From Thermoplasmata archaeon (lineage in GTDB: Archaea > Thermoplasmatota > Thermoplasmata > Methanomassiliicoccales > Methanomethylophilaceae), in NCBI GenBank assembly GCA_015063165.1, contig SUSZ01000003.1:1-64000 (forward strand): 64,000 bases of DNA. Reading direction: 5' to 3'. The position numbers were made by a program, and so were the translations under genes. Position 1 is the stretch's first letter. Every line of letters starts with the position of its first letter. Positions 1 through 64,000 of this stretch are shown one piece after another. Below the pieces are notes generated by a model. The model made no database searches. It saw only the letters and a program-made list of their open reading frames with translations, and was not told the origin of the DNA.

Positions 1-136
1 GAGACCTGGATGCGCCCATGGCGAGACGACTAGACGAACGGACGATCAGAAAAGACGCCGGTCGGTAGACATCCGTCCGCGACCGCATTACGAACTATCG
101 ACTCGGCCGAAGTTGTTACACACAGTCCCTGCAGGG

Positions 137-2215
137 TCAGTGGCCGAAGAAGAACTTCGTGGCCTCCGCCGCTGGGTCCGTCGAACGGGTCGCCTCTAGC
201 TGTCTCACGTAGCGGGACGCGCGGGCGTCCAGGATGACTGCCATTCCCCTGTCGGTCTCGGTCCTTATCAGACGTCCTATCGCCTGCTTCATCTTCCTCA
301 GAGCGGGAACCTCGCTGCAGTAGAGCCATCCTTTGCCTGCGCCGTATCTCTCGTCGAACATGGCGGACATCGCCTGCATCTCGGGAGACGGCGGAGGGTA
401 CGGAATTCCGACGATTATCGCGAAGCAGAGCTCGTCTCCGGGGAAGTCCATTCCTTCCGCTACAGATCCTCCCATGACGGAGAAGAACACGCCGTTCCTT
501 CCCGCGCGGAACTGGTCCAGGTTCGCCATGGTCTTGCGAAGGTTCCTGGACTCCTCCCAGTAGAGGTCCTTGTGGATGTGGTTCTCGAGATAGGGGCGCA
601 TGGCGCGCATGTTGTTGTATGACGTGAAGAAGACCAGGGTGTTCTTCTCGACCGACTCGCAGAGGCTCACGATGTACCTCTCGATGCGGTTCTGCATCCC
701 GGGGTCAGCTCTCATGTCGGCCTGTCTCGTGGTGACGCCGTCCACGTACACGACCTTCCTGTTCTCCGGCGGGAAGGGCGACGGATACGTGCGGAAGCGG
801 GTGGTGTCGGGAAGCCCGAGCACCCTGGCGTACTGGTTCAGCGGCTGGAGAGTTCCGGACATATGTACGGAGCCGGGGACTCCTCTGAGGAACATGGACA
901 CGTTCTCTGGCTCGATGCAGGATGCGCTCAGATATTCCCCGTCCTGGTCGATCTTCATCGTCCTCACGAACCTTCTGGAGGACACGGCGCACCAGTTCTG
1001 CATGGCCTTCCCCAGGGTCTCCAGCTCGGAAATGCGGGTGTCGCCGCTCTCCATGAGGATCCTGGTCCTCTCCTCTCCTAGCTCGGCCACGGTGTCCACA
1101 GCCATAGAGAAGTCTCCGCGGCTCATGCCGTACTTGGCCATCATTCTCTCTTCGATGAAGTCGCCGTCGAAGACGTATTCCTTCTGGCCGAGGCCCATCT
1201 TCTCGGTGGCGACCGCGCGCATGCAGTTCTTGAAGTATCTAATGAAGTCGGCCATCCTGATGCCAGGGGCGACGTCGGCGCGCTTCATGGCGTCGCATTC
1301 GTCTATCGCCGAATCGACCAGCCTCGCGTTTATCACGAAGCTCTCCTCGCCGCGGGCAGCATCGATGAAGTTGTGCGCCTCGTCTATGATCAGCGCCACG
1401 CCTGAGGCATCGCCGGCGGTGTTCAGGTTGGCCATGAGGTTGTTCCTGATGTCCGGGGACAGTATGTGGACGTACGGCACTGCGACGACGTCCATGCTTC
1501 TCATGAGTGCCTTCTTGGCCTCGTACGGGCAGGCACCGCGCTTCTCGCAGTAGCGGTCCAAGGCTTCGGACGTGGGGAACTCCTTCTTGCAGAACGATTC
1601 AATCGCAGGAAGCTCGGTTTTGACCCTGTCGTAGTACCTGCATCCGCCGGCCAGGCCCTTGTTGCTCTTCTGCTTCCTCTCGTCGCACATCATAGACAGG
1701 AGGTTCGGGGAGAGCGATTCGAATCCCGGCGTCCCGCGGTACAGGGGGCAGGACTTGTTCCTTCCAGTGACCGCTATCCCCGAGACGTTCCTTATAGTCC
1801 CGATGGCACGGAGCTCGCGCATGACCTGGTCGCTCTGGGAGATGGTCCTGGTGAGGTAGACTATCTTCTTACCGCGGGCCATCGCATGCTCCAGCGTGGC
1901 AGCAAGAGAGACTATAGTCTTACCAGTTCCGGTCCCCGACTCTATCACTATATGGCGACCGTCGTTCAGGGCGTTGCGGATGTCCTCGATGATCATCATC
2001 TGGCAGCCGCGAGGCTCGTACGGCATGTATTCCGCGCCTTCGACTGTTGTAGTCTTCAGAGGCTGTTCGGCTTTCCAATCCATCGAGTCGCTGAAAAGGC
2101 ATGACTGGTTGCTGACGGAAGACTCGTCTATGGGCGCCCCGCAGAGACGGCATCTCGTGCTCCCCGGAGGCATGAGGCTCTTGCAACGTTTACAGAACAT
2201 GCCCTGCATGGTCAT
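137..2215 (-). CDS. XPD/Rad3-like ATP-dependent DNA helicase
   Basis: A superfamily 2 helicase of the XPD/DinG type, expected to unwind DNA 5' to 3' in repair or replication. The N-terminus has a zinc ribbon of two CxxC pairs. Next come Walker A (SGTGTGKT, about residue 95), a cysteine-rich stretch of about 70 residues placed where XPD binds its 4Fe-4S cluster, the DEAH box (IIDEAHNF) and motif VI (QAIGRLIRT). The length of about 690 aa is normal. The longest frame opens with TTG at 2221. I prefer ATG at 2215, because a TATA-like box at 2233-2240 would place the transcript start next to it (leaderless mRNA). No operon partner is visible. Confidence 0.93.
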   Translation of the reverse strand: MTMQGMFCKRCKSLMPPGSTRCRLCGAPIDESSVSNQSCLFSDSMDWKAEQPLKTTTVEGAEYMPYEPRGCQMMIIEDIRNALNDGRHIVIESGTGTGKTIVSLAATLEHAMARGKKIVYLTRTISQSDQVMRELRAIGTIRNVSGIAVTGRNKSCPLYRGTPGFESLSPNLLSMMCDERKQKSNKGLAGGCRYYDRVKTELPAIESFCKKEFPTSEALDRYCEKRGACPYEAKKALMRSMDVVAVPYVHILSPDIRNNLMANLNTAGDASGVALIIDEAHNFIDAARGEESFVINARLVDSAIDECDAMKRADVAPGIRMADFIRYFKNCMRAVATEKMGLGQKEYVFDGDFIEERMMAKYGMSRGDFSMAVDTVAELGEERTRILMESGDTRISELETLGKAMQNWCAVSSRRFVRTMKIDQDGEYLSASCIEPENVSMFLRGVPGSVHMSGTLQPLNQYARVLGLPDTTRFRTYPSPFPPENRKVVYVDGVTTRQADMRADPGMQNRIERYIVSLCESVEKNTLVFFTSYNNMRAMRPYLENHIHKDLYWEESRNLRKTMANLDQFRAGRNGVFFSVMGGSVAEGMDFPGDELCFAIIVGIPYPPPSPEMQAMSAMFDERYGAGKGWLYCSEVPALRKMKQAIGRLIRTETDRGMAVILDARASRYVRQLEATRSTDPAAEATKFFFGH

Positions 2216-2232
2216 ACCCAATAGGGGGTTCT

Positions 2233-2240
2233 GTTATAAT
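2233..2240 (-). promoter_or_regulatory. TATA-like box for the helicase gene
   Basis: On the minus strand this reads TTATAAC. It lies about 20-25 nt upstream of the preferred ATG at 2215, the usual archaeal spacing for a leaderless transcript. Confidence 0.4.
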
Positions 2241-2298
2241 CCTAACCCTCGGATGCGAGGAGAATGCGATGATCCGTAAGGAATCCAGAATGCAGAGA

Positions 2299-2326
2299 TA
2301 AAAAAGAAACCGCCCACGCAGGGCGG
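2299..2326 (-). terminator. Hairpin terminator after the PNPOx-like gene
   Basis: A perfect 6-bp stem (CCGCCC/GGGCGG, 5-nt loop, 2310-2326) is followed on the minus strand by a T-rich tract. It sits just after the stop of the minus-strand gene at 2335. Confidence 0.7.
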
Positions 2327-2334
2327 ATTGGGTT

Positions 2335-2736
2335 TCAAGCCATCTTCTTTCCGGCTTCCATGCTGGCGCTCTGGTTGTAGACGGATTTCACGTCGAACAG
2401 CAGAACGGACTTGACGGGAAGGTGGAGGGCGTCCATGATAGCCTTGCTCATCTGGTCGAAGAGGGGTCCCTCGGTGACCTTGGCTTTGAGTTCGGTGTTG
2501 ACGGTGTAGGCTTCCATTCCCTTGATGACTCCGAAGGATGCCTTGGGGTTCTTCTCGAGGTTCTGCGCGGTGACGTCCAGGAAGATCTGGCAGATCATCA
2601 TGGTGTTGTCGTCTGCTACTCCGATGGTTCCGGCAGGAATCACGTGGGGCTTTCCGTTGCTGCAGGCGGTAGCGATCACTTTGCAGGCTTCTTTGTCGCC
2701 GAAAAGGGCTTTCACATTTGCGGGAATTGCAACCAT
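2335..2736 (-). CDS. Pyridoxamine 5'-phosphate oxidase family flavin-binding protein
   Basis: A 133-aa single-domain split-barrel protein of the PNPOx-like superfamily, which usually binds FMN or F420. Visible family features are the early VIATACSNGKPHVIPAG strand pair and the FLDVTAQNLEKNPKA segment. The frame is open a further 32 codons upstream, but that stretch is low-complexity and contains the promoter. The ATG at 2736 has a GAGG ribosome-binding site 8 nt away and gives the normal family length. A TTTTAA box and a TATCAT-T-ATGATA dyad lie upstream. The true substrate cannot be told from sequence; a role in flavin redox or stress is a guess. Confidence 0.85.
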   Translation of the reverse strand: MVAIPANVKALFGDKEACKVIATACSNGKPHVIPAGTIGVADDNTMMICQIFLDVTAQNLEKNPKASFGVIKGMEAYTVNTELKAKVTEGPLFDQMSKAIMDALHLPVKSVLLFDVKSVYNQSASMEAGKKMA

Positions 2737-2784
2737 GTTGTTTTCCTCGTTATCGTCATCAGTGTTGGTCGACTTAAAAGTTCG

Positions 2785-2797
2785 TATCATTATGATA
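2785..2797. promoter_or_regulatory. Palindrome TATCAT-T-ATGATA upstream of the PNPOx-like gene
   Basis: A perfect 13-bp dyad lies a few bases upstream of the TTTTAA promoter element (about 2774-2779) of the minus-strand gene. That position suits an operator. Similar TATCA/TGATA dyads occur at 30799 and 36592. Confidence 0.4.
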
Positions 2798-2842
2798 TCG
2801 AATCGGAAGCATCGAGAATGTCCAGCGGACAACCTGGCCTGC

Positions 2843-3700
2843 TCATTCTTTGATGTTCCAGAGATCGAGCCCGGCCTCGTCCGCCCATTTCTTGGTGTCC
2901 GCGTAGAGCTGCGTCCTTGCGAAGTCCGAATCGGAGAAGGCGAGCCTCAGAGAACCTCCCAGGGCGCCCTCGGTCAAGGACCTGGCGTTGAACGAGCCCA
3001 GGCTCTTCTGGAGCACCAGGAGCAGTATGGCCACGGTGTCGTGCCCTCTGGCGGCTATCCAGGGGTCGTCCAGATTCCTTATCTCGTCCTCCAGCTGGCG
3101 GAGGAGCGTCTTCTTGGAGATCCCTGAAGGCCTGGAGTTCATCACCACCACGTCGATCATCGCGGCCATGTCGATGGATATCGTGCGGGGGTTGACGAAT
3201 CTGGACACGTCGAGGTCTCCGAAGTTCAGCCCCAGGCCGCTTTTCTTGGACACGTGCATCAGCAATCCCACCGGATAGCTTGTTTCTATGAGCGAATCCT
3301 TCACGGAGCCGTATCTGTCTTCGAAGCTGCGCACCTTCTCGCGGTCGCCGTACTCGTCAATAATGTCGTCGAAAGCGTTGCTCTCGATGCACATCATCTC
3401 CATGTCCCTGCAGTCGGTGTAGAAGAGCGGAGGGGAAGGACGTTTGTCCTCCAGAAGGTCCAGGTCCGCATCCGCTATCCCGATGACCTCCTTCACCCCG
3501 CGACGCTGGACCAGCTCGGTGAGGCATCTCTTCACCGCATCCTTGGAATGGCATTGGATGATGTGCGCCTCGGACGCCAGGAACTTCCCGTACACGCGGT
3601 CGTCGGTGACCCCTTCAACGAGAACGAAGGCTCCGCTGTACACGGTGCGGCTCATCGAGATCTCGTTGCAGATGTCGTAGAACGATAGATGCTCACGCAT
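2843..3700 (-). CDS. DUF4435 TOPRIM-like protein, AriB-like (PARIS-type defence effector)
   Basis: A 285-aa protein with a TOPRIM-like signature: the acidic FVLVEGVTDD strand (Glu29) and the later GIADADLD motif (Asp77, Asp79). This is the pattern of DUF4435 proteins. It is the second gene of a pair and overlaps the upstream ATPase gene by 8 nt, so the two are probably co-translated. In known PARIS systems the AriB partner is a DUF4435 nuclease held by the AriA ATPase and released when a phage protein is sensed. That the same happens here is inferred from domain pairing and gene order. It could instead be a related OLD/TOPRIM-type nuclease system. Confidence 0.75.
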   Translation of the reverse strand: MREHLSFYDICNEISMSRTVYSGAFVLVEGVTDDRVYGKFLASEAHIIQCHSKDAVKRCLTELVQRRGVKEVIGIADADLDLLEDKRPSPPLFYTDCRDMEMMCIESNAFDDIIDEYGDREKVRSFEDRYGSVKDSLIETSYPVGLLMHVSKKSGLGLNFGDLDVSRFVNPRTISIDMAAMIDVVVMNSRPSGISKKTLLRQLEDEIRNLDDPWIAARGHDTVAILLLVLQKSLGSFNARSLTEGALGGSLRLAFSDSDFARTQLYADTKKWADEAGLDLWNIKE

Positions 3701-4730
3701 TGGTAGGATTCATCTCCCTGGCGCAGTCCCACAGGTCGTGGATGACCTGCGGAGAATGGGTCGCGACGATGATCTGCACCTTTCTGACCCTGCAGATGTC
3801 GTTGAAGATCTTTCCGAGCCTTTGCTGCCAGGTTATGTGAAGGGAGATCTCGGGCTCGTCTATGACGATGATCGTCCCGGGCTCGGCGTGGAACAGCAGG
3901 TTGTACATGATGATCATTATCTGCTTCTCGCCCGAGGACAGCTTGTTCAGCTGGAGTGCTCCGCCGCCGTTGAGGTTGATGACGATCTTCCCGTTGTCGG
4001 AAAGCTCGACCTTCTTGCCGATGAAGAACTCGTTGATCACGTCCATGAAGATGACGATCGACTCGGCCAGGATGTAGTTCTTGTCGACGTACTCCGAAAT
4101 GGAGTAGGCGAGGTCCTCGTAGTCCTTCCTGTAGTTGAGGAGCTCGTACCTGGACGGAGGGAACCTGTATCCTGCGGGTATGTCCGGCTCGAATCCCGCG
4201 TCCTTGATGAAGTCCAGCTTGGCCTTGAGGTCCTTGCACCAGAACTCCAGCTCGCTGTCGGACATCTCCTTCCTCTCTCCGGTGTAAGGGGTCAGCTCGG
4301 AATGCTCGCGGGAGTACCTGATACGCTCGTACAGCTCCTGCGCATACGTCTCCAGGGCGGGGCTCATATGGCCGTCCCTCTTCTTCACCATCAGCCTCTC
4401 CGGAGCGATGTAGGTGACGTCGCAGATGGCTGCCATCTCGTCGGGGGTGATAGGGGTCTCCAGCTCGTTCTTCTGCATCTGGATAAGAAGCTCTCCGGAC
4501 TCGTTCTCGATGATCAGGACGGACTCGTCGCTGAATTCGATGTCCATCCTCTCGAAGGGGATTTCGGACAGGTACTTGACATCGCCTTTCATGGCGGCGT
4601 ACACCATGTGCATGAGAGTGCTTTTGCCGTATCCGTTCGGAGAATGGATGAAAGACAGGCCGTCGCACAGGTTCAACGTGTAGGTGAATTGGTTGAATAG
4701 CCTGCTAACGTAGAGCGATTTGATGATCAT
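3693..4730 (-). CDS. AAA/ABC-type ATPase, AriA-like (PARIS-type defence sensor)
   Basis: A 345-aa ATPase of the SMC/ABC-like AAA_21/AAA_15 group. It carries Walker A SPNGYGKST (residues 30-38), an ABC signature LSSGE (about 264-268), Walker B VIDEPEIS (Asp291-Glu292) and a switch histidine in VATHSP. The middle 200 residues are helical and lack a recognised domain. It is first in a two-gene unit with a DUF4435 protein. This pairing is typical of PARIS anti-phage systems, where AriA forms the scaffold that senses phage anti-restriction proteins. ATG at 4730 follows a purine-rich GGAAGGG site. It is somewhat shorter than the AriA proteins I know. Confidence 0.78.
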   Translation of the reverse strand: MIIKSLYVSRLFNQFTYTLNLCDGLSFIHSPNGYGKSTLMHMVYAAMKGDVKYLSEIPFERMDIEFSDESVLIIENESGELLIQMQKNELETPITPDEMAAICDVTYIAPERLMVKKRDGHMSPALETYAQELYERIRYSREHSELTPYTGERKEMSDSELEFWCKDLKAKLDFIKDAGFEPDIPAGYRFPPSRYELLNYRKDYEDLAYSISEYVDKNYILAESIVIFMDVINEFFIGKKVELSDNGKIVINLNGGGALQLNKLSSGEKQIMIIMYNLLFHAEPGTIIVIDEPEISLHITWQQRLGKIFNDICRVRKVQIIVATHSPQVIHDLWDCAREMNPTNA

Positions 4731-4834
4731 ATGACCCTTCCGTGAATCGGAATACGGTTATTTATTCAATGCTATGGTAGTCTGGACGTCCGTTCTTGCG
4801 ATAACGTTAATTCGGTGTCGTGCATCCTTGGCGC

Positions 4835-5671
4835 ATGGATACCGAGGCGGAGTTTGCTGCGGTTCGTAAGGACATTTCCGAAGGCAGGCTTTCAGAGGTT
4901 CCGCTGAAGATAAGGTCGATAGCGGAATCCAGCGACGAGCCGTTCACCATCATCAAGTGCATGTCGCTACTCAAGTCGGTGGGCGACGACTCTGTGATGC
5001 TGGACCTTATGAAGATGCTCACCTCGTCCCTCAAGGACGACGAGACCAGGCTGCAGTCCGCCATCGCCCTCAGGAGCCTCGGATACCCTTCGAACGCCCT
5101 AGGCTTTCTGAAGGAGCTGGGAGACGGCGACAGGGTTCTGAGGGAATCTGCCCGCTGCCTCATGGACATGGAGGAGTACGACGCCGCCCTGGACCGTCTC
5201 AGGGCTATTGCAGAGCAGACATCGGAAGACGGATGCATGGTCGTGGAGTCCCTCAGCTCTCTCGGGGAGCACAGCGATGCCGTCAGAGAGGCCTCCTCCC
5301 TGCTGTCCAAGTATCCCAAGGATTACGACGTCAGGGTACGCTATGCTTCGGCTCTCATCTCCGCAGGCAGGCAGAAGGAGGCCGTGAAGTTCGTCCGCGA
5401 CGGTCTAAAGGACAAGAGCGCCGACTCCAACGCTCTGGCAGGATACGTCATGTGGGTCATCGGCAACGTGAAGTCCGCCGGCGCCTACTCGAGCAGAGCT
5501 GTCCAGATCGACAACAAACATGTCGGAGGGATGGAGGTGCTCGGGCTCTGCCTGGCCGAGAAGGGCGAGATAGACAAGGCCCGCATCGTGGCGGGCGCCA
5601 TAAACGAGGTCCGTCCCGGCGACAAGGCCGTCCTTAACATACTCTCTTATTGCGAGTTGAAGAGCAGCTGA
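4835..5671 (+). CDS. TPR-repeat protein
   Basis: A 278-aa soluble, all-helical protein made of degenerate tetratricopeptide-like repeats. One example is the segment around SAIALRSLGYPSNALGFLKE; later segments keep the small-residue/aromatic spacing (YDAALDRLRAIAE, LCLAEKGEIDKARIVA). TPR proteins are protein-interaction scaffolds. Nothing here names the partner. It is divergent from the PARIS-like pair and convergent with trkH. The longest frame starts at GTG 4820; I chose the ATG at 4835, without a decisive ribosome-binding site. Confidence 0.75.
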   Translation: MDTEAEFAAVRKDISEGRLSEVPLKIRSIAESSDEPFTIIKCMSLLKSVGDDSVMLDLMKMLTSSLKDDETRLQSAIALRSLGYPSNALGFLKELGDGDRVLRESARCLMDMEEYDAALDRLRAIAEQTSEDGCMVVESLSSLGEHSDAVREASSLLSKYPKDYDVRVRYASALISAGRQKEAVKFVRDGLKDKSADSNALAGYVMWVIGNVKSAGAYSSRAVQIDNKHVGGMEVLGLCLAEKGEIDKARIVAGAINEVRPGDKAVLNILSYCELKSS

Positions 5672-5674
5672 GGC

Positions 5675-7210
5675 TCAGATCCTTCTGCGCTTCCATTTGG
5701 CGGTCCTTCTGTGGTTTCTGACGGTCTCCTTCCAGAAGGTGGGGGAGATGAACACAATCGCCGTCAGGATCTCCAGACGGCCGATCCACATCAGCATCAT
5801 CATGACGATCTTGGCAGGTTCGTTTATGTCGCAGAAGCTCCCGTTCGTTCCGAAGTCGAGGAATGTGGTGCCCAGGTTGCTGACCATGGCGATGGCGATG
5901 TTCACCGCGTCGACGATGTGGTATCCGCACATCATGATCGCGATGGAACCCACGATGAGGGTGATTATGAACAGCATCAGTATGGAGAAAGCCGACAGGA
6001 CCGCGCTGTGGCTGAGGACCTGGCCGTCTACCCTGACGTCCTTGACGGCGCTGGGATGGAGGGTCTTGCTGACGGTCACCTTCATGAACTGGTAGATGAC
6101 GTTCAGCCTTCCGATCTTGATTCCTCCGCTGGTGGACCCGGAAGAGGCTCCGATGAATCCGACCATCAGCAGGATGGTCATGCACTCCGCGGGGAACAGG
6201 GACAGGTTGTTGATCGACATGCCGGTGCTGGTTCCCATGGAGACCACAGAGAACACCGAGTTCCAGATCTGGTCGAGGATCGAATTCACGGACCATTCGT
6301 CGATGTTGGAGTTCAGCACGAACATCGCGAAGATGAGGACGATGCATATCGCGAACCACTCCACGTTGAACCTGAACTCGGAGTTGGTCCTGTAGATGCC
6401 TTTCTGGTTGCGCCTGATGGCGTTGTAGTGGAGGTAGAAGTTCACTCCTCCGAGGAACATGAAGACGGTGGTGACGAGCTGCACCGCGAACGAGTAGTCG
6501 GCCATGCTGCTGGTGTTGTTCAGGAACCCTCCGGTCGAGATGGTCGCGAAGGTGAGGCACAGCGCATCCACCATCCCCACCCCGAGGATGACGATGATGA
6601 CGTAGTTGGCTAGGGTGAACAGCGCGTAGACCATGATGAAGGAGATCGCGGCCTTCTCCATCTTGATAGTATAGTCGGAGGAGCTGGAACCGGCCAGCTC
6701 GTTGATGAAGAGGGAACGTCCGATTCCCACCATGGGCAGGACGTACATGAAGACCAATATGACCGCGATACCTCCGACCCACTGGGTGAAGGACCTCCAT
6801 ACCATCAGGGACACTGGCCAGACGGTCGGGTCGGGAAGAATGGTGGCTCCGGTCGTGGTGAATCCGCTGACGGATTCGAAGATGGAATCGAGAGGAGACA
6901 GGCCGAGTATGAGGTAAGGGACTGCTCCGACGACGAACAGCTCCAGCCAGCAGAGGCCCATCATCATGAGGCCGTTGGTGGGTTTGAAATCGACCGATTT
7001 CCTGAACAGTATGAACTGCAGGCTTCCGGCTGTTATCAGCGGGATGGCTTCCGCCACGAACGGGCGCGGATCCTCTCCCAGGACGAGAGCTACGAAGGTA
7101 GGCACCATCAGGCAGACCGCCAGGATGACCTCGATCAGACCAAGCGTCTTTACGGTGGTGCTGTTCCAGACAGCGTACCTGCTCCTGTCCAGTACTCCCA
7201 AGACTCTCAC
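5675..7210 (-). CDS. trkH: TrkH-type potassium uptake membrane subunit
   Basis: A 511-aa polytopic membrane protein of the Trk/Ktr/HKT superfamily that conducts K+ in response to its RCK partner. Four pore loops can be followed: GFTTTGAT, ATISTGGF, MGTSTGMS and SNLGTTF, each with the selectivity-filter glycine. About ten membrane spans surround them. It overlaps the upstream trkA gene by 4 nt (ATGA), so the gating subunit and channel are translationally coupled. The length is typical of TrkH. Confidence 0.93.
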   Translation of the reverse strand: MRVLGVLDRSRYAVWNSTTVKTLGLIEVILAVCLMVPTFVALVLGEDPRPFVAEAIPLITAGSLQFILFRKSVDFKPTNGLMMMGLCWLELFVVGAVPYLILGLSPLDSIFESVSGFTTTGATILPDPTVWPVSLMVWRSFTQWVGGIAVILVFMYVLPMVGIGRSLFINELAGSSSSDYTIKMEKAAISFIMVYALFTLANYVIIVILGVGMVDALCLTFATISTGGFLNNTSSMADYSFAVQLVTTVFMFLGGVNFYLHYNAIRRNQKGIYRTNSEFRFNVEWFAICIVLIFAMFVLNSNIDEWSVNSILDQIWNSVFSVVSMGTSTGMSINNLSLFPAECMTILLMVGFIGASSGSTSGGIKIGRLNVIYQFMKVTVSKTLHPSAVKDVRVDGQVLSHSAVLSAFSILMLFIITLIVGSIAIMMCGYHIVDAVNIAIAMVSNLGTTFLDFGTNGSFCDINEPAKIVMMMLMWIGRLEILTAIVFISPTFWKETVRNHRRTAKWKRRRI

Positions 7211-8559
7211 ATCTCCGGGATGCCGTTCTTTCCGAACAGCTTCTTGATCTCGGTCTCGCGGGTGAGGTTGGTGAACACTATCAGCTGGTCGCCTTCGAGG
7301 ATCATGGTGTCGAAGTCGGGATAGATGATGTCCCCTTTGCGAGAGATGGCGGCGACCTTTATCCCCGAGGGGATGCGGACGTCTCCGAGGTATCTGTTGC
7401 AGAACTTGGAATCGTGGTCGACCACATGCAGGAAGAAGAGCTCGTTGTAGTTCTTCATCCTCATCAGGGCGAGGTCGTCGGGAAGAAGACAGCGGGTGAT
7501 CTCGTTGGAGATGATCCTGTAGTATCCCACGATGGTGTCCAGCCCCGTGTAGGCGAAGATGTCCTTGTACTCAGGCTTGAAGTACCTGGTCACGACCTTC
7601 TTCGAGTTGCGCCTCTCCGCTGACATGCACATGAGCAGGTTGGTGTCGTCGGATCCGGAAGTGACGAGAAGGCAATCGGTTTTGAAAAGGTCCTCGGCTC
7701 TTTGAGCGGCGGGGTCTTTGAAGTCCTCGTTCAGCACCAGCGCCTCGGGGATCTCCTTGGACAGCATCCTGCATTTATCGGGGTCGGAGTCCACGATCTT
7801 GACGAACCTCTTGGTCTTGTCCTTCAGGAGCATCTTCGCGACGTTGGTCCCCACGATGGATCCGCCCAGGATCACGAACTCCACGGCTTTCACGTCCACT
7901 CCCATGTAATCGTTGAATTCGGCGAGGCCTTTCTTGCTCCCGATGACGCAGATGCTGTCCCCGACGCGGATTTCCATGGTGTCGACGTCCAGGTGCATCT
8001 CCCCGTCGCGGTATATCCCGAACACCGCGCATTCCTCGGGCAGCTTGAAATGGAGGACCACGGTCCCGACGATGTCATGGTCGAGGGTGACGCGGTAGAC
8101 CGCAGTTCCGATCCCGACCGAGTCGACGAACTCGTAGTCAGTGACGTTCTCCATGATGGCCATGCGGTACATCTTCTCCGCGGTCATCATCTCGGGCGAG
8201 ATGATCATGTCGACCCCTTCGAACCCCTCGTCGGTGAGCTCGATGCGGAAGTCAGGGTCGTTCACCGATGCGATGGTCTTGATCTTCGGGTCGATCCTCT
8301 TGGTCATCATGCAGATGAAGAGGTTGACGGCGTCGTCCTTGAGGGTGGAGACGACGGCTTCCGCCTTGTGCTTCTCTATGGCTTCCTTCAGAACACGGGG
8401 GTTCGACCCGTTCTCGTGAAGAACGGATACGTTGAGGCTGCTTTTGACCTTCTCCGCCATAGACGTGTCGCTGTCTATGACTAGGACGTCGTGGACACCG
8501 CATATCGTCTCGGCGGAAACGTATCCGACGTTCCCTGCGCCAATAATTATTACCCTCAT
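7207..8559 (-). CDS. trkA: TrkA-type potassium transporter regulatory subunit (two RCK domains)
   Basis: A 450-aa cytoplasmic protein with two successive RCK halves. The first starts with the Rossmann motif MRVIIIGAGNVGY, the second with VEFVILGGSIVGTNVAK near residue 230. Each is followed by a TrkA_C-like region. RCK domains bind NAD(H) or nucleotides and gate TrkH. The open frame extends 14 codons upstream, but the canonical Rossmann start is ATG 8559. It forms an operon with trkH through a 4-nt overlap. Confidence 0.93.
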   Translation of the reverse strand: MRVIIIGAGNVGYVSAETICGVHDVLVIDSDTSMAEKVKSSLNVSVLHENGSNPRVLKEAIEKHKAEAVVSTLKDDAVNLFICMMTKRIDPKIKTIASVNDPDFRIELTDEGFEGVDMIISPEMMTAEKMYRMAIMENVTDYEFVDSVGIGTAVYRVTLDHDIVGTVVLHFKLPEECAVFGIYRDGEMHLDVDTMEIRVGDSICVIGSKKGLAEFNDYMGVDVKAVEFVILGGSIVGTNVAKMLLKDKTKRFVKIVDSDPDKCRMLSKEIPEALVLNEDFKDPAAQRAEDLFKTDCLLVTSGSDDTNLLMCMSAERRNSKKVVTRYFKPEYKDIFAYTGLDTIVGYYRIISNEITRCLLPDDLALMRMKNYNELFFLHVVDHDSKFCNRYLGDVRIPSGIKVAAISRKGDIIYPDFDTMILEGDQLIVFTNLTRETEIKKLFGKNGIPEM

Positions 8560-8664
8560 GTGCGGGGCTGGATGATTGTTGGCGTTATAATAATTATCCA
8601 TGGATGCATCGTCGTCTTAATTTTATACCTAAGGATTAAGTGCTCATCTAGCATTGAGTGGCTC

Positions 8665-9960
8665 ATGAGCGAAGAAAAGTCCAAGAAGCCGTTCGTCCCG
8701 AACAAGTGGAAAGAGGTAAAGGAGGACTTCTGGAAGACCAACCGCGAATCCAAGGTGGATCAGGTCGGAGAGACTGTTAGAGAGATCATCCAGATGGTCC
8801 GCGACAAGGGAGACGCCGCCCTCATAGAGCTCACCGAGAAGTTCGACAAGGTCAAGCTCGACAGCGTCGTCGTGTCCCGTGACGACATAGAGGCCGCATA
8901 CGAGAAGGTCCCCGCCGAGGTGGTCGAGGAGCTCGAAAACGCGGCGTACAACATCCAGCGCTTCCATGAGATGCAGAAGCCCGCCGGACTCTGGCTGAGA
9001 GAGGTCGAGCCCGGGATCACCCTCGGAGTGAAGACCACTCCCCTCGAGAGGGTCGGATGCTACGTCCCCGGAGGACGCGCCTCGTACCCCAGCACCGTCC
9101 TCATGACCGTCATACCCGCCAAGGTCGCAGGAGTCGACGAGGTCATATTCTGCACCCCCGCCCCCGCCAACCCCATCACCCTGGTCGCGGCCGATATAGC
9201 CGGAGCGGACGAGATCTACCTGAGCGGAGGCGCCCAGGCTATAGCCGCCATGGCCCTCGGAACCGAGAGCATCGAGCCCGTCCAGAAGATCGTCGGACCA
9301 GGTAACGTGTTCGTCACCAGCGCCAAGATGATGCTCAGGGACAAGGTCGAGATCGACTTCCCCGCAGGACCCAGCGAGGTCGCCGTCCTGGCCGACGATT
9401 CCGCCGACCCCTACCTCCTCGCTTCGGAGCTCGTGGCTCAGGCGGAGCACGACCCCATGTCTGCCTGCCTCCTGATAACTACCGACCCCGAGATGCCCGC
9501 GAAGGCCTGGAAGCACATGGAGAAGATGATCATAGACGCACCCAGGGGAGAGATCATCAGCAAGGCCATGAACAACTCCGGATACATCGTCTGCGAGGAC
9601 CTGGACCTTGCGATAGAGACGATGAACGAGATCGCCCCCGAGCACCTGTCCATTCAGGTCAGGGACCCTCTGGACACCCTCGGCAAGATCAGGAACGCCG
9701 GTTCCATATTCATCGGGCCCTACACGCCTGTCGCGGCCGGAGACTACGCTTCCGGCACCAACCACGTCCTCCCCACCGCAGGACACGCCGCATCCAGCTC
9801 CGGGCTAAACGTCGCCCACTTCATGAAGACGTCCACGGTCCAGTATCTGACCCAGGAGGGGCTGGAGGCCATCGCGCCCACCATCGAGACCCTCTCCACC
9901 GCGGAGGGCCTGTTCGCCCACTGCGAATCCGTCAAGATCAGGCGCTACAAGGAGGAATGA
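8665..9960 (+). CDS. hisD: Histidinol dehydrogenase
   Basis: A 431-aa NAD-dependent enzyme that oxidises L-histidinol to L-histidine, the last step of histidine biosynthesis. Family signatures are [54 protein letters not shown] and the C-terminal [14 protein letters not shown] took the ATG at 8665: the open frame runs to 8491, but the upstream part covers the promoter (TTTTATAC near 8622) and the divergent trkA start. No other his gene is adjacent. Its end overlaps the polyphosphate kinase ribosome-binding site, so the two are probably co-transcribed. Confidence 0.95.
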
Positions 9961-9962
9961 GG

Positions 9963-12029
9963 ATGGCCGACGAGGCGGACCTCTACGATGAGAAGTACTA
10001 CATCAACAGGGAGCTTTCCTGGCTCGAGTTCAACAGGCGCTGCCTTCAGCAGGCTCAGGACCCCACCAACCCCATCCTGGAGCGCGTGAAGTTCATAGCA
10101 ATCTGTTGCGGCAACATGGACGAGTTCTTCATGATACGCGTGCCCGGGCTCATGTCCACGGTCCCCCTGCTGGGCCCCGACTACCTGGGGATCAACAGGA
10201 ACGTGCTTCTGGAATCCATCTCGTCGACCGTCCAGGAGCTCGTCTCCGGCTACACCGAGTGCTGGAACGAGGTCAAGGAGGAGCTCGAGAAAGCTGGAAT
10301 AGTGATCAGCAAGGTCGAGGACCTGGTCACCGACCAGAGGGCCTGGGTCGCCTGGTTCTACAGGGAGAGGATCCACCCCCTCCTGACGCCTCTGGCCCTC
10401 GACGTCTCCCACCCCTTCCCGTTCATATCCAACAACTCCCTCAACATCGCGGTCAAGCTGTCAGACCAGACCGGGACCCATTACGCCAGGGTGAAGGTGC
10501 CCGCAGGGGTCCTGCCCAGGTTCATAGAGGTCCCTTCGAGCAGCGGAACCAAGCTTGTCATGCTGGAGGACATCATCGAGAACCACATCTCCGCCCTGTT
10601 CCCCGACAAGGAGATCGAGGGCGCCTACACCTTTAGGGTCACCCGCAACGCCGACGTGAAGGTCACCATCGACGAGGCATGCGACTTCATGACATCCGTC
10701 GAGGACGCCATCGAGGACAGGGGCATCGGATTCCCTGTGAGGATGGTCGTCGAGTCCACCATGCCCGACGACACCATGCGCCTGTTCGCGAAGAACCTTA
10801 AGCTCAGCGACGTCCAGGTGTACAAGTCTGACTTCGTGATGCTCGTGGACCTTTGGCAGATCGCCGGGATGAACTACCCCAAGCTGAAGAACAAGCCTCT
10901 CGAGCCCTACACCCCTCCGGAGCTGTCCGAGGGATGCGACATCTTCGCCGAGATCAAGAAGAAGGACTGGATCCTGTTCCACCCCTACGAGTCCTTCAGC
11001 ACCATAGTGAGGTTCGTCTCCACGGCGGCCGAAGACCCTAACGTCCAGAGCATCAAGATATGCCTCTACAGGATAGGGAAGGACCCCTCGCTCGTGCGCG
11101 CTCTCATAAGGGCGAGGGAGAACGGCAAGACCGTCTCCGTCCTGATGGAGCTTCGCGCCAAGTTCGACGAGTCCAACAACATCCGCTGGGCCAGGGAGCT
11201 GGAGAAGATCGGTGTCCACGTGGTGTTCGGGCCGCTGGACCTCAAGGTCCACTCCAAGCTGCTGCAGGTCGTCCGTCTCGAGGGGAGCAAGCTCGTGAGG
11301 TACACGCACATGAGCTCCGGCAACTACAACACCTCGACCGCCAAGCAGTACTGCGACATCTCGTTCCTGACCGCCAACCCCGAGATGGGGGAGGACGTGG
11401 GGGAGCTGTTCAACGCCCTGACCGGATTCTTCGGCGCCAGGATGTACAAGCACCTGCTGGTGGCTCCTCTCACGCTCAAGTCTTCCCTGATCGCCAAGAT
11501 CGACAGGGAGATATCCGTCCATAAGGAGAAGGGCGGAGGATACATCGCCATGAAGGCCAACGGGCTCATCGATTCCGATATCATCGCCTCGCTGTACCGC
11601 GCCTCCATCGCGGGGGTGAAGGTCGACCTGAACATCAGGGGTCTGTGCTGCCTGAGGCCCGGAATTCCCGGAGTTTCGGAGAACATCCGCGTGACCAGCA
11701 TCGTCGACGCGTTCCTCGAGCACTCTAGGATATACTACTTCGAGAACGGCGGAAAGCCCGAGATGTACATGGGATCCTCCGACATGATGCCCCGCAACCT
11801 TCTGGCCAGGGTGGAGGTCCTGTTCCCTGTGCTGGACAAGGGCATGCTCGTGTCCATCAGGGAGAACATCCTGAAGATCCATCTGGCCGACAACGTGAAG
11901 GCCAAGGTCCTGATGCCCGACGGAAGCTATGTGCCGGTCGAGCGCGGACCCGACGACAAGAAGATGAGATCCCAGCAGTGGTTCGCCAAGCACAGGGGAG
12001 TCTGGCATGGTTCCGTCGAGGACCAATGA
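9963..12029 (+). CDS. ppk1: Polyphosphate kinase
   Basis: A 688-aa Ppk1-family enzyme that reversibly polymerises the ATP gamma-phosphate into polyphosphate. N-terminal ELSWLEFN, the conserved KVHSKLLQV histidine (the phosphorylated His of the family) and the HMSSGNYN motif are intact. The C-terminal phospholipase-D-like half is complete, including RVEVLFPVL. Two starts are possible. ATG 9957 lies only 1 nt from the GGAGG at 9951-9955, while ATG 9963 has 7-nt spacing and is preferred. It is followed by an overlapping exopolyphosphatase-like gene, so synthesis and breakdown are encoded together. Confidence 0.95.
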   Translation: MADEADLYDEKYYINRELSWLEFNRRCLQQAQDPTNPILERVKFIAICCGNMDEFFMIRVPGLMSTVPLLGPDYLGINRNVLLESISSTVQELVSGYTECWNEVKEELEKAGIVISKVEDLVTDQRAWVAWFYRERIHPLLTPLALDVSHPFPFISNNSLNIAVKLSDQTGTHYARVKVPAGVLPRFIEVPSSSGTKLVMLEDIIENHISALFPDKEIEGAYTFRVTRNADVKVTIDEACDFMTSVEDAIEDRGIGFPVRMVVESTMPDDTMRLFAKNLKLSDVQVYKSDFVMLVDLWQIAGMNYPKLKNKPLEPYTPPELSEGCDIFAEIKKKDWILFHPYESFSTIVRFVSTAAEDPNVQSIKICLYRIGKDPSLVRALIRARENGKTVSVLMELRAKFDESNNIRWARELEKIGVHVVFGPLDLKVHSKLLQVVRLEGSKLVRYTHMSSGNYNTSTAKQYCDISFLTANPEMGEDVGELFNALTGFFGARMYKHLLVAPLTLKSSLIAKIDREISVHKEKGGGYIAMKANGLIDSDIIASLYRASIAGVKVDLNIRGLCCLRPGIPGVSENIRVTSIVDAFLEHSRIYYFENGGKPEMYMGSSDMMPRNLLARVEVLFPVLDKGMLVSIRENILKIHLADNVKAKVLMPDGSYVPVERGPDDKKMRSQQWFAKHRGVWHGSVEDQ

Positions 12030-13557
12030 GACCATCGGTTTCATCGACATCGGAACCAATTCGATACACCTGTCCGTGGTTAGGTACTACGGGACCGTCC
12101 CGGGGGACACCGTGTTCCAGGACAAGGAGATGCTCCGCCTGGGACGCGGCCTCTACTCCGAGGGACGCATAGGGAAGGAGACCATCACGAAGGCCGCCAT
12201 AATCGTGTCCAGGTTCGTCCAGACCTCCCGCGCCTTGGGGGCCACGGAGGTCCTCGCCACCGCCACCTGCGCGGCCAGGGAGGCTCCCGACGGGCCCGAC
12301 CTGGTGAGGGCGATATCCAAGGACGTCGACGTCCGCGTCATCCCCGGGACGGAGGAGGCCAGGCTGATAGCCCTGGGAGTCTTCGGACCGGATGGCCCCG
12401 AGGAGAGGTCCATCGTAATAGACATCGGCGGAGGGAGCACCGAGGTCGTCATAGCCGAGGGCGACGACAACGTCTTCATGGACAGCCTCAGAGTGGGTGC
12501 TGTGAGGTTCTCGTACAGCATGGGGATAGACTTCTCCCAGCCGGTCTCGTCGGAAGATTATAGCCAGCTTCTCAGGAAGGTCGACACCAGCTCCTACCAT
12601 GCCACCGGGATGATACGCGAGCTGGGCTACAGGAAGGCCTACGGGTCGTCCGGGACCATGATCGCTCTGGCAGCCATGTGTGCAGAGCGCAGAGGCGACG
12701 GGGACGGCTCCTACATGACCCTGGAGGAGCTCAGGTCGCTTATGAGGTACCTCTGCAAGCTGAGCCTCCCCGAGAGGGAGGAGGTCCGCGGACTGGCCAA
12801 AGCACGCGCGGACATCATCATCGGCGGAGGAGCCATAGCGGACGAGCTGATGTTCCTGTTCGGAATTGACAGGATCGAGATCACGCCCAACGGGCTGAGG
12901 GAGGGGATGCAGATAGACATGCTGATGTCCCGCGGCCATACGAGGTTCGACGTCCGTCGCGCCTCCGTCGTCTCCCTGGCCTGCAGGTGCGGCTACGACG
13001 CCGACCATGCCTCCGCCGTGGAGAGGTACTCCCTTCTTCTGTTCGACGAGGCCAGGTCCCTCGGAATGCACTCCATGTCGGACGACATGCGCAGCCTGCT
13101 CTCGTGCGCCGCCACCCTCCATGACATCGGCGAGGTCGTGAACTACAACGACCACAACATCTTGTCCCAGATGATAATCGAGCACTCCGACATGGTCGGG
13201 TTCGACGTCTCCGAGCTGAGGTACATGGGGCTGATGGCCAGGTTCCATCACAAGAAGTTCCCCGGCCCCAACGACCGCGCTCTGAAGGGGATCCCTCCCT
13301 GGGACGCCCGCGACATCCGCCAGTGCGCCATGTTCCTGAGGATGGCCGACATCCTGGACAGGCATCGCAACTCGTTCGTCGAGGGTATAACCCTGGAGAA
13401 GGCCAACGGCGCCGTGGTGCTGAGGTTCGTGAGCACCGACGACCCTTCGATGGAGGTCTGGCGCATGGACAAGATCAAAGGGGACTTCCAGAGGCTCTTC
13501 GGGTCCCGTCTCGAGCTGGCTCCCCAGGTGGTCCGGCCTTCGCAGGATTCGTCCTGA
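12007..13557 (+). CDS. ppx: Ppx/GppA exopolyphosphatase-like protein with C-terminal HD domain
   Basis: A 516-aa protein. Residues 1-310 form an ASKHA-fold Ppx/GppA phosphatase with FIDIGTNSIHLSV, PGTEEARLIALG and the phosphate-binding IDIGGGSTEV motif. The rest is an HD-type helical domain (TLHDIGEVVNYNDH). The family hydrolyses polyphosphate or pppGpp. Next to ppk1 the former is more likely. It overlaps ppk1 by 23 nt, with its own GGGGAG site at 11995-12000 inside ppk1. Confidence 0.92.
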   Translation: MVPSRTNETIGFIDIGTNSIHLSVVRYYGTVPGDTVFQDKEMLRLGRGLYSEGRIGKETITKAAIIVSRFVQTSRALGATEVLATATCAAREAPDGPDLVRAISKDVDVRVIPGTEEARLIALGVFGPDGPEERSIVIDIGGGSTEVVIAEGDDNVFMDSLRVGAVRFSYSMGIDFSQPVSSEDYSQLLRKVDTSSYHATGMIRELGYRKAYGSSGTMIALAAMCAERRGDGDGSYMTLEELRSLMRYLCKLSLPEREEVRGLAKARADIIIGGGAIADELMFLFGIDRIEITPNGLREGMQIDMLMSRGHTRFDVRRASVVSLACRCGYDADHASAVERYSLLLFDEARSLGMHSMSDDMRSLLSCAATLHDIGEVVNYNDHNILSQMIIEHSDMVGFDVSELRYMGLMARFHHKKFPGPNDRALKGIPPWDARDIRQCAMFLRMADILDRHRNSFVEGITLEKANGAVVLRFVSTDDPSMEVWRMDKIKGDFQRLFGSRLELAPQVVRPSQDSS

Positions 13558-13903
13558 CCGCTTTTTCCGCGATCCCGATGCGTTTCGGCGTCTAAACGCC
13601 GTTTCACCTGTATCTTGCCGATATCTTTCAAATATTCTCGCGAATCGGGCGAAATCGATGTTGATATGTCCATAAAGCCATCATTTCGGGTTTTTGTTAC
13701 ATCTTTCTGTTCTTTTTCGGGCAGGAAACGCAGGCGCATTTTCCTACTGATTTTGCCGTTGAATGGCCATATTGAGGGTCTTCATCCCAAATTATTTAAC
13801 TTGGTATGAGGTTAGGCGAATCAAAGCAGGAGACATCCCCTTGCATGGGTTAACGCCCAAATGTCGCCTGCTCTTACCCTTTTTTCATTCGACGAGGTAA
13901 CGG
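13558..13903. other. 345-bp intergenic region with structured leader
   Basis: No open frame here looks real. Just after ppx is a short hairpin (GGCGT/ACGCC, about 13588-13601). An AT-rich stretch containing ATTTAAC near 13795 could be the promoter of the NreA gene. A long stem-loop with a T-tract follows (separate entry). Confidence 0.5.
13825..13886 (+). ncRNA. Stem-loop plus T-tract in the NreA leader (small RNA or attenuator candidate)
   Basis: Arms 13825-13836 and 13861-13872 pair over 12 bp with a single mismatch. An inner TGGG/CCCA stem sits in the loop. A run of six T follows at 13880-13885, eighteen bases before the NreA start codon. It could be a short stable RNA ending in an intrinsic-type terminator, or a leader controlling NreA. 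I could not match it to a named RNA family. Confidence 0.4.
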
Positions 13904-15184
13904 ATGGGCATGGAGTCTGACACTGTTTTCGATGCAGCCTTCAAATCCGACGACTCCGTGGTCAAGAACGGCCTCTGCGTCGTGTGCAAAGGCTCTCGCA
14001 ATCTGTGTGGAAAGTCGCGTTGCCCTCTGATGGCCAAATTCTATTCAGACCAGAGAAGCCTGCCCCAGATTGATTCCAAGGACATCGCTGGCTGCAGCCC
14101 TCCGTCGGTGTTCGTGGGCCGCTTCGGCTATCCCAAGGTGGATATAGGTCCGCTGCTCCCGCAGGAGTTCGGGGACACGTCGCTTCTGGACCTTCCGGAG
14201 AGATGGGTGGGGCGCAGCCAGTCCGCCATAGTGGACATGCGCTTCAGGCTCGTCCGCGGGAAGCACAGGATCGACGCTACGGACTTCAAGAAGGCCGGAA
14301 GGATAGTGGACAACGTCCAGGAGCTGGCGCTCACCGAGAAGCCTGTGGACGTGGAGACGGTCTTCGCCTCGAAGCCCAAGGGGAGGGTGGTGCTGGACGA
14401 CGCCGTGCAGCCTTTCGGCCCCTCTGGACGCATGGAGACGCTGACCGTGGGCAACGGGAGGTTCGAGAGGAGCCTCGAGAAGAGCTTCTACGACATCGAC
14501 ATGAGAGCAACGGACGCCGTGGTGGCCTCGTACCGTTCAGGCACCCGTGTCACCGAGATCGAGAAGGCGTTCTCCGTCGGAACCATGGGCGTGGACAAGA
14601 AGAGGCGCTTCGTCCCGACCAGATGGAGCATCACCGCAGTGGACGACATCATCTCCAAGGAGCTCGTCAGCAAGGTGAAGCATATGGAGACCATCGACAA
14701 GTACCGCGTCTACTTCTGGAACCAGCTGGACAACAGGTGGGCGATCGTCATGATGCCCTGCTCCTGGCGGTTCGAGATGATGGAGGCCTGGTACCCCCAG
14801 TCCAGCTGGAACATCTCCGATTCGCACATCGATTTCGAGGTGGACAGCGAGGAGTACGACGGCAGGACCACTTACGCCGTCATGGGCGGAAGCTACTACG
14901 CAGCCAGGCTCGCCATAGCCGAGAGGCTGGAGAAGGAGCGCCGGTGCGCTGGAGTCATCGTCATGAGGGAGATCCACCCTGGATATAACATCCCTCTCGG
15001 CGTGTGGAACATCAGGGAGAACTGTAGGGCGGCCCTCCTGTACGATCCTATAGAATCCGATACTTTGGAAGGCCTCTGGCCACACATCGACGCTTACATG
15101 GATATAAACCACGACGAATGGAAGAAGAGGTCGGAGCTCATCAAGGAGTGGAAGGTGCAGCGTCGTCTGGATGAGTATTATTAA
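13904..15184 (+). CDS. nreA: NreA-family archaeal DNA repair protein
   Basis: A 426-aa protein of the archaeal Nre family, linked to DNA-damage tolerance. The N-terminus has a four-cysteine cluster (CVVCKGSRNLCGKSRC) that could bind zinc. The conserved Nre body follows (FVGRFGYPKVDIGP, DMRFRLVRG, MGGSYYAARLA). The extreme C-terminus QRRLDEYY is a PCNA-interacting (PIP) box, as known for this family. A GAGGT site lies 5 nt before the ATG. The unusual feature is the strong stem-loop just upstream. Confidence 0.9.
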   Translation: MGMESDTVFDAAFKSDDSVVKNGLCVVCKGSRNLCGKSRCPLMAKFYSDQRSLPQIDSKDIAGCSPPSVFVGRFGYPKVDIGPLLPQEFGDTSLLDLPERWVGRSQSAIVDMRFRLVRGKHRIDATDFKKAGRIVDNVQELALTEKPVDVETVFASKPKGRVVLDDAVQPFGPSGRMETLTVGNGRFERSLEKSFYDIDMRATDAVVASYRSGTRVTEIEKAFSVGTMGVDKKRRFVPTRWSITAVDDIISKELVSKVKHMETIDKYRVYFWNQLDNRWAIVMMPCSWRFEMMEAWYPQSSWNISDSHIDFEVDSEEYDGRTTYAVMGGSYYAARLAIAERLEKERRCAGVIVMREIHPGYNIPLGVWNIRENCRAALLYDPIESDTLEGLWPHIDAYMDINHDEWKKRSELIKEWKVQRRLDEYY

Positions 15185-15230
15185 AAACTTCGAGCAATCC
15201 TAACAAAACTATTTCACAGATTCTACCGAT

Positions 15231-16607
15231 ATGGGGAATATGCACCGCGAAGCTAGCAGGGCGGCCTTCTCTTCGAAGATAGGCTTCATCCTTGCCGCTG
15301 CAGGATCCGCCGTCGGTCTAGGTAACCTATGGCGCTTCCCCTATCTGGCCGAACAATACGGCGGGGGGATTTTCCTATTCGTATACATCATCCTGGCAGT
15401 CGTCTTCGGATTTACGCTACTGGTCACCGAGCTCTCCCTGGGAAGGCGCACCAGGAAATCGTGCATAGAAGCATTCGAAGACCTGTCCCATAAGCACAGG
15501 TTCATCGGCTGGATGGCTGCATTGGTCCCTATCATTATCGTTCCTTACTACTGCGTCATCGGCGGATGGGTGGCCAAGTATCTTTTCGAATCGGCTACCG
15601 GCGGGCTCGACGAGATCTCGCAGACCGGATTCTTCGGGCAGTTCGTCAGCTGCGAATTCGGAGGCATCCTCGGGGATCCTCTTCTCTGGTTCCTCCTCTT
15701 CGCTCTCCTGACCGTGTTCATGGTCTACATCGGAGTCGACAAGGGAATCGAGAAGATGAGCAAGATCCTGATGCCCGTACTTTTGGTCCTCATCATCATA
15801 ATCACCGTCTATGTGCTCACTCTGCCCGGTTCCATAGACGGAGCGGCGAAGTACCTCATCCCCGATTTTTCGAAGCTCTCCGCGGCAACCATCCTCGGTG
15901 CTGTGGGACAGCTGTTCTACTCCGTGTCTCTGGCCATGGGTATCATGATCACCTACGGTTCGTACATGAAGAAGGAGGTCAGCATCGAGAAGTCCGCACG
16001 CCAGATAAGCATCATCGACACAGGTGTCGCCATCCTTGCCGGGCTAATGATCGTCCCTGCTGTCTACGCGTTCAGCGATGCCGGCATCTCCAGCGGACCC
16101 TCCCTCATGTTCGTCACCCTTCCGAAGGTCTTCGACGTCATGCCCGGAGGAAGCATCATAGCTATCCTGTTTTTCATCCTGGTCCTGTTCGCCGCGCTGA
16201 CCTCGGCCATCTCCCTGGCAGAGACTGTGGCCTCGGTCTTCATGGACAAGCTCAACACCACCCGCAAGAAGGCCACCGTGCTCACCGCCGTGATCATCAT
16301 CTGCCTGGGATTCCTCTCCTGCTACGGATACGGCCCGCTCAGCGGATTCGAGCTCGCTGGAATGGCGTTCCTCGACCTGTTCGACTTCCTCAGCAACTCG
16401 CTACTGATGCCGATAGTGGCCATCCTGACATGTCTGTTCGTCGGATACGTCGTGAAGCCCTCTTTTGTCATCGAGGAGGTGGAGACCTCCGGCGGGTTCG
16501 GGTTCAAGAAGTACTACGGATTCCTGGTCAAGTGGGTCTGCCCCATATTCCTGGCCGCGATCCTCGTCGTCGGACTGCTGTCGTTCTTCGGAGTCTACAG
16601 CATCTGA
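15231..16607 (+). CDS. Neurotransmitter:sodium symporter (NSS/SLC6) family transporter
   Basis: A 458-aa membrane protein with the hallmark first helix of the LeuT/SNF family, SAVGLGNLWRFPYLAEQYGGG, whose unwound part binds Na+ and substrate. About 11 to 12 membrane spans are visible. Prokaryotic members take up amino acids such as tryptophan, leucine or tyrosine with sodium; the substrate here is not evident. ATG 15231 is taken; ATG 15240 is also possible. It is preceded by an A/T-rich gap after NreA and followed by an SPL-like radical SAM gene. Confidence 0.92.
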   Translation: MGNMHREASRAAFSSKIGFILAAAGSAVGLGNLWRFPYLAEQYGGGIFLFVYIILAVVFGFTLLVTELSLGRRTRKSCIEAFEDLSHKHRFIGWMAALVPIIIVPYYCVIGGWVAKYLFESATGGLDEISQTGFFGQFVSCEFGGILGDPLLWFLLFALLTVFMVYIGVDKGIEKMSKILMPVLLVLIIIITVYVLTLPGSIDGAAKYLIPDFSKLSAATILGAVGQLFYSVSLAMGIMITYGSYMKKEVSIEKSARQISIIDTGVAILAGLMIVPAVYAFSDAGISSGPSLMFVTLPKVFDVMPGGSIIAILFFILVLFAALTSAISLAETVASVFMDKLNTTRKKATVLTAVIIICLGFLSCYGYGPLSGFELAGMAFLDLFDFLSNSLLMPIVAILTCLFVGYVVKPSFVIEEVETSGGFGFKKYYGFLVKWVCPIFLAAILVVGLLSFFGVYSI

Positions 16608-16647
16608 CGGGTGAAACATCTTATCCCTCCTGGGGAATCAAGGTGCG

Positions 16648-17448
16648 ATGAGCGCCAATCGCACCCTGCTCGATTTTCTTCCCGACAAAGGGGACTGGGA
16701 CGGCGACTACATGCTCGTCGAATGCAGGAGGGCTCTCTCCCCTTCCAGCGCCGGCCCTTCCGTTCAGTACGCCCTGAACCCTTATGGAGGATGCGAGCAC
16801 GGCTGCGTCTATTGCTACGCTCCGGGAGTGACACATTCGGATCCTTCGTCGTGGAGGGTGGTGCGGGTGAAGACCAACATCGCCCAGAGGCTGACCAGGG
16901 AGCTTCCTGCGGTCAGCGGGTCCACGATAGCGGTAGGGACCGTGACGGACCCTTACCAGTACGCCGAGCGCCGCTTCCTTCTCACCCGCTCCTGCCTGGA
17001 GGTCATCAAGCCGGAGAGGAACCATGTCGTGATACTGACCAAATCAGATCTGGTCACCAGGGACATCGATGTGTTCCAGAGGCTCTGCCCCCAGGTCCTG
17101 GTCACCGTCACCGGACTTGACGACAGGGCGTCGAAGATCCTCGAACCTGGAGCTCCGATTCCGAAAGCCCGCTTGAAGGCCGTGGAGGAGCTATTTTCGG
17201 AGGGCGTAGACGTGGCTGTCAACGTCTCGCCGGTAACGTCTTTCCTGGAAGGTCGCGAGGAGGAGCTGGCCGAAGCCATCGCCGCAACCGGAGTGAAGAA
17301 GGTGGTCATGGATAACCTCGACCTCAGGCATCTGGACGTCGAGGCCATGGAGCGCAGGAGGCTCTTCCCTTCGAAGAAGTCGATGGAAGTGCTGAAGGAT
17401 CAGTGCGAGCGTCGCGGAATGGTCTGCGGGCCAGTCTTCAGCGCCTGA
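16648..17448 (+). CDS. SPL-family radical SAM protein (spore photoproduct lyase-like)
   Basis: A 266-aa radical SAM protein with the CX3CX2C cluster motif in GGCEHGCVYCYAPG, followed by VGTVTDPYQYAE and ILTKSDLVTRD, typical of the Rv2578c/SplB-like family. True spore photoproduct lyase repairs UV thymine lesions, but this shorter archaeal group has no firmly known substrate. ATG 16648 follows a short gap after the transporter. The 3' end overlaps the convergent AAA ATPase gene by 11 bp. Confidence 0.88.
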   Translation: MSANRTLLDFLPDKGDWDGDYMLVECRRALSPSSAGPSVQYALNPYGGCEHGCVYCYAPGVTHSDPSSWRVVRVKTNIAQRLTRELPAVSGSTIAVGTVTDPYQYAERRFLLTRSCLEVIKPERNHVVILTKSDLVTRDIDVFQRLCPQVLVTVTGLDDRASKILEPGAPIPKARLKAVEELFSEGVDVAVNVSPVTSFLEGREEELAEAIAATGVKKVVMDNLDLRHLDVEAMERRRLFPSKKSMEVLKDQCERRGMVCGPVFSA

Positions 17449-18571
17449 GCAGCTGTTCAGACGAGCTTATCCTGGGAAGGGATTCGAACTTCCATCCGAA
17501 GTACGCCTTCTGGAGGTCCGCGTCTTTTCTGATGCCGCCGTGGTCGGTCAGGCGTGATATCGTGGCCGAGCCGTCCCTTGCGCGCCTGTCGGTGAGGTAG
17601 ATCTGGTCCCTCCTGACGAGGTTCTTCAGGTCCATCAGGGTGGTGTCGTGCAGCGAAGCCACGAGCTGCGAGGAGTTCGGGTTGCGATCGGACGAGAACT
17701 GCTCCACGATCCACCGAAGGACGCGGGGATGGAGGTGCAGGTCCAGGTCGTCGTAAACGACCGTTTCGCCGTCCATGAGCGCTCTGCAGACCGTCGTGAG
17801 GACTTTGACGGCCTCCAGGACGCCCTCGGATTCCTTCATGGCGGGGAGCCTGTATCTTGCGTCATCGACCTCGTGCTCGAACGTAATCCCTTCATCGTCG
17901 GAGTATATGTTGGAGATGCCGAAATCGGCTATGCGAAGGGCTCTCAGGACCACGCCTTTGAGCTCTTCGTCCTTCTCCAGCATGGATACGCTCTCGTTCA
18001 GTTCAGCATCGGCTGTGCGTATTCTCATTATCTCTTCTAGCGCTTCCGAGCAGGCGCCGTCGTTGGAAGCCGCAGCTGGCAGGAACGCTTCGTCCTTGCC
18101 GACTGACGATTCGGCCGTCTTGCGGTTCTTGACGCATCCTTTGCCGTATCTGTAGGTGTCTCCGGAGCGGAGGAACACCATCGATCTGCGTCCGGTGGCG
18201 TACTGGTAGAGGGATTCTGACACGACTCCATCATCTGATAATACTATAGAATAAGAGAAAGGGATGAAGCGTGCGCCTATCGTCACCGATATCTCGGAGG
18301 AGCTGTCAGCAGTGCTGAATGCGAAGGGATCGGCGAATCCCGATGCAGAAGATCCTGAGAGGATGGATTTCAGCGATTCCACGCTGTTTAGAATGACAGA
18401 TTTCCCCGTTCCGTTGGGTCCGTAAAGAAGAACCGACCCAAGAAGCCCCTGCTCGTACGATTTCGATTCGAGGACGTTCTCGGGATGCTCGTCAGGGTTC
18501 CCTGCCCTGGTGGATATCGTGACGGAGTCCTTGAACGGCCCCAGGTTCCGTACCGTGATGTCCATGAGCAT
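17438..18571 (-). CDS. AAA_15-type ATPase (abortive-infection-like), standalone
   Basis: A 377-aa ATPase with Walker A YGPNGTGKS (residues 50-58), Walker B-like TVVYDDLDLHLHP and a downstream SLHDTTLMD switch region. This is the layout of RecF/SMC-like AAA_15 proteins often seen in abortive-infection or retron-type loci. No nuclease or toxin partner is adjacent: the neighbours are a radical SAM gene (convergent, 11-bp overlap) and the thermosome (divergent). Walker B has DD rather than the usual DE, so hydrolysis may be altered. A defence role is an inference from family habits. Confidence 0.75.
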   Translation of the reverse strand: MLMDITVRNLGPFKDSVTISTRAGNPDEHPENVLESKSYEQGLLGSVLLYGPNGTGKSVILNSVESLKSILSGSSASGFADPFAFSTADSSSEISVTIGARFIPFSYSIVLSDDGVVSESLYQYATGRRSMVFLRSGDTYRYGKGCVKNRKTAESSVGKDEAFLPAAASNDGACSEALEEIMRIRTADAELNESVSMLEKDEELKGVVLRALRIADFGISNIYSDDEGITFEHEVDDARYRLPAMKESEGVLEAVKVLTTVCRALMDGETVVYDDLDLHLHPRVLRWIVEQFSSDRNPNSSQLVASLHDTTLMDLKNLVRRDQIYLTDRRARDGSATISRLTDHGGIRKDADLQKAYFGWKFESLPRISSSEQLLRR

Positions 18572-18677
18572 ACGGGGTGAATCGCGTTCGACGATTAATC
18601 TGTTATCTGAAATCGATGTTCTATTGGAAGTCGTTAGAGGCGTGAAATCGTCGATATTGAGATTATCTTAGCAATAC

Positions 18678-18700
18678 TTTATATAGAAGGAATATTCTAT
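18678..18700 (+). promoter_or_regulatory. Thermosome promoter: TATA box with overlapping dyad
   Basis: TTTATATA at 18678-18685 lies 40 nt upstream of the chosen ATG. An inverted repeat ATAGAA-N6-TTCTAT (18683-18700) overlaps its downstream edge. A repressor bound there would block transcription start, a layout known for archaeal heat-shock genes. The binding protein is unknown. Confidence 0.6.
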
Positions 18701-18724
18701 CCGAGTCCCAGTAAGGTGAAAGCC

Positions 18725-20368
18725 ATGTACGGAAATGGAAACCAGCCCGTTATCGTTCTCAAAGAGGGAACCGAGAGGAGCAAAGACAAAGAGGCACAGT
18801 TCAACAACATCTCTGCCGCGAAAGCCGTCGCGGATGCTGTCAGGTCCACCCTTGGACCCAAGGGAATGGACAAGATGCTCGTCAACACCATCGGAGACGT
18901 CGTCATCACCAACGACGGAGTCACCATCCTGAAGGAGATCGACGTCCAGCACCCCGCCGCCAAGATGGTCGTCGAGGTCGCCAAGACCCAGGACACCGAG
19001 TGCGGAGACGGAACCACCTCCTCCGTCATCCTCGCAGGGGAGCTTCTCAAGCAGTCCGAGGAGCTCATCAACGCTAACGTTCACCCCACCGTCATCACCA
19101 ACGGATACAAGATGGCAGCCGAGAAGGCCGTCGAGATCCTCAACAACATCGCCGTCAACGCTAACGACAACAAGATCCTCTGCCAGGTCGCCAAGACCGC
19201 TCTGACCGGAAAATCCGTCGGAGAGGCCCAGAGGGATCTCGCCTGCGTCGTCGTCAAGGCATGCAAGGCAGTCGCCGAGAACGGAAAGATCGACACCAAG
19301 AACATCCGCATCCAGAAGAAGGTCGGAGGAGTCATCCCCGACACCCATCTCGTAGAGGGCGTCGTCATCGACAAAGAGAAGGTCCATTCCAGGATGCCTT
19401 CCCACGTCGAGAACGCCAAGATCGCTCTGTTCTCCTGCGCCCTCGAGGTCAAGAAGACCGAGTTCGACGCACAGATCCAGATCACCGACCCCGCTTCCAT
19501 GAGGTCATTCATGGACGAGGAAGAGAACTCCATGAAGCAGATGGTCGCCAAGATCAAAGAGGTCGGAGCGAACGTCGTGTTCTGCCAGAAGGGAGTCGAC
19601 GAGCTCGTTCAGCACTACCTCGCCAAGAACGGAATCCTCGGATACAGAAGGCTCAAGCAGTCCGACCTCGAGGCTATCGCCAAGGCCACCGGAGCGACCA
19701 TCGTCGGAAACGTCATGGAGATGACCGCAGCCGACCTCGGAACAGCGGGAGCCGTCGACGAGAAGCTCGTCGGAGAGGACGGAATGGCTTTCATCACCGG
19801 ATGCAAGAACCCTAAGGCGATCACCATCTTCGCCCGCGGCGGAACCGAGCACGTCCTCGAAGAGGTCGAGAGAGCCCTCAACGACGCCATCCGTGTGGTC
19901 GGAGTCGCCATCGAGGACGGAAAGGTCGTCGCTGGCGCCGGCGCCCCCGAGATCGAGCTCGAGCTCGGACTCCTGGACTACGCCTCCTCCGTCGGCGGAA
20001 GAGAGCAGCTCGCCATCGAGAAGTTCGCCAAGGCCATGGAGATCATCCCCTGGACCCTCGCCGAGAACGCCGGTATCGACCCCATCGATGCTATCATCAA
20101 GCTCAAGAACGCCCACCAGAAGAAGGACAAGACCTCCGCGTACTACGGAATCGACCTCGACGAGGCCGAGGCTGTCGATATGCTCGCCAAGAACGTCGTG
20201 GAGCCCCTCAGGGTGAAGGTGCAGGCCATCAACTCCGCCGAGGAAGTCGCCAACATGATCCTCAGGATCGACGACGTCATCGCAGCCAGGAGGAGCACCA
20301 CGCCTCCCCAGGGCGGAGCACCCGGCGGAGCACCCGGCGGAATGCCTGGCGGAATGCCCGGAATGTGA
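18725..20368 (+). CDS. thsA: Thermosome subunit (group II chaperonin)
   Basis: A 547-aa ATP-dependent chaperonin subunit that folds proteins inside a double-ring complex. Typical elements are [17 protein letters not shown], the ATP-binding [15 protein letters not shown], the apical protrusion region and a C-terminal Gly-Met-rich tail. The open frame includes a GTG at 18716, but AAGGTGA (18713-18719) is a good ribosome-binding site for ATG 18725. The gene is monocistronic, between a strong TATA box and a clear terminator. Codon use is strongly biased towards C-ending codons, as expected for high expression. Confidence 0.97.
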
Positions 20369-20378
20369 AGTAAAAACC

Positions 20379-20418
20379 GAGGGGCACACCCCCTCATTTT
20401 TTCTTGTTTTTTTGTTGA
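20379..20418 (+). terminator. Thermosome terminator
   Basis: A perfect 6-bp stem GAGGGG/CCCCTC (20379-20395, 5-nt loop) is followed by two T-runs reaching to about 20414. It lies 10 nt after the thermosome stop codon. Confidence 0.8.
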
Positions 20419-20432
20419 AATTTAAAATAGTT

Positions 20433-21386
20433 TCAAGACGAGGTCTCGTCCAGATGGTAGATCTTCCTGACGTCGGTCTCCATTCCAGGATGTCCGAGCA
20501 GGACGACGCGGCTGTCAGCCCTCTCCTTGATTATCTCCATCCCTATGTGCTGGCCCAGATTGGCGGAGAACTCCTTTATCTCGTCGAAGGAAGGCATGCA
20601 GGCCATTGAGAGCCTGTTCCTGGACCCTCCGACGAAGACGTATCCCTTGGGCTCCACGAGAGTAGGGTCGGCGATGCGGTCCAGACGGCCGTAGTCCTCC
20701 TCCCATCCCATGTTGATGCCTTTGACCAGGGTGTGCCTGATCACGGTGCGGGTGTCGAGAGAGGGGAGCAGCTCCAGGGTCTGCATCAGCTTCTCCCATC
20801 CGTCGCTTATCTTGGGCCTGCAGACGCTCTTGTAGATCTCCTTGTTGGGAGCCGCGACCGTGACGTATAGCTGCATGGGGAGCACGTCCAGGGCCGCCAG
20901 GCGTTCGGGATAGGTTCCGTTAGTGACGATGAACGTGCTCATGTGGCGCCTGTGGCATTCCTCGAGGAACTCCGACATGTAAGGGTAGGTGATGGGCTCC
21001 CCGGCGAGGGAGATGGCCACCTGGTTGGGGTTGCGGGCCTCCTCGAACATCTTCGGGTCGCATCTCGGGTCTCCCTTGAATCCCCATATGAGGCTTCTCT
21101 GATGCTCTATGAGCGCGTCGAGCATCTCTTTGGGCTCCGCCCAGTCCTTCACTTCGAAGTCGTGCTCCTGGATCCTCCAGCAGAACGTGCACATGTGGCT
21201 GCATTCGTTGATCGCAGGGGTCATCTGGAGGCAGCGGTGGCTGCTTATCCCATAGAAGTCCTGCTTGTAGCAGTGCCTCTCGTGGATCATGCTCTCTTTC
21301 ATCCAATGGCAGAGCTTCACAGCGGAATGGTCCTTGTACAGACGGTACTGCTGCTTGATCAGGAGGTCTTTGTATGCCTGGTCCAT
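20433..21386 (-). CDS. taw1: tRNA 4-demethylwyosine synthase Taw1
   Basis: A 317-aa radical SAM enzyme that makes the tricyclic base imG-14 at G37 of tRNA-Phe from N1-methylguanosine and pyruvate. It has the TYW1 signature CSHMCTFCWR (CX3CX2C), plus further cysteines upstream for the second cluster (CHWMKES, HCYKQDFYG), SLAGEPITYPYM, and TNGTYPERL. The open frame begins at TTG 21389. ATG 21386 has a GAGGTGA site 4 nt upstream that overlaps the rfcL stop, so translation is coupled. It is the last gene of a four-gene operon. Confidence 0.95.
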   Translation of the reverse strand: MDQAYKDLLIKQQYRLYKDHSAVKLCHWMKESMIHERHCYKQDFYGISSHRCLQMTPAINECSHMCTFCWRIQEHDFEVKDWAEPKEMLDALIEHQRSLIWGFKGDPRCDPKMFEEARNPNQVAISLAGEPITYPYMSEFLEECHRRHMSTFIVTNGTYPERLAALDVLPMQLYVTVAAPNKEIYKSVCRPKISDGWEKLMQTLELLPSLDTRTVIRHTLVKGINMGWEEDYGRLDRIADPTLVEPKGYVFVGGSRNRLSMACMPSFDEIKEFSANLGQHIGMEIIKERADSRVVLLGHPGMETDVRKIYHLDETSS

Positions 21387-21395
21387 CAAATCACC

Positions 21396-22982
21396 TCAGA
21401 AATCGAAGAGCGACCTCTGTCCAGAGGGTTTGGGCTGCTCCTCCTTGGGTTTCTTGGTTTTATCCTCCGACGCCTTATCTTCGGAAGATGCAGAAGCTTT
21501 CTTACGAGTCTTCTTCTCGGGCTTCGGGGCCTCCTCCTTCTGAACGACGGGTTCTGGTGCTTTCTTTACAGGCTTTTCTTCCTTCTCCACGGCCCTCTCA
21601 AGGGCTTTCTTGAGCAGGTCTGGTGTAGGTCTCGGCTGAGCCGGCTTCGAGGCTATAGCGGCCTTCCTGTGGGTTTCCGCGCGTTCCTCCACCTCTTTGT
21701 AGAGCTTCTTCATGGCGGCCGAGTCGGCCTTGATGTCGATCATGAACGCCATCTCCGCAGGCTCCAGGTCAAGCATCTCGATCAGAGGCACCCTGAAGCT
21801 CGGGTCGTTGGCTGCTATGCTCCTGAGGTATGGGAGCACGTCCATCGAGGCGCGTTTTGTCGACGTGTGGCAGGCCACGGCAATCTTGTAGACCACCGCC
21901 TTCTTCAGCGCGCGCATGGATTTGGATTTGGACATCCTGGACAGGTACATTGGGAAGCGTATCCTGTCCCTGCTGAAGCGGTCGGTCATGCGGGCGTTGG
22001 CCACCCCCATGGTCATCATGTCGCCCGCATAGGACCAGAATCCGAAGTATTGGCGCCTCATGACTCTCGACAGGTATATGTCGGCGCGGCAGAGGGCCTC
22101 GTATCCGCGTATAAGGTCTCCACGGTCGAGGTACTCGTAGGGCATGTTCTCGTCCACCCACAGCTCCACATCTTTCGGCTCGACGTCCACGTCGAACATG
22201 ATCCTTCTGGCTTCGGACGGGTCCGTCTTTCTGAATATGGCAGTCATAAGGTCGTACATGTCCTTGCGGGAATCGCGCTGGGACAGTCCCTGGGCCATCT
22301 CGAGCGTCACGACATCCATTCCCTGGGCCAGGGACTGCAGGTTCCTCACGGCCGCTCTCATGTCCCCGGCGGCGTTCGCCGCGATGATCTCCATGGCTTC
22401 CGGTTCGACTTCGACTCCTTCCGCCTCCGCTATCTTGTAGAGTGCCTTGGACATGGTCGACGCCGTGGTCCTCTTGAACGTGATCTGAAGGGTGAGGTCC
22501 TTGACAGCCGCGCTCTTCCTCTTGAGCTCGTAGAAGTCGTTGACTATCAGTATTACCGGCTGCAGAGTGGTCTTGATCAGGTTGTTTATAGCCGGGATAG
22601 CTCCTTTGTCGGCGTTGCCGAAGAAGTTGTCGGCCTCGTCCAGGATGATGAGCTTCCTCTTGCCCTGTGAGACGGACATGTAGCAGCCGTCGTCGCCGAA
22701 GGTGTTGAATCTGGAACCGCGGAGGGCTATCTGTTCTATCTCTTTGCTGTTGCGCTGGTCGGACGCGTTCATCTCGACGACGTCCCATCCCATCTCGTTG
22801 GCCAATGCCAGGGCGGACGTGGTCTTCCCTATCCCGGGCGATCCCATGAGGACCATCGCGCGGTACTGGGGGATGCCTTTCTCCCACTGCTTGGCCCAAC
22901 TTCTCATCGTGTTCACTGCGGTAGGGTTGCCGAGGACCTGGTCCAGGGTGCGCGGACGGTACTTCTCTGTCCAGTCACTCAT
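21396..22982 (-). CDS. rfcL: Replication factor C large subunit
   Basis: A 528-aa clamp-loader subunit that, with the small subunits, opens PCNA and loads it on primed DNA. It has Walker A GSPGIGKTT (about residues 47-55), Walker B LIILDEADN, and a helical collar domain. Then comes a long lysine/glutamate-rich tail of about 90 residues ending in QRSLFDF, a classic PIP box that binds PCNA. Its start overlaps the end of the upstream zinc-ribbon gene by 8 nt. The small-subunit gene is not in this window. Confidence 0.96.
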   Translation of the reverse strand: MSDWTEKYRPRTLDQVLGNPTAVNTMRSWAKQWEKGIPQYRAMVLMGSPGIGKTTSALALANEMGWDVVEMNASDQRNSKEIEQIALRGSRFNTFGDDGCYMSVSQGKRKLIILDEADNFFGNADKGAIPAINNLIKTTLQPVILIVNDFYELKRKSAAVKDLTLQITFKRTTASTMSKALYKIAEAEGVEVEPEAMEIIAANAAGDMRAAVRNLQSLAQGMDVVTLEMAQGLSQRDSRKDMYDLMTAIFRKTDPSEARRIMFDVDVEPKDVELWVDENMPYEYLDRGDLIRGYEALCRADIYLSRVMRRQYFGFWSYAGDMMTMGVANARMTDRFSRDRIRFPMYLSRMSKSKSMRALKKAVVYKIAVACHTSTKRASMDVLPYLRSIAANDPSFRVPLIEMLDLEPAEMAFMIDIKADSAAMKKLYKEVEERAETHRKAAIASKPAQPRPTPDLLKKALERAVEKEEKPVKKAPEPVVQKEEAPKPEKKTRKKASASSEDKASEDKTKKPKEEQPKPSGQRSLFDF

Positions 22983-23439
22983 TTCCGAAGCTCCTGAATA
23001 GTATCAGTCTGGCTATGTCCAAAGCTTGGTAGATGAACAGCCCTATGCTGAGAAGCATCAGAAGCAGGGTGTTGCCGGTGGATGTGCGCATGTACCAGTA
23101 GAGGGCGCTCATCGCGAGGAACATGCCTCCTCTGATCCATTCTTTGAGGTACAGGTGTCCGAGGCCGTATATCGAGAAGAATCCCGGTACCAGAGCCAGA
23201 ATGAGCGCCACTGTGCTGTTGGTGTCGACCTTGAGAGGAGAAGCCGAGTTCAGAGGGGACCCGCAGTGCCTGCAGAACATCTCCCCTTCGTGCACCTCGG
23301 CTCCGCAGTTGGGACAGGCTCCTGCCTGGAACCCGTTGTTGAATTGAACGGTGGCTTTGGACTTCTTGCATCCGCATCTGTAGCAGAAGTCGGCGTCGTC
23401 GTCTATTGGGGAACCGCATTCTGGGCATATGAACGTCAT
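22975..23439 (-). CDS. Double zinc-ribbon membrane protein
   Basis: A 154-aa protein with two zinc ribbons of paired CxxC motifs at the N-terminus (CPECG/CYRCG and CPNCG/CRHCG), then about three hydrophobic segments from residue 75 on. The membrane part resembles the TM2-like/DUF5683 type (FSIYGLGHLYLKEWIRGGMF). Function is unknown. It overlaps rfcL by 8 nt. If the ABC gene upstream is read through its TAG, that gene's TGA overlaps this ATG as TGATG. Confidence 0.8.
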   Translation of the reverse strand: MTFICPECGSPIDDDADFCYRCGCKKSKATVQFNNGFQAGACPNCGAEVHEGEMFCRHCGSPLNSASPLKVDTNSTVALILALVPGFFSIYGLGHLYLKEWIRGGMFLAMSALYWYMRTSTGNTLLLMLLSIGLFIYQALDIARLILFRSFGNE

Positions 23440-24236
23440 CAGGGGCCTCCGACCATGTTCATCGTGTACACACCCAGATGGCGCTCGACCTTAATATGTT
23501 CTCCATAGAGCTCCGAGATCTATCTGTCGGTGAGAAGATCTTCCTTCCTGCCGTCGCAGAACAGCATCCCGTCGCGGATCATGATTATGCGCTCCATGGA
23601 CTCGGGGATGTCGGTGAGATCGTGGGTGATCATCACTATGCTGACACCCCTCTCCATGAGTATGTCGAACATGGCGCGGAACTTGGACTTCATCACGATG
23701 TCCAGGCCGGTCATGGGCTCGTCTAGAACAAGGAGGTCGGGTCCCGTGACCATGGCTCTCGCGATGAGTACGCGCCTCATCTCTCCGAGGGACAGGTTCT
23801 CGATAGGCCTGTCGAGTATGTCCTCGACGCCCATCATCATGGCGGAATCGCGGACGGCTACGGCCATCCTCTCTGTGACGTCCTGGTCCCTGAATACGTC
23901 CAGGCTGTTGAAGAAGCCGGAGCAGACAACTTCGAAGGCTGTGGTGTCTGGACGGAATCTGCTCTGGAGATCCATCGAAACGACGCCCATCTTACTGCGG
24001 ATGTCGAAGATATTCCATCTGTCCATCCCGAATATGCGCATTTTGGCAGGGTTCTCTTCGTCGTAGTAGGGATAGATGTCCCCGCGAAGCAGCTTGATAA
24101 GGGTAGTTTTCCCGGACCCGTTGGGCCCGATAACGGCCACGTTCTCGCCTTTGCCGATACTCATCGTTATCGTTCTGAGGATGTACTTCCCATCTCTCTT
24201 CACGGAAACGTTCTCGAGTTCCAGCGCTGATGCCAT
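23439..24236 (-). CDS. ABC transporter-type ATPase, read through an in-frame TAG (probable pyrrolysine)
   Basis: An ATP-binding cassette protein of the stand-alone YlmA/ModF-like type, with Walker A GPNGSGKTT, signature LSLGE, Walker B LLVLDEP and H-loop MITHD. The frame meets TAG at 23520-23522 (codon 239), then stays open for 26 codons to TGA at 23439-23441. The extension ISELYGEHIKVERHLGVYT matches the C-terminal end expected of this family (ELFG-PVxVERRxGxY), and its TGA overlaps the next gene's ATG. Read-through therefore gives a normal 265-residue protein, while stopping at TAG gives a truncated 238. ATG 24236 is preferred over the TTG at 24242. Confidence 0.8.
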
Positions 24237-24301
24237 ACTCAAGCGATTGTAATCGCGTACTTAGATTGTTCCTTCGAAGTCGTTTGTTCAGCGGAGCACG
24301 A

Positions 24302-24586
24302 TCAGGCTTTCAGCATCTGATCGATGTCGTCGAGGAGTTTAGCGACCTTGTCTCCTTTTTCGGTCAGCCTCAGAAGGGTTGAGCGTGAGTAACCGTCGGT
24401 TTTCTGCTCGAGGAGTCCAGCAGCTTCAAGGCGGTCGATTTTTTCAGGCATACGAGGATTGAAAGAGACGTTGTTGTACAGGTCGATCTTTCTGGTGAGC
24501 CCCTCATGTTTAAGGTATAGTAGTATCGAGATGAGGTGCTTTTCTTCCAGAATGGAAGCACGGCCTGTTTCATTGTCTGTGCTCAT
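24302..24586 (-). CDS. Winged-helix transcriptional regulator
   Basis: A 94-aa protein with a winged helix-turn-helix fold: LISILLYLKHEGLTRKIDLYN, then DRLEAAGLLEQ and a basic wing before LTEKGDKVAKLL. It resembles small archaeal MarR/HxlR-like regulators. A paralogue lies at 30802-31098. The longest frame starts at GTG 24595; ATG 24586 is preferred. The region before it contains ATGATA and GTGATA half-sites that could allow autoregulation. The target is unknown. Confidence 0.8.
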   Translation of the reverse strand: MSTDNETGRASILEEKHLISILLYLKHEGLTRKIDLYNNVSFNPRMPEKIDRLEAAGLLEQKTDGYSRSTLLRLTEKGDKVAKLLDDIDQMLKA

Positions 24587-24707
24587 TTTTATCACTGTAT
24601 CATGCGCAATCGTCCTAAGGAGGTTAATTACGCAACTATGTACATGATATATGGTTGTTTTATAAAAAACAAGGAGTCGGTTACTTAGAAAAATAGTGGA
24701 ATTGATG

Positions 24708-24734
24708 AAAAAAAACGGGGGGCGTTTTGCCCCC
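24708..24734 (-). terminator. Terminator after the SSS symporter gene
   Basis: On the minus strand a 6-bp stem GGGGGC/GCCCCC with a 5-nt loop (24718-24734) is followed by eight T (24708-24715). It sits 8 nt beyond the symporter stop codon. Confidence 0.8.
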
Positions 24735-24742
24735 TTAGTTGT

Positions 24743-26374
24743 TCAGGAAACTGTTTTCGAGCCCTTCTTCGCGAGCAGCACGACGGCCATCGTGATGATC
24801 GAGATCGGGAGCGCGATTATCAGCGGGTCCACATACGCGATCAGGCTGTCGGGCATGAGCACGGCCTGTCCGGTGATCATCTTGCAGATGGGCAGGAATA
24901 TGCTGAGGCCGCTGTTGATGAACAGTGCCAGGAAGATGTAAACGACTGTTCCGACGGAGATGCTCGCAAGAGCGGCATCCCTGCTCGGGTTCTTCGAGTA
25001 CAGGGCGTGGAAGTAGGCAGGAAGCAGCGCGGCGGCCGTCATTCCCATGAACAGGGATGTGGCCTTTGCGATGATGTCCTTGGGCATCACGTAGCAGTAG
25101 ATGACCACAATCACCATCATGACCACGATCACGATACGGCTGACACGGACGGAGGAGTCGTGGGTTTCCTTCTCTCCCCTTCTGGTCTTGAGGATCTCGT
25201 AGAGGTCGTATCCTCCCGCGGCACCAATGGTGTGCATTAGGGCGCTGATGGTGGAGATCGAAGCGCAGATCAGGGACAGCAGAAACAGCGAGACGAATAC
25301 GTCTCCGAAGGTGACACCGGAGAACACCTCGAGGATGTACTGCGGGACGATGAAGTCTGTTCCGAGACCGAGGCTGGTGATGTACTGGAACGAGGTCATT
25401 CCGTATTGGTCGTCGAAGTATCCGTTGCTGAGGGATCCTACGGTGTAAGCGGATCCGACGATCACGAGCATGAATATCGAACCGATGATGAGGGACTTGT
25501 CCAGGTCTTTGTCGCTCTTGGCTGACATGAACCTGACGACGAGCTGAGGCTGGGTCAGTGCTCCGATTCCGACCCCCATCAGGAACGAGGTTACGACTGT
25601 GAGCCATTCTTTGGTTCCGAACTCCGGCGACGATGTCCATCCGCGGAATCCGTCCAATACTCCCAATCCGGTCTCGCCCATCTTGGCGTTCCAGAGATCG
25701 GTCAGCTGGGCGCTTCCCGCTTCGAATCCGCCGAAGTACATCATTGTGACGATGAAGATCGCCAGCATTCCGACGAACATGATGGCCGCCTGGAAGGCGT
25801 CGTTGTACATGACAGCGATAATTCCGCCGTATACGACGTATATGGCGACGATCAGCGAGAGAAGCAGGAGGATGTAGTTGTAATAATCAGTGAGACCGGT
25901 GATGACGGCCAGGGAGTTGACTCCTCCCTTGAGGACCGCGGCTGTGTAGATGGGCATCATTATGAAGATGATGATTGCCGTGAATGCGCGGATACCCTTG
26001 GAGTGGTAGACCTTTCCGAGGAAATCCGCGAAGGTGGAAGCCCCGAGCTTCCTTCCGATGCGTCTGGTCCTCCTTCCGAACACGATGAATGCGACGATAA
26101 GTCCGACTGCCAGATTGAGGAAGCACAGCCAGAGCATGGTCATACCGTGGACTGCGGCCTGTCCGCCGAACCCGATTACAGCAGAGGCGCTGAGGAATGT
26201 CGCTCCGTAGGACAGCGCGATGATCAGCGGACTGGTTTTCCCGCGTCCAAGCAGGAATTCGTTCTTGTCGTTCTTTGTGTTCTTGTACCCATACCATCCG
26301 AGAAGTATCGTTATTATGACGAATATAACCGTCATCGCTCCGAAGAGGGCCAGGTTGACGCCTTCAACTGCCAT
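24743..26374 (-). CDS. Sodium:solute symporter (SSS family)
   Basis: A 543-aa polytopic membrane protein of the SSS (SLC5-like) family with about 13 spans. Family features are LLGRGKTSPLIIALSYGATFLSASAVIGF near the start, GGVNSLAVITGL, and the Na+-site-like segment GVGIGALTQPQLVVRFMSAK. Relatives carry proline, pantothenate or short organic acids; the substrate is not clear. Three ATGs crowd the start; ATG 26374 has the best spacing from the GGAGG just upstream. The gene overlaps an upstream 45-aa accessory peptide gene by 11 nt. Confidence 0.92.
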   Translation of the reverse strand: MAVEGVNLALFGAMTVIFVIITILLGWYGYKNTKNDKNEFLLGRGKTSPLIIALSYGATFLSASAVIGFGGQAAVHGMTMLWLCFLNLAVGLIVAFIVFGRRTRRIGRKLGASTFADFLGKVYHSKGIRAFTAIIIFIMMPIYTAAVLKGGVNSLAVITGLTDYYNYILLLLSLIVAIYVVYGGIIAVMYNDAFQAAIMFVGMLAIFIVTMMYFGGFEAGSAQLTDLWNAKMGETGLGVLDGFRGWTSSPEFGTKEWLTVVTSFLMGVGIGALTQPQLVVRFMSAKSDKDLDKSLIIGSIFMLVIVGSAYTVGSLSNGYFDDQYGMTSFQYITSLGLGTDFIVPQYILEVFSGVTFGDVFVSLFLLSLICASISTISALMHTIGAAGGYDLYEILKTRRGEKETHDSSVRVSRIVIVVMMVIVVIYCYVMPKDIIAKATSLFMGMTAAALLPAYFHALYSKNPSRDAALASISVGTVVYIFLALFINSGLSIFLPICKMITGQAVLMPDSLIAYVDPLIIALPISIITMAVVLLAKKGSKTVS

Positions 26375-26501
26375 CTTCATCATCCTCCTCGTCGCTGGAT
26401 CTGCCTTTCACGAAGCCGTAGACGCAGCAGAAGACGACGCATGCGATACAGCCTACATAGGCCATCCAAATCCATGGGTCAGGTATTCCGAATAGAGTCA
26501 T
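26364..26501 (-). CDS. Symporter small accessory protein (45 aa)
   Basis: A 45-aa peptide, too short for usual gene calling. It starts MTLFGIPDPWIWMAYVG, has one membrane span of about 20 residues with several cysteines, and ends in an acidic tail (SSDEEDDEDGS). The FGIPDPWIW start is the pattern of the archaeal small accessory peptides encoded directly before SSS symporters. A GGTGA site precedes the ATG, and the gene overlaps the symporter by 11 nt. It is probably a membrane subunit of the transporter. Confidence 0.8.
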   Translation of the reverse strand: MTLFGIPDPWIWMAYVGCIACVVFCCVYGFVKGRSSDEEDDEDGS

Positions 26502-26619
26502 CTGATTCACCGTGTACCGTGCTAACAATTAACACGCTACCCGATTATGGAAGATTTCTTATTAATAGATTTGCGGTATGAAGACTGTTTTCACCCTGGA
26601 AACGCCATCCAACGGAGGT

Positions 26620-27531
26620 TCAGTGCTTCGTAGTCATTTCCAGCTCTATGTTGAAGAATGCGCCGGAGATGGAACTCGGGACTTCCGTGCTCTTCTCCAC
26701 GGTCACGGATTCCCCATTCTCTAAGACGAACGTCATCCTGGCATCCTCGACCCAAGGATACTCGTGTACGGGCAGCCCCTCCCATGCGAGTATCCCGCAT
26801 GATTCGATTTTCCTCCTTATGACGGCCATGGTGTCCGCATCTATCGGCTTCTCGCTCTCGAATATCCCTGTGTTCTCGTACTTCGAGCGCTTCCTGTTGG
26901 TCCCTGTGCCATCCGGATTGAACGAGAGCCTGGCTTCGGTGAAGCCCTTGTCCTTGCGGTCTTCGTAGAAGACGATCTCCTTCAGCTCGGACACGTCGGG
27001 CAGCGCGACCCTCTTGCCCTGCATCGCTTCTCTGAAGAGCTTGGCAATCTTCTGTCCGGCATCGAAGGCGATGATGGGGAACTGGTTGTTGGAGAAGCTT
27101 ATGGTCTCTCCGCTCGCGTACTTTATGAGAGCGTTCCCGCCGAAGTTCTCCGGGAGGCCATGGGTGGTGGAATGGACCCCGTTATTTCTGCACAGGTCGC
27201 ATTCCTTCACCAGCTCGACCAGGTCTGGGAATATGTCCTTCTCAAGCAGAGCCCAGGACCTTTCATTGGGGCTCCAGTTGTCCTTGCGCGTCTCGAGGAC
27301 GACGAAGGAGCCCTTCTTTGAAGGTGCGGCGTAAGCGGAGATGTATCTGATGATCTCGCCCTCGACGTTCTCAGGCAGGGCCAGCATGCTGAACGAGCAG
27401 GTGACGTCGAAGAGGACTATCTCATCGGACTCGATGGTCTTCGGAGCCTTCTTGTCGCGGTACGCGTCGGTTCCCCCGCACATGTTCGGGCTCGTCTCGC
27501 TGATGATCTCGATGTCCCTATCGCCTTTCAT
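26620..27531 (-). CDS. Hypothetical protein
   Basis: A 303-aa soluble protein with no family I recognise. It begins with a charged segment and a CGGTDAYRDKK motif, and a CDLCRNNG cysteine pair lies in the middle. The C-terminal third alternates short strands (MTFVLENGESVTVEKSTEVP), suggesting a beta-rich fold. The open frame reaches 27669, but ATG 27531 has a strong GGAGGAG site 6 nt upstream, while the longer form begins with an unconvincing hydrophobic stretch. It stands alone on the minus strand. Confidence 0.65.
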   Translation of the reverse strand: MKGDRDIEIISETSPNMCGGTDAYRDKKAPKTIESDEIVLFDVTCSFSMLALPENVEGEIIRYISAYAAPSKKGSFVVLETRKDNWSPNERSWALLEKDIFPDLVELVKECDLCRNNGVHSTTHGLPENFGGNALIKYASGETISFSNNQFPIIAFDAGQKIAKLFREAMQGKRVALPDVSELKEIVFYEDRKDKGFTEARLSFNPDGTGTNRKRSKYENTGIFESEKPIDADTMAVIRRKIESCGILAWEGLPVHEYPWVEDARMTFVLENGESVTVEKSTEVPSSISGAFFNIELEMTTKH

Positions 27532-27803
27532 GCCAATCTCCTCCGAACAGTTTCCGTATCTCTCCATCTTCTGTCGTTCCACCAAATATTTTGTGAAAGA
27601 CAGAATCCGCATCTCAAAATGTACTGTTGCTGTATTAAAGATATGCGACAGGCAGTCGAGTAACACCATTTTAATAACCTTAGAAACGACTGCGATAGGC
27701 TTTGTATGGCTTATCCGAGTGATGTTCAGGATGTTCCAGAGGTCGAAAGATTGTAATGTGAATGCCGCATGGAAGGAAAAGATAACGACACGGAGGCCGA
27801 GCT

Positions 27804-28286
27804 ATGGGCGAAAGAGGGGTCATAACCACTCGGAAGGACATCGACGAGAACGGCATAGGGGTGTATCTCCACTGGCTCGGGGCCCCCGAGGACGTCTATC
27901 CGTTGCTAGAATACTGTAGGATAAGGGGGTTCCGGTGTCCAGAGGACGACAGCTTCGGATACGCCGGGCTCATCCAGGTGGCGGCCAACGCATCCGACGG
28001 GGATGGCCTCTCCGTGGACGTAAACAGGCTGGACCACCTGGACACGAACAACTGGAACAACGGGACGTACGTTATCGAAGGGTGGAAGGTGGTTAAAAGG
28101 CTCTATTGCTCAGATGAAGAACCCGAAATAGACGATTTCTTCGAGAACTTGCGCGACTTCGACAGGGCGCAGCCTTACGACCAGAAGATAGGGGATGTGA
28201 TGCTGAGGGCCCTCTGGGAGCGCGATCTCACGATTCCCGAGGTCGCCAGCAGCTTCTACACCATAACCGGCTGCAACGAATTCTAG
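27804..28286 (+). CDS. Hypothetical protein ending at TAG (possible read-through into the next frame)
   Basis: A 160-aa soluble protein with GVYLHWLGAPEDVYPLLEYC, a central SVDVNRLDHLDTNNWNNGTYVI and an acidic C-terminal half. I recall similar proteins of roughly this size in anaerobic bacteria, with no known role. GGAGG at 27792-27796 is 7 nt before the ATG. The frame closes with TAG at 28284-28286, rare in this window, and remains open in the same frame to TAA at 28547. It may be one 247-residue pyrrolysine protein or two adjacent genes. Confidence 0.65.
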   Translation: MGERGVITTRKDIDENGIGVYLHWLGAPEDVYPLLEYCRIRGFRCPEDDSFGYAGLIQVAANASDGDGLSVDVNRLDHLDTNNWNNGTYVIEGWKVVKRLYCSDEEPEIDDFFENLRDFDRAQPYDQKIGDVMLRALWERDLTIPEVASSFYTITGCNEF

Positions 28287-28295
28287 AGAAGAAAC

Positions 28296-28547
28296 GTGGA
28301 AGGGTTCCATGAGGGCTCCTGGTACGCGGTCGAGACTAGGGGCCTGCCGATGATGAGTGTCGTGAGGCTCGAAGATGACAGCATGACCGTCAGCATCGAC
28401 GGGAAGGAGGTGGAGGCGATCAGGTTCTTCTGGAAGGACGGCACCGAATCCGCATATGCGAAGCTGGAGGACGGCTCAGTCCTCGTCTCGTACTCGACGA
28501 AGATGGTCCAAGAACCTTCGATTGACAGTGATAAGTTGGATAAATAA
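28296..28547 (+). CDS. Small hypothetical protein, or C-terminal part of the preceding gene
   Basis: An 83-aa frame with GTG start, 9 nt after and in frame with the TAG of the previous gene. The sequence reads like short beta strands (WYAVETRG, MTVSIDGKEVEAIRFFW, VLVSYSTKM) and is plausible protein. There is no good ribosome-binding site before the GTG, which slightly favours read-through from the upstream gene. I do not recognise a family. Confidence 0.45.
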   Translation: MEGFHEGSWYAVETRGLPMMSVVRLEDDSMTVSIDGKEVEAIRFFWKDGTESAYAKLEDGSVLVSYSTKMVQEPSIDSDKLDK

Positions 28548-28573
28548 GCAGATTGATACCAGGAACGATAGCT

Positions 28574-29047
28574 ATGGCAAAGGCATTGGTAGCTTATTTC
28601 TCTGCCAGCGGAGTGACCGCCGGATTGGCTAAAAAACTGGCTTCGTCCATCGGAGCAGACATCTTCGAGATCGTCCCTTTGAAGAGATACAATGCTGCGG
28701 ACCTTGATTACAGGGATGCGTCGAGCAGGAGCTCCATTGAGATGAACGACAGGACCTGCAGGCCCGAGATCTCCACCAAGACCGACATCTCGCCTTACGA
28801 CGTCATCTTCCTCGGATTCCCCATCTGGTGGTTCAGGGAGCCGTCGATCATCGACACTTTCGTGGAGTCCTACGATTTCACCGGAAAGACCATCGTACCC
28901 TTTGCCACGTCCGGAGGAACCGATATCGGCTCTTCCAGAAAGAACATCGGCGAGCTCGTCAAAGGAGCCAAAGTGGAGGAAGGAAAGCGTTTCTCCGCCG
29001 AGATCCCCGAGAACAAGCTGAAGGAGTGGGCATCCTCCTGGATCTGA
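28574..29047 (+). CDS. Flavodoxin-family protein
   Basis: A 157-aa flavodoxin-like protein. MAKALVAYFSASGVTAGLAKKLA is the FMN phosphate-binding start; DVIFLGFPIWWFREPSIIDTF and FATSGGTDIGSS are the FMN loops. It probably transfers electrons or reduces small quinones. The frame extends 7 codons upstream, but ATG 28574 begins the family motif directly. It is convergent with the amidohydrolase gene, 2 nt apart. Confidence 0.92.
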   Translation: MAKALVAYFSASGVTAGLAKKLASSIGADIFEIVPLKRYNAADLDYRDASSRSSIEMNDRTCRPEISTKTDISPYDVIFLGFPIWWFREPSIIDTFVESYDFTGKTIVPFATSGGTDIGSSRKNIGELVKGAKVEEGKRFSAEIPENKLKEWASSWI

Positions 29048-29049
29048 GC

Positions 29050-29913
29050 TCAGAGCTTCTTCGGAATATCCATCCCGTACATCTCGAGCGTGTTCAGCCC
29101 GAGAATGCGGGATTTCTCCTTGTCCGTGAGGTCGAGGGAAAGGATGCGACGGGCGTCGCTGGCAGGGTTGCCGTAAGGGTAGTCCGAGCCGAAGGCGATC
29201 CTGTCGCATCCGACCTTTCTGAAAGCCTCCACGACGTTGTCGTCGTCCTCCCAGAAGTCGTCGTGGATGCGGTGGATGCAATGCTCTCCGCTGAAGGCTA
29301 TCGAAGTGTCGATCATTATGTTGCTGTAAGAGGAGGCCATATGGAACACGGTCTCCGGAATTCCCGCTACGAGATGGGTGAGCACGAACCTGACGTCCTT
29401 GTGGGACCTCACTGCGTTCTCGATGTGCTCCTCATCGGCGAAATCGTTCAGGTGGACCCTGGACACCTCTCCGCAATGGAGGGTGACGGGAAGGTTCCTC
29501 GACGCGCAGACGCTGTAGATCTCGTCCAGACCAGGGTCGCAGGGGTCGTACTCCTGGATGACGTTGTGCATCTTCACCCCTTTCGCTCCCTGGTCCACGA
29601 GGTCCTCCAGGGCCTCAGCGGTCATCCCCGGATAGACGGAAACTAGCGGGATGAGGCGGTCGTTCGCTCTCGAGTTCCCGAGGTTCCATGCGTTTATCCT
29701 GTCCACGGCCTTGTTCGGGCCGAAGTTGGCCAGAACCGTCATGTCGATGCCGCCCGCGTCCATCTTCTCAAGCAGGTCCTCCACCGTGCCTTCCCCCATC
29801 GAGCTTGTTGGCTCCATCCTGTGGAGCTCTGTGAACGAGGAGGTGATCTTGGGCGCGAGGTTGTGCATGTAGGTGTGCGCATGGCCGTCGACTATGACGA
29901 AGCCGTCTTTCAT
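29050..29913 (-). CDS. Amidohydrolase (metal-dependent TIM-barrel hydrolase)
   Basis: A 287-aa protein of the amidohydrolase-2 group. Metal and catalytic motifs are DGHAH near the start, GVKMH, TLHCGE, LTHL and the terminal FGSDYPYGN, covering the usual four His plus Asp. The group includes decarboxylases and amide hydrolases; the substrate cannot be named. The ATG overlaps the stop of the upstream SMR gene as ATGA, so it is the third gene of an SMR-SMR-hydrolase operon. It may process the same compound that the pair exports. Confidence 0.88.
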   Translation of the reverse strand: MKDGFVIVDGHAHTYMHNLAPKITSSFTELHRMEPTSSMGEGTVEDLLEKMDAGGIDMTVLANFGPNKAVDRINAWNLGNSRANDRLIPLVSVYPGMTAEALEDLVDQGAKGVKMHNVIQEYDPCDPGLDEIYSVCASRNLPVTLHCGEVSRVHLNDFADEEHIENAVRSHKDVRFVLTHLVAGIPETVFHMASSYSNIMIDTSIAFSGEHCIHRIHDDFWEDDDNVVEAFRKVGCDRIAFGSDYPYGNPASDARRILSLDLTDKEKSRILGLNTLEMYGMDIPKKL

Positions 29914-30281
29914 GCCCGCCCTATGTTCCTTTTCCTATTTCTTTGAGTGCCCTTTTTCTCGGGAACCAGGTTCATCGCGATTATCGCGGAGATCATCAGC
30001 ACCAGGAAGAATCCGCCGAGCGAGGTTATGCTGTCTCCGAACAAGAAGGATCCGACCGCTGCGGATCCGGTGGCCCCTATCCCCACCCAGACCGCGTAGC
30101 AGATTCCCATCGGAAGCTCGGATTTTAATCCGATGTTCAGGAACCAGACGCTGACGACCAGGAGGATCATGGTCAATATCGTATAGAGCGGATCCGTCAG
30201 GCCGTCTGACATCTTCATGGTCGAGGACCAGGAGGTCTCCACGAACCCTCCGATGATCACGGGTATCCATGCGCGGTTCAC
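29910..30281 (-). CDS. Small multidrug resistance (SMR) family exporter, subunit 2
   Basis: A 123-aa four-span protein of the SMR family, with the conserved glutamate of helix 1 in IIGGFVETSW and the ICYAVWVGIGATGS segment of helix 3. The GTG start at 30281-30279 overlaps the TGA of the upstream SMR gene (GTGA); no ATG of normal length exists. The frame upstream of it is a shadow of the first SMR gene. Tandem SMR genes usually make a hetero-dimeric exporter, as in YkkCD. Confidence 0.87.
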   Translation of the reverse strand: MNRAWIPVIIGGFVETSWSSTMKMSDGLTDPLYTILTMILLVVSVWFLNIGLKSELPMGICYAVWVGIGATGSAAVGSFLFGDSITSLGGFFLVLMISAIIAMNLVPEKKGTQRNRKRNIGRA

Positions 30282-30607
30282 AGGACCACCTCGTGCGAGA
30301 GCTCTAGACCTACGACTCCGACAAGGATCAGAATCGCGAGGAACGTCCTGATCCTTCCGGGGTTCTCCTTGTAGAGGATGACGCCGAGGATGAGCGTGGC
30401 TATCATCCCGATGCCGGTCCAGATGGCGTAGGACACTCCCACAGCCATGTCCTTCATCCCGAGCGCCAGGAACGCAGGGCTCACGAACATGAACATTACC
30501 GCTAACGCTCCCCAGAACAGAGAGCGGGTGTCGTTGTACTTCTTCAGGCCGATCACCCAGACGGGTTCGAGGAGCCCTCCGATGACGATCCACACCAGAG
30601 GCATCAT
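30278..30607 (-). CDS. Small multidrug resistance (SMR) family exporter, subunit 1
   Basis: A 109-aa four-span protein. WIVIGGLLEPVWVIGLKKY carries the essential membrane glutamate in a setting like the SugE/Gdx (guanidinium exporter) branch of the family, and VSYAIWTGIGM matches helix 3. It is first in the three-gene operon. No guanidine riboswitch was recognised in the 194 bp upstream. The export substrate may be a guanidinium-like or quaternary ammonium compound. Confidence 0.88.
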   Translation of the reverse strand: MMPLVWIVIGGLLEPVWVIGLKKYNDTRSLFWGALAVMFMFVSPAFLALGMKDMAVGVSYAIWTGIGMIATLILGVILYKENPGRIRTFLAILILVGVVGLELSHEVVL

Positions 30608-30801
30608 GCGGATCCCGTCCTTTTTCTGTCGTTCTCTTCAAAGAAACGATAAGATATCTTCAATTTTTCACGTCCCGCCGGCCGTTCGGAACGGTCGGGT
30701 GACGCTATTCATATCGAATTCCAATCAATATGTTTTCTAACCGCTGTATACACTTCACAGCACCGTTTCCACTGGAACCTGTTCTTTTTTCGAGCAATAT
30801 C

Positions 30802-31098
30802 ATGATAACCGAGCACCATCATGACGTCTGGATGCGCTACAAGGTCCTGATGTTTGAGAGGAAGCACATGATAGGAATCCTCCTGTTCGTCCATGACAAG
30901 GGCGGATGCACTCGCATGGAGCTGTACAACGGCGTCGCCAACAACGACCGCATGCCTGACAAGCTGGCTCTCCTCGAGGAGCAGGGCCTCATAGTCCAGA
31001 AGGAGGTCCCCATCTCGCATGCTATGCGCATAGACATGACCGAGAAGGGGGAGAGGTTCGTGGCCCTTCTGAAGGAAGCGGATTCCCTCTTATCCTGA
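30802..31098 (+). CDS. Winged-helix transcriptional regulator, paralogue of the 24302-24586 gene
   Basis: A 98-aa winged-helix protein, clearly related to the regulator at 24302: ERKHMIGILLFVHDKGGCTRMELYN aligns with its EEKHLISILLYLKHEGLTRKIDLYN (both given as start points of longer matches), followed by LALLEEQGLIVQ and MTEKGERFVALL. The longer frame from 30730 starts with an unrelated leader, so ATG 30802 is chosen; ATG 30832 is possible. A TATCATGATA palindrome overlaps the start (30799-30808), suggesting autoregulation. It lies between the divergent SMR operon and the convergent MATE gene. Confidence 0.78.
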   Translation: MITEHHHDVWMRYKVLMFERKHMIGILLFVHDKGGCTRMELYNGVANNDRMPDKLALLEEQGLIVQKEVPISHAMRIDMTEKGERFVALLKEADSLLS

Positions 31099-32367
31099 GC
31101 TTCCGACAGGCTTCATGTAGCCGTACCTTCCGCTGTACCTCAGTATGAAGTAGACGACCACGAAAGAGGATATCAGCTCCGTGAGCGGGACCGCGAGCCA
31201 GACCGAATCGATCCCGAACATAGCCGGCAGCGCTATTATCAGAGGCGCTAGCAGGACAAGGGACCTGAACAGGGATATCAGGGCGGAAACAGGGCCGTTG
31301 GACAGGGACGTGAACAGGGACGAGCCATATACGTTCAGGCCCATCAGAAGGAACCCGAACGAGAATATCCTCGCTCCGTAGACCGTGATGTCCATGACGC
31401 TGTCGGAACTCTCCGCGAAGAATCCGGTTATCTGCTGGCAGAACAGCTCCATTATCACGAATGCCGCAATCGAAAGCGCAGCCACGAATTTCAGGGAGAA
31501 CCTGAAGACCTTGTTCATGCCCTCCTTGTCGCCGCTTCCGTGGTCGTAGGACATCACCGGAGCGATTCCGTTGGAATATCCGATAATCGCAGCCAGCGCC
31601 AGGAACTGGACGTAGGACAGGATGGTGATGGCCGATACGCCGTCGGGTCCGAGATAATTCATCATCACCTGGTTGTAGCAAAGGATTGTGATGCCTCCCG
31701 AGAGCTCGCCAGCCATCTCGGAGATGCCGTTCGTGCAGGTCGAGACGATGGCGTTCATGTCCTTGGATGGCCTTGTGATGCGCAGCTCCCTGTCCTTGTT
31801 GAGGAAGAACACGATCCCGACGATGGATGGTACCAGCGAGCCAGTTCCGCTGGCTATCGCTGCTCCCGTCAGGCCCATGTCGAATACGACTATCAGCAGG
31901 TAATCGAGGAATATGTTGGCGAGTCCGCCTGCGACGGATACGAAAAGCGACATCCCTGGCCTTCCTGCAACTATCAGAAACTGCGTCATCACGAACTGGA
32001 TGACCAGGAACAGCACGAAAGGAAGGAAACCGTAGGCGTATTCCAGAGCGCTGGATTCCAGAGCCTCTCCTGCTCCCAATAGCTCCACGAGGGGGTCTGC
32101 GAAGACGAATCCGGCGACCGTGAAGATCAAGGAGATCACCGAAACCACGAGGAGTATGAGGCTGAACGACCTCCTCGCATTCTCGGGCTCCCCTTTTCCC
32201 AGGAGGTTGGCCACGTAGGCGCTCCCTCCGGTGGAGAACATGAATCCTATTCCGCTCAGGAGGGACATCACGGGCATCAGGATGTTGATCGATGCCAGGG
32301 CGTCCGTTCCTACGAAATTGGATATGAAAGCGCCGTCCACGATGCTGTACGAGGAGATGAAGAGCAT
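31090..32367 (-). CDS. MATE family efflux transporter (start uncertain)
   Basis: A polytopic MATE/NorM-like drug:cation antiporter with two homologous halves and about 12 spans. The first helix reads MLFISSYSIVDGAFISNFVG, and the ILVAGRPG-type loop and C-terminal half are normal. The first ATG (32367) removes the usual cytoplasmic N-terminus. Upstream in frame a typical MATE lead-in (RILRFTLPSIAT) is encoded back to about 32445, with a GGAGGG site at 32452-32457 but no ATG, GTG or TTG. Translation may begin at an ATC or ATT there, or the start codon may have mutated. It overlaps the wHTH gene end by 9 bp. Confidence 0.87.
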   Translation of the reverse strand: MLFISSYSIVDGAFISNFVGTDALASINILMPVMSLLSGIGFMFSTGGSAYVANLLGKGEPENARRSFSLILLVVSVISLIFTVAGFVFADPLVELLGAGEALESSALEYAYGFLPFVLFLVIQFVMTQFLIVAGRPGMSLFVSVAGGLANIFLDYLLIVVFDMGLTGAAIASGTGSLVPSIVGIVFFLNKDRELRITRPSKDMNAIVSTCTNGISEMAGELSGGITILCYNQVMMNYLGPDGVSAITILSYVQFLALAAIIGYSNGIAPVMSYDHGSGDKEGMNKVFRFSLKFVAALSIAAFVIMELFCQQITGFFAESSDSVMDITVYGARIFSFGFLLMGLNVYGSSLFTSLSNGPVSALISLFRSLVLLAPLIIALPAMFGIDSVWLAVPLTELISSFVVVYFILRYSGRYGYMKPVGSSG

Positions 32368-32476
32368 CGTGGCGATGGATGGAAGGGTGAACCTCAGTAT
32401 CCTGGGCCCGTCGCGAATTCTTCCAAGGTTCTCCTCCTCGCTGATTTCAATCCCTCCTGTTTCCCCACATCTAGCG

Positions 32477-32486
32477 TATATATAAT
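32477..32486. promoter_or_regulatory. Symmetrical TATA element between MATE and marker-8 genes
   Basis: TATATATAAT is readable in both directions. On the minus strand it would start transcription near 32456, right at the MATE ribosome-binding site. On the plus strand it would start near 32510, ahead of the DUF2099 gene. Confidence 0.4.
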
Positions 32487-32546
32487 GGCTGATGAGAAAT
32501 CAATCATTTCTGAATCTTTATTACCATGGAAGGGGGTTGCTAGCTC

Positions 32547-33389
32547 ATGGCAGGAAAAGGCGGCAGACACGTGTACGAAGTGCTTGGGATGTCCCGCGTC
32601 GTGATAGTTGACGGCGAGGTCGTCGAGGTCAGCGAGCCCGAGATCAATTATTGTCCCTTGTTCAAGAAGCTCTGCGGCATGGAGTCGATATCCAAGGAGA
32701 AGATACGCGAGAACATCGAGTTCAGGATCAAGGATTTCGGATTCTGCACCGAGAACAGGGTCGTCCGCGCCAAGGACTACGTCACATTCGGGGTCTCCGA
32801 GATACTGAGCACCGCTCTGGCAAACGGGGAGATCGATGCGGCTGTGATAGCTGCCGACGGATGCGGGACCGCGGTCATCACCGAGCCCGCTCTGCTCCAG
32901 GGACTCTGCGGAAGGATCTCAGGCCTCGTGGAGACGTCTCCCCTGCAGGTTGTCCTGGATGCGGTAGGAAGGGACAACGTCCTAGATCCTGAGACTGTGC
33001 CTCTGGACATGGTCAAAGGCGCCGAGCTCGCGGATTCCAAGGGATACTAGAAGTTCTCGGTGACCGTCGCGAAGCCAGAGGATGCTGCGGCTCTCAAGCA
33101 GAAGTACGGCGACCGCGTGATCATCGTGGGCGTCCACACCAGCCATGTCACCCATGACGGAGCCAGGAAGATGTTCGACAACTGCGACATGATAACCGCG
33201 TGCGCTTCCGGGCCTATGAGGAGGGAAGCGGAGCTCAGGCAGGATGTCCTGGTAGCAGGGAACAAGGTCCAGATCTACGGTGTAACGAAGACCGGGAAGA
33301 ACCTGGTTCTGGACAAGCTGACGTCGATAGGAAGAAAGCCGTATGATGGAGAGGCCAAGGACGAGCCCCGGCCCCTCATAAGCGGGTGA
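32547..33389 (+). CDS. Methanogenesis marker protein 8 (DUF2099) with in-frame TAG (probable pyrrolysine)
   Basis: A protein of the DUF2099 family, found in methanogens and of unknown function. The frame from ATG 32547 is interrupted by TAG at 33048-33050 (codon 168), then continues in the same frame to TGA at 33387-33389, 280 residues in all, the family's usual size. The joint ELADSKGY-[TAG]-KFSVTVA falls where relatives have a GYKKxxVTVA-like strand, so both parts belong to one domain. A cysteine pattern NYCPLFKKLCG lies near the N-terminus and ADGCGTAV in the middle. A separate start at GTG 33060 has no ribosome-binding site. Confidence 0.88.
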
Positions 33390-33395
33390 AATCGT

Positions 33396-35084
33396 TTACT
33401 TCTTGACTCCGCACGGGTAGTCGCTGGGCGATCCCGTCGCGGAGTCCTTCATAACCGAAGCGTAGAGCCTGTAGCCTCCTGCGAGGTGGCAGCACCCGTA
33501 TCCCTTCTGCTCGAGGATCCTGGCAGCGATGTAGCTCCTCAGCGCGCTGTGGCAGATTAGGACGATCTTCTTGTCCTTGGGGATCTCGCCGATCCTCTTG
33601 CGGAGGTCGTCGACAGGGATGTTCACCGAGCCCTTTATGCTGCCCAGGTCGAACTCCACAGGCTTTCTGACGTCGACGAGGAAGTAGCCTTCGTTCTTGG
33701 CGAGGTCGTCGATCTCGTCCCAGAAGCACTGCTTCACCCTTCCGTCGAGGACGTTGCACGCGACGAATCCTGCATAGTTGACGGGGTCCTTCGCGGAGGA
33801 GAACGGCGGTGCGTAGGTCAGATCGAGTTCCTCGAGGTCGCGGACGGTCATGTGTCCATGGATTGCGGTAGCGATCACGTCCACGCGCTTCTCCACCCCC
33901 TCGTAGCCGACTATCTGTGCCCCCAGAACCCTTCCGGTTTCCGGATCGAACAGGGTCTTGACGGACATGTTCCTGCCTCCGGGGTAGTAGGTGGCATGGG
34001 TCGCGGAATAGGTGTAGACCTTGTCGTAAGGGATATCGAGGTCCTTCGCCTGCTTCTCGTTGATACCGGTGGCTGCGACTGTCATATCGAACACTTTGAT
34101 GACGGAGGATCCGAGAGACCCGTCGAACTTCGACTCGATCCCGGCGATGTTATCCGCCGCTATCCGCCCCTGCTTGTTGGCAGGTCCGGCCAGAGCGATG
34201 TTCGCTGGCTTCCCGGTGACGAAGTTCTTCACCTGAACGGCGTCTCCCACGGCGTAGATGTCGGGGTCCGAGGTCCTCATGTGCTCGTCGACGACGATGG
34301 ATCCCTTGACTCCGAGCTCCAGCTCCGCATTCTTTGCGAGGGCGGTGTCAGGACTCACCCCGAGAGCCACGATGACGAGGTCTGTTTCCAACCTGGTTCC
34401 GCTCTTCAGGACAACTGTAAGGCCGTCTCCGGACTCCACGGATTCGAGGGCGTCGGAAAGGTGCAGGTCAACGCCGTGCGCACGGAGGTTGAGATGCACG
34501 TCCGCGGCCATCTCGCGGTCTATCGGGGGAAGCACCTGGTTCGGGCGCTGGACGATCGAGACCTTGACGCCCATGTCGACGAGGTTCTCCGCCACTTCCA
34601 GCCCGATGTATCCCGCTCCGCAGACGACGGCCTTCTTGGGCTTCTTCTCGACGACGAAATCCCTCATCGCGAAGGCGTCCTCGACCGTCCTGAGGCTGAG
34701 GACGCGGGGGTCGTCCAGCCCGGGAAGGCTAGGGCGCATGGCTTTCGCGCCGGGAGCGAGGATAAGCTTATCGTATTTCTCTAGGTATTCCTCGCCGTCC
34801 GGCCCTTTGATGGTTACGGTCTTGTTCTTGCGGTCGATCTTAACGGCTTCGCTCTTCACCCTCGCATCGATGTTGAACCTCGCGGCGAAGGACAACGGGG
34901 TCTGGAGGGTGAGCTTATTCTTCTCCTCGATGACGCCTCCGACGTAATAGGGAAGTCCGCAGTTGGCGTAGGACACGAATCCGGTGCGTTCCAGCATGAC
35001 GATCTCAGCGTTCTCGTCGAGCCTTCTGAGCCTTGCAGCGGCGGAAGCTCCTCCGGCCACTCCGCCTATGATCACTACTTTCAT
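33396..35084 (-). CDS. CoA-disulfide reductase-like FAD oxidoreductase with C-terminal rhodanese domain
   Basis: A 562-aa fusion. Residues 1-445 form a pyridine nucleotide-disulfide oxidoreductase: FAD motif IIGGVAGGASAAARLRRL, redox cysteine in SYANCGLPYYVGG, NAD(P)H motif CGAGYIGLEVAE. The C-terminal 100 residues are a rhodanese domain with active-site cysteine in LICHSALRSY and the DVRKPVEFDLGSIKGSVNIP strand. Such fusions reduce CoA disulfides, persulfides or polysulfides, and may help sulfur supply or oxygen tolerance. It is a lone gene, convergent with marker 8. Confidence 0.92.
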   Translation of the reverse strand: MKVVIIGGVAGGASAAARLRRLDENAEIVMLERTGFVSYANCGLPYYVGGVIEEKNKLTLQTPLSFAARFNIDARVKSEAVKIDRKNKTVTIKGPDGEEYLEKYDKLILAPGAKAMRPSLPGLDDPRVLSLRTVEDAFAMRDFVVEKKPKKAVVCGAGYIGLEVAENLVDMGVKVSIVQRPNQVLPPIDREMAADVHLNLRAHGVDLHLSDALESVESGDGLTVVLKSGTRLETDLVIVALGVSPDTALAKNAELELGVKGSIVVDEHMRTSDPDIYAVGDAVQVKNFVTGKPANIALAGPANKQGRIAADNIAGIESKFDGSLGSSVIKVFDMTVAATGINEKQAKDLDIPYDKVYTYSATHATYYPGGRNMSVKTLFDPETGRVLGAQIVGYEGVEKRVDVIATAIHGHMTVRDLEELDLTYAPPFSSAKDPVNYAGFVACNVLDGRVKQCFWDEIDDLAKNEGYFLVDVRKPVEFDLGSIKGSVNIPVDDLRKRIGEIPKDKKIVLICHSALRSYIAARILEQKGYGCCHLAGGYRLYASVMKDSATGSPSDYPCGVKK

Positions 35085-35224
35085 GAGGACTGTAAGGATA
35101 TAACGGGGTTAATATCATGTCGAAAGGCAGTCTTCACGATTCTTCTTATGTTTCGGTTCGCTTCTCAACATATTCGACATCTGGCATCTTGTGATATATA
35201 CCCCTGTCTTCATTCATGGTGCAT

Positions 35225-35335
35225 ATGGATTCCACTTGGTATTACGTCGGCGTCGCGGTCGTCGCGGTCGTGATGTGCATAGGCCTTTACGGTTTGTACC
35301 TAAGAAACAGGGCGGGCCGGAATCGCCGTCGATGA
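35225..35335 (+). CDS. Small single-span membrane protein (36 aa)
   Basis: A 36-codon frame beginning MDSTWYYVGVAVVAVVM, with one membrane span, then a basic tail rich in arginine (RNRAGRNRRR), ending in TGA. A TATATA element at about 35192 could give a near-leaderless transcript. An in-frame ATG at 35216 is the alternative start. It has the size and topology of small accessory membrane peptides but no partner is evident. It lies 47 bp before the CbiK-like gene. Confidence 0.45.
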   Translation: MDSTWYYVGVAVVAVVMCIGLYGLYLRNRAGRNRRR

Positions 35336-35382
35336 AACCTCCTACGAAAAGCAATAATTAAGGGATTAGCTTATTCCAGTTT

Positions 35383-36156
35383 ATGGAAGAGATGGGAAGA
35401 ACGTACCTTATCGTCAGCTACGGCACTACGTCCGAGGCTGTCGAAAACGCTGTATTGGAGAGGCATCCTAACTGCAGCGTCTGCAGGGCTTTCACCAGCC
35501 GCATCGAGGCTAAGAAAGCCAAAGTAGACCACATTTCCACCGTGTTCTCCAGGCTCGCCGACGAAGGTGTGACCGAGATAACCGTCCAGACGCTCGATGT
35601 CATCAACGGCTCCGAGTACGAGATCGTGAAGGACGAGGTCATGAAGAATCTCGATCTGTTCGACGACGTCCGTCTCGGGACTCCCCTTCTGACGTCCGAG
35701 AGGGACTACCGCTCCGTCTGCTCTGCGATCGTCAAGGACATCGTCCCTGAGGTCAACGAGTATGTCGGAGAGGGCACAGTCATCGTCCTCGCTGGACGCG
35801 GATCCGACCATTTCGCCAATTCGTCCTACTGCCAGATGCAGGAGATGCTGAACCTGTCCAACGAGGACGAGTTCGCTGTCACTACCGTGGAGGGATTCCC
35901 TTCCTTCGCAGACACCTGCAAGAGGCTCCACCGCATGGGCGCGACAGAGGTCTCCGTAGTGCCGTTCATCGTAGACCTAGGGGAGGAGGATTCGGAGGAG
36001 ATCGCCGGAAAGGAGGAGGTCTCGCTCAGGATGACCCTCAAATCGGAAGGATTCAAGGTCAAATGCATAATGAAGGACCTCGGAAGCCGCCCCACGTTCC
36101 AGAGGCTCTTTTCCGACCATGCCGATGCGGCGGCCGTCCTCAAGAGGGGCCAATGA
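35383..36156 (+). CDS. CbiK-like sirohydrochlorin chelatase fold protein lacking the catalytic histidines
   Basis: A 257-aa protein collinear with anaerobic cobaltochelatase CbiK: LIVSYGTT, CRAFTSRI, LDVINGSEYE, LGTPLLTSERDY and VVPFIVDLG all align. CbiK inserts Co2+ (relatives Ni2+ or Fe2+) into sirohydrochlorin using two histidines. Here the motif equivalent to MGHGASHH reads LAGRGSDH (Arg139), and GDHA reads GEED (Glu202). So both metal-binding histidines appear replaced. It may use another metal or tetrapyrrole, or act as a binding protein. A MazF-like gene overlaps its end by 4 nt (ATGA), and a nitrogenase-like cluster follows. ATG 35392 is an alternative start. Confidence 0.78.
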   Translation: MEEMGRTYLIVSYGTTSEAVENAVLERHPNCSVCRAFTSRIEAKKAKVDHISTVFSRLADEGVTEITVQTLDVINGSEYEIVKDEVMKNLDLFDDVRLGTPLLTSERDYRSVCSAIVKDIVPEVNEYVGEGTVIVLAGRGSDHFANSSYCQMQEMLNLSNEDEFAVTTVEGFPSFADTCKRLHRMGATEVSVVPFIVDLGEEDSEEIAGKEEVSLRMTLKSEGFKVKCIMKDLGSRPTFQRLFSDHADAAAVLKRGQ

Positions 36157-36518
36157 AGTTCAAGAACGAGCAGGGTGTGCCGAGGCCGTTTGAAGTATGG
36201 AACGCGAGGCTGTACTTCGACAACATGTCCGGGGCCAAGAATCGCCCTGTCATCGTTCTTGAGAAGAGGGACGATGAGTTCACCGTTCTGATGGTCACCA
36301 CCAGCACCAGGGAGCCTGAGAACCATGTCAGTCTCCATGACCCTTACGAGGTGATGCTGGATATGTCCTCGTCGGTCCGCACCGACAGACTCTTCCGGAT
36401 TCCTGAGGACAAGTTCAACTACAAGCTAGGAGACCTTGTCGAGGATGACGTCTCTATGATCTCCGGGATTTTCGCAGAGCATAAGCTCACCAAAGCCTAC
36501 AAACGCAAGGCCTACTGA
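36153..36518 (+). CDS. PemK/MazF-like toxin family protein
   Basis: A 121-aa protein with the MazF/PemK fold pattern: NRPVIVLEKRDDEFTVLMVTTS, then DRLFRIPEDKFNYKLGDL. Typical MazF proteins are sequence-specific endoribonucleases. The open frame extends upstream inside the chelatase-like gene, but ATG 36153 overlaps that gene's TGA and starts the domain. No antitoxin gene is next to it, so it may be a housekeeping relative rather than a toxin-antitoxin toxin. Confidence 0.78.
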   Translation: MKFKNEQGVPRPFEVWNARLYFDNMSGAKNRPVIVLEKRDDEFTVLMVTTSTREPENHVSLHDPYEVMLDMSSSVRTDRLFRIPEDKFNYKLGDLVEDDVSMISGIFAEHKLTKAYKRKAY

Positions 36519-36551
36519 TTTTTTGACACAGCTGCTGTCCGACCTCGTTTT

Positions 36552-36655
36552 AATCACTATATTCCACAATCAATCGTTGTGGTCTTGAATATATCACTAT
36601 AGTGATAATCAGAAAACTCATGCTCGACGTTCTGCATAGAATACTATAGTGATAT
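36552..36655. promoter_or_regulatory. Cluster of CACTATAGTG-type dyads upstream of the nitrogenase-like genes
   Basis: A perfect 16-bp palindrome TATCACTATAGTGATA lies at 36592-36607. Partial copies are at 36552-36562 (AATCACTATATT) and 36643-36654 (ACTATAGTGATA). Between them is a CCACAA-N7-TTGTGG inverted repeat at 36564-36582. The spacing of about 40-50 bp suggests operators for one dimeric regulator, possibly binding cooperatively. The regulator is unknown. Confidence 0.6.
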
Positions 36656-36695
36656 CCTGTAATATCGATAAGAGGGATAAGCTTTAGGCACAGGA

Positions 36696-36722
36696 TTATA
36701 CATCCATTGCGATACGGGTATC
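36696..36722 (+). promoter_or_regulatory. Promoter of the NifH-NifD fusion gene
   Basis: TTATACA at 36696-36702 is about 25 nt upstream of the ATG at 36723, so the message is probably leaderless. A GATAC-GG-GTATC dyad at 36711-36722 abuts the start codon and could be a further operator. Confidence 0.5.
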
Positions 36723-38816
36723 ATGTATCGCCTCGCAGTCTACGGCAAGGGTGGTGTCGGGAAGTCCACCGTTTCTGCCAATCTCTCGTATCTTCTGTCT
36801 CTGGACGGAAGCTCGGTGCTCCATGTGGGATGCGACCCCAAACATGATTCAACCAGGCTCCTGACCCATGGGAAGAGCATAAGGACGTTCTCTTCGGACA
36901 CCGGTTCGGATCCTGTGTGCACCGGGCTCAACGGGATAAGCTGCGTGGAGTGCGGAGGGGCAGAACCGGGAAAGGGCTGCGCCGGAAAAGGGATGGAGCT
37001 GATGTTCTCCAGGATATCCGGCGTAGATGCTGATTACAGGGTCAGCGACGTCCTGGGCGATGTCGTGTGCGGAGGATTCTCGATACCTGCAAGGAAGGCG
37101 AACTGCGACGCCGTCCTCATAGTGACTTCCGGAGAATTCATGTCCCTTTTCGCGGCCAACAACATTCTGAAAGGTCTCAGAAACATCAATCCGGGAAGAT
37201 CTGTGATGGGGCTCATTTTCAATCGCAGAGGCGATGCCGGAGAGGAGGAATCTTTGAGGAAGTTCGCCGAGTCGACAGGGCTTCCGATCGTATGCGACCT
37301 TCCTCGCTCCAAGCTATTCAAGGAGGCTGAGGCCGCCGGAGAGGTCCTCTGCGCGCTCTATCCGGATTCGGAGGAAGCGGAGACCCTCAGGAATCTGGCC
37401 GGATTCATAAAAGGCGGACCGGAATGCTTCATTCCGAGGCCGTTGTCCGAGGAGGCCATGGCGGATCTCGCCGCTGGAAGGCCGATCACACATGGCGCCA
37501 GCCAGAAGAAGGACGGCAAATGCAGCTTCGAAGGATACGATGCGGAGCGCAATCTCACCTACGTCGGCGAGTTCGTCATGCCTGCTTGCACCTCTCATGG
37601 AGCCGCCGACGGCGTCATGAGGATAAGGGATGCGGCAGCGATCATGCACGGGCCCAGGAACTGCTCCTATCTCATGGAGTTCGCCTTCAGGCGCAGGGTG
37701 CTGTACGGATCCACGGAAAGGCGGGACGAGCCCCCGGAGCCAGGCATCTACAGCACCTGTCTGGATGCTGCCGAGGCGTTCAAGGATACCGGCAAATTGC
37801 TGGACGATGCGGTTCTCCGTGCTAAGGCCGACGGATATCGCTATATGTTCCTGATTCCCACTTGCTCTTCCGAGATCATGGGGGCGGACCTGTCCAAATC
37901 CGCAGAGGACCTCAGCGCCAAGCACGGTGTGGAGGTGATCCCTGTCGCTCCCGACCCTGTGTTCCTCTCGAGCAAATTCGGGGGAACTTTCGGCCTGTTC
38001 GATGCGTTGATCTCGAGGATGAAGCCGAAACCGATCGAGAAGGGCACAGTCAATCTCGTCGCCAGATGGTTCTACGGTCTTGGAAAGGAGAGGAGCATGT
38101 CGGCTTTGAGCGAGCTGCTGTCGCTTTTCGACCTGAGGATAAGGTTCTGCCTTCTGGATTTCTGCAATATGGCCGAGATCGAGGACTTCTGTGCCGCTGA
38201 GTATGATTTCCAGATAGGACGCGCGAAGCTCAACCGTCGCATCGGAGAGAAGATATCCGAAGCCACCGGGAGGAGGCTGCCTCTGGAGATGGACGTCCCC
38301 GTGGGACTCAGCGGATGCCTCGAATGGGTGTCGTCGATGGCCGAGTATGATCAACAATTCGCGGCCAAGGCCCCCTTGGCCGAGAGGAGGCTCAGGGCCG
38401 AGTTCGATGCCATCGCTGAAAGGTACAGGCCCTTCATCCAAGGGAAGAAGCTGGTCATTTACTGCGTCATGGTCAGGGACCTGAAATGGCAGGTGGAGAC
38501 GCTGAGAGCCCTCGGAGCCGACATCAGAGCGGTCATGTTCGTGGACGGGCCGGTCATCGACCATAACGTCCGCATACCTGACTATGGAGACGTGGAGGTT
38601 CTGACCAGCAGAAGGATGTGCGACCTCAGGAAGCTGATGTCGGAGGAGGATATCGACCTGGTCCTGACGAACGATTCCGATCGTGTAAGACGCGAAGGGT
38701 TCAGGTACGCTCCGCTAGGAACCCGCTTCTACGGTATGGACGGGGTCGACTATTGGGCAAGGAACCTGGTAGACTGCCTCACTGTTCCTCTGCCGACATG
38801 GGAGGCGGGCCTATGA
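36723..38816 (+). CDS. Nitrogenase-like fusion: NifH-type ATPase joined to a NifD/K-type subunit
   Basis: A 697-aa fusion. Residues 1-235 are a NifH-like iron protein: P-loop YGKGGVGKST, the two cluster-ligand cysteines in GCAGKG (Cys86) and DVVCGGF (Cys116), and the TSGEFMSLFAANNI segment. Residues 270-690 are a NifD/K-like subunit with cysteines where nitrogenases bind the P-cluster: MPACTSHGA (Cys289), HGPRNCS (Cys314) and PTCSSEIMG (Cys381). No FeMo-cofactor biosynthesis genes are near. The known methanogen pair CfbC/CfbD (F430 synthesis) is two separate proteins with one D subunit type, unlike this. The next gene, overlapping as ATGA, is the partner subunit. The substrate is unknown. Confidence 0.88.
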   Translation: MYRLAVYGKGGVGKSTVSANLSYLLSLDGSSVLHVGCDPKHDSTRLLTHGKSIRTFSSDTGSDPVCTGLNGISCVECGGAEPGKGCAGKGMELMFSRISGVDADYRVSDVLGDVVCGGFSIPARKANCDAVLIVTSGEFMSLFAANNILKGLRNINPGRSVMGLIFNRRGDAGEEESLRKFAESTGLPIVCDLPRSKLFKEAEAAGEVLCALYPDSEEAETLRNLAGFIKGGPECFIPRPLSEEAMADLAAGRPITHGASQKKDGKCSFEGYDAERNLTYVGEFVMPACTSHGAADGVMRIRDAAAIMHGPRNCSYLMEFAFRRRVLYGSTERRDEPPEPGIYSTCLDAAEAFKDTGKLLDDAVLRAKADGYRYMFLIPTCSSEIMGADLSKSAEDLSAKHGVEVIPVAPDPVFLSSKFGGTFGLFDALISRMKPKPIEKGTVNLVARWFYGLGKERSMSALSELLSLFDLRIRFCLLDFCNMAEIEDFCAAEYDFQIGRAKLNRRIGEKISEATGRRLPLEMDVPVGLSGCLEWVSSMAEYDQQFAAKAPLAERRLRAEFDAIAERYRPFIQGKKLVIYCVMVRDLKWQVETLRALGADIRAVMFVDGPVIDHNVRIPDYGDVEVLTSRRMCDLRKLMSEEDIDLVLTNDSDRVRREGFRYAPLGTRFYGMDGVDYWARNLVDCLTVPLPTWEAGL

Positions 38817-40114
38817 ACAACCGTCCCGACGGGATGCTGGGCGCTGTGATGGCATCCGAATCCCTGGGCCTGACAGACACCATGATCAACGGAGCCGGCG
38901 GATGCCGTTCCAGGACCCAGATCATGATGCACGACCTGATCCCTAACTATGAGCCGGAGAACCGCGGATGCTCCCGTTCCAAGTACTTCAGCAGGCAGTC
39001 CCGTCTTCCCTGCACCTATCTGGGGAATGACGACATCATCTTCGGGACTTCCGCGAAGGTGTTCGAGGGGGTGGAGTCGGTCTCATCCATCACAGGAAGG
39101 AAAGCGGTGCTTCTGGACACTCTGGGGGCGTCTCTTCTGTGCACCGACTACACCGGCCTGACAGGCAATTCGGAAACAAGCCCGATAACCGTGGAAGGGG
39201 ACCTGTCCTCGATGTCCGTGTCGGAAGGATACGATGCCGTCACAGATGCGATCCTGTCATCGCTGGAAATGGGATCGGGGGAGAGCGGCGCCGTCAACCT
39301 GTTCGGATACGGCCTGATGGACCTCGGCTGGGACACCGGCGCCGAGCAGCTCCGCCGTCTGCTGGAACCCATGGGGGTCAAGGTCGGATGCATCGCTGGC
39401 TGCATGCCCTCCAGGGAATCAGTGATGGATTGCGGAAAGGCGGCCCTCAACGTGATGATCCGCCCAGAATACTGCCGCAGGACCGTGGAGCACCTCCACG
39501 AGAGGTTCGGGACGCCGTATCTCAGGCTCTCCGAGGGAGCTCCCATCGGATATCCTGCTATGAGATCTTTCGTCAGGGAGGTCGCAGAAGCCTTGGGTGC
39601 CGATCCGACGCCTTCGTTGGAATACATCGACGCCGATGCAAAAGCCGTCCACAAGGTCCTCATGAACTACGACAGGTCCTCTCTGGCACTGCATTGCAAG
39701 GGATTCGCTATAGACGGGGACTCCTCCTCAGTCTATCCCATCGTGAAATGGGTCTGCGAGACGTTCGGGATGCGTCCAAGGAAGGTCCATGCCTACGACT
39801 GCGAGTACTCGAGAGAGATTGCCGATTACCTTGGGAGTCTGAGCTTCGGCGATGCTCTGGAAGGCTCCGACGGTGAGGTCGTTCTCGTGTTCTCCGACGG
39901 GATGGCCGCTCTGAAAGGCAGGCTGGACCGCGACGACATCGGATACGTGGAGATCGGAATCCCCAGAGGGAGGTACATGGACCTGATGGGGAGGACCCTG
40001 GTCGGAACGCAGGGCTGCAGGTACATCCTGGACGAGATGATGAACGGAATGATGAGGTTCAGGTGCGGCCAGCCTACTGAGGTGGAGTACAGGCCCGGAT
40101 GTGGCAACTGCTAA
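38813..40114 (+). CDS. Nitrogenase component 1-like subunit (NifD/NifK homologue)
   Basis: A 433-aa protein of the oxidoreductase/nitrogenase component 1 superfamily. N-terminal cysteines lie in NGAGGCRSR (Cys31), RGCSRSKYF (Cys53), LPCTYLGNDDIIFG (Cys67) and SLLCTDY (Cys110). The family's second Rossmann-like domain follows (VNLFGYGLMDLG, LEPMGVKVGCIAGCMPS). The C-terminus ends in a cysteine pair (GCGNC). The longer open frame overlaps the previous gene; ATG 38813 is coupled to its TGA. With the fusion protein it probably forms an alpha-beta electron-accepting component fed by the NifH domain. Confidence 0.87.
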   Translation: MNNRPDGMLGAVMASESLGLTDTMINGAGGCRSRTQIMMHDLIPNYEPENRGCSRSKYFSRQSRLPCTYLGNDDIIFGTSAKVFEGVESVSSITGRKAVLLDTLGASLLCTDYTGLTGNSETSPITVEGDLSSMSVSEGYDAVTDAILSSLEMGSGESGAVNLFGYGLMDLGWDTGAEQLRRLLEPMGVKVGCIAGCMPSRESVMDCGKAALNVMIRPEYCRRTVEHLHERFGTPYLRLSEGAPIGYPAMRSFVREVAEALGADPTPSLEYIDADAKAVHKVLMNYDRSSLALHCKGFAIDGDSSSVYPIVKWVCETFGMRPRKVHAYDCEYSREIADYLGSLSFGDALEGSDGEVVLVFSDGMAALKGRLDRDDIGYVEIGIPRGRYMDLMGRTLVGTQGCRYILDEMMNGMMRFRCGQPTEVEYRPGCGNC

Positions 40115-40157
40115 TTTCACCCAAAGCGTATAATATTCCAGGACATGCGGGGGGATT

Positions 40158-41273
40158 ATGGATGGCGGAAGCAGATTAGGGACATTTATCAGGGACGAGA
40201 TTGCCCTGATAATCTGCGGCGTCCTAGCGCTGCTTTCGATGTTCCTGGTGCCCCCGTCCGAGGACTATCTGGATTACATCGACTACCCGATGCTCTGCAT
40301 CCTGTTCTGCCTGATGGCCACTGTAGCCGGCATGGCGGAATGCGGCCTGTTCAAGAACATCTCCGCCAGGCTGCTGTCGGATGCAGCCTCCATACGGAAG
40401 CTGTGCCTGATCCTGGTGGCTCTGCCTTTCTTCGCCTCGATGGCCATCACGAACGACGTCTCCCTTATCACGTTCGTCCCTCTGGCCATCGTCACCCTCT
40501 ATTCGGCCGGCAGGAAGGACCTCGTCATACCCGTGCTGGTCCTTCAGACCATCGCGGCCAACCTCGGCAGCTTCATGACGCCGATAGGGAGCCCTCACAA
40601 CCTGTTCGTCTATTCGAAGTACGACCCTCCAATCTTGGACTTCACCATGGTGGTGCTGCCCTATGTCGTCGTCGGAGCCACAGTGATGTTCCTGGCCAGC
40701 GCCATCTTCTGCAAGGGCGATTCCATGCACGAGGGGGTCGAGATCCCTAAGACCACAGACCATCACATCCTGGTCTCCATGGTCATCCTCTTCGTTCTTA
40801 GCGTCGCATCCGTCGCCAGCCTGGTGCCCTTCTGGATTCCTCTGATCTGCACGGTCACGGCCATCCTGATCCTGAAGCCCGTTCTTCTGACCAAGGTGGA
40901 TTACAGCCTGCTGCTGACCTTCGTATTCCTGTTCATCTTCACAGGGAACGTAGTCAGGATAGAGGAGGTCTCGACGGTTCTGGGCGGCCTTATGGACAGC
41001 CAGCCTCTTCTGACACCGGTCTTCGCCAGCCAGTTCATAAGCAACGTTCCCGCGGCGGTGATGCTGTCCGGATTCACGACGGACTGGCAGAGCCTTCTGG
41101 TCGGCGTGGGCACAGGAGGTTTCGGAACCCCCATCGCCTCGATGGCCAGCCTCATCACCTTCAGGCTTTATGTAAGGGAGAAGGAGCACGATGTCAGGAG
41201 GTTCATGACGGTGTTCCTTATAGGAAACGTCGTCATGCTGGTCCTCCTGATCGCGGTCTCGTATCTGGTTTGA
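40158..41273 (+). CDS. Ion transporter superfamily permease (ArsB/SLC13-like)
   Basis: A 371-aa polytopic protein with about ten spans. It shows two inverted half-repeats typical of the ion transporter superfamily (NhaD, ArsB, CitMHS, SLC13): SMAITNDVSLITFVPLAI, then TPIGSPHNLFVYSK, and in the second half ASQFISNVPAAVMLSGF and GGFGTPIASMASL. Substrates in this group are anions or metalloids. A GGGGG site precedes the ATG and a TATAATA element lies in the 43-bp gap, so it may have its own promoter. Its position directly after the nitrogenase-like pair suggests it moves their substrate or a needed oxyanion. Confidence 0.85.
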   Translation: MDGGSRLGTFIRDEIALIICGVLALLSMFLVPPSEDYLDYIDYPMLCILFCLMATVAGMAECGLFKNISARLLSDAASIRKLCLILVALPFFASMAITNDVSLITFVPLAIVTLYSAGRKDLVIPVLVLQTIAANLGSFMTPIGSPHNLFVYSKYDPPILDFTMVVLPYVVVGATVMFLASAIFCKGDSMHEGVEIPKTTDHHILVSMVILFVLSVASVASLVPFWIPLICTVTAILILKPVLLTKVDYSLLLTFVFLFIFTGNVVRIEEVSTVLGGLMDSQPLLTPVFASQFISNVPAAVMLSGFTTDWQSLLVGVGTGGFGTPIASMASLITFRLYVREKEHDVRRFMTVFLIGNVVMLVLLIAVSYLV

Positions 41274-41783
41274 TCAGTATCTGTTGCGGTGGACCCTTTC
41301 GGGCTTGTACCTGCCCTCGTTGGGTCTGGTCTCGTAATCAGGGTAGCCCACAGCGATGAGGCAGAAGGGTCTGACGTTGCCTGGGAGCCCAATGATGTCG
41401 GCGACGGCCTTCATTCTCTCGGGATGCGGGGCTATACCTATCCATACGGTCCCTATGCCCTTGGATTTGGCGGCCAGAAGGATGTTCTGCGTAGCTGCGC
41501 CGAGGTCCTCCAGCCACATAATCTCCGCTCTCATCATATCCTCGTTTCCGAGGACGACGATGGCCCTGGGAGCCCTTCCGACGGGGGAGGCGTACGGAGC
41601 AGCCTTGGAGAGCTTTTCGATGGTCTGAGGGTCGTCCACGATGCAGAACTCCCAGCACTGTTGGTTCATGGCGGACGGGGCGGCCATCGCTGCCTTCATT
41701 AGGTACTCCATGTCCTTCTCGGTGGGGACCTTGTCGGTGAAGCTCCTGACGCTGGTCCTTGTGAATATCTCCTCTACGCTCAT
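41274..41783 (-). CDS. Nitroreductase family protein
   Basis: A 169-aa FMN-dependent nitroreductase-like protein: TRTSVRSFTDKVPTEKD (FMN phosphate site), AAPSAMNQQCWEF, GAATQNILLAAKSKGIGTVW and a C-terminal VGYPDYETRPNEGRY. Natural substrates of such enzymes are quinones, flavins or nitro compounds. The longer frame upstream lies inside the neighbouring nuclease gene; ATG 41783 overlaps that gene's TGA (ATGA), so translation is coupled. Confidence 0.92.
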   Translation of the reverse strand: MSVEEIFTRTSVRSFTDKVPTEKDMEYLMKAAMAAPSAMNQQCWEFCIVDDPQTIEKLSKAAPYASPVGRAPRAIVVLGNEDMMRAEIMWLEDLGAATQNILLAAKSKGIGTVWIGIAPHPERMKAVADIIGLPGNVRPFCLIAVGYPDYETRPNEGRYKPERVHRNRY

Positions 41784-42562
41784 CTCTTCTTCCTCTTGAA
41801 GGCTTTGAGGTACTTCAGGACATCCTGGTCTATCTCGGAATCGGTCCACTCGGGGGTGTATCCGTTCTTCATGTACTCGTTGTACCACTCGGTGCACTGG
41901 GCCATTATGGGCTTCATGTCGAGCTTCTCTTTGACTATGACGAAGGTGTTCTCCTCGGTAGGCACCCATTGCTTGGGGCGTTCGTAGTCCTCGTCCTCTA
42001 GGAATCCCACCAGGAATACGATGCGGTCCAGGTTGGACAGTTCCGCGTACAGCGAAGCCTGATACATATATGACATCGGGACGTTGGTGTAACCGCCCTC
42101 CTCGTCCTTCCATTTCTCCTTCACGCCCGAGGTCTTGATCTCCAGGATGGTGTCCCTGACGTTGTCCACCTTGATGTAGCCGTCCACCAGTCCCCCGAAG
42201 AGCTTGTTGTTGTGGAAGTGGTCGTATCCGCACATCTCCATCGGCACAGGGTCCTCCACGGCCGCTACGGAGTCGTCGGGGATGTTCAAGGGGCCTTTGA
42301 GCATCGCGTTGGTGCGCGCTCTGAGGTAGTCCCTGAGAACGGGCTCCAGGATGTTCCCGGCTTCGATGTACTTGGTCGGTTTGTCGCCAGGGTAAAGGCC
42401 GGCGAGCTCGCAGGCCACCTTGAAAGGAGAGGAGAACTCGCTCTCCCCGAGAATGGGGCCGATCCTGGTCCCCGTCATCTTCTTCAGCTTGTAGGTGTCG
42501 AAGTAGACCGTCCTCTCGTCGTCTACGATATCCTCGATACCCATCCTGCCGTCGTATGCCAT
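41780..42562 (-). CDS. PD-(D/E)XK nuclease (YqaJ/lambda exonuclease-like)
   Basis: A 260-aa protein with the nuclease core GGLVDGYI (Asp127) followed by TILEIKTSG (Glu141, Lys143), an earlier EAGNILEPVLRDYL helix and a later MYQASLYAELS glutamine motif. This is the arrangement of YqaJ-type recombinases and Cas4-like exonucleases, but there is no iron-sulfur cysteine set as in Cas4. It may process DNA ends. The downstream nitroreductase overlaps it by 4 nt. No phage genes are adjacent. Confidence 0.78.
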   Translation of the reverse strand: MAYDGRMGIEDIVDDERTVYFDTYKLKKMTGTRIGPILGESEFSSPFKVACELAGLYPGDKPTKYIEAGNILEPVLRDYLRARTNAMLKGPLNIPDDSVAAVEDPVPMEMCGYDHFHNNKLFGGLVDGYIKVDNVRDTILEIKTSGVKEKWKDEEGGYTNVPMSYMYQASLYAELSNLDRIVFLVGFLEDEDYERPKQWVPTEENTFVIVKEKLDMKPIMAQCTEWYNEYMKNGYTPEWTDSEIDQDVLKYLKAFKRKKR

Positions 42563-42610
42563 GAGGGGGTGAATGCGTTCAACGATAACAATCTTGGCGG
42601 TGCGGGCACG

Positions 42611-43183
42611 TCATTTCCTTACAATCGCATTACACCATACAGTCTGACGCCCGGGCTCCAAGGAGCTCCATATCTCCAGCGTCTTGAATCCGCAACGTTC
42701 GCACAGGCTCCTGAGGCCGTCCTGTGTCATGTCCGTGTACATGCGGCCCTCCCTGCATCCTTCGAACGTCCCTTCCTTGAACGACAGGTAGAACACCGCG
42801 CCGTCCCTCATCGCCCTCTTGACCTTGGACAGGATGTCCGGCAGCTCTTTAGACGGGACGTGCAGAAGGGTGGAGCACGCCCATACGGCATCGAACGCGT
42901 CCTCGTAGTCCAGGTCCGAGAAGAGCAGCCTGCGGACCTCGATCCCGGTGTTCCTCCTGGCGATGGCGCACATGCCCTCGGACCCGTCCACCGGAACAGG
43001 GACATATCCGTTCCTGTGGAAGAACAGGGTGTCCCTTCCGGAACCGCAGCCCAGGTCCAGTATCCTGCTCCCTTTAGGGACATACTTCAGAAACCTGTCC
43101 CTGATCTCAGAGACATCGACATCGAAAGTCTTTTTAGAATACCCTTCCGGGTCGTTGTCGTAGAATTCCGTCGAGCCGCGCAT
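42611..43183 (-). CDS. SAM-dependent methyltransferase (class I)
   Basis: A 190-aa class I methyltransferase with the AdoMet motif I ILDLGCGSGRDT, motif II VPVDGSEGM, and FDAVWACSTLLHVP. It resembles small UbiE/tellurite-resistance-type enzymes; the substrate is not known. It is the first of three same-strand genes with the nuclease and the nitroreductase, 48 bp upstream of the nuclease. Confidence 0.9.
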   Translation of the reverse strand: MRGSTEFYDNDPEGYSKKTFDVDVSEIRDRFLKYVPKGSRILDLGCGSGRDTLFFHRNGYVPVPVDGSEGMCAIARRNTGIEVRRLLFSDLDYEDAFDAVWACSTLLHVPSKELPDILSKVKRAMRDGAVFYLSFKEGTFEGCREGRMYTDMTQDGLRSLCERCGFKTLEIWSSLEPGRQTVWCNAIVRK

Positions 43184-43218
43184 GCATCCGTATGGCGGTA
43201 TGAGTTAAAGGTGTTTGA

Positions 43219-43232
43219 GGGGCCGGAGCCCC
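43219..43232 (-). terminator. Hairpin after the large LRR protein gene
   Basis: Perfect 5-bp stem GGGGC/GCCCC with a CGGA loop, 10 nt after the stop of the minus-strand gene. There is no long T-run, so it is weaker than the others. Confidence 0.5.
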
Positions 43233-43241
43233 TTTGAGGTT

Positions 43242-46200
43242 TCAGACCAGGGACAGCTTCGCGTCGTCTCCGATGAACACGTTGCCGCGGAGGTTGGCCG
43301 CGGTCCTTCCGACAGCCTTGCCGTCCACGTAGAACGTCACCTTGTAGAACGAGTTCTTTCCTAGGGGCTTCAGGCCGTCCGAGAACGCCGCGTAGGTCAG
43401 CCCTGTGCACGCGCTGAACGCGCTCGGGCCGATGGTCACCACCGAGGGGAGATTCAGTCCGGACAGGGACTTGCACGCCGCGAAGGCATAATCTCCGATA
43501 GTGGTCACGCAGGGCATGTTGACATATTCCAGAGACTTACAGCTCGCGAAGGACTTGTATCCCACGGTGGTGACTGAGCCGAGGTCGATCCCGGTCAGCC
43601 AAGCGCATCCGTAGAATGCCTTGTCGCTGACGGCTGTGACGTGCCAGTCGTATCCGAGATAGCGGATGCTCTCGGGGACCTTCACGATGCCCTCGAGCTC
43701 CTGGAGGCTCCTCTTCAGGGTGACGGTCTTGTACTCTCCGGTGTCGGTGATGACGTATCTGAGGCCGTCTATGCTGATCGCTCCGCCGACCTTGGGGACG
43801 TACATGGCCAGGCTGTACTTGTTGCCGGTGAACTTGTGTCCGGACAGGCTCTCGGCATCCGTGCTGAGCTTGGTCTCGCCCTCGAAGAAGCTGCATCCGT
43901 AGAACGCGTTGGTCCCGATACTCTGGACGCTGTCGGAGAAGATCACGTACCTTAGCCCGGTGCATCCGCTGAATCCGCTCTTCTCGATGGTCTCGACGCC
44001 GTCGGTCACCTTCAGGGTCCTGATGCCTGTGCATCTGCCGAACGCGTACTGTCCGATGTCCACGTCGATCTCCAGGGACGTTATGCCCTTGCACAGGTAG
44101 AACGCCTTGGCTTCGACCATTCCGACGCTGTAGGTGGCTCCGTCATGCTCCACGGTGGAGCCGATGACCAGCGCGCCTGTCGGAGCGGTCTCGTATCCGA
44201 CGATGTCCACGACCGTGTTGTCCCTGTCAACGATCTCGTACTTTATCCCGTCCTCGACGAACCCGGTCTCCTGGAATCCTATGCAGTACAGGTATCCTGC
44301 GTCGTTCACGAACACCATCCTTCCGTCGGGGAGGAAGTGGACCTGCTGGGAGCACCATTCCCGGATGCAGATGTTCTTCAGCTCCTGGCTGGAGGCGGTG
44401 TTGGTCGCGACGTCGTAGACTCCGATGAAGAGGCTGGTGTAGTCGCTGTAGGATGTGCGGTAGGCGTAGATCTTCCCGTCGTATCCTGTGGAGACGACCA
44501 TGTCCCCGTGGGAGTAGAATCTGGGGTTCTCGGTGCTCGCGACGATATCCATAGTATCCATGTCGAACACGAGGAAGGTGGTGTCAGCGAACACGTATCC
44601 GAGGCCGCCCACGACTATCATAGCGGATGTCTGGCCGTTGCCGGTTCCGCTCGATGCGGTCCTGAGGGTGGCCTCGTCGAACATCCCGTTCGAATCGATC
44701 CTCACCGCTGCGATGTTAATGACGGAGTCCGTGCCCTGGGAATCGAAAATTCCCGCTTCGTAAGCGGTCATCGTGGCGTAGCCTTCGCAGATCTCGATGT
44801 AGCCGGTGTTGGTGAACATGCCCTTGAAGTCGTCGATGTAGATCCTGTCGATCTCCTCTCCGGTCTTGTAATCCACCGTCGACATGAACACGGTGTTCTC
44901 CGTTCCGTAGCCCTCGAACATCATGAACCCGTCGGAGAAGACGATGTAGGCGGCCCCTCTGTAGTCGGTGATGCCGATGCCGATGTCGCGCTTCCAGACA
45001 GGAAGCTGGATGTTGCCGTCAACGGTCGGATCCGAATCCTCCGCGAGGAAGCATCCGGTTCCGCTGTCGTCGGTCAGGTAGAAGAATCCGTCGTGGTAGT
45101 AGCCGGTGATGTCCTTCATGGTGAGGGTGAAGACGTTGACGAGGTTCTCGTCGAACACCTTCCCGGTGTAGCAGTCGAGGATCAGTCCGTTCCCGACGGC
45201 GACGTACTCGTAATATCCGGAGAAGGACTTGGAGGTCGTCACTTCGGCCACCAGGTTCCCGTCGAAATCCACCTTCAGCAGCCTGTTGTCGCACTTGCAG
45301 TAGATGTAGTCGCCCATTATGGCGGGGGCGTAGGTCATGTCCGAGAAGTTCATCCCTGTGACCGTTCCGCCGCCTCCGAAGGTCCATTCCGCAGTGTAGT
45401 TCTCTTCGGTCGGAGTGATGAACGGGACGGTGTGTATGATGGAACCCGTGGCGTAGTACTGGGAGAACACTCTCACGACGACGTCTCCGGACAATCCTTC
45501 TATAACGTACTCGTCGTCGCAGGTCTTCGTGATGTCGCCGTTGATGCTCCAGGATGTGGCTTCGTGTCCGTACTGGGGCGTGAACACGAATCTGACGGAC
45601 GAACCGGCTGGGACCTTCTCCCCGGAGACGATCGCGCAACCGTTGGCGTAAGCGGCGACCTGGCCGTGCTCTGCCGAGAACTCCACGGCGTAGGACTCGC
45701 TGTCCGAGAGCCAGTTGGCGACGAGGGAGACGTCCTCTTCGACTGCTCCGAACTCGTACAGGGCCCCGTCGAGCAGCCATCCTCCGAAGATGTGTCCTTT
45801 CTTCACAGGAGGCAACGGGACCTCAGGAGCCTGTCCGCTCAGGAGGGTCTGGCTGGATACCTTGGATCCTCCGTCGCTGTCGAAGCTGACGGTGACTTCC
45901 GGATTCACGGCTGCTCCCGACATCGAAATGGTGCTGTCCGACGTCATCTCGAAGCTGTAGCTCCAGAAGTCCTCCTTGCATGAGTACGGGGAGATCGATT
46001 CGCCGTCCAGGCTGACCGCGAAGGCGTCGCCGAGGGCGTATCCGGGAATCGCTCTGACGGAGAACCTGACCACTGAGCCATGGGGGATGTTCTCGGTCTC
46101 CAGAATAGACACAGTGACCCCTTCGCAGGCTTCCACGGCGATGTCGTACTTGTTCAGCTCCAATCCGGATATGACGACCGTCGCAGAGCTGCTGAGGTTC

Positions 46201-47951
46201 TTGCAGATGTACATTCCGGAGACGTCCTGCCATTTGATCTCGGTTCCGGACGAGGCTGTCGGGACGCTGCTTCCGTTCTTGGTGACGGTTAGGACGGAAA
46301 GGTCGTGGATCTCGTCGGGTATTACGGAGAACGCCACGGACTTGCCGTCGGTCACAGCGACGATTTCGCACGAGAGCGGGTCGTTGGGCAGGAATATGAA
46401 CTGGCCGTTGTCTATGTCGATGAAGTACCCGGATGGAGGGTAGCAGCCGCTCGCATCCTCGTCGTATGCCCCGTCGAGGTAGAGCACCATCGCATCGGAG
46501 GGCAGCACGAACGAGGCTCTCTCCAGCGCAGGCGAGGAGTACATCAGGATGGTCTGGACAGAGGAGCCGTCAGATGTCGACAGGGCCCAGGTTCTCACTT
46601 CCGCGACCGATTCCGGGATGGAGATGACGCTCTTGGACTTGAGCCCGTCGAGCGACTTCGGCATTATCACGGCTGTATCGTCTCTGATCTCTCCGCCGGA
46701 TATCAGCAGGGCGTCGTCGGCGTACACGGAGCCGTTCTCCACCTCGAGGAAGCTTCCGTCGGTGTCGAAGGTCCCGCCCTTGGATAGGACGGAGCTGACG
46801 GCCGCTCTGGAGACACCGATGTAGCCGGAGTCGATGGAGAGGAGCGAGGTGCTGTCCACTCCGATCAGGATCTTTCCGCTTGCAGTGGCATCCCCATCCA
46901 CGATCGTCGCTTCGATATAGGTGCACCCGTTGTCCGTATCGTTTTTCACTAACGATTTGAGAGGCGTTCCCGAGAAGGCTCCTACGTTGTCGAAAGGCAT
47001 CTCGCTGTGTATGATGAAGGTGTCCAGTTTCGTGCAATTGTTGAATGCATTGGGTACGTTGAGGTTCACTGTGCCGCAGATCTCGATAGTGCCGAGCTTG
47101 GCGCATCCGCTAAAGGTCTGGTAGGGGATGACGAGGTACGAAGGCTCCAGGACGATCTTGGTCAACGAGACCATGTTCTGGAAGCTGCGATCGACCCCGT
47201 TGCTGGAAACTGTCGAAGGAACGGTCAGCTCGGTGATCCCGGTGCCGGAGAAAGCGGATGCTCCGATGCTGGTCACGTTCTTGAGGTCGATCGACTTGAG
47301 AGTCGTGCAGCCGCTGAACATGCTCTCGGGGATGGACGTCATGTCGTCGGACAGCGTCACAGAGCTGAGCTTGGTGCAACCCTTGAACATGCTGTTCGCC
47401 GCCACAGAGCCCTCAGGAAACACGAAGCTCTCCAGAGCTGTGCAGCCGCTGAACATGCTGGATTTGAACGTCTTAACGCCTCCGAGATCGATGCTCTCGA
47501 GCGAGGTGCAGTTGTTGAACATGCTGCTGGCACCGGCCTTGAGCAGATCGGGGAGAGCGATGCTCGTCAGGGAGGAGCATCCGGAGAAAGCGCTCTCGTC
47601 GATGAAGTTGACGTTCTCGGGTATGTCCACGGACGTCAGCGAGCTGCATCCGTTGAACGCGCTCTTTCCCAGATAGGTGATGCCTTCAGAGAGCCTGACG
47701 GACGTCAGCGAGCTGCACTTCTGGAAGGCGTTGTTGCCTAGGACATCCACGGAGTCCGGAAGACTGATCTCGGCTATGTTGGAGTAGTGGAACCCATAGT
47801 CGTTAACGAAGCATATGGTGTCCGGCAGGGCGAGAGAGTCCATCGTGACCCCGTAGAAAGCTCCTCCGCCGATGGTGTCGATGTCTTCGGGGATCTCCAC
47901 CGAGGTGAAGGAGGCGGGGACATAGACGAGGGTGGAGCCGAAGGTCATCAT
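43242..47951 (-). CDS. Giant BspA-type LRR surface protein, downstream part (frameshifted from 47948-48745)
   Basis: A 1569-aa frame lacking its own signal peptide. In order: many BspA/LRR_5 repeats (pattern FxGCTxLxSIxLPxxVTSIGxxAF, residues about 1-330), a beta-rich middle, a Listeria-Bacteroides repeat (about 700, VSFDSDGGSKVSSQTL to GGWLLDGALYEFG), a propeller-like region (about 840-1240), and LRR_5 repeats again to the end. No C-terminal membrane anchor or sorting signal is seen. The upstream 265-aa frame supplies signal peptide and first repeats in another phase. Together they look like one protein of about 1830 residues, secreted and probably adhesive. Confidence 0.85.
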   Translation of the reverse strand: MMTFGSTLVYVPASFTSVEIPEDIDTIGGGAFYGVTMDSLALPDTICFVNDYGFHYSNIAEISLPDSVDVLGNNAFQKCSSLTSVRLSEGITYLGKSAFNGCSSLTSVDIPENVNFIDESAFSGCSSLTSIALPDLLKAGASSMFNNCTSLESIDLGGVKTFKSSMFSGCTALESFVFPEGSVAANSMFKGCTKLSSVTLSDDMTSIPESMFSGCTTLKSIDLKNVTSIGASAFSGTGITELTVPSTVSSNGVDRSFQNMVSLTKIVLEPSYLVIPYQTFSGCAKLGTIEICGTVNLNVPNAFNNCTKLDTFIIHSEMPFDNVGAFSGTPLKSLVKNDTDNGCTYIEATIVDGDATASGKILIGVDSTSLLSIDSGYIGVSRAAVSSVLSKGGTFDTDGSFLEVENGSVYADDALLISGGEIRDDTAVIMPKSLDGLKSKSVISIPESVAEVRTWALSTSDGSSVQTILMYSSPALERASFVLPSDAMVLYLDGAYDEDASGCYPPSGYFIDIDNGQFIFLPNDPLSCEIVAVTDGKSVAFSVIPDEIHDLSVLTVTKNGSSVPTASSGTEIKWQDVSGMYICKNLSSSATVVISGLELNKYDIAVEACEGVTVSILETENIPHGSVVRFSVRAIPGYALGDAFAVSLDGESISPYSCKEDFWSYSFEMTSDSTISMSGAAVNPEVTVSFDSDGGSKVSSQTLLSGQAPEVPLPPVKKGHIFGGWLLDGALYEFGAVEEDVSLVANWLSDSESYAVEFSAEHGQVAAYANGCAIVSGEKVPAGSSVRFVFTPQYGHEATSWSINGDITKTCDDEYVIEGLSGDVVVRVFSQYYATGSIIHTVPFITPTEENYTAEWTFGGGGTVTGMNFSDMTYAPAIMGDYIYCKCDNRLLKVDFDGNLVAEVTTSKSFSGYYEYVAVGNGLILDCYTGKVFDENLVNVFTLTMKDITGYYHDGFFYLTDDSGTGCFLAEDSDPTVDGNIQLPVWKRDIGIGITDYRGAAYIVFSDGFMMFEGYGTENTVFMSTVDYKTGEEIDRIYIDDFKGMFTNTGYIEICEGYATMTAYEAGIFDSQGTDSVINIAAVRIDSNGMFDEATLRTASSGTGNGQTSAMIVVGGLGYVFADTTFLVFDMDTMDIVASTENPRFYSHGDMVVSTGYDGKIYAYRTSYSDYTSLFIGVYDVATNTASSQELKNICIREWCSQQVHFLPDGRMVFVNDAGYLYCIGFQETGFVEDGIKYEIVDRDNTVVDIVGYETAPTGALVIGSTVEHDGATYSVGMVEAKAFYLCKGITSLEIDVDIGQYAFGRCTGIRTLKVTDGVETIEKSGFSGCTGLRYVIFSDSVQSIGTNAFYGCSFFEGETKLSTDAESLSGHKFTGNKYSLAMYVPKVGGAISIDGLRYVITDTGEYKTVTLKRSLQELEGIVKVPESIRYLGYDWHVTAVSDKAFYGCAWLTGIDLGSVTTVGYKSFASCKSLEYVNMPCVTTIGDYAFAACKSLSGLNLPSVVTIGPSAFSACTGLTYAAFSDGLKPLGKNSFYKVTFYVDGKAVGRTAANLRGNVFIGDDAKLSLV

Positions 47952-48745
47952 TTCGGGAATGCCGGTTCCGGCGAAGACCGTGTGCCGGAGACTACGTTGG
48001 AAAGGTCGAAGGATTTCAAAGAGGAACAGTTGAAGAACGCCTTGTTTCCGATGGTAGCTATGCTGCCCAGCGTCAGAGAGGAGAGCTCAGTGCAGCCCTC
48101 GAACGCCGACATTTCTATGGAGGTCGCGCTGGGCAGGGATATCGTTGTAAGCGAGGTGCATCCGATGAATGCGCTGTTATAGACGGTTCCGACATTAGCG
48201 AACGCCGCCGTTTCGAAAGATGTGCAGTTCTGGAAGCACTTCGAGGGGATTCCGATAGCGTTAGGGAGCGTTACGGACTTGAGGGATGCGCAATTGCCGA
48301 AAGACATGCTGCCGAGCGCTGTCACAGACTCCGAGCTGAAGGATGTGAAAGCGCACCCGTAGAAGCAGCTGTTGGAAAGCTCGGTAACTCCGCCGAGATC
48401 GATCGTCGAGAGGCGGGTGCAGTTCTTGAAGCAGCCGTCAGGCAACGAGGTGACGGTGCTAGGGAGGGCGACCGAAGCGATCGTCGTGTTCTTGGTGAAC
48501 GCCGACGAACCTATGGTGGTCACCTTGTATGTCGTTCCCGAGTATGTTACCGTGCTCGGAACGGTCACGGATGCTGTCGAGGATGGTGCTTTCGTGTACG
48601 TGGCGGTTCCATCGTCCAGAAGGTTGTATCCAGCGCCATCGATCGTGGTGGACACTGTGGCTCCTTCGGAAGACGGGACCGTCGCGATCATTAGGACGAA
48701 GGCCAGCACCGCGAGCGTGATCATCCTTGACAGTTTGACGTTCAT
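47948..48745 (-). CDS. BspA-type LRR surface protein, N-terminal part with signal peptide
   Basis: A 265-aa frame with a clear signal peptide (MNVKLSRMITLAVLAFVLM, cleavage near SSEGA), then LRR_5 repeats such as LPDGCFKNCTRLSTIDLGG. The last 13 residues (TRSSPEPAFPK end) abandon the repeat pattern, whereas the -1 frame from about 47985 gives HTVFAGTGIPEMMTFGS and runs into the 1569-aa frame. One base (a C in GGC-CAC) seems to be missing. It is either a real frameshift, phase variation, or a sequencing error. A GGATGA site precedes the ATG. Confidence 0.85.
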   Translation of the reverse strand: MNVKLSRMITLAVLAFVLMIATVPSSEGATVSTTIDGAGYNLLDDGTATYTKAPSSTASVTVPSTVTYSGTTYKVTTIGSSAFTKNTTIASVALPSTVTSLPDGCFKNCTRLSTIDLGGVTELSNSCFYGCAFTSFSSESVTALGSMSFGNCASLKSVTLPNAIGIPSKCFQNCTSFETAAFANVGTVYNSAFIGCTSLTTISLPSATSIEMSAFEGCTELSSLTLGSIATIGNKAFFNCSSLKSFDLSNVVSGTRSSPEPAFPK

Positions 48746-48897
48746 TGTCTCATCCTTCCATCCCTGGCCAGAACATTCATCATGTTTTAACCAACCAGTC
48801 GGATTGTGGTATCATCCATAGATGAATTGATAATGTATCGTCAGACAGCGTATAAATCATGACGGTTAACATATTCTTCCATGTTTTTTCTTGTCTG

Positions 48898-48928
48898 AAA
48901 AATGTTTGCCGGGCGAGGGGGCCCCTCG
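48898..48928 (-). terminator. Hairpin terminator after the 1175-aa LRR protein gene
   Basis: CGAGGGG/CCCCTCG inverted repeat (48914-48928) followed on the minus strand by a short T-run (48898-48902), 14 nt after the stop codon. Confidence 0.55.
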
Positions 48929-48941
48929 TCCAGCTTAAGGC

Positions 48942-51900
48942 TCAGCTGCGGACCATCTTCGAGGCGACCTTCTCGAAGAGGGAGTTCGACAGGCTGTCGG
49001 CGTTCACGGTCAGTCTCTTGCCTGTGACGGGGTCCCAGAACACCCATCCGTAGAAGGAGTTGCTCTCGATAGAAGGGATGCTTCCGAACTCTATCGACTC
49101 CAGGCCCTTGCACTTGTAGAACGCGTAGGCTCCGACAGAGGTGCCGTCCTCGAGCTTCAGAGCCTTGAGGGAGCCGCAGCAGTAGAATGCGTAGGGGCAG
49201 ATCTCCCTGACATCGGACAGGTCGACGGTTTCCAGCGAAGAGCAGTAGGCGAACGCCTTGATGCCTATGCTGTCGACGCATCCCAGGTCTACGGATTTAA
49301 GGTTCGCGAACTTGTAGAACGTCTTGGTGCCGATCTGAGTCACGACATAGTCGAATCCTATGTGCCTTACAGATTCAGGGACAATCAGGGACTCAATTAG
49401 GGAATCAGAGCACTTGATCAGAGCAACCGTGTTCTTGGAGGTCACTTTGTACTTGAAACCGTCGATTTCGAACACTTCGTTCATCTCGGATATGTACATC
49501 TTGAGTACGGAGTTCTTTCCCGTGAACCTGTGTCCGGCTAGCTCGTCGTATGAAATCTTCACGCCTTCGTCCGATTTGAAGGTGAGGATGAAGAACGCGT
49601 TCTCGCCGATCGTGATGTTCTCCGGGAACGTGATGTCCGTCAATTTCTTGCATCCGCTGAAAGCGCTCTTCTCGAGGTTTGAATCACCTATTATCTCGAG
49701 AACGGACAGCTTGTAGCAGCTGAAGAAGGCGTATGCGCCCACATCTCCGGATATCTTCACGGATTCCAGGTTCCTGCAGTAGGGGAAGGCTTTGTAACCC
49801 ACGCTCTTCACGGCGGTCAGGTCGGCGGTTGTTATGTTCTCGTTCCTGTAGAACGCCTTTTTCCCGATGGATTCCACTTCGTAGACGTTGCCGCCGTACT
49901 CCACGGTCTCCGGAATGACGAGATCCCCCTGGAACGAGTCGGTGCATCCGGTCACGGACACAGCGCCGCTGTTCCCATCCAAGGACGTCACGGTATAGTA
50001 CAGGTCCTCCAGGAGGAACGTGGAGCCCTCGTCGAGACTTCCGTATTGGGCGTAGAGGCCGACGTCCTCGGTAGGTGTTATCAGCGTTCCGGCCTTGTAC
50101 TCGGTTCCGGAGCCGTCAGGCTGCGTGTTCCAGGATTTGAACTCCTTCCCTTCCGGAACTGGGGTCCCTTCGGGCGTTCCAGGTAGGGCGATGCTCTTCC
50201 CTTCCACGCAAGAGATGTGGACGACCGTGCGGGTTTTCAGAACAGAGATTTTTCCCGTTACGGTCGTTTTCATGGTTCCGCGGGTGTTGAGCAGCTTGAG
50301 CACGATGACGAACTCGTGGTCCCCTATGTCGTCATCCCCTGGCGTCGCGACTATGAGCGTCTTGTCCGCAGTCGAGGCAAGGGTGTCGCAGGTCATCCAG
50401 CCGTCCGTTCCGGTGATGGTCTTGGCTCCGTACATCGATTGGGTGGAGGTCCTGTTGAGCGTCAGGTACATCTTCTTCCCTGCCACGACCTCCAGCGTCC
50501 CGATGTTCACAGTCTTTCCCTGAGCTCCCGCGTTCGCCTCGTAGCTTGAATCCCAGTCCTCCCCCACCATCGTGTCGAGGTGGATGGTGTTGAACTCGGA
50601 GATGTAGTATCTCTTGAGGGTGAACGTTCCGAAATCTGCCGACCTGTCCTGGTACACGAGTCCGTTTGAGCCGGTCCTGTGGGATCCGAACTCGGGGCTG
50701 TATCCGCTGCACACGAACTTCATGGTCACGTGTATGATGTTGTCTTTGGTGTTCGCAGGTATGACGATGTCGTTGAACTCCCAGCTTCCGTCATCGATGT
50801 AGGTCTCGCCGAATATCGTCAGGGAGAGGGCTGCATCCGCCTTGTAGAAGTGGGACGCTGCAGGGGCCTGCGCGCATGACACCTTCACCGAAATCTTGTC
50901 TCCAGGAAGGAACGCGTCGCGGTCGAGGTTGATGAACGTGACCTTAATGGGCACCGCGCGGACAACCTGGAAGGAGATGCCCGACCCCGTGTCTCCGCAG
51001 ATGACGTTCGGTCCGTCCACGACCTCGGCACGACAGCGGGTGGCGCCCTCCACGGTCTCCGTCTTCTCGAAGGAGACAAGCGCTCCGTCAGAGTACACGG
51101 GGGCGTACTGCCAGGAGCGCCCGGAATACGCTTTGTTCAGATAGATCAGTCCGTGCGCGAGGCCTTCCGCGTAGTAGACGTAGTCGAGGTCCGAGTCGAA
51201 GTGGCTGCCGTAGGTCCTGTCCGCGGTGCTCTCGTGCTTGATCTCGATGTTCATGTCAGGCCCCGCATCCGGCCCGACAGTGACGACGAACAATCCTGTT
51301 CCCTTACCCATGCCAGCGTACAGGACCTTCTCGTCCAGACCAGACATGTTGAGGAATCTGGCATTCACGGCTTCGTAGGTGACCAGCACGAAGGCTGTGC
51401 CCTCGCTCTCGGCCTTCATGGTGTTCCCGTCGAAGGATACGACGTCCGAAGCGCTTTCGTCTGGAAGGATGGCAGAGTAATGGAAGCATGGCGAGAGGAA
51501 GAACTCGTACTCGGCCTCTTCGCCATAGGAGACCCTCTGCGGGTTCACCTCGAAGGAGTCCCCGACGTCCATCCTCAGGAATCCTTCGGCGTTGATGTTG
51601 AGGAACAGCCTGGAGGCCTCCTCGTCCTTTCCGACTACGTCCGCCGCCAAGGACTCCAGCTTCTCCTTGGTGACCTCGTCCTTCAGCCCGGACTTCATAT
51701 TTAGGACGCAGCACTGGTCGGCATATCCCTCGGAGGAGACGCGGTATCCATAGTCATGGCCTACGATGAGCCTGTATAGGTACGTAGTCTTCTCGCCGTC
51801 GTCCTCGACGCTGAGAGGAGCGATCTCGAAGGGTACGACCGCATCGAAGGCTTTCATTCCCAGCGATACCTCCGATCCCTTGGGAACGGTGAGCCTGAAG

Positions 51901-52469
51901 TCCGAAGCCGCAGGCATCATGCACTTGTACACCGTCTTAACCGAGTTGAGCGTGAAGGACTTGTGTATCGGACAGAATCCTTTCGCGACGCTGTCCATGG
52001 AAGGCACCAGCGTCACGTCAGCGATGTCGTTCAAATTCGCCACGAAGCTGATCCCGGTGTCGTCGACAGAGATCGGATCGTATGAAACCTTCCCGTTGTT
52101 CAGGACGAGCTCCGCGGTATAGTCCGTTCCATATTTCCATCCGCTGTTCCCGACGGTGATCTTCGTGGTGAAGAACCTGAAGGAAGCTGAGTCTTTCAGG
52201 ATGACCTCCCTCTCGTTGTACACGGTCCCATCCTGGGACCTCACCGAGAGCGTGTAGGCTCCCGGCTCCATCATGGCCGACACTACGCGGTTCGTTATCT
52301 TCAGCACGGTCTCGTTCTCTCCGTCGTCGAACACCGCTTCGGCCTCAATCGAGAGGGTCCCGCTGACCTTGACCTGGCATTCGTCGCTCTCCGCGATAAC
52401 CGAAGGCGACAGGACGACCAGCAAAGCGGCCGTCATGAGCATCAGAGCTCCTAAGCATGTCTTCTTCAT
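48942..52469 (-). CDS. Large secreted protein with Ig-like region and C-terminal BspA-type LRRs
   Basis: A 1175-aa secreted protein. The signal peptide (MKKTCLGALMLMTAALLVV, then SPSVIAESDE) starts at ATG 52469; the longer frame to 52544 adds an unlikely charged leader. Residues 30-760 are beta-rich with no repeat I can name. A Listeria-Bacteroides repeat follows (KEFKSWNTQPDGSGTEY to GLYAQYG, about 800-840), then LRR_5 repeats to the end. No anchor is visible. It ends in the same repeat type as the protein downstream, so the two may work in the same surface layer or adhesion process. Confidence 0.85.
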   Translation of the reverse strand: MKKTCLGALMLMTAALLVVLSPSVIAESDECQVKVSGTLSIEAEAVFDDGENETVLKITNRVVSAMMEPGAYTLSVRSQDGTVYNEREVILKDSASFRFFTTKITVGNSGWKYGTDYTAELVLNNGKVSYDPISVDDTGISFVANLNDIADVTLVPSMDSVAKGFCPIHKSFTLNSVKTVYKCMMPAASDFRLTVPKGSEVSLGMKAFDAVVPFEIAPLSVEDDGEKTTYLYRLIVGHDYGYRVSSEGYADQCCVLNMKSGLKDEVTKEKLESLAADVVGKDEEASRLFLNINAEGFLRMDVGDSFEVNPQRVSYGEEAEYEFFLSPCFHYSAILPDESASDVVSFDGNTMKAESEGTAFVLVTYEAVNARFLNMSGLDEKVLYAGMGKGTGLFVVTVGPDAGPDMNIEIKHESTADRTYGSHFDSDLDYVYYAEGLAHGLIYLNKAYSGRSWQYAPVYSDGALVSFEKTETVEGATRCRAEVVDGPNVICGDTGSGISFQVVRAVPIKVTFINLDRDAFLPGDKISVKVSCAQAPAASHFYKADAALSLTIFGETYIDDGSWEFNDIVIPANTKDNIIHVTMKFVCSGYSPEFGSHRTGSNGLVYQDRSADFGTFTLKRYYISEFNTIHLDTMVGEDWDSSYEANAGAQGKTVNIGTLEVVAGKKMYLTLNRTSTQSMYGAKTITGTDGWMTCDTLASTADKTLIVATPGDDDIGDHEFVIVLKLLNTRGTMKTTVTGKISVLKTRTVVHISCVEGKSIALPGTPEGTPVPEGKEFKSWNTQPDGSGTEYKAGTLITPTEDVGLYAQYGSLDEGSTFLLEDLYYTVTSLDGNSGAVSVTGCTDSFQGDLVIPETVEYGGNVYEVESIGKKAFYRNENITTADLTAVKSVGYKAFPYCRNLESVKISGDVGAYAFFSCYKLSVLEIIGDSNLEKSAFSGCKKLTDITFPENITIGENAFFILTFKSDEGVKISYDELAGHRFTGKNSVLKMYISEMNEVFEIDGFKYKVTSKNTVALIKCSDSLIESLIVPESVRHIGFDYVVTQIGTKTFYKFANLKSVDLGCVDSIGIKAFAYCSSLETVDLSDVREICPYAFYCCGSLKALKLEDGTSVGAYAFYKCKGLESIEFGSIPSIESNSFYGWVFWDPVTGKRLTVNADSLSNSLFEKVASKMVRS

Positions 52470-52608
52470 TTGATCACAGCCTCGGCCCTTTACGGATGAG
52501 CGCCCGTCAGGCCGTTCCGGGCTCAGGAAGCATCCTGTCCGCACGGAACCGTGGTGTCTGTCCTAATCTAAAAAACGGGAAGCGTGCCCGTACGCTAATC
52601 GCAGATGT

Positions 52609-53322
52609 TCAATCCAGCTCGAGGATCCTGAAGAGCTCCTTGCGCTCGGCCTTTGTGAGGTTGCGGTACTCCCCGACCTCCAGATCTCCGAGCTCTATGT
52701 TGACGACCCTGATCCTCTTGAGGCGTTCGACCCTGTATCCGAAGTACTCGCACATGCGCCTGATCTGCCTGTTCAGGCCTTGTCTGAGGATTATCCTGAA
52801 CTCGTGCTCGGAGAGCTTCTCTACCACGCACTTCTTGGTGACGACGTCCACATCGATCGGGACGCCCTTTGACATCCCCCTGAGAAAGGATTCGGTGACC
52901 GGCCTGTCCACCTTGACGATGTACTCCTTCTCGTGCTCTCCTCTGGAGCGCATGATCCTGTTGGCCAGCTCCCCGTTGTTGGTCATGAGGAGAAGCCCCT
53001 GCGAGTACTTGTCCAGCCTTCCGACGGAGTAGATCCTCTTGGGGTATCCGATGAAGTCGATGACGTTGTCCGGATCGTCAGGATCCGCCGTGCAGGTGAT
53101 CCCCCTGGGCTTGTTGAAGGCGAGTATGATGTCCTCCTCGACCCTGGATATGGGCTTCCCGTCCACTTCCACGACGTCCTTGTCGGTAACCTTGTCACCC
53201 AGAATGGCCGTCCTGCCGTTGATGGAGACCCTTCCGTCCTCTATCAGGCGGTCAGCGGCTCTGCGAGACACCACTCCCGATTCGCTAATGAACTTGTTGA
53301 GGCGGACTCCGTCATCGGTCAT
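52609..53322 (-). CDS. RsuA/RluB-family pseudouridine synthase
   Basis: A 237-aa RNA pseudouridine synthase. An N-terminal S4 RNA-binding domain (RLNKFISESGVVSRRAADRLI) is followed by the catalytic domain with GRLDKYSQGLLLMTNNG, whose Asp is the nucleophile, and LRQGLNRQIRRMCEYFGY. This two-domain form is common in bacteria and scattered in archaea, so lateral acquisition is possible. The target is probably rRNA or tRNA. Confidence 0.92.
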   Translation of the reverse strand: MTDDGVRLNKFISESGVVSRRAADRLIEDGRVSINGRTAILGDKVTDKDVVEVDGKPISRVEEDIILAFNKPRGITCTADPDDPDNVIDFIGYPKRIYSVGRLDKYSQGLLLMTNNGELANRIMRSRGEHEKEYIVKVDRPVTESFLRGMSKGVPIDVDVVTKKCVVEKLSEHEFRIILRQGLNRQIRRMCEYFGYRVERLKRIRVVNIELGDLEVGEYRNLTKAERKELFRILELD

Positions 53323-53416
53323 GAACGTGCATATGCATCGTGGATTTAACGGATGCTCCTGTCCGACCGCAGGCTGGATACCTAAGATTCATTAACTGCT
53401 CCAGTTATGCGAATGT

Positions 53417-54445
53417 ATGGCCTTCTTCTCGAGGAAACCCAAAGGTCCCTTCATCAAAACGTCCGAGATGACTATGCATTGGGACACCGAAGACCCATTC
53501 ATATTCGTGTCCCACCACGAGGACGACTACCCTCATGGCAACGCCCAGATGGCTCCGCCTCTGCAGGAGATCTCCGGGAGGAACCTGGGCCGCGATTACA
53601 AGAAGACGTTCGGGTTCAGGATGTACAACGGAAAGGTGGTTCCAGGATTCCCCATGCATGCCCATTGGGGATACGAGACCATCACCCTGCCACAGACAGG
53701 ATACGTGGACCATTCCGACTGCGAGGGCAACACCGGGCGTTTCGGATTCGGCGATGTCCAGTGGGTGTCCGCACCCGGGTTCTACGAGCACTGCGAGATG
53801 TATCCTCTGGTGGACCAGGAAGGCAGGAACCCCAACGACATCACGCAGATCATGATCGCCCTTCCTCTGGAGAAGAAGAACCTTCCGGAATCGTCTGTCA
53901 ACACTGTCTGGAAGGAGGAGATGCCCTATTTCGAGACCGAAGGCTGCCGTGTCCAGGTCATTTGCGGCGAATACAACGGGAAGAGCGTATGGTCGCCCAG
54001 CACCCACACCTGGGCAGACAAGTCCCATTCAGTGAGGATCCTGAGGATTGAGCTCGATCCCAGCGGGAAGTTCGAGGTAGGTCCCGCAGACCCCAAGGTC
54101 AACAGGAACCTGTATTTCGTCTCCGGGGACAAAGCGAAGGTCATGGGGTTCGAGGTCATCTGGAATCTTCACATGAAGATCGATCCCGGCGCCACTGTAG
54201 ATATCGAGAACGGCTCGGAGAAGTCCGTGTTCTGGCTTCTGGAAGGGGAGCCTATAGGCCAGAAGATGTCCATGTTCGGGCCTATCTTGCTGGGGACCGA
54301 CCAAGAGGTCAGGGACGCCCTTCAGACAATCAGGCTCGAGGAATTCAAGCGCTGGCCCTGGGACGTCATCGACAGGGTCAACCCTGTTGATTCCGGAAGG
54401 TTCCTGCTCCGTTCCGACGGCACGCGCGAGACCCCTCCCGAATGA
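53417..54445 (+). CDS. Pirin-family cupin protein
   Basis: A 342-aa bicupin of the pirin family. Metal ligands sit in FPMHAHWGYETITL (H-x-H and Glu) with a later histidine in YEHCEM. Pirins bind Fe or Ni; some act as quercetinases, others as regulators. The C-terminal cupin and the GPILLGTDQEVRDAL tail are present. No ribosome-binding site is visible; the gene may be leaderless. Its stop lies directly beside the stop of the convergent secreted-protein gene. Confidence 0.88.
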   Translation: MAFFSRKPKGPFIKTSEMTMHWDTEDPFIFVSHHEDDYPHGNAQMAPPLQEISGRNLGRDYKKTFGFRMYNGKVVPGFPMHAHWGYETITLPQTGYVDHSDCEGNTGRFGFGDVQWVSAPGFYEHCEMYPLVDQEGRNPNDITQIMIALPLEKKNLPESSVNTVWKEEMPYFETEGCRVQVICGEYNGKSVWSPSTHTWADKSHSVRILRIELDPSGKFEVGPADPKVNRNLYFVSGDKAKVMGFEVIWNLHMKIDPGATVDIENGSEKSVFWLLEGEPIGQKMSMFGPILLGTDQEVRDALQTIRLEEFKRWPWDVIDRVNPVDSGRFLLRSDGTRETPPE

Positions 54446-55534
54446 TCAGTACCTGAACATGCCCTCGTGCATCTTCGCGACGGCGATGAAGATGAAGATG
54501 GCGGCCGCGATAAGGGACATCGCAGGCTGCCACATCCCTTCCTCTATGCGTTCAGGCTCGCGATAAGGGTCCAGGCCGTCGTCCCTCATGTACTCCCCTG
54601 CGAGCTCGCCGCGGGAGAATTTTTCGAACGGCTTCGATACCGCATCCATGTAGCTGTCGACGGTCGCTTTCTTGGAATCGTTCTGGAAGAACGAATCAGG
54701 GACAGCACCGTGAGATGTCCCTGATGTGCATTCCCCGATGTCCCTGATATATCTGTAAGTGCCGCTATCAGCTGTGAAATCGATGTTCACATCGGCGGAA
54801 TCCTCCCTGCTGCTCCATCTGCAGTAGACCTCGTCTCCAGGCTTCACTCCTTTGTCCTCGTCGGGATAGATGAAGTCGGAGACTGTGACCGACCTGGTGT
54901 CCCAAATGCCGTATATGTCGGCGTTGGAGACGACGCCGTCATGAACGAAAGATGCAAGGAGATCGACGAATCCATACGTGGTCCTGATCATGGTGGACGA
55001 GTTTATCGCATAGATCCTCGGGTCGTACTCCTGGGCGGTAGCGGTCTCGCGAAGGTCGACGTCTATTTTCAGTATGATGCGGCCGACTATGGTTCCGGTG
55101 TCATCAGACGAATACTCCATGAACGGGAAGGTGCCGTCGGTGACGTCCTCGTCGAACGCGTCGTAGCCGGAACCGTCCGCTTCTAGCGCTATGGAGAGGT
55201 CGTATTCCAGGCAATAGGTGTAGAACGTCTCCATCTGCTTCTTCTGACTGACGGATCCTGTGCCGTCGCCCGAGGTTATTTCGAGGCTGAAGCGGATGTT
55301 TGCGGCTGTAGCCTTGGTCTCCGGGCAGCCGTCGCCTGACAGGTTGATGCCGACAGTCTCCAGCACGTAGCGGTGGATCATGTCTAGGAAGCCGTCTCCG
55401 AGAAGTTCCTCCATCTCCTCTTGGGGAATGGAGTCGTAGGACACCTTGAAATCGGAAGAGGCATCGGCTTGGCTTGCGGGAACCAGCGCCAATGCGACCG
55501 CCAGCACGAGCAGGATCGCTGCCTTCGGGGTCAT
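54446..55534 (-). CDS. Secreted protein with C-terminal membrane anchor, unknown function
   Basis: A 362-aa protein with a signal peptide (MTPKAAILLVLAVALALVP, cut near ADASS) and one hydrophobic segment near the C-terminus (SLIAAAIFIFIAVAK) followed by a short tail. So it is extracellular and membrane-anchored. The body is acidic and beta-rich, with no family I recognise. Its ATG overlaps the stop of the upstream LRR protein gene (ATGA), making the two an operon. Confidence 0.75.
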   Translation of the reverse strand: MTPKAAILLVLAVALALVPASQADASSDFKVSYDSIPQEEMEELLGDGFLDMIHRYVLETVGINLSGDGCPETKATAANIRFSLEITSGDGTGSVSQKKQMETFYTYCLEYDLSIALEADGSGYDAFDEDVTDGTFPFMEYSSDDTGTIVGRIILKIDVDLRETATAQEYDPRIYAINSSTMIRTTYGFVDLLASFVHDGVVSNADIYGIWDTRSVTVSDFIYPDEDKGVKPGDEVYCRWSSREDSADVNIDFTADSGTYRYIRDIGECTSGTSHGAVPDSFFQNDSKKATVDSYMDAVSKPFEKFSRGELAGEYMRDDGLDPYREPERIEEGMWQPAMSLIAAAIFIFIAVAKMHEGMFRY

Positions 55535-56949
55535 ATCGATGTCCTGTGGAATCCTGGTTTGTCCAGGGTCTTGTATTCGAACGTGCCATGCTTGTAATAG
55601 TTGCTGACCAGCAGGGTTCCTGTCTCGCTGTAGAAGTCCACGGAGATCACCGCATTCATCGGGAATGTGTACTCGCCTATCGTTAGCGACGCCCTCCTCT
55701 GGATGTCGATGCTGCCCAGGGACGAGCAGCTGCTGAACGCCTCGTACCCTATCTCATCGACGCTTGCGGGAATGGTCATAGAGGTTAGTGACGTGCATCT
55801 GGCGAAGGCCCTGGTTCCTATGCTCTCGATTCCTTCCGATACCTGCACAGCAGTCAACGAGGTGCATCCCTCGAACGCCCTGTCACCAATGCTCTTCACG
55901 GTGGTGGGGATGACGACGCTCTTCAGGGTAGAGCATCCGTAGAAGGCGTATGTTCCGATGGTCTCGATGCCTTCTGTCAGCTCGACCTCCGTGAGCGCGT
56001 TGCAGTCGAAGAATGCGAAGTCGCCTATGCTGGAGATGTTGTGCGGGAGGGACACCGTCTTCAGGTTCTTGCATCCTTGGAAGGCCCCGTAGACTTCCGA
56101 GGTGCCGTCCGGGACCGACATCTCGGTGAGGCCGGTGCAGTTGAGGAAAGCGTTCCATCCCAGCGTTCTGAGGCCGCTTGGCAGCTCCATGGTCTTGATC
56201 GACGAGCAGTTGGCGAAAGCGTTGTTCCCTATCGTCGTGACTGTCGAGGGAAGCGGCGCCGTTTTTATCCAGGAGCATCCGGAGAACGCGTTGTTTCCGA
56301 TGGTGGTGACCCCCTCGGGTATGACAACCGAGTCTATCCAGTCCTTGTCGAAGCCGAACATCTGGTTGTTCGCTCCGTTGCAGATGACGGAGACGTTTGA
56401 CGGCATCACGAGGGTTCCTCTGTATGTTCCTTTCCATGTCACCTTGGAGACTGCATCGTCGTCGAACGTGAACATGTAGGCCTCATACCATCCGCCGCTG
56501 CTATACACCATTGCGGCTCCAGGCTCGGCCTTGGATATCCCTTTGCCTCCAATGAGGTCTGCGGACAGGGTGAGGTCCTCCCCGGTGGCGTTTATGATGG
56601 TAACCTTGTAGGGGTCGTCGAAGATCTGGGAATCCCCTTCTATGGATACGCTGGATTCCCCTATGAACGTCAGGGACACCAGCGAAGGGCATCCCGAGAA
56701 CGCTCCCGCTCCGATGCTGGTGACCGTCGAGGGTATCGTGACGAACCTCAGCTTCTCGCAGCCTATGAAAGCCCCAGCGGATATCGATGCGGTTTCTTCC
56801 GGGATGTAAATCGAAGTGAGCGTTGAGCCTCCTGCCTCCACCGATGGCTCGTCGGCATCCGTCTGTCCCTGCTGGTACAGGGCCCCTCCGAATGCCAGTA
56901 TCAGCGTCAGGAGCACCACGACTAGAGCCGTGGTCTTGATGGCGTCCAT
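55531..56949 (-). CDS. BspA-type LRR surface protein
   Basis: A 472-aa protein with an N-terminal signal or anchor (MDAIKTTALVVVLLTLILAF), one pair of LRR_5 repeats, a 100-residue linker, then about eight LRR_5 repeats (GITTIGNNAFSGCSW-type units) ending in a short beta tail. The open frame to 57117 overlaps the transglutaminase gene; ATG 56949 begins the hydrophobic segment. It is followed by an overlapping anchored-protein gene and preceded by the transglutaminase, so the three probably form one surface operon. Confidence 0.87.
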   Translation of the reverse strand: MDAIKTTALVVVLLTLILAFGGALYQQGQTDADEPSVEAGGSTLTSIYIPEETASISAGAFIGCEKLRFVTIPSTVTSIGAGAFSGCPSLVSLTFIGESSVSIEGDSQIFDDPYKVTIINATGEDLTLSADLIGGKGISKAEPGAAMVYSSGGWYEAYMFTFDDDAVSKVTWKGTYRGTLVMPSNVSVICNGANNQMFGFDKDWIDSVVIPEGVTTIGNNAFSGCSWIKTAPLPSTVTTIGNNAFANCSSIKTMELPSGLRTLGWNAFLNCTGLTEMSVPDGTSEVYGAFQGCKNLKTVSLPHNISSIGDFAFFDCNALTEVELTEGIETIGTYAFYGCSTLKSVVIPTTVKSIGDRAFEGCTSLTAVQVSEGIESIGTRAFARCTSLTSMTIPASVDEIGYEAFSSCSSLGSIDIQRRASLTIGEYTFPMNAVISVDFYSETGTLLVSNYYKHGTFEYKTLDKPGFHRTSI

Positions 56950-57004
56950 GTCTTCCGATGAATCTCCAGCAATAGATAAAGATAGGGTGCTGAAGACGAA
57001 TTTT

Positions 57005-58492
57005 TCAGACCTTGCGACCGCAATACGGGCAGAATTCAGCGTTCGTTTCGAGGGTATGGCCGCATTCGGGGCAGATGCTGTCGCGGTCGAACCTGCGTTC
57101 GGTCCCGATGCCGTCATAGTCGGGAACGTAGTTCGGAGGGTATCTCCTGCTGGAGATGAACTTGAACACGAGGAACGCGGCGATGACGGCGACTCCTCCG
57201 AGAACGAGACCCCATTTCTCCAGGAACGTCTTCTCGATGTATCCTACGGTGTAGGTTCCGGTTTCCTTCAGGTTGAACGGACCGCCGTGGGAGATCTTCT
57301 CTCCGTTCCGATACGCGTCCACGAAGTAATCCAGATATTCCGACGTCGTGGGAACCTCGAGGGCGAACTTCCCCTCCAGCCCGAGCTCCTTCAAGGTAAT
57401 GGGCTCCTCGTCCAGATACATCCTCACATCGCAGTCGAAGGCGCCGCTGAGGCCGTACGTCTGGGAGGCGGGGCCGCGCTTCACGGAGACCGCCCAGTTA
57501 TCGTAGGAACCGTTCTCCATATACTTCGCCAAGGTCTTCATGGTCAAGGAGTTGTAAGTCAGCTTGTAGTCTCCGATTGGGAGGTAGTAGTTCGTGACGG
57601 TTCCGCCGGCGCTCTGTATGGCGCTGTATTTGAGCGAAGATGCGCGGGTGTAGGTGTCGCCGGAGTACGGGTCGTATCCGTATGACGTGGTGGATGCGCT
57701 CACTCCGAACTCTGTGTCGGCGACGCGGGCGGACGAGAACTTGCCGGCGGGAGTGTCGGTCTCGGAGCCTATGAGAAAATAGTCGTATCCGGCGCAATCA
57801 GGGCAGGCCACGTCGTCCCAGGTGACATCGACGTAGTACCATGTGGAGTTCATGTGGACGAGGTTCCAGGCGTGCAGGCTGTCGCTCTCGCTCTCGGTGG
57901 AGCCGACGATCATGAGCGAGCTGATGCCGTTCTGCTGGCATAGGTAGTTGAACGCGCTGGCGTAGCCGTCGCACTTGCTCCTGCCTTCCACGAGGGCCCC
58001 GTACGCGTTGTTGCACTGGTCCGTGGTCTTGTCGTAGCGGGTGCTGTACGCCACGGCGTCGTGGATGGAGCGTATGACGTCCGCAGGGGTGCTTCCGCCT
58101 ATGGTCAGCGCAGCAGCGGCGTCCTTGAGCTCTTTGGACATGGCCTCGGCCTCGGAAAGCGTGAGATTCCCGGTGTGGGTTATCGAAGAAGCCATGCCTG
58201 TGGCTTTGTACACGAACAGGCTGTACTCGTTCTCGAACCAGAACAGCTCGGGATGGTCGGAGAGGAACGCGCCGCGCATGATTTCGCTCTCCTCCGCGGT
58301 AAGGAAGGGGATGTCGCACTCGGACCCCATCTCGGAAACGGTGCTGTACAGCGAATCGTACGCCGTCTTCTGCTGGTCCGTAAGGCTGTCGTATGCGGAA
58401 TACTCCGTGTCGGCAGACGCGACCAATTCTGATGGAACGAAAAGGACGATCGCCAGCACCAAAACGACCACCGACAGCCTGAACAAGCGCAT
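57005..58492 (-). CDS. Membrane-anchored transglutaminase-like protein with C-terminal zinc ribbon
   Basis: A 495-aa protein. Signal peptide (MRLFRLSVVVLVLAIVLF), then a transglutaminase/cysteine-protease core with a complete triad: Cys174 (GRSKCDGYA), His207 (SLHAWNLV) and Asp222 (YYVDVTWDD). A beta-rich region follows, then one membrane span near residue 435 and a cytosolic zinc ribbon (CPECG/CPYCG) at the end. The enzyme would act outside the cell, either cross-linking or cutting surface proteins such as the LRR proteins encoded next to it. It lies 55 bp upstream of one of them. Confidence 0.88.
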   Translation of the reverse strand: MRLFRLSVVVLVLAIVLFVPSELVASADTEYSAYDSLTDQQKTAYDSLYSTVSEMGSECDIPFLTAEESEIMRGAFLSDHPELFWFENEYSLFVYKATGMASSITHTGNLTLSEAEAMSKELKDAAAALTIGGSTPADVIRSIHDAVAYSTRYDKTTDQCNNAYGALVEGRSKCDGYASAFNYLCQQNGISSLMIVGSTESESDSLHAWNLVHMNSTWYYVDVTWDDVACPDCAGYDYFLIGSETDTPAGKFSSARVADTEFGVSASTTSYGYDPYSGDTYTRASSLKYSAIQSAGGTVTNYYLPIGDYKLTYNSLTMKTLAKYMENGSYDNWAVSVKRGPASQTYGLSGAFDCDVRMYLDEEPITLKELGLEGKFALEVPTTSEYLDYFVDAYRNGEKISHGGPFNLKETGTYTVGYIEKTFLEKWGLVLGGVAVIAAFLVFKFISSRRYPPNYVPDYDGIGTERRFDRDSICPECGHTLETNAEFCPYCGRKV

Positions 58493-58515
58493 GGGCTCTG
58501 TAATGGTCAGGGGGC

Positions 58516-59412
58516 TTATCTATTTGACCCGTCCGGATTTCCATCGGATTCGCAGTTGAGGAGGACAACAGACATCAGTATGAGGGCTATCCCTAGAATC
58601 TCCGCCATCCCCAGCTCCTCGCCGAAAAGGACGAAACCGACGACCGTGGCCACCATCGGCTCGACGAACGCTATGACCGCAGCCTTCCCGGCATCCATGC
58701 GGTTCAGCCCGTACGTGTAGAGGAAGTAGGGCACCAGGGTTATCAGGACACCCAGAGCCAGCATCATCGTAGCCGAGCCGGACGAAGCGGCCGAGGCTAT
58801 CTCGGTCACGTCGGAGAACGGGAGAAGGGCCACGGCGGCGACCAGGAACGTGTAGAACGTTATGGTGAACGGATGGTACTTCTTCAAGGCGACCTTGCCG
58901 AATATGCTGTACAGGGCGTATCCGAAGCCGGAGCCGACTCCTACGGCTATTCCCAGGGCGTTGATGCTCCCGAGGCCCCCCAGCACTCCAGCGGTCAGCG
59001 CGCATCCGCAGAAGGCTGCTATGAGGGCCAGGACCTTCCTCCTGGTGATCCTCTCCTTGAAGAATATCACCGACATGACCATCACGAAGCACGGGGCGGT
59101 GTACAGAAGGACGGCTGCCATGGACAGGGTGACCATGGTGGTCGCGGTGAAGTACAGCACGTTGAACATCGCGATGCTCAGTATGCCTGTGCCCAGGAAC
59201 ATCCAGATGTCTTTAGGGGATATCCTGAGGAGCTTCCTGTCGAAGACTGCCAGAATGACGAATATGCAGAATGCGGTGACCGAGCATCTGACCTCCGTTA
59301 TCTGCATGGCGCTGAGTCCCGCATCCGTCAAGGAACGGGTGAAAATGCCTATGAGTCCCCAGAGGGAGGCCGCGACGATGACACACAGGGCGGCAGAGCC
59401 CGAATTGCGCAT
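58516..59412 (-). CDS. EamA/DMT-family transporter
   Basis: A 298-aa protein with ten spans in two EamA repeats. The first begins CVIVAASLWGLIGIFTRSL; the second GVGSGFGYALYSIFGKVALK. The end of each repeat has the usual proline/glycine-rich helix (VEPMVATVVGFVLFGEEL). Members export amino acids, nucleotides or other metabolites; the substrate is unknown. It ends in TAA, 23 bp from the transglutaminase start, on the same strand. Confidence 0.92.
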   Translation of the reverse strand: MRNSGSAALCVIVAASLWGLIGIFTRSLTDAGLSAMQITEVRCSVTAFCIFVILAVFDRKLLRISPKDIWMFLGTGILSIAMFNVLYFTATTMVTLSMAAVLLYTAPCFVMVMSVIFFKERITRRKVLALIAAFCGCALTAGVLGGLGSINALGIAVGVGSGFGYALYSIFGKVALKKYHPFTITFYTFLVAAVALLPFSDVTEIASAASSGSATMMLALGVLITLVPYFLYTYGLNRMDAGKAAVIAFVEPMVATVVGFVLFGEELGMAEILGIALILMSVVLLNCESDGNPDGSNR

Positions 59413-59423
59413 GGGACCGCCGT

Positions 59424-59792
59424 TCAGTGGGCGTTCATGTAGTTGTCGTCATCGGGGATCTCGTACTTGATCCCTCCCTCGTCCAGGATGGCCTGGTACT
59501 TCGTGACGATCTTGTTAAGGTTGTTGAACTTCTCGTAGGTCTTGAGGTAGAACTCCTTCCTGTCCATGGGGAAGACCAGCCTGACCTTTCCTTTCCTGTT
59601 GTAGCCTTCCGGCTTCCTGTTCAGCTCGAGGTCGGCCAGGTTAAGGGCGATATACATCTGCAATATCTCGTCCTCCTCCGGCATCTGCCCGATCTCTTCG
59701 AGAAGAGCCTTGAGCAGATCGGGGAAGACGGGCGCGAGGTCTTTGTAGTCGGAACCGTCTTTGAGAACGAAATGAGTGCTGACGAACTTCAT
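59424..59792 (-). CDS. Hypothetical protein
   Basis: A 122-aa soluble, highly charged, mostly helical protein (SDYKDLAPVFPDLLKALLEEI, KTYEKFNNLNKIVTKYQAIL). No family is recognised. The longest frame opens with TTG 59804; ATG 59792 is preferred and has a GTGA site nearby. It lies 11 bp upstream of the EamA gene on the same strand, so the two may be co-transcribed. Confidence 0.7.
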   Translation of the reverse strand: MKFVSTHFVLKDGSDYKDLAPVFPDLLKALLEEIGQMPEEDEILQMYIALNLADLELNRKPEGYNRKGKVRLVFPMDRKEFYLKTYEKFNNLNKIVTKYQAILDEGGIKYEIPDDDNYMNAH

Positions 59793-59860
59793 CGTCACTG
59801 TCAATGCAGACCGATATTAAACGGTTTTCGAACAATTACGGTCGATGGATGCTTGATGAG

Positions 59861-59871
59861 ATAATATATAA
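59861..59871 (+). promoter_or_regulatory. TATA box of the thiD-thiN gene
   Basis: ATAATATATAA ends about 20 nt before the ATG at 59892, leaving almost no leader. Confidence 0.6.
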
Positions 59872-59891
59872 GTTCACCATAAAGCCAAGCG

Positions 59892-61178
59892 ATGAGAACA
59901 GCTCTAACGGTGGCGGGATCGGATTCCGTCGGAGGAGCGGGCATCCAGGCCGACGTGAAGGCCATGGCAGTGCTCGGGGTCCACGCCGCCTCAGTCATCA
60001 CAGCAATCACCGCACAGAACACGCGTGGCGTTTCTGGCATCCTCCCTGTTTCGGAGGAATTCGTGAAGTCGCAGCTGGAGGCAGTTCTCCGCGACTGCGA
60101 CGTCAAGGCCGTCAAGACCGGGATGCTCTACAGCGCAGACATCGCCGAGACGGTAGTGGACATACTGGAAGACCATGAGATGCCCTTGGTCGTGGATCCC
60201 GTGATGATATCCGGGACAGGATACGACCTGGCGCAGGACGACCTCGTGAAGACGCTCAAGAGGGATGTCATCCCCATGTGCGAGCTCGTGACAACCAACA
60301 GGCACGAGGCAGAGGTCCTTTCCGGCATGAAGATACAGAACAAGGACGACCTGATGTTCGCCTGCGAGGTCATCGGAAAGACCGGGTCCTCGGTGTACAT
60401 CAAGGGCGGGCACTTCAACACCCCCACGGTGGTCGACTATCTCTATCTGTCCTCCGAGTTCACGAAATTCGAATACCCTCGCCTGAAGAAGTCCGGGCAC
60501 GGAAGCGGATGCGTCCTGTCCTCCTTCATAACGGCCAGCCTAGCCAAAGGAATCGACATAATGAACGCCGTGGTCAAGTCCAGGGAGCTCATCCAGGACT
60601 CCATTGCGACACAGTACCAGATCGGGAAGGGCGACCTCGTCGTCAACCCCATGGTCAAGCTGAAGGGAGATAGCGACCGTTCCGCGGTCCTCGGTGCCCT
60701 CGACAGCGCCACATCCAGGATCTTGGACATAGTTCCCGACGAGCTCGTTCCAAAGAGCGGGATGAACATCGCCATGGCGATGAAGGACGCCGCAGGCCCC
60801 GAGGAGATCGCTGCCGTCGACAAGAGGATGTCCGTCCATAACGGCATCATCAGGAGGAACGGCCAGATCAAGTTCGGAGCAGCGGAGAACCTGTCTTACA
60901 TCCTCCTCACGGTCATGAAGCATGACCCATCGATGAGATGCATCATGAGCATCGCCTACAGCCCTGACACCATGTACGTCATGCAGGACATAGGCCTGAA
61001 CGTGGTCGTTGCCGAGATGAGCCGCGACCGTCCCACCGAATCCACCGAAGCCGCGCTATCCAAGTCCAAGCGCATCCCAGACGCCATCGTGGACAAGGGC
61101 GGCAGGAAAGAGAGGATAATCAGGCTCCTTGCTAAAGACACCAAGGACATGCTAGGGAAGCTCGAGCAGCTTCTCTGA
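59892..61178 (+). CDS. thiDN: Bifunctional HMP/HMP-P kinase and ThiN-type thiamine-phosphate synthase
   Basis: A 428-aa fusion. Residues 1-255 are ThiD, a ribokinase-like kinase phosphorylating hydroxymethylpyrimidine and its monophosphate: [31 protein letters not shown] and the [12 protein letters not shown] catalytic loop. Residues 265-428 are a ThiN domain, the archaeal enzyme joining HMP-PP and HET-P to thiamine phosphate ([25 protein letters not shown]). A ThiE gene at 62941 encodes the same final step by an unrelated fold. The message is nearly leaderless and ends at a clear terminator. Confidence 0.94.
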
Positions 61179-61187
61179 AACCATACG

Positions 61188-61209
61188 CGGGGCAAGTCCC
61201 CGTTCTTTT
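61188..61209 (+). terminator. Terminator after thiDN
   Basis: 5-bp stem CGGGG/CCCCG with a 5-nt loop (61188-61202), then TTCTTTT, 10 nt after the stop codon. Confidence 0.7.
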
Positions 61210-61268
61210 CACAATTTCATCCGAGCAATCAGATTTCTTAGTTTTTATAGAAAAGGGAAGAGGTTTTC

Positions 61269-61280
61269 GGGCCGAAGCCC
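61269..61280 (-). terminator. Short hairpin after the FKBP gene
   Basis: GGGC-TTCG-GCCC tetraloop hairpin (minus strand), 7 nt after the stop. The tract that follows is only moderately T-rich. Confidence 0.45.
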
Positions 61281-61287
61281 AATCTGA

Positions 61288-62193
61288 TCAGGAGATCGAG
61301 ACGAGCTTCATCTCGAAGTACAGGTCCTCGTTGACGGTACCCCTGTCGGAAGTCTTGTAGGTGAACGTGGAAGAGGAAACCTCCTCGACATACCACTTCT
61401 GGGTTCCGAAGTCGAACGCCTCCATCTGGATGGTGTTTCCAGAGACGGTGGTGGTGTTCTTGAAGGCGAGGTTGCAGGTGATGTTGTCCTTGTCTGCGTA
61501 AGTCACCGCGAACGTCAACTTCTCGGATCCGGTCTCGGGAGCGTCTCCGTTGGGGGAGAAGGTGTAGGAGGATCCTGCGACAGGCTTGTTCATGATGGTG
61601 ACGGTGTTGCTGCTGGACGAGAGTACCGCGGTCGCATTCCATCCGTAGACTGTGGTGAAATCGGTGGGCACTCCAGCGGTCAGAGTCTTGTCGTAGAGCG
61701 TCTTGAATGCGTTGTTAGGCATTGTCTGAGTCGTGGGGACGGTGAACCCGTTGAGATTCGCGGTGGCAGTCGTGTCTGGTCCAACGTATCCTTCGCCGGC
61801 AGGAATCTTGACCTTGAAGACGTCTCCGACCTTGTGTCCGACGATCGAGTTCTCGAACAGCGCAAGGGCGCTGCCGGATCCGATGGTGACGGACAGAGGG
61901 CTGTAGGAAGTCCTCACGGTGAAGTCGCTCGACTTCGCGATGCTGTCGTCAGTGGCAACGCTCTTGTAGCTGGTGTCGAAAACGAGCGCGCCGTCTTCTT
62001 TGACGTAATTGTAGTATGATCCCGTGTAGTCTACGGTGACCGAGTCCCCGTATGCTGCGACCCTGTCGTCATGAGACGCCAGTTGATCGGCTGCATAGAC
62101 GCCGAGAACCGCGATCGCCGCGATAACGAAAAGCACGAGACAGACCATGAAGATCGGGTCGTGCTCCTTCTTTTTAGTCTCTTCGCCGGCCAT
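61288..62193 (-). CDS. Membrane-anchored FKBP-type peptidyl-prolyl isomerase
   Basis: A 301-aa protein with a short charged cytosolic start, one membrane span (MVCLVLFVIAAIAVLGVYA), then an FKBP domain outside the cell: VTVDYTGSYYN, GALVFDTS, SPLSVTIGSG and VGDVFKVKIPAGEGYVG. A 170-residue extension follows, with a further beta-rich region typical of archaeal long FKBPs. It probably helps fold exported proteins. A TATA element at 62222-62229 would start the message near 62200, favouring ATG 62193 over 62211. Confidence 0.9.
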   Translation of the reverse strand: MAGEETKKKEHDPIFMVCLVLFVIAAIAVLGVYAADQLASHDDRVAAYGDSVTVDYTGSYYNYVKEDGALVFDTSYKSVATDDSIAKSSDFTVRTSYSPLSVTIGSGSALALFENSIVGHKVGDVFKVKIPAGEGYVGPDTTATANLNGFTVPTTQTMPNNAFKTLYDKTLTAGVPTDFTTVYGWNATAVLSSSSNTVTIMNKPVAGSSYTFSPNGDAPETGSEKLTFAVTYADKDNITCNLAFKNTTTVSGNTIQMEAFDFGTQKWYVEEVSSSTFTYKTSDRGTVNEDLYFEMKLVSIS

Positions 62194-62221
62194 TATAACC
62201 GTCGCTCGCATTATGATGACC

Positions 62222-62229
62222 TTATAAAA
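62222..62229 (-). promoter_or_regulatory. TATA box of the FKBP gene
   Basis: TTTTATAA on the minus strand, about 30 nt before the chosen ATG. Confidence 0.5.
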
Positions 62230-62276
62230 CGTTTCTTATCATAATAGTCACGAAATCGTTTTAGAAAACAGCGCAA

Positions 62277-62867
62277 TCAGCGAACTCTGAAAGCCACTCC
62301 CATCCTTTGGGCTATGCGAGAGCATTCCTCCTCTGATTCCGGAGGGATGTATCCGCCCACTATGGAGACGGTGACGCCGCCGATGGACTCCCTGCACTTC
62401 TCGATGAACTTCAGAACGGCGTCGTAGGAATCTATCCCGAACCTGCTCCTGGTGATCTCGAGGTACTCCTCGGAGCTGGACGCGTTCAGGCTTATAGAAA
62501 TCCTGTCGATGCATTCCGCGAGCTCCGGAACGATGTCCCTGCCGTTGATGAGGTCTCCCAGGCCGTTGGTGTCCAGGCGGATGTTCTTTCCGAGCCTCTC
62601 CTTGATCATCCTCGCCGTCACCAGCAGGTCGTCCAGCCTTTCCGTCGGCTCGCCGTATCCGCAGAACACTATCTCCCTCGATTCGGACAGGTCTCTTGAT
62701 TCGAGGTCCGCCAGTATCTCCTCCGGAGTCGGCTCGTGGTCCAGCCAAAGGCATTCCGCATCGCCGAGGGCGTCCGTGCTGTTCCTGACGCAGAATATGC
62801 ATTTGCACGGGCAGCGGTTGGTCATGTTGATGTAATACGTCTTGCCGTAGCGGTAGACGATGGTCAT
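62277..62867 (-). CDS. TatD-linked radical SAM protein
   Basis: A 196-aa radical SAM protein with CX3CX2C in NRCPCKCIFC, then EIVFCGYGEPTERLDDLL, RLDTNGLGDLINGRDI, and ISISLNASSSEEYL. This matches the small family usually encoded beside or fused to TatD nucleases. No TatD gene is in view. The frame extends to a TTG at 62909, but the family starts at MTIVYRYG, the ATG at 62867. The reaction is unknown. Confidence 0.87.
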   Translation of the reverse strand: MTIVYRYGKTYYINMTNRCPCKCIFCVRNSTDALGDAECLWLDHEPTPEEILADLESRDLSESREIVFCGYGEPTERLDDLLVTARMIKERLGKNIRLDTNGLGDLINGRDIVPELAECIDRISISLNASSSEEYLEITRSRFGIDSYDAVLKFIEKCRESIGGVTVSIVGGYIPPESEEECSRIAQRMGVAFRVR

Positions 62868-62891
62868 GTACCCGCGATGCGCTGGATTATA

Positions 62892-62917
62892 GATAGCCTT
62901 TGCTGGCAAACGCTATC
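62892..62917. promoter_or_regulatory. 26-bp near-perfect palindrome between the radical SAM gene and thiE
   Basis: GATAGC and GCTATC arms enclose a TTTGC-TG-GCAAA inner dyad, with one mismatched pair outside the 2-bp centre. It lies 23 bp before the thiE ATG and 24 bp before the divergent gene, a good place for a shared operator. Confidence 0.5.
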
Positions 62918-62940
62918 TACCAAGCGACCGTTGCAGTGCC

Positions 62941-63615
62941 ATGTTCGACCTTTATGTGATAACCGATGCGAAGCTTTCCAGAGGACTCTCCGAGGCCGAG
63001 ACAGCCAGGCTCGCCTACGAGGGCGGCGCCGACGTGGTCCAGCTCAGGATGAAAGGCGCCGACGGAAAGGCCATGCTGGAGCAGGCAGAGCTCATCAGAG
63101 GCTATGCTGACGAGTATTCGAGATTCTTCATCGTGAACGACAGGGTGGACGTCGCGATGCTCTCCGGAGCCGACGGTGTCCATCTCGGGCAGTCCGACAT
63201 CCCCGTGGCCAGGGCCAGGGAGCTCATGGGCGAGTCCGCCATCATAGGGGCGTCCGCCAGCACGCTGGAGCAGGCCAGGAAGGCCGAGGAGGACGGTGCC
63301 GACTACATAGGCGTAGGGGCAGTCTTCAAGACCGCCACCAAGCCCGATGCGAACCAGGGCGTAGGTCTCGATGCCGTCTTCGCCATATCCCATGAGGTGA
63401 AGATACCGGTTGTCGCTATCGGAGGGATCAACAGGGGGAACATCCAGGACGTCATAAGGGCAGGAGCGGACGCCGCCGCAGTGGTCTCCGCCGTCGTGGC
63501 CCAGGAGGACGTCAAGGCCGCCGCCCACGAGCTCAGGGACCTTGTCCTCAAGATCAGGCCGCATGTCGCTCCCGACGCCAGAGGCATGACGATCAACAGA
63601 GGGCTGATGTTCTAA
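62941..63615 (+). CDS. thiE: Thiamine-phosphate synthase ThiE
   Basis: A 224-aa TIM-barrel enzyme that couples HMP-PP and HET-P to thiamine phosphate. Signatures are VQLRMKGADG, FIVNDRVDVAMLSGADGVHLGQSD, IGASASTLEQARKAEEDGADYIGVGAVFKTATK and VAIGGINRGN. The frame starts at ATG 62941 just after a palindrome. The window also encodes a ThiN domain for the same reaction, so one may be redundant or specialised. Confidence 0.94.
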   Translation: MFDLYVITDAKLSRGLSEAETARLAYEGGADVVQLRMKGADGKAMLEQAELIRGYADEYSRFFIVNDRVDVAMLSGADGVHLGQSDIPVARARELMGESAIIGASASTLEQARKAEEDGADYIGVGAVFKTATKPDANQGVGLDAVFAISHEVKIPVVAIGGINRGNIQDVIRAGADAAAVVSAVVAQEDVKAAAHELRDLVLKIRPHVAPDARGMTINRGLMF

Positions 63616-63722
63616 GATTTCAGCCTAGAAACCTCTTATCCGCCATCCTTTCCCCCTTCTATGAACGCGGCGGATTATCAAGATAATCGGAACAAACCAA
63701 AGGCGAGGAGCCCCCGTCACTT

Positions 63723-64000
63723 TCATTTTTTGCGGAACAGGCATTCCACGCGGGATCTGACCGTTCCGAACCTCGTCGGCTCGTCCTTCCTGAAAGATTC
63801 CACCGTCTCCATGTCTTCGAAAAGGTCGAGAACGTCTTCGAGCTCGAAATACCGGTAGAAGAATCCGCCCCTCCTCTCGCCGGACCTCATGTCGTCGGGT
63901 GTGAAGCAGCGCACGAGAAGGTATCCTCCCGTTCTCAGAACCCTTCTCATCTCCGAAGCGGCTGAAAGGAGCTTCGCGTCGTCCAGATTCTCCATCACAT
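63723..64000 (-). CDS. Class I SAM-dependent methyltransferase, C-terminal part (cut by window end)
   Basis: The last 92 or so codons of a methyltransferase, continuing beyond the window. The visible part has the post-motif III pattern MRRVLRTGGYLLVRCFTPDD and ends in FRKK before TGA. The catalytic AdoMet motif lies outside the window. Confidence 0.75.
   Translation of the reverse strand, partial: VMENLDDAKLLSAASEMRRVLRTGGYLLVRCFTPDDMRSGERRGGFFYRYFELEDVLDLFEDMETVESFRKDEPTRFGTVRSRVECLFRKK

Follow-up and report, generated by a model that had tools for sequence, protein, structure and literature searches.

The window, a 64,000-nucleotide stretch of archaeal DNA, carries on its forward strand a gene for a NifH–NifD fusion protein (HD; 36723–38816, 697 aa), followed on the same strand by genes for a NifK-like component-1 subunit (K; 38813–40114, 433 aa) and a permease of the CitMHS/ArsB superfamily (40158–41273, 371 aa). 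The K start codon (ATG, 38813) overlaps the HD stop codon via ATGA, although translation could also begin upstream, at 38798, and K overlapped HD in nearly all of the 49 fusions of the order Methanomassiliicoccales. The initial annotation had proposed this arrangement of fusion, overlapping subunit and permease, and both the open reading frame positions and the Pfam domains agreed with it: HD matched Fer4_NifH (215 bits, residues 3–250) and Oxidored_nitro (135 bits, residues 289–654), K matched Oxidored_nitro (93 bits), and the permease matched CitMHS (88 bits). HD can be divided into an Fe-protein domain (about 1–250; H), a low-confidence linker (about 258–287) and a component-1 domain (about 288–697; D). 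Since H and D are one polypeptide, their ratio is fixed at 1:1.

Among the 49 fusions of the order, HD Cys86, Cys116, Cys314 and Cys381 were invariant and Cys289 was present in 47, in line with the cysteines singled out earlier in this protein. The four cysteines listed for K fared unevenly: Cys31 was near-invariant (47/49) and Cys67 was found in 37/49, whereas Cys53 and Cys110 were mostly confined, among the K proteins of the order, to the subclade of the window copy.

Upstream of HD, profile matching and motif alignment identified a CbiK-family gene (35383–36156, forward strand). The initial annotation had called this neighbor chelatase-like; it does belong to the CbiK family, but both catalytic histidines (equivalent to His145 and His207, whose roles are described in PMC7689651) are lost, GHG having become GRG and GDH having become GEE. 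A second CbiK encoded in the same genome keeps both histidines. An active chelatase beside HD was rejected because of this loss; judged from its motifs, the CbiK-like neighbor is probably not an active cobaltochelatase, and it may have a role in binding or as a carrier. The gene is conserved with the window HD orthologue in the sister species G102 and in G116, and the permease 3′ of K is confined to the closest orthologues of the window copy (G102, G116, and G105). A small PemK/MazF-like open reading frame between the CbiK-like gene and HD (36153–36518, forward strand), also conserved in G102, is probably incidental to HD–K. An ArsA–ArsB-like pump in which the H domain drives the permease was not favored, since H keeps the Fe-protein cysteines and most family members have no permease.

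Two other genes of the window were noted in passing. A very large, repeat-rich surface-type protein of 1569 aa (43242–47951) has by eye a BspA-type leucine-rich-repeat look. The methanogenesis marker 8 gene (TIGR03275; 32547–33389) contains an in-frame TAG at 33048–33050, where the G102 orthologue has Ala; this TAG is a candidate pyrrolysine codon or recent stop.

Copies and spread of the fusion

Relatives in public genomes bear the names Methanomethylophilaceae and Methanomassiliicoccaceae, which makes the host of the window most likely a methanogen of the order Methanomassiliicoccales. The genome to which the window belongs (2.28 Mb, 67 contigs) carries five HD fusions, all of them accompanied by a K gene, and by our reading of the match list at least about 70 of the 120 genomes of the order carry at least one. 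As dozens of genomes share the fusion, a chance origin is excluded. Among 194 genomes of the phylum, none outside the order Methanomassiliicoccales yielded a fusion, and a D-domain search of plasmids gave no match. The impression of a fusion restricted to this order was ruled out by a wider contig scan, which detected fusions in Methanoregula, Methanosarcina sp. KYL-1, Clostridium tetanomorphum, several other Clostridia, Treponema, and a Myxococcota bacterium. The fused H–D plus K layout, initially taken to be special to this locus, is therefore not so, with five copies in one genome and more in several phyla.

In a quick tree, fused and unfused H domains were split at 99% SH-aLRT support, which fits a single fusion event; the single "separate" H among the fused H domains (L143) sits near the end of its contig and is possibly a truncated fusion. 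Judged from these sequences, the family apparently arose by one fusion event followed by horizontal transfer. A Myxococcota metagenome-assembled genome encodes a tandem NifH–NifH–NifD protein of 1085 aa (L139:2627–5884), in which both H domains have the P-loop and the cysteines; although seen on one contig of one such genome, this form points to a possible importance of H-domain pairing on one D–K unit. In G030, a D-only paralogue without an H domain adjoins CobN together with K (L123:8929–11507). In relatives, three HD genes (L057, L074, and L090) and several K genes contain a single in-frame TAG, at differing positions, which may reflect pyrrolysine read-through or decay.

A fused nifH/nifE gene in Ca. 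Methanomassiliicoccus intestinalis, which a 2014 paper names only as a landmark next to an origin-recognition box (PMC4153887), is very probably a member of the HD fusion family; that paper gives no function, context or family analysis for it. We found no functional or family study of the HD fusion in the open-access literature searched, and papers beyond that may exist.

The window HD–K belongs to a derived subclade and is a divergent paralogue within the family. The presence of five diverged copies in one genome, the restriction of the window-type CbiK-like gene and permease to the closest orthologues, and the CobN and ChlID chelatases near other copies would fit a division of labor in which the paralogues act on different metallo-tetrapyrroles, and the window copy, together with the CbiK-like protein and the permease, serves a non-corrinoid tetrapyrrole or makes a new one. 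We consider this unlikely, as the CbiK-like protein is without both catalytic histidines and pathway genes for another tetrapyrrole were not identified.

Corrinoid genes and cobalamin riboswitches near HD–K

Near the other HD copies of the order, we found genes for FecB, FecCD and FecE importers, CobN, ChlI/ChlD and CbiZ, less often genes for S-adenosylmethionine (SAM) methyltransferases and SufB, and, near some copies, FMN-reductase-like genes. Counted by genome, 64 had both HD and CobN, 6 HD only, 4 CobN only, and 46 neither (Fisher 9e-22), and the corresponding counts within the family of the window genome were 58/4/2/11 (2e-8); both statistics ignore kinship, which weakens them as an argument for a corrinoid substrate. 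In 18 of 40 cases in contiguous genomes, CobN was no more than 20 kb from HD (2.5 expected), and in 9 of 15 cases FecCD was no more than 10 kb away (2.6 expected). These counts for HD, CobN and FecCD are approximate and refer to the matches listed. The neighbors of the window copy itself include no importer, CobN or CbiZ, which also speaks against a corrinoid; in the sister species G102, genes for FecB, a methyltransferase, and FecCD adjoin an orthologue of the window HD with 80% identity. The window genome encodes five CobN-family large subunits (contigs C27, C17, C25, and C44), and BtuC is abundant in the order, where it forms five clades (PMC10804542).

In Methanoregula, the gene order is CbiZ–ChlI–ChlD–FecB–BtuC-like–FecE–HD–K with CobN nearby, and in Treponema, a riboswitch is followed by PduO–FecB–FecCD–FecE–HD–K–CobU–CbiR–CobT–CobS. 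The Treponema CbiR, a member of a known family of cobamide remodeling enzymes (PMC7733943), scored above its curated cut-off (121 vs 105), whereas PduO scored below (59.5 vs 108). Among the relatives, L129 has an importer and CbiZ in an operon with HD–K, and L132 an importer, an adenosyltransferase, and a remodeling enzyme.

We compared cobalamin riboswitches in bacterial loci with the fusion, its nearest unfused relatives, and nitrogenase controls. A cobalamin riboswitch lay upstream on the same strand at four fused loci (L131, L132, L141, and L134, where about 165 nt separate it from HD) and in both of the closest unfused relatives (L147 and L195), and was absent from the nitrogenase control loci, giving 6/14 vs 0/17 overall (Fisher 0.004) and 4/12 for fused loci only (0.02). 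The riboswitch was missing in 8 of the 12 fused bacterial loci, which counts against a corrinoid reading; among these 8 are three newly found clostridial fusions that were scanned as a prospective test. Because of these three loci, the riboswitch link is partial: it holds for part of the HD family and is not claimable for all of it. The unfused relatives, from Negativicutes (L195) and Bacillota (L147), have similar H, D and K proteins but encode H and D separately; the former lies with CbiZ, CobN, and a CbiK-like gene and the latter with FecB and FecCD, and both have a BtuB-like receptor, these TonB receptors scoring best against BtuB but under the curated cut-off. The link to tetrapyrroles or metals that the initial annotation drew from the CbiK-like neighbor is thus backed as a theme by the corrinoid context of the family, but not by that neighbor.

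Reduction of imported iron chelates (siderophores or heme) by HD–K with release of iron, FecBCD being the importer, has a low probability in our view. FecBCD-family importers are the commonest neighbors (FecCD near 28/49 fusions) and FecCD importers also carry siderophores and heme, four HD loci are near SufB, with one subclade near SufB/SufC that fits iron instead of a corrinoid, and some copies have FMN-reductase-like and SAM methyltransferase genes close by. On the other hand, CbiZ, CbiR, CobU, CobT, CobS, PduO and the cobalamin riboswitches of the relatives are corrinoid-specific, and the best match of the TonB receptors likewise favors corrinoids over iron chelates.

Phylogeny and predicted cofactors

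In phylogenetic trees with nitrogenase, Bch and Cfb proteins, a comparison that the initial annotation had called for, H, D and K each formed a clade of their own (support 100/99 for H and 99 for D), apart from NifH/NifDK/NifEN, Bch and Cfb, and the subclades of D and K mirrored each other. D and K did not group with BchNB or BchYZ, although the Bch branches were long and their placement is therefore unsure. The D profile scored 147 bits against one NifE, 133 against one NifD, and only 29–48 against CfbD, while K scored best against BchB, NifK and BchZ.

The D cysteines Cys289, Cys314 and Cys381 align with NifD C62/C88/C154, and K Cys31 aligns with BchB Asp36, a BchZ Cys, and NifK C95; on the alignment, NifK C70 and C153 have no equivalent in K. 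A 3+3 P-cluster completed in the window clade by K Cys53 and Cys110 was rejected, because these cysteines fall off NifK C70/C153. The ligands thus form a 3+1 set (D C289, C314 and C381 plus K C31) of the type found in dark-operative protochlorophyllide reductase (DPOR) and chlorophyllide reductase (COR), and the 3+3 P-cluster site is absent. On the alignment, the D domains of the order have neither the NifD C275 nor the H442 equivalent; the Methanosarcina sequence (L140) has a Cys in the C275 column and no His442. The 3+1 ligand set and the absent FeMo-cofactor ligands predict, at the level of sequence, that HD–K is a [4Fe-4S]-only reductase.

The AlphaFold model of K (pLDDT 77.9, pTM 0.81) had its best fold match in BchB of DPOR and also matched NifK. 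In the HD model (pLDDT 78.7, pTM 0.59), both domains were folded and the linker (258–287) was of low confidence, so that the relative placement of the H and D domains is not reliable. A fold search with this model returned only Fe-protein among the matches listed, which says nothing about D.

HD–K resembles DPOR (BchLNB) and COR (BchXYZ) in combining an Fe protein with a heterotetrameric component 1, in its 3+1 [4Fe-4S] ligand set, and in having no FeMo-cofactor ligands; the fold of K is closest to BchB, and BchH (CobN family) and ChlI/ChlD accompany Bch genes as CobN and ChlID accompany HD–K. It differs from them in its fused H and D, its own clades, its non-phototroph hosts, and its corrinoid context, and the fourth ligand is Cys in HD–K but Asp in BchB.

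Methylthio-alkane reductase (Mar) works with metalloclusters of the nitrogenase type, and isethionate reductase (Isr) depends on a radical-SAM partner gene. These group IV enzymes are, as HD–K probably is, nitrogenase-like HDK enzymes acting on non-N2 substrates, but have separate H and D genes and a sulfur context. It is very unlikely that HD–K is a nitrogenase or a group IV C–S bond cleaving enzyme of the Mar/Isr type with a NifB-made cluster: the best D-domain scores against NifE and NifD and the presence of nifB in the genome would suit such an enzyme, but D keeps neither Cys275 nor His442, the P-cluster ligand set is without its second half, there is no radical-SAM neighbor, and NifB also occurs in methanogens without nitrogenase, where it is probably needed for MCR activation (PMC12176620). 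A FeMo-cofactor enzyme was rejected on account of the missing ligands. A true nifHDKEN-like operon occurs in G036, from the family of the window genome (L107:5427–13198).

The F430 enzyme CfbCD of methanogens is nitrogenase-like and, as proposed for HD–K, a tetrapyrrole reductase with [4Fe-4S] clusters only. A genome search, which the initial annotation had called for, located a separate canonical cfbB–D–E–C operon on contig C50, with CfbD at 395 bits (cut-off 268) and CfbE at 289 bits (cut-off 250), and the lone Fe-protein gene of the genome sits in this operon. Although CfbC was the best NCBIfam match of the H domain (222 bits, against a cut-off of 402), we reject a rearranged CfbC–CfbD as extremely improbable, given this separate operon of separate genes, the distance of D from CfbD in profile scores and trees, the K subunit (CfbD is a homodimer without K), and the fusions in non-methanogens. 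In the quick tree, a CfbC of Methanomethylophilaceae (L021:4653–5429) grouped with bacterial nitrogenase-like H proteins (Treponema, Synergistaceae, and Desulfovibrionaceae) and not with other CfbC proteins.

A proposed corrinoid reductase

From the gene structure, the conserved cysteines, the absent FeMo-cofactor ligands, the phylogeny, the gene context, and the riboswitches in relatives, we infer the cluster types, substrate and reaction of HD–K. We propose, with confidence about evenly balanced against doubt, that HD–K is a two-component, ATP-driven [4Fe-4S] reductase, that the substrate of the family is most likely an imported corrinoid, and that the window copy carries out this chemistry on a corrinoid or on a metallo-tetrapyrrole related to one. 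In this scheme, two H domains would dimerize around a [4Fe-4S] cluster held by Cys86 and Cys116 and hydrolyze ATP, and low-potential electrons would pass from H to a second [4Fe-4S] cluster at D Cys289, Cys314 and Cys381 and K Cys31, and finally to a substrate in the D–K cavity, with no FeMo-type cofactor involved. The imported corrinoid would be reduced from Co(II) to Co(I), or in its macrocycle, and then be adenosylated and remodeled by PduO, CbiZ or CbiR, CobU, CobT and CobS. Corrinoid adenosylation needs Co(I), and that step requires a strong reductant. The Treponema operon would cover the uptake of cobamides, their adenosylation, removal of the lower ligand, and reassembly, and HD–K could supply the reductant; reduction of the corrin ring, or assistance to CobN in taking out or inserting the metal, would be alternatives that the data do not separate.

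More tentatively, and with somewhat more doubt than belief, the HD fusion family may be the first case of a nitrogenase-like enzyme working in vitamin B12 metabolism. It would be regulated by B12 and driven by ATP, would carry a tethered Fe protein, and would reduce cob(II)corrinoids or the corrin ring during cobamide salvage; the family would have spread horizontally among anaerobes of the gut and elsewhere and have multiplied in Methanomassiliicoccales. A structural question also arises from the fusion: each component-1 docking site normally needs an H dimer, yet the two docking sites of an (HD)2K2 tetramer would have only two H domains between them.

If true, a nitrogenase-like reductase in cobamide salvage would be a new role for this enzyme superfamily, could provide strict anaerobes with a strong reductant for corrinoid adenosylation, and would explain the multi-copy "nifH/nifD" annotations in gut genomes, which could otherwise be misread as nitrogen fixation. 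Since Methanomassiliicoccales make methane via corrinoid-dependent methyltransferases, the acquisition and activation of corrinoids bear on the methane output of ruminants and people.
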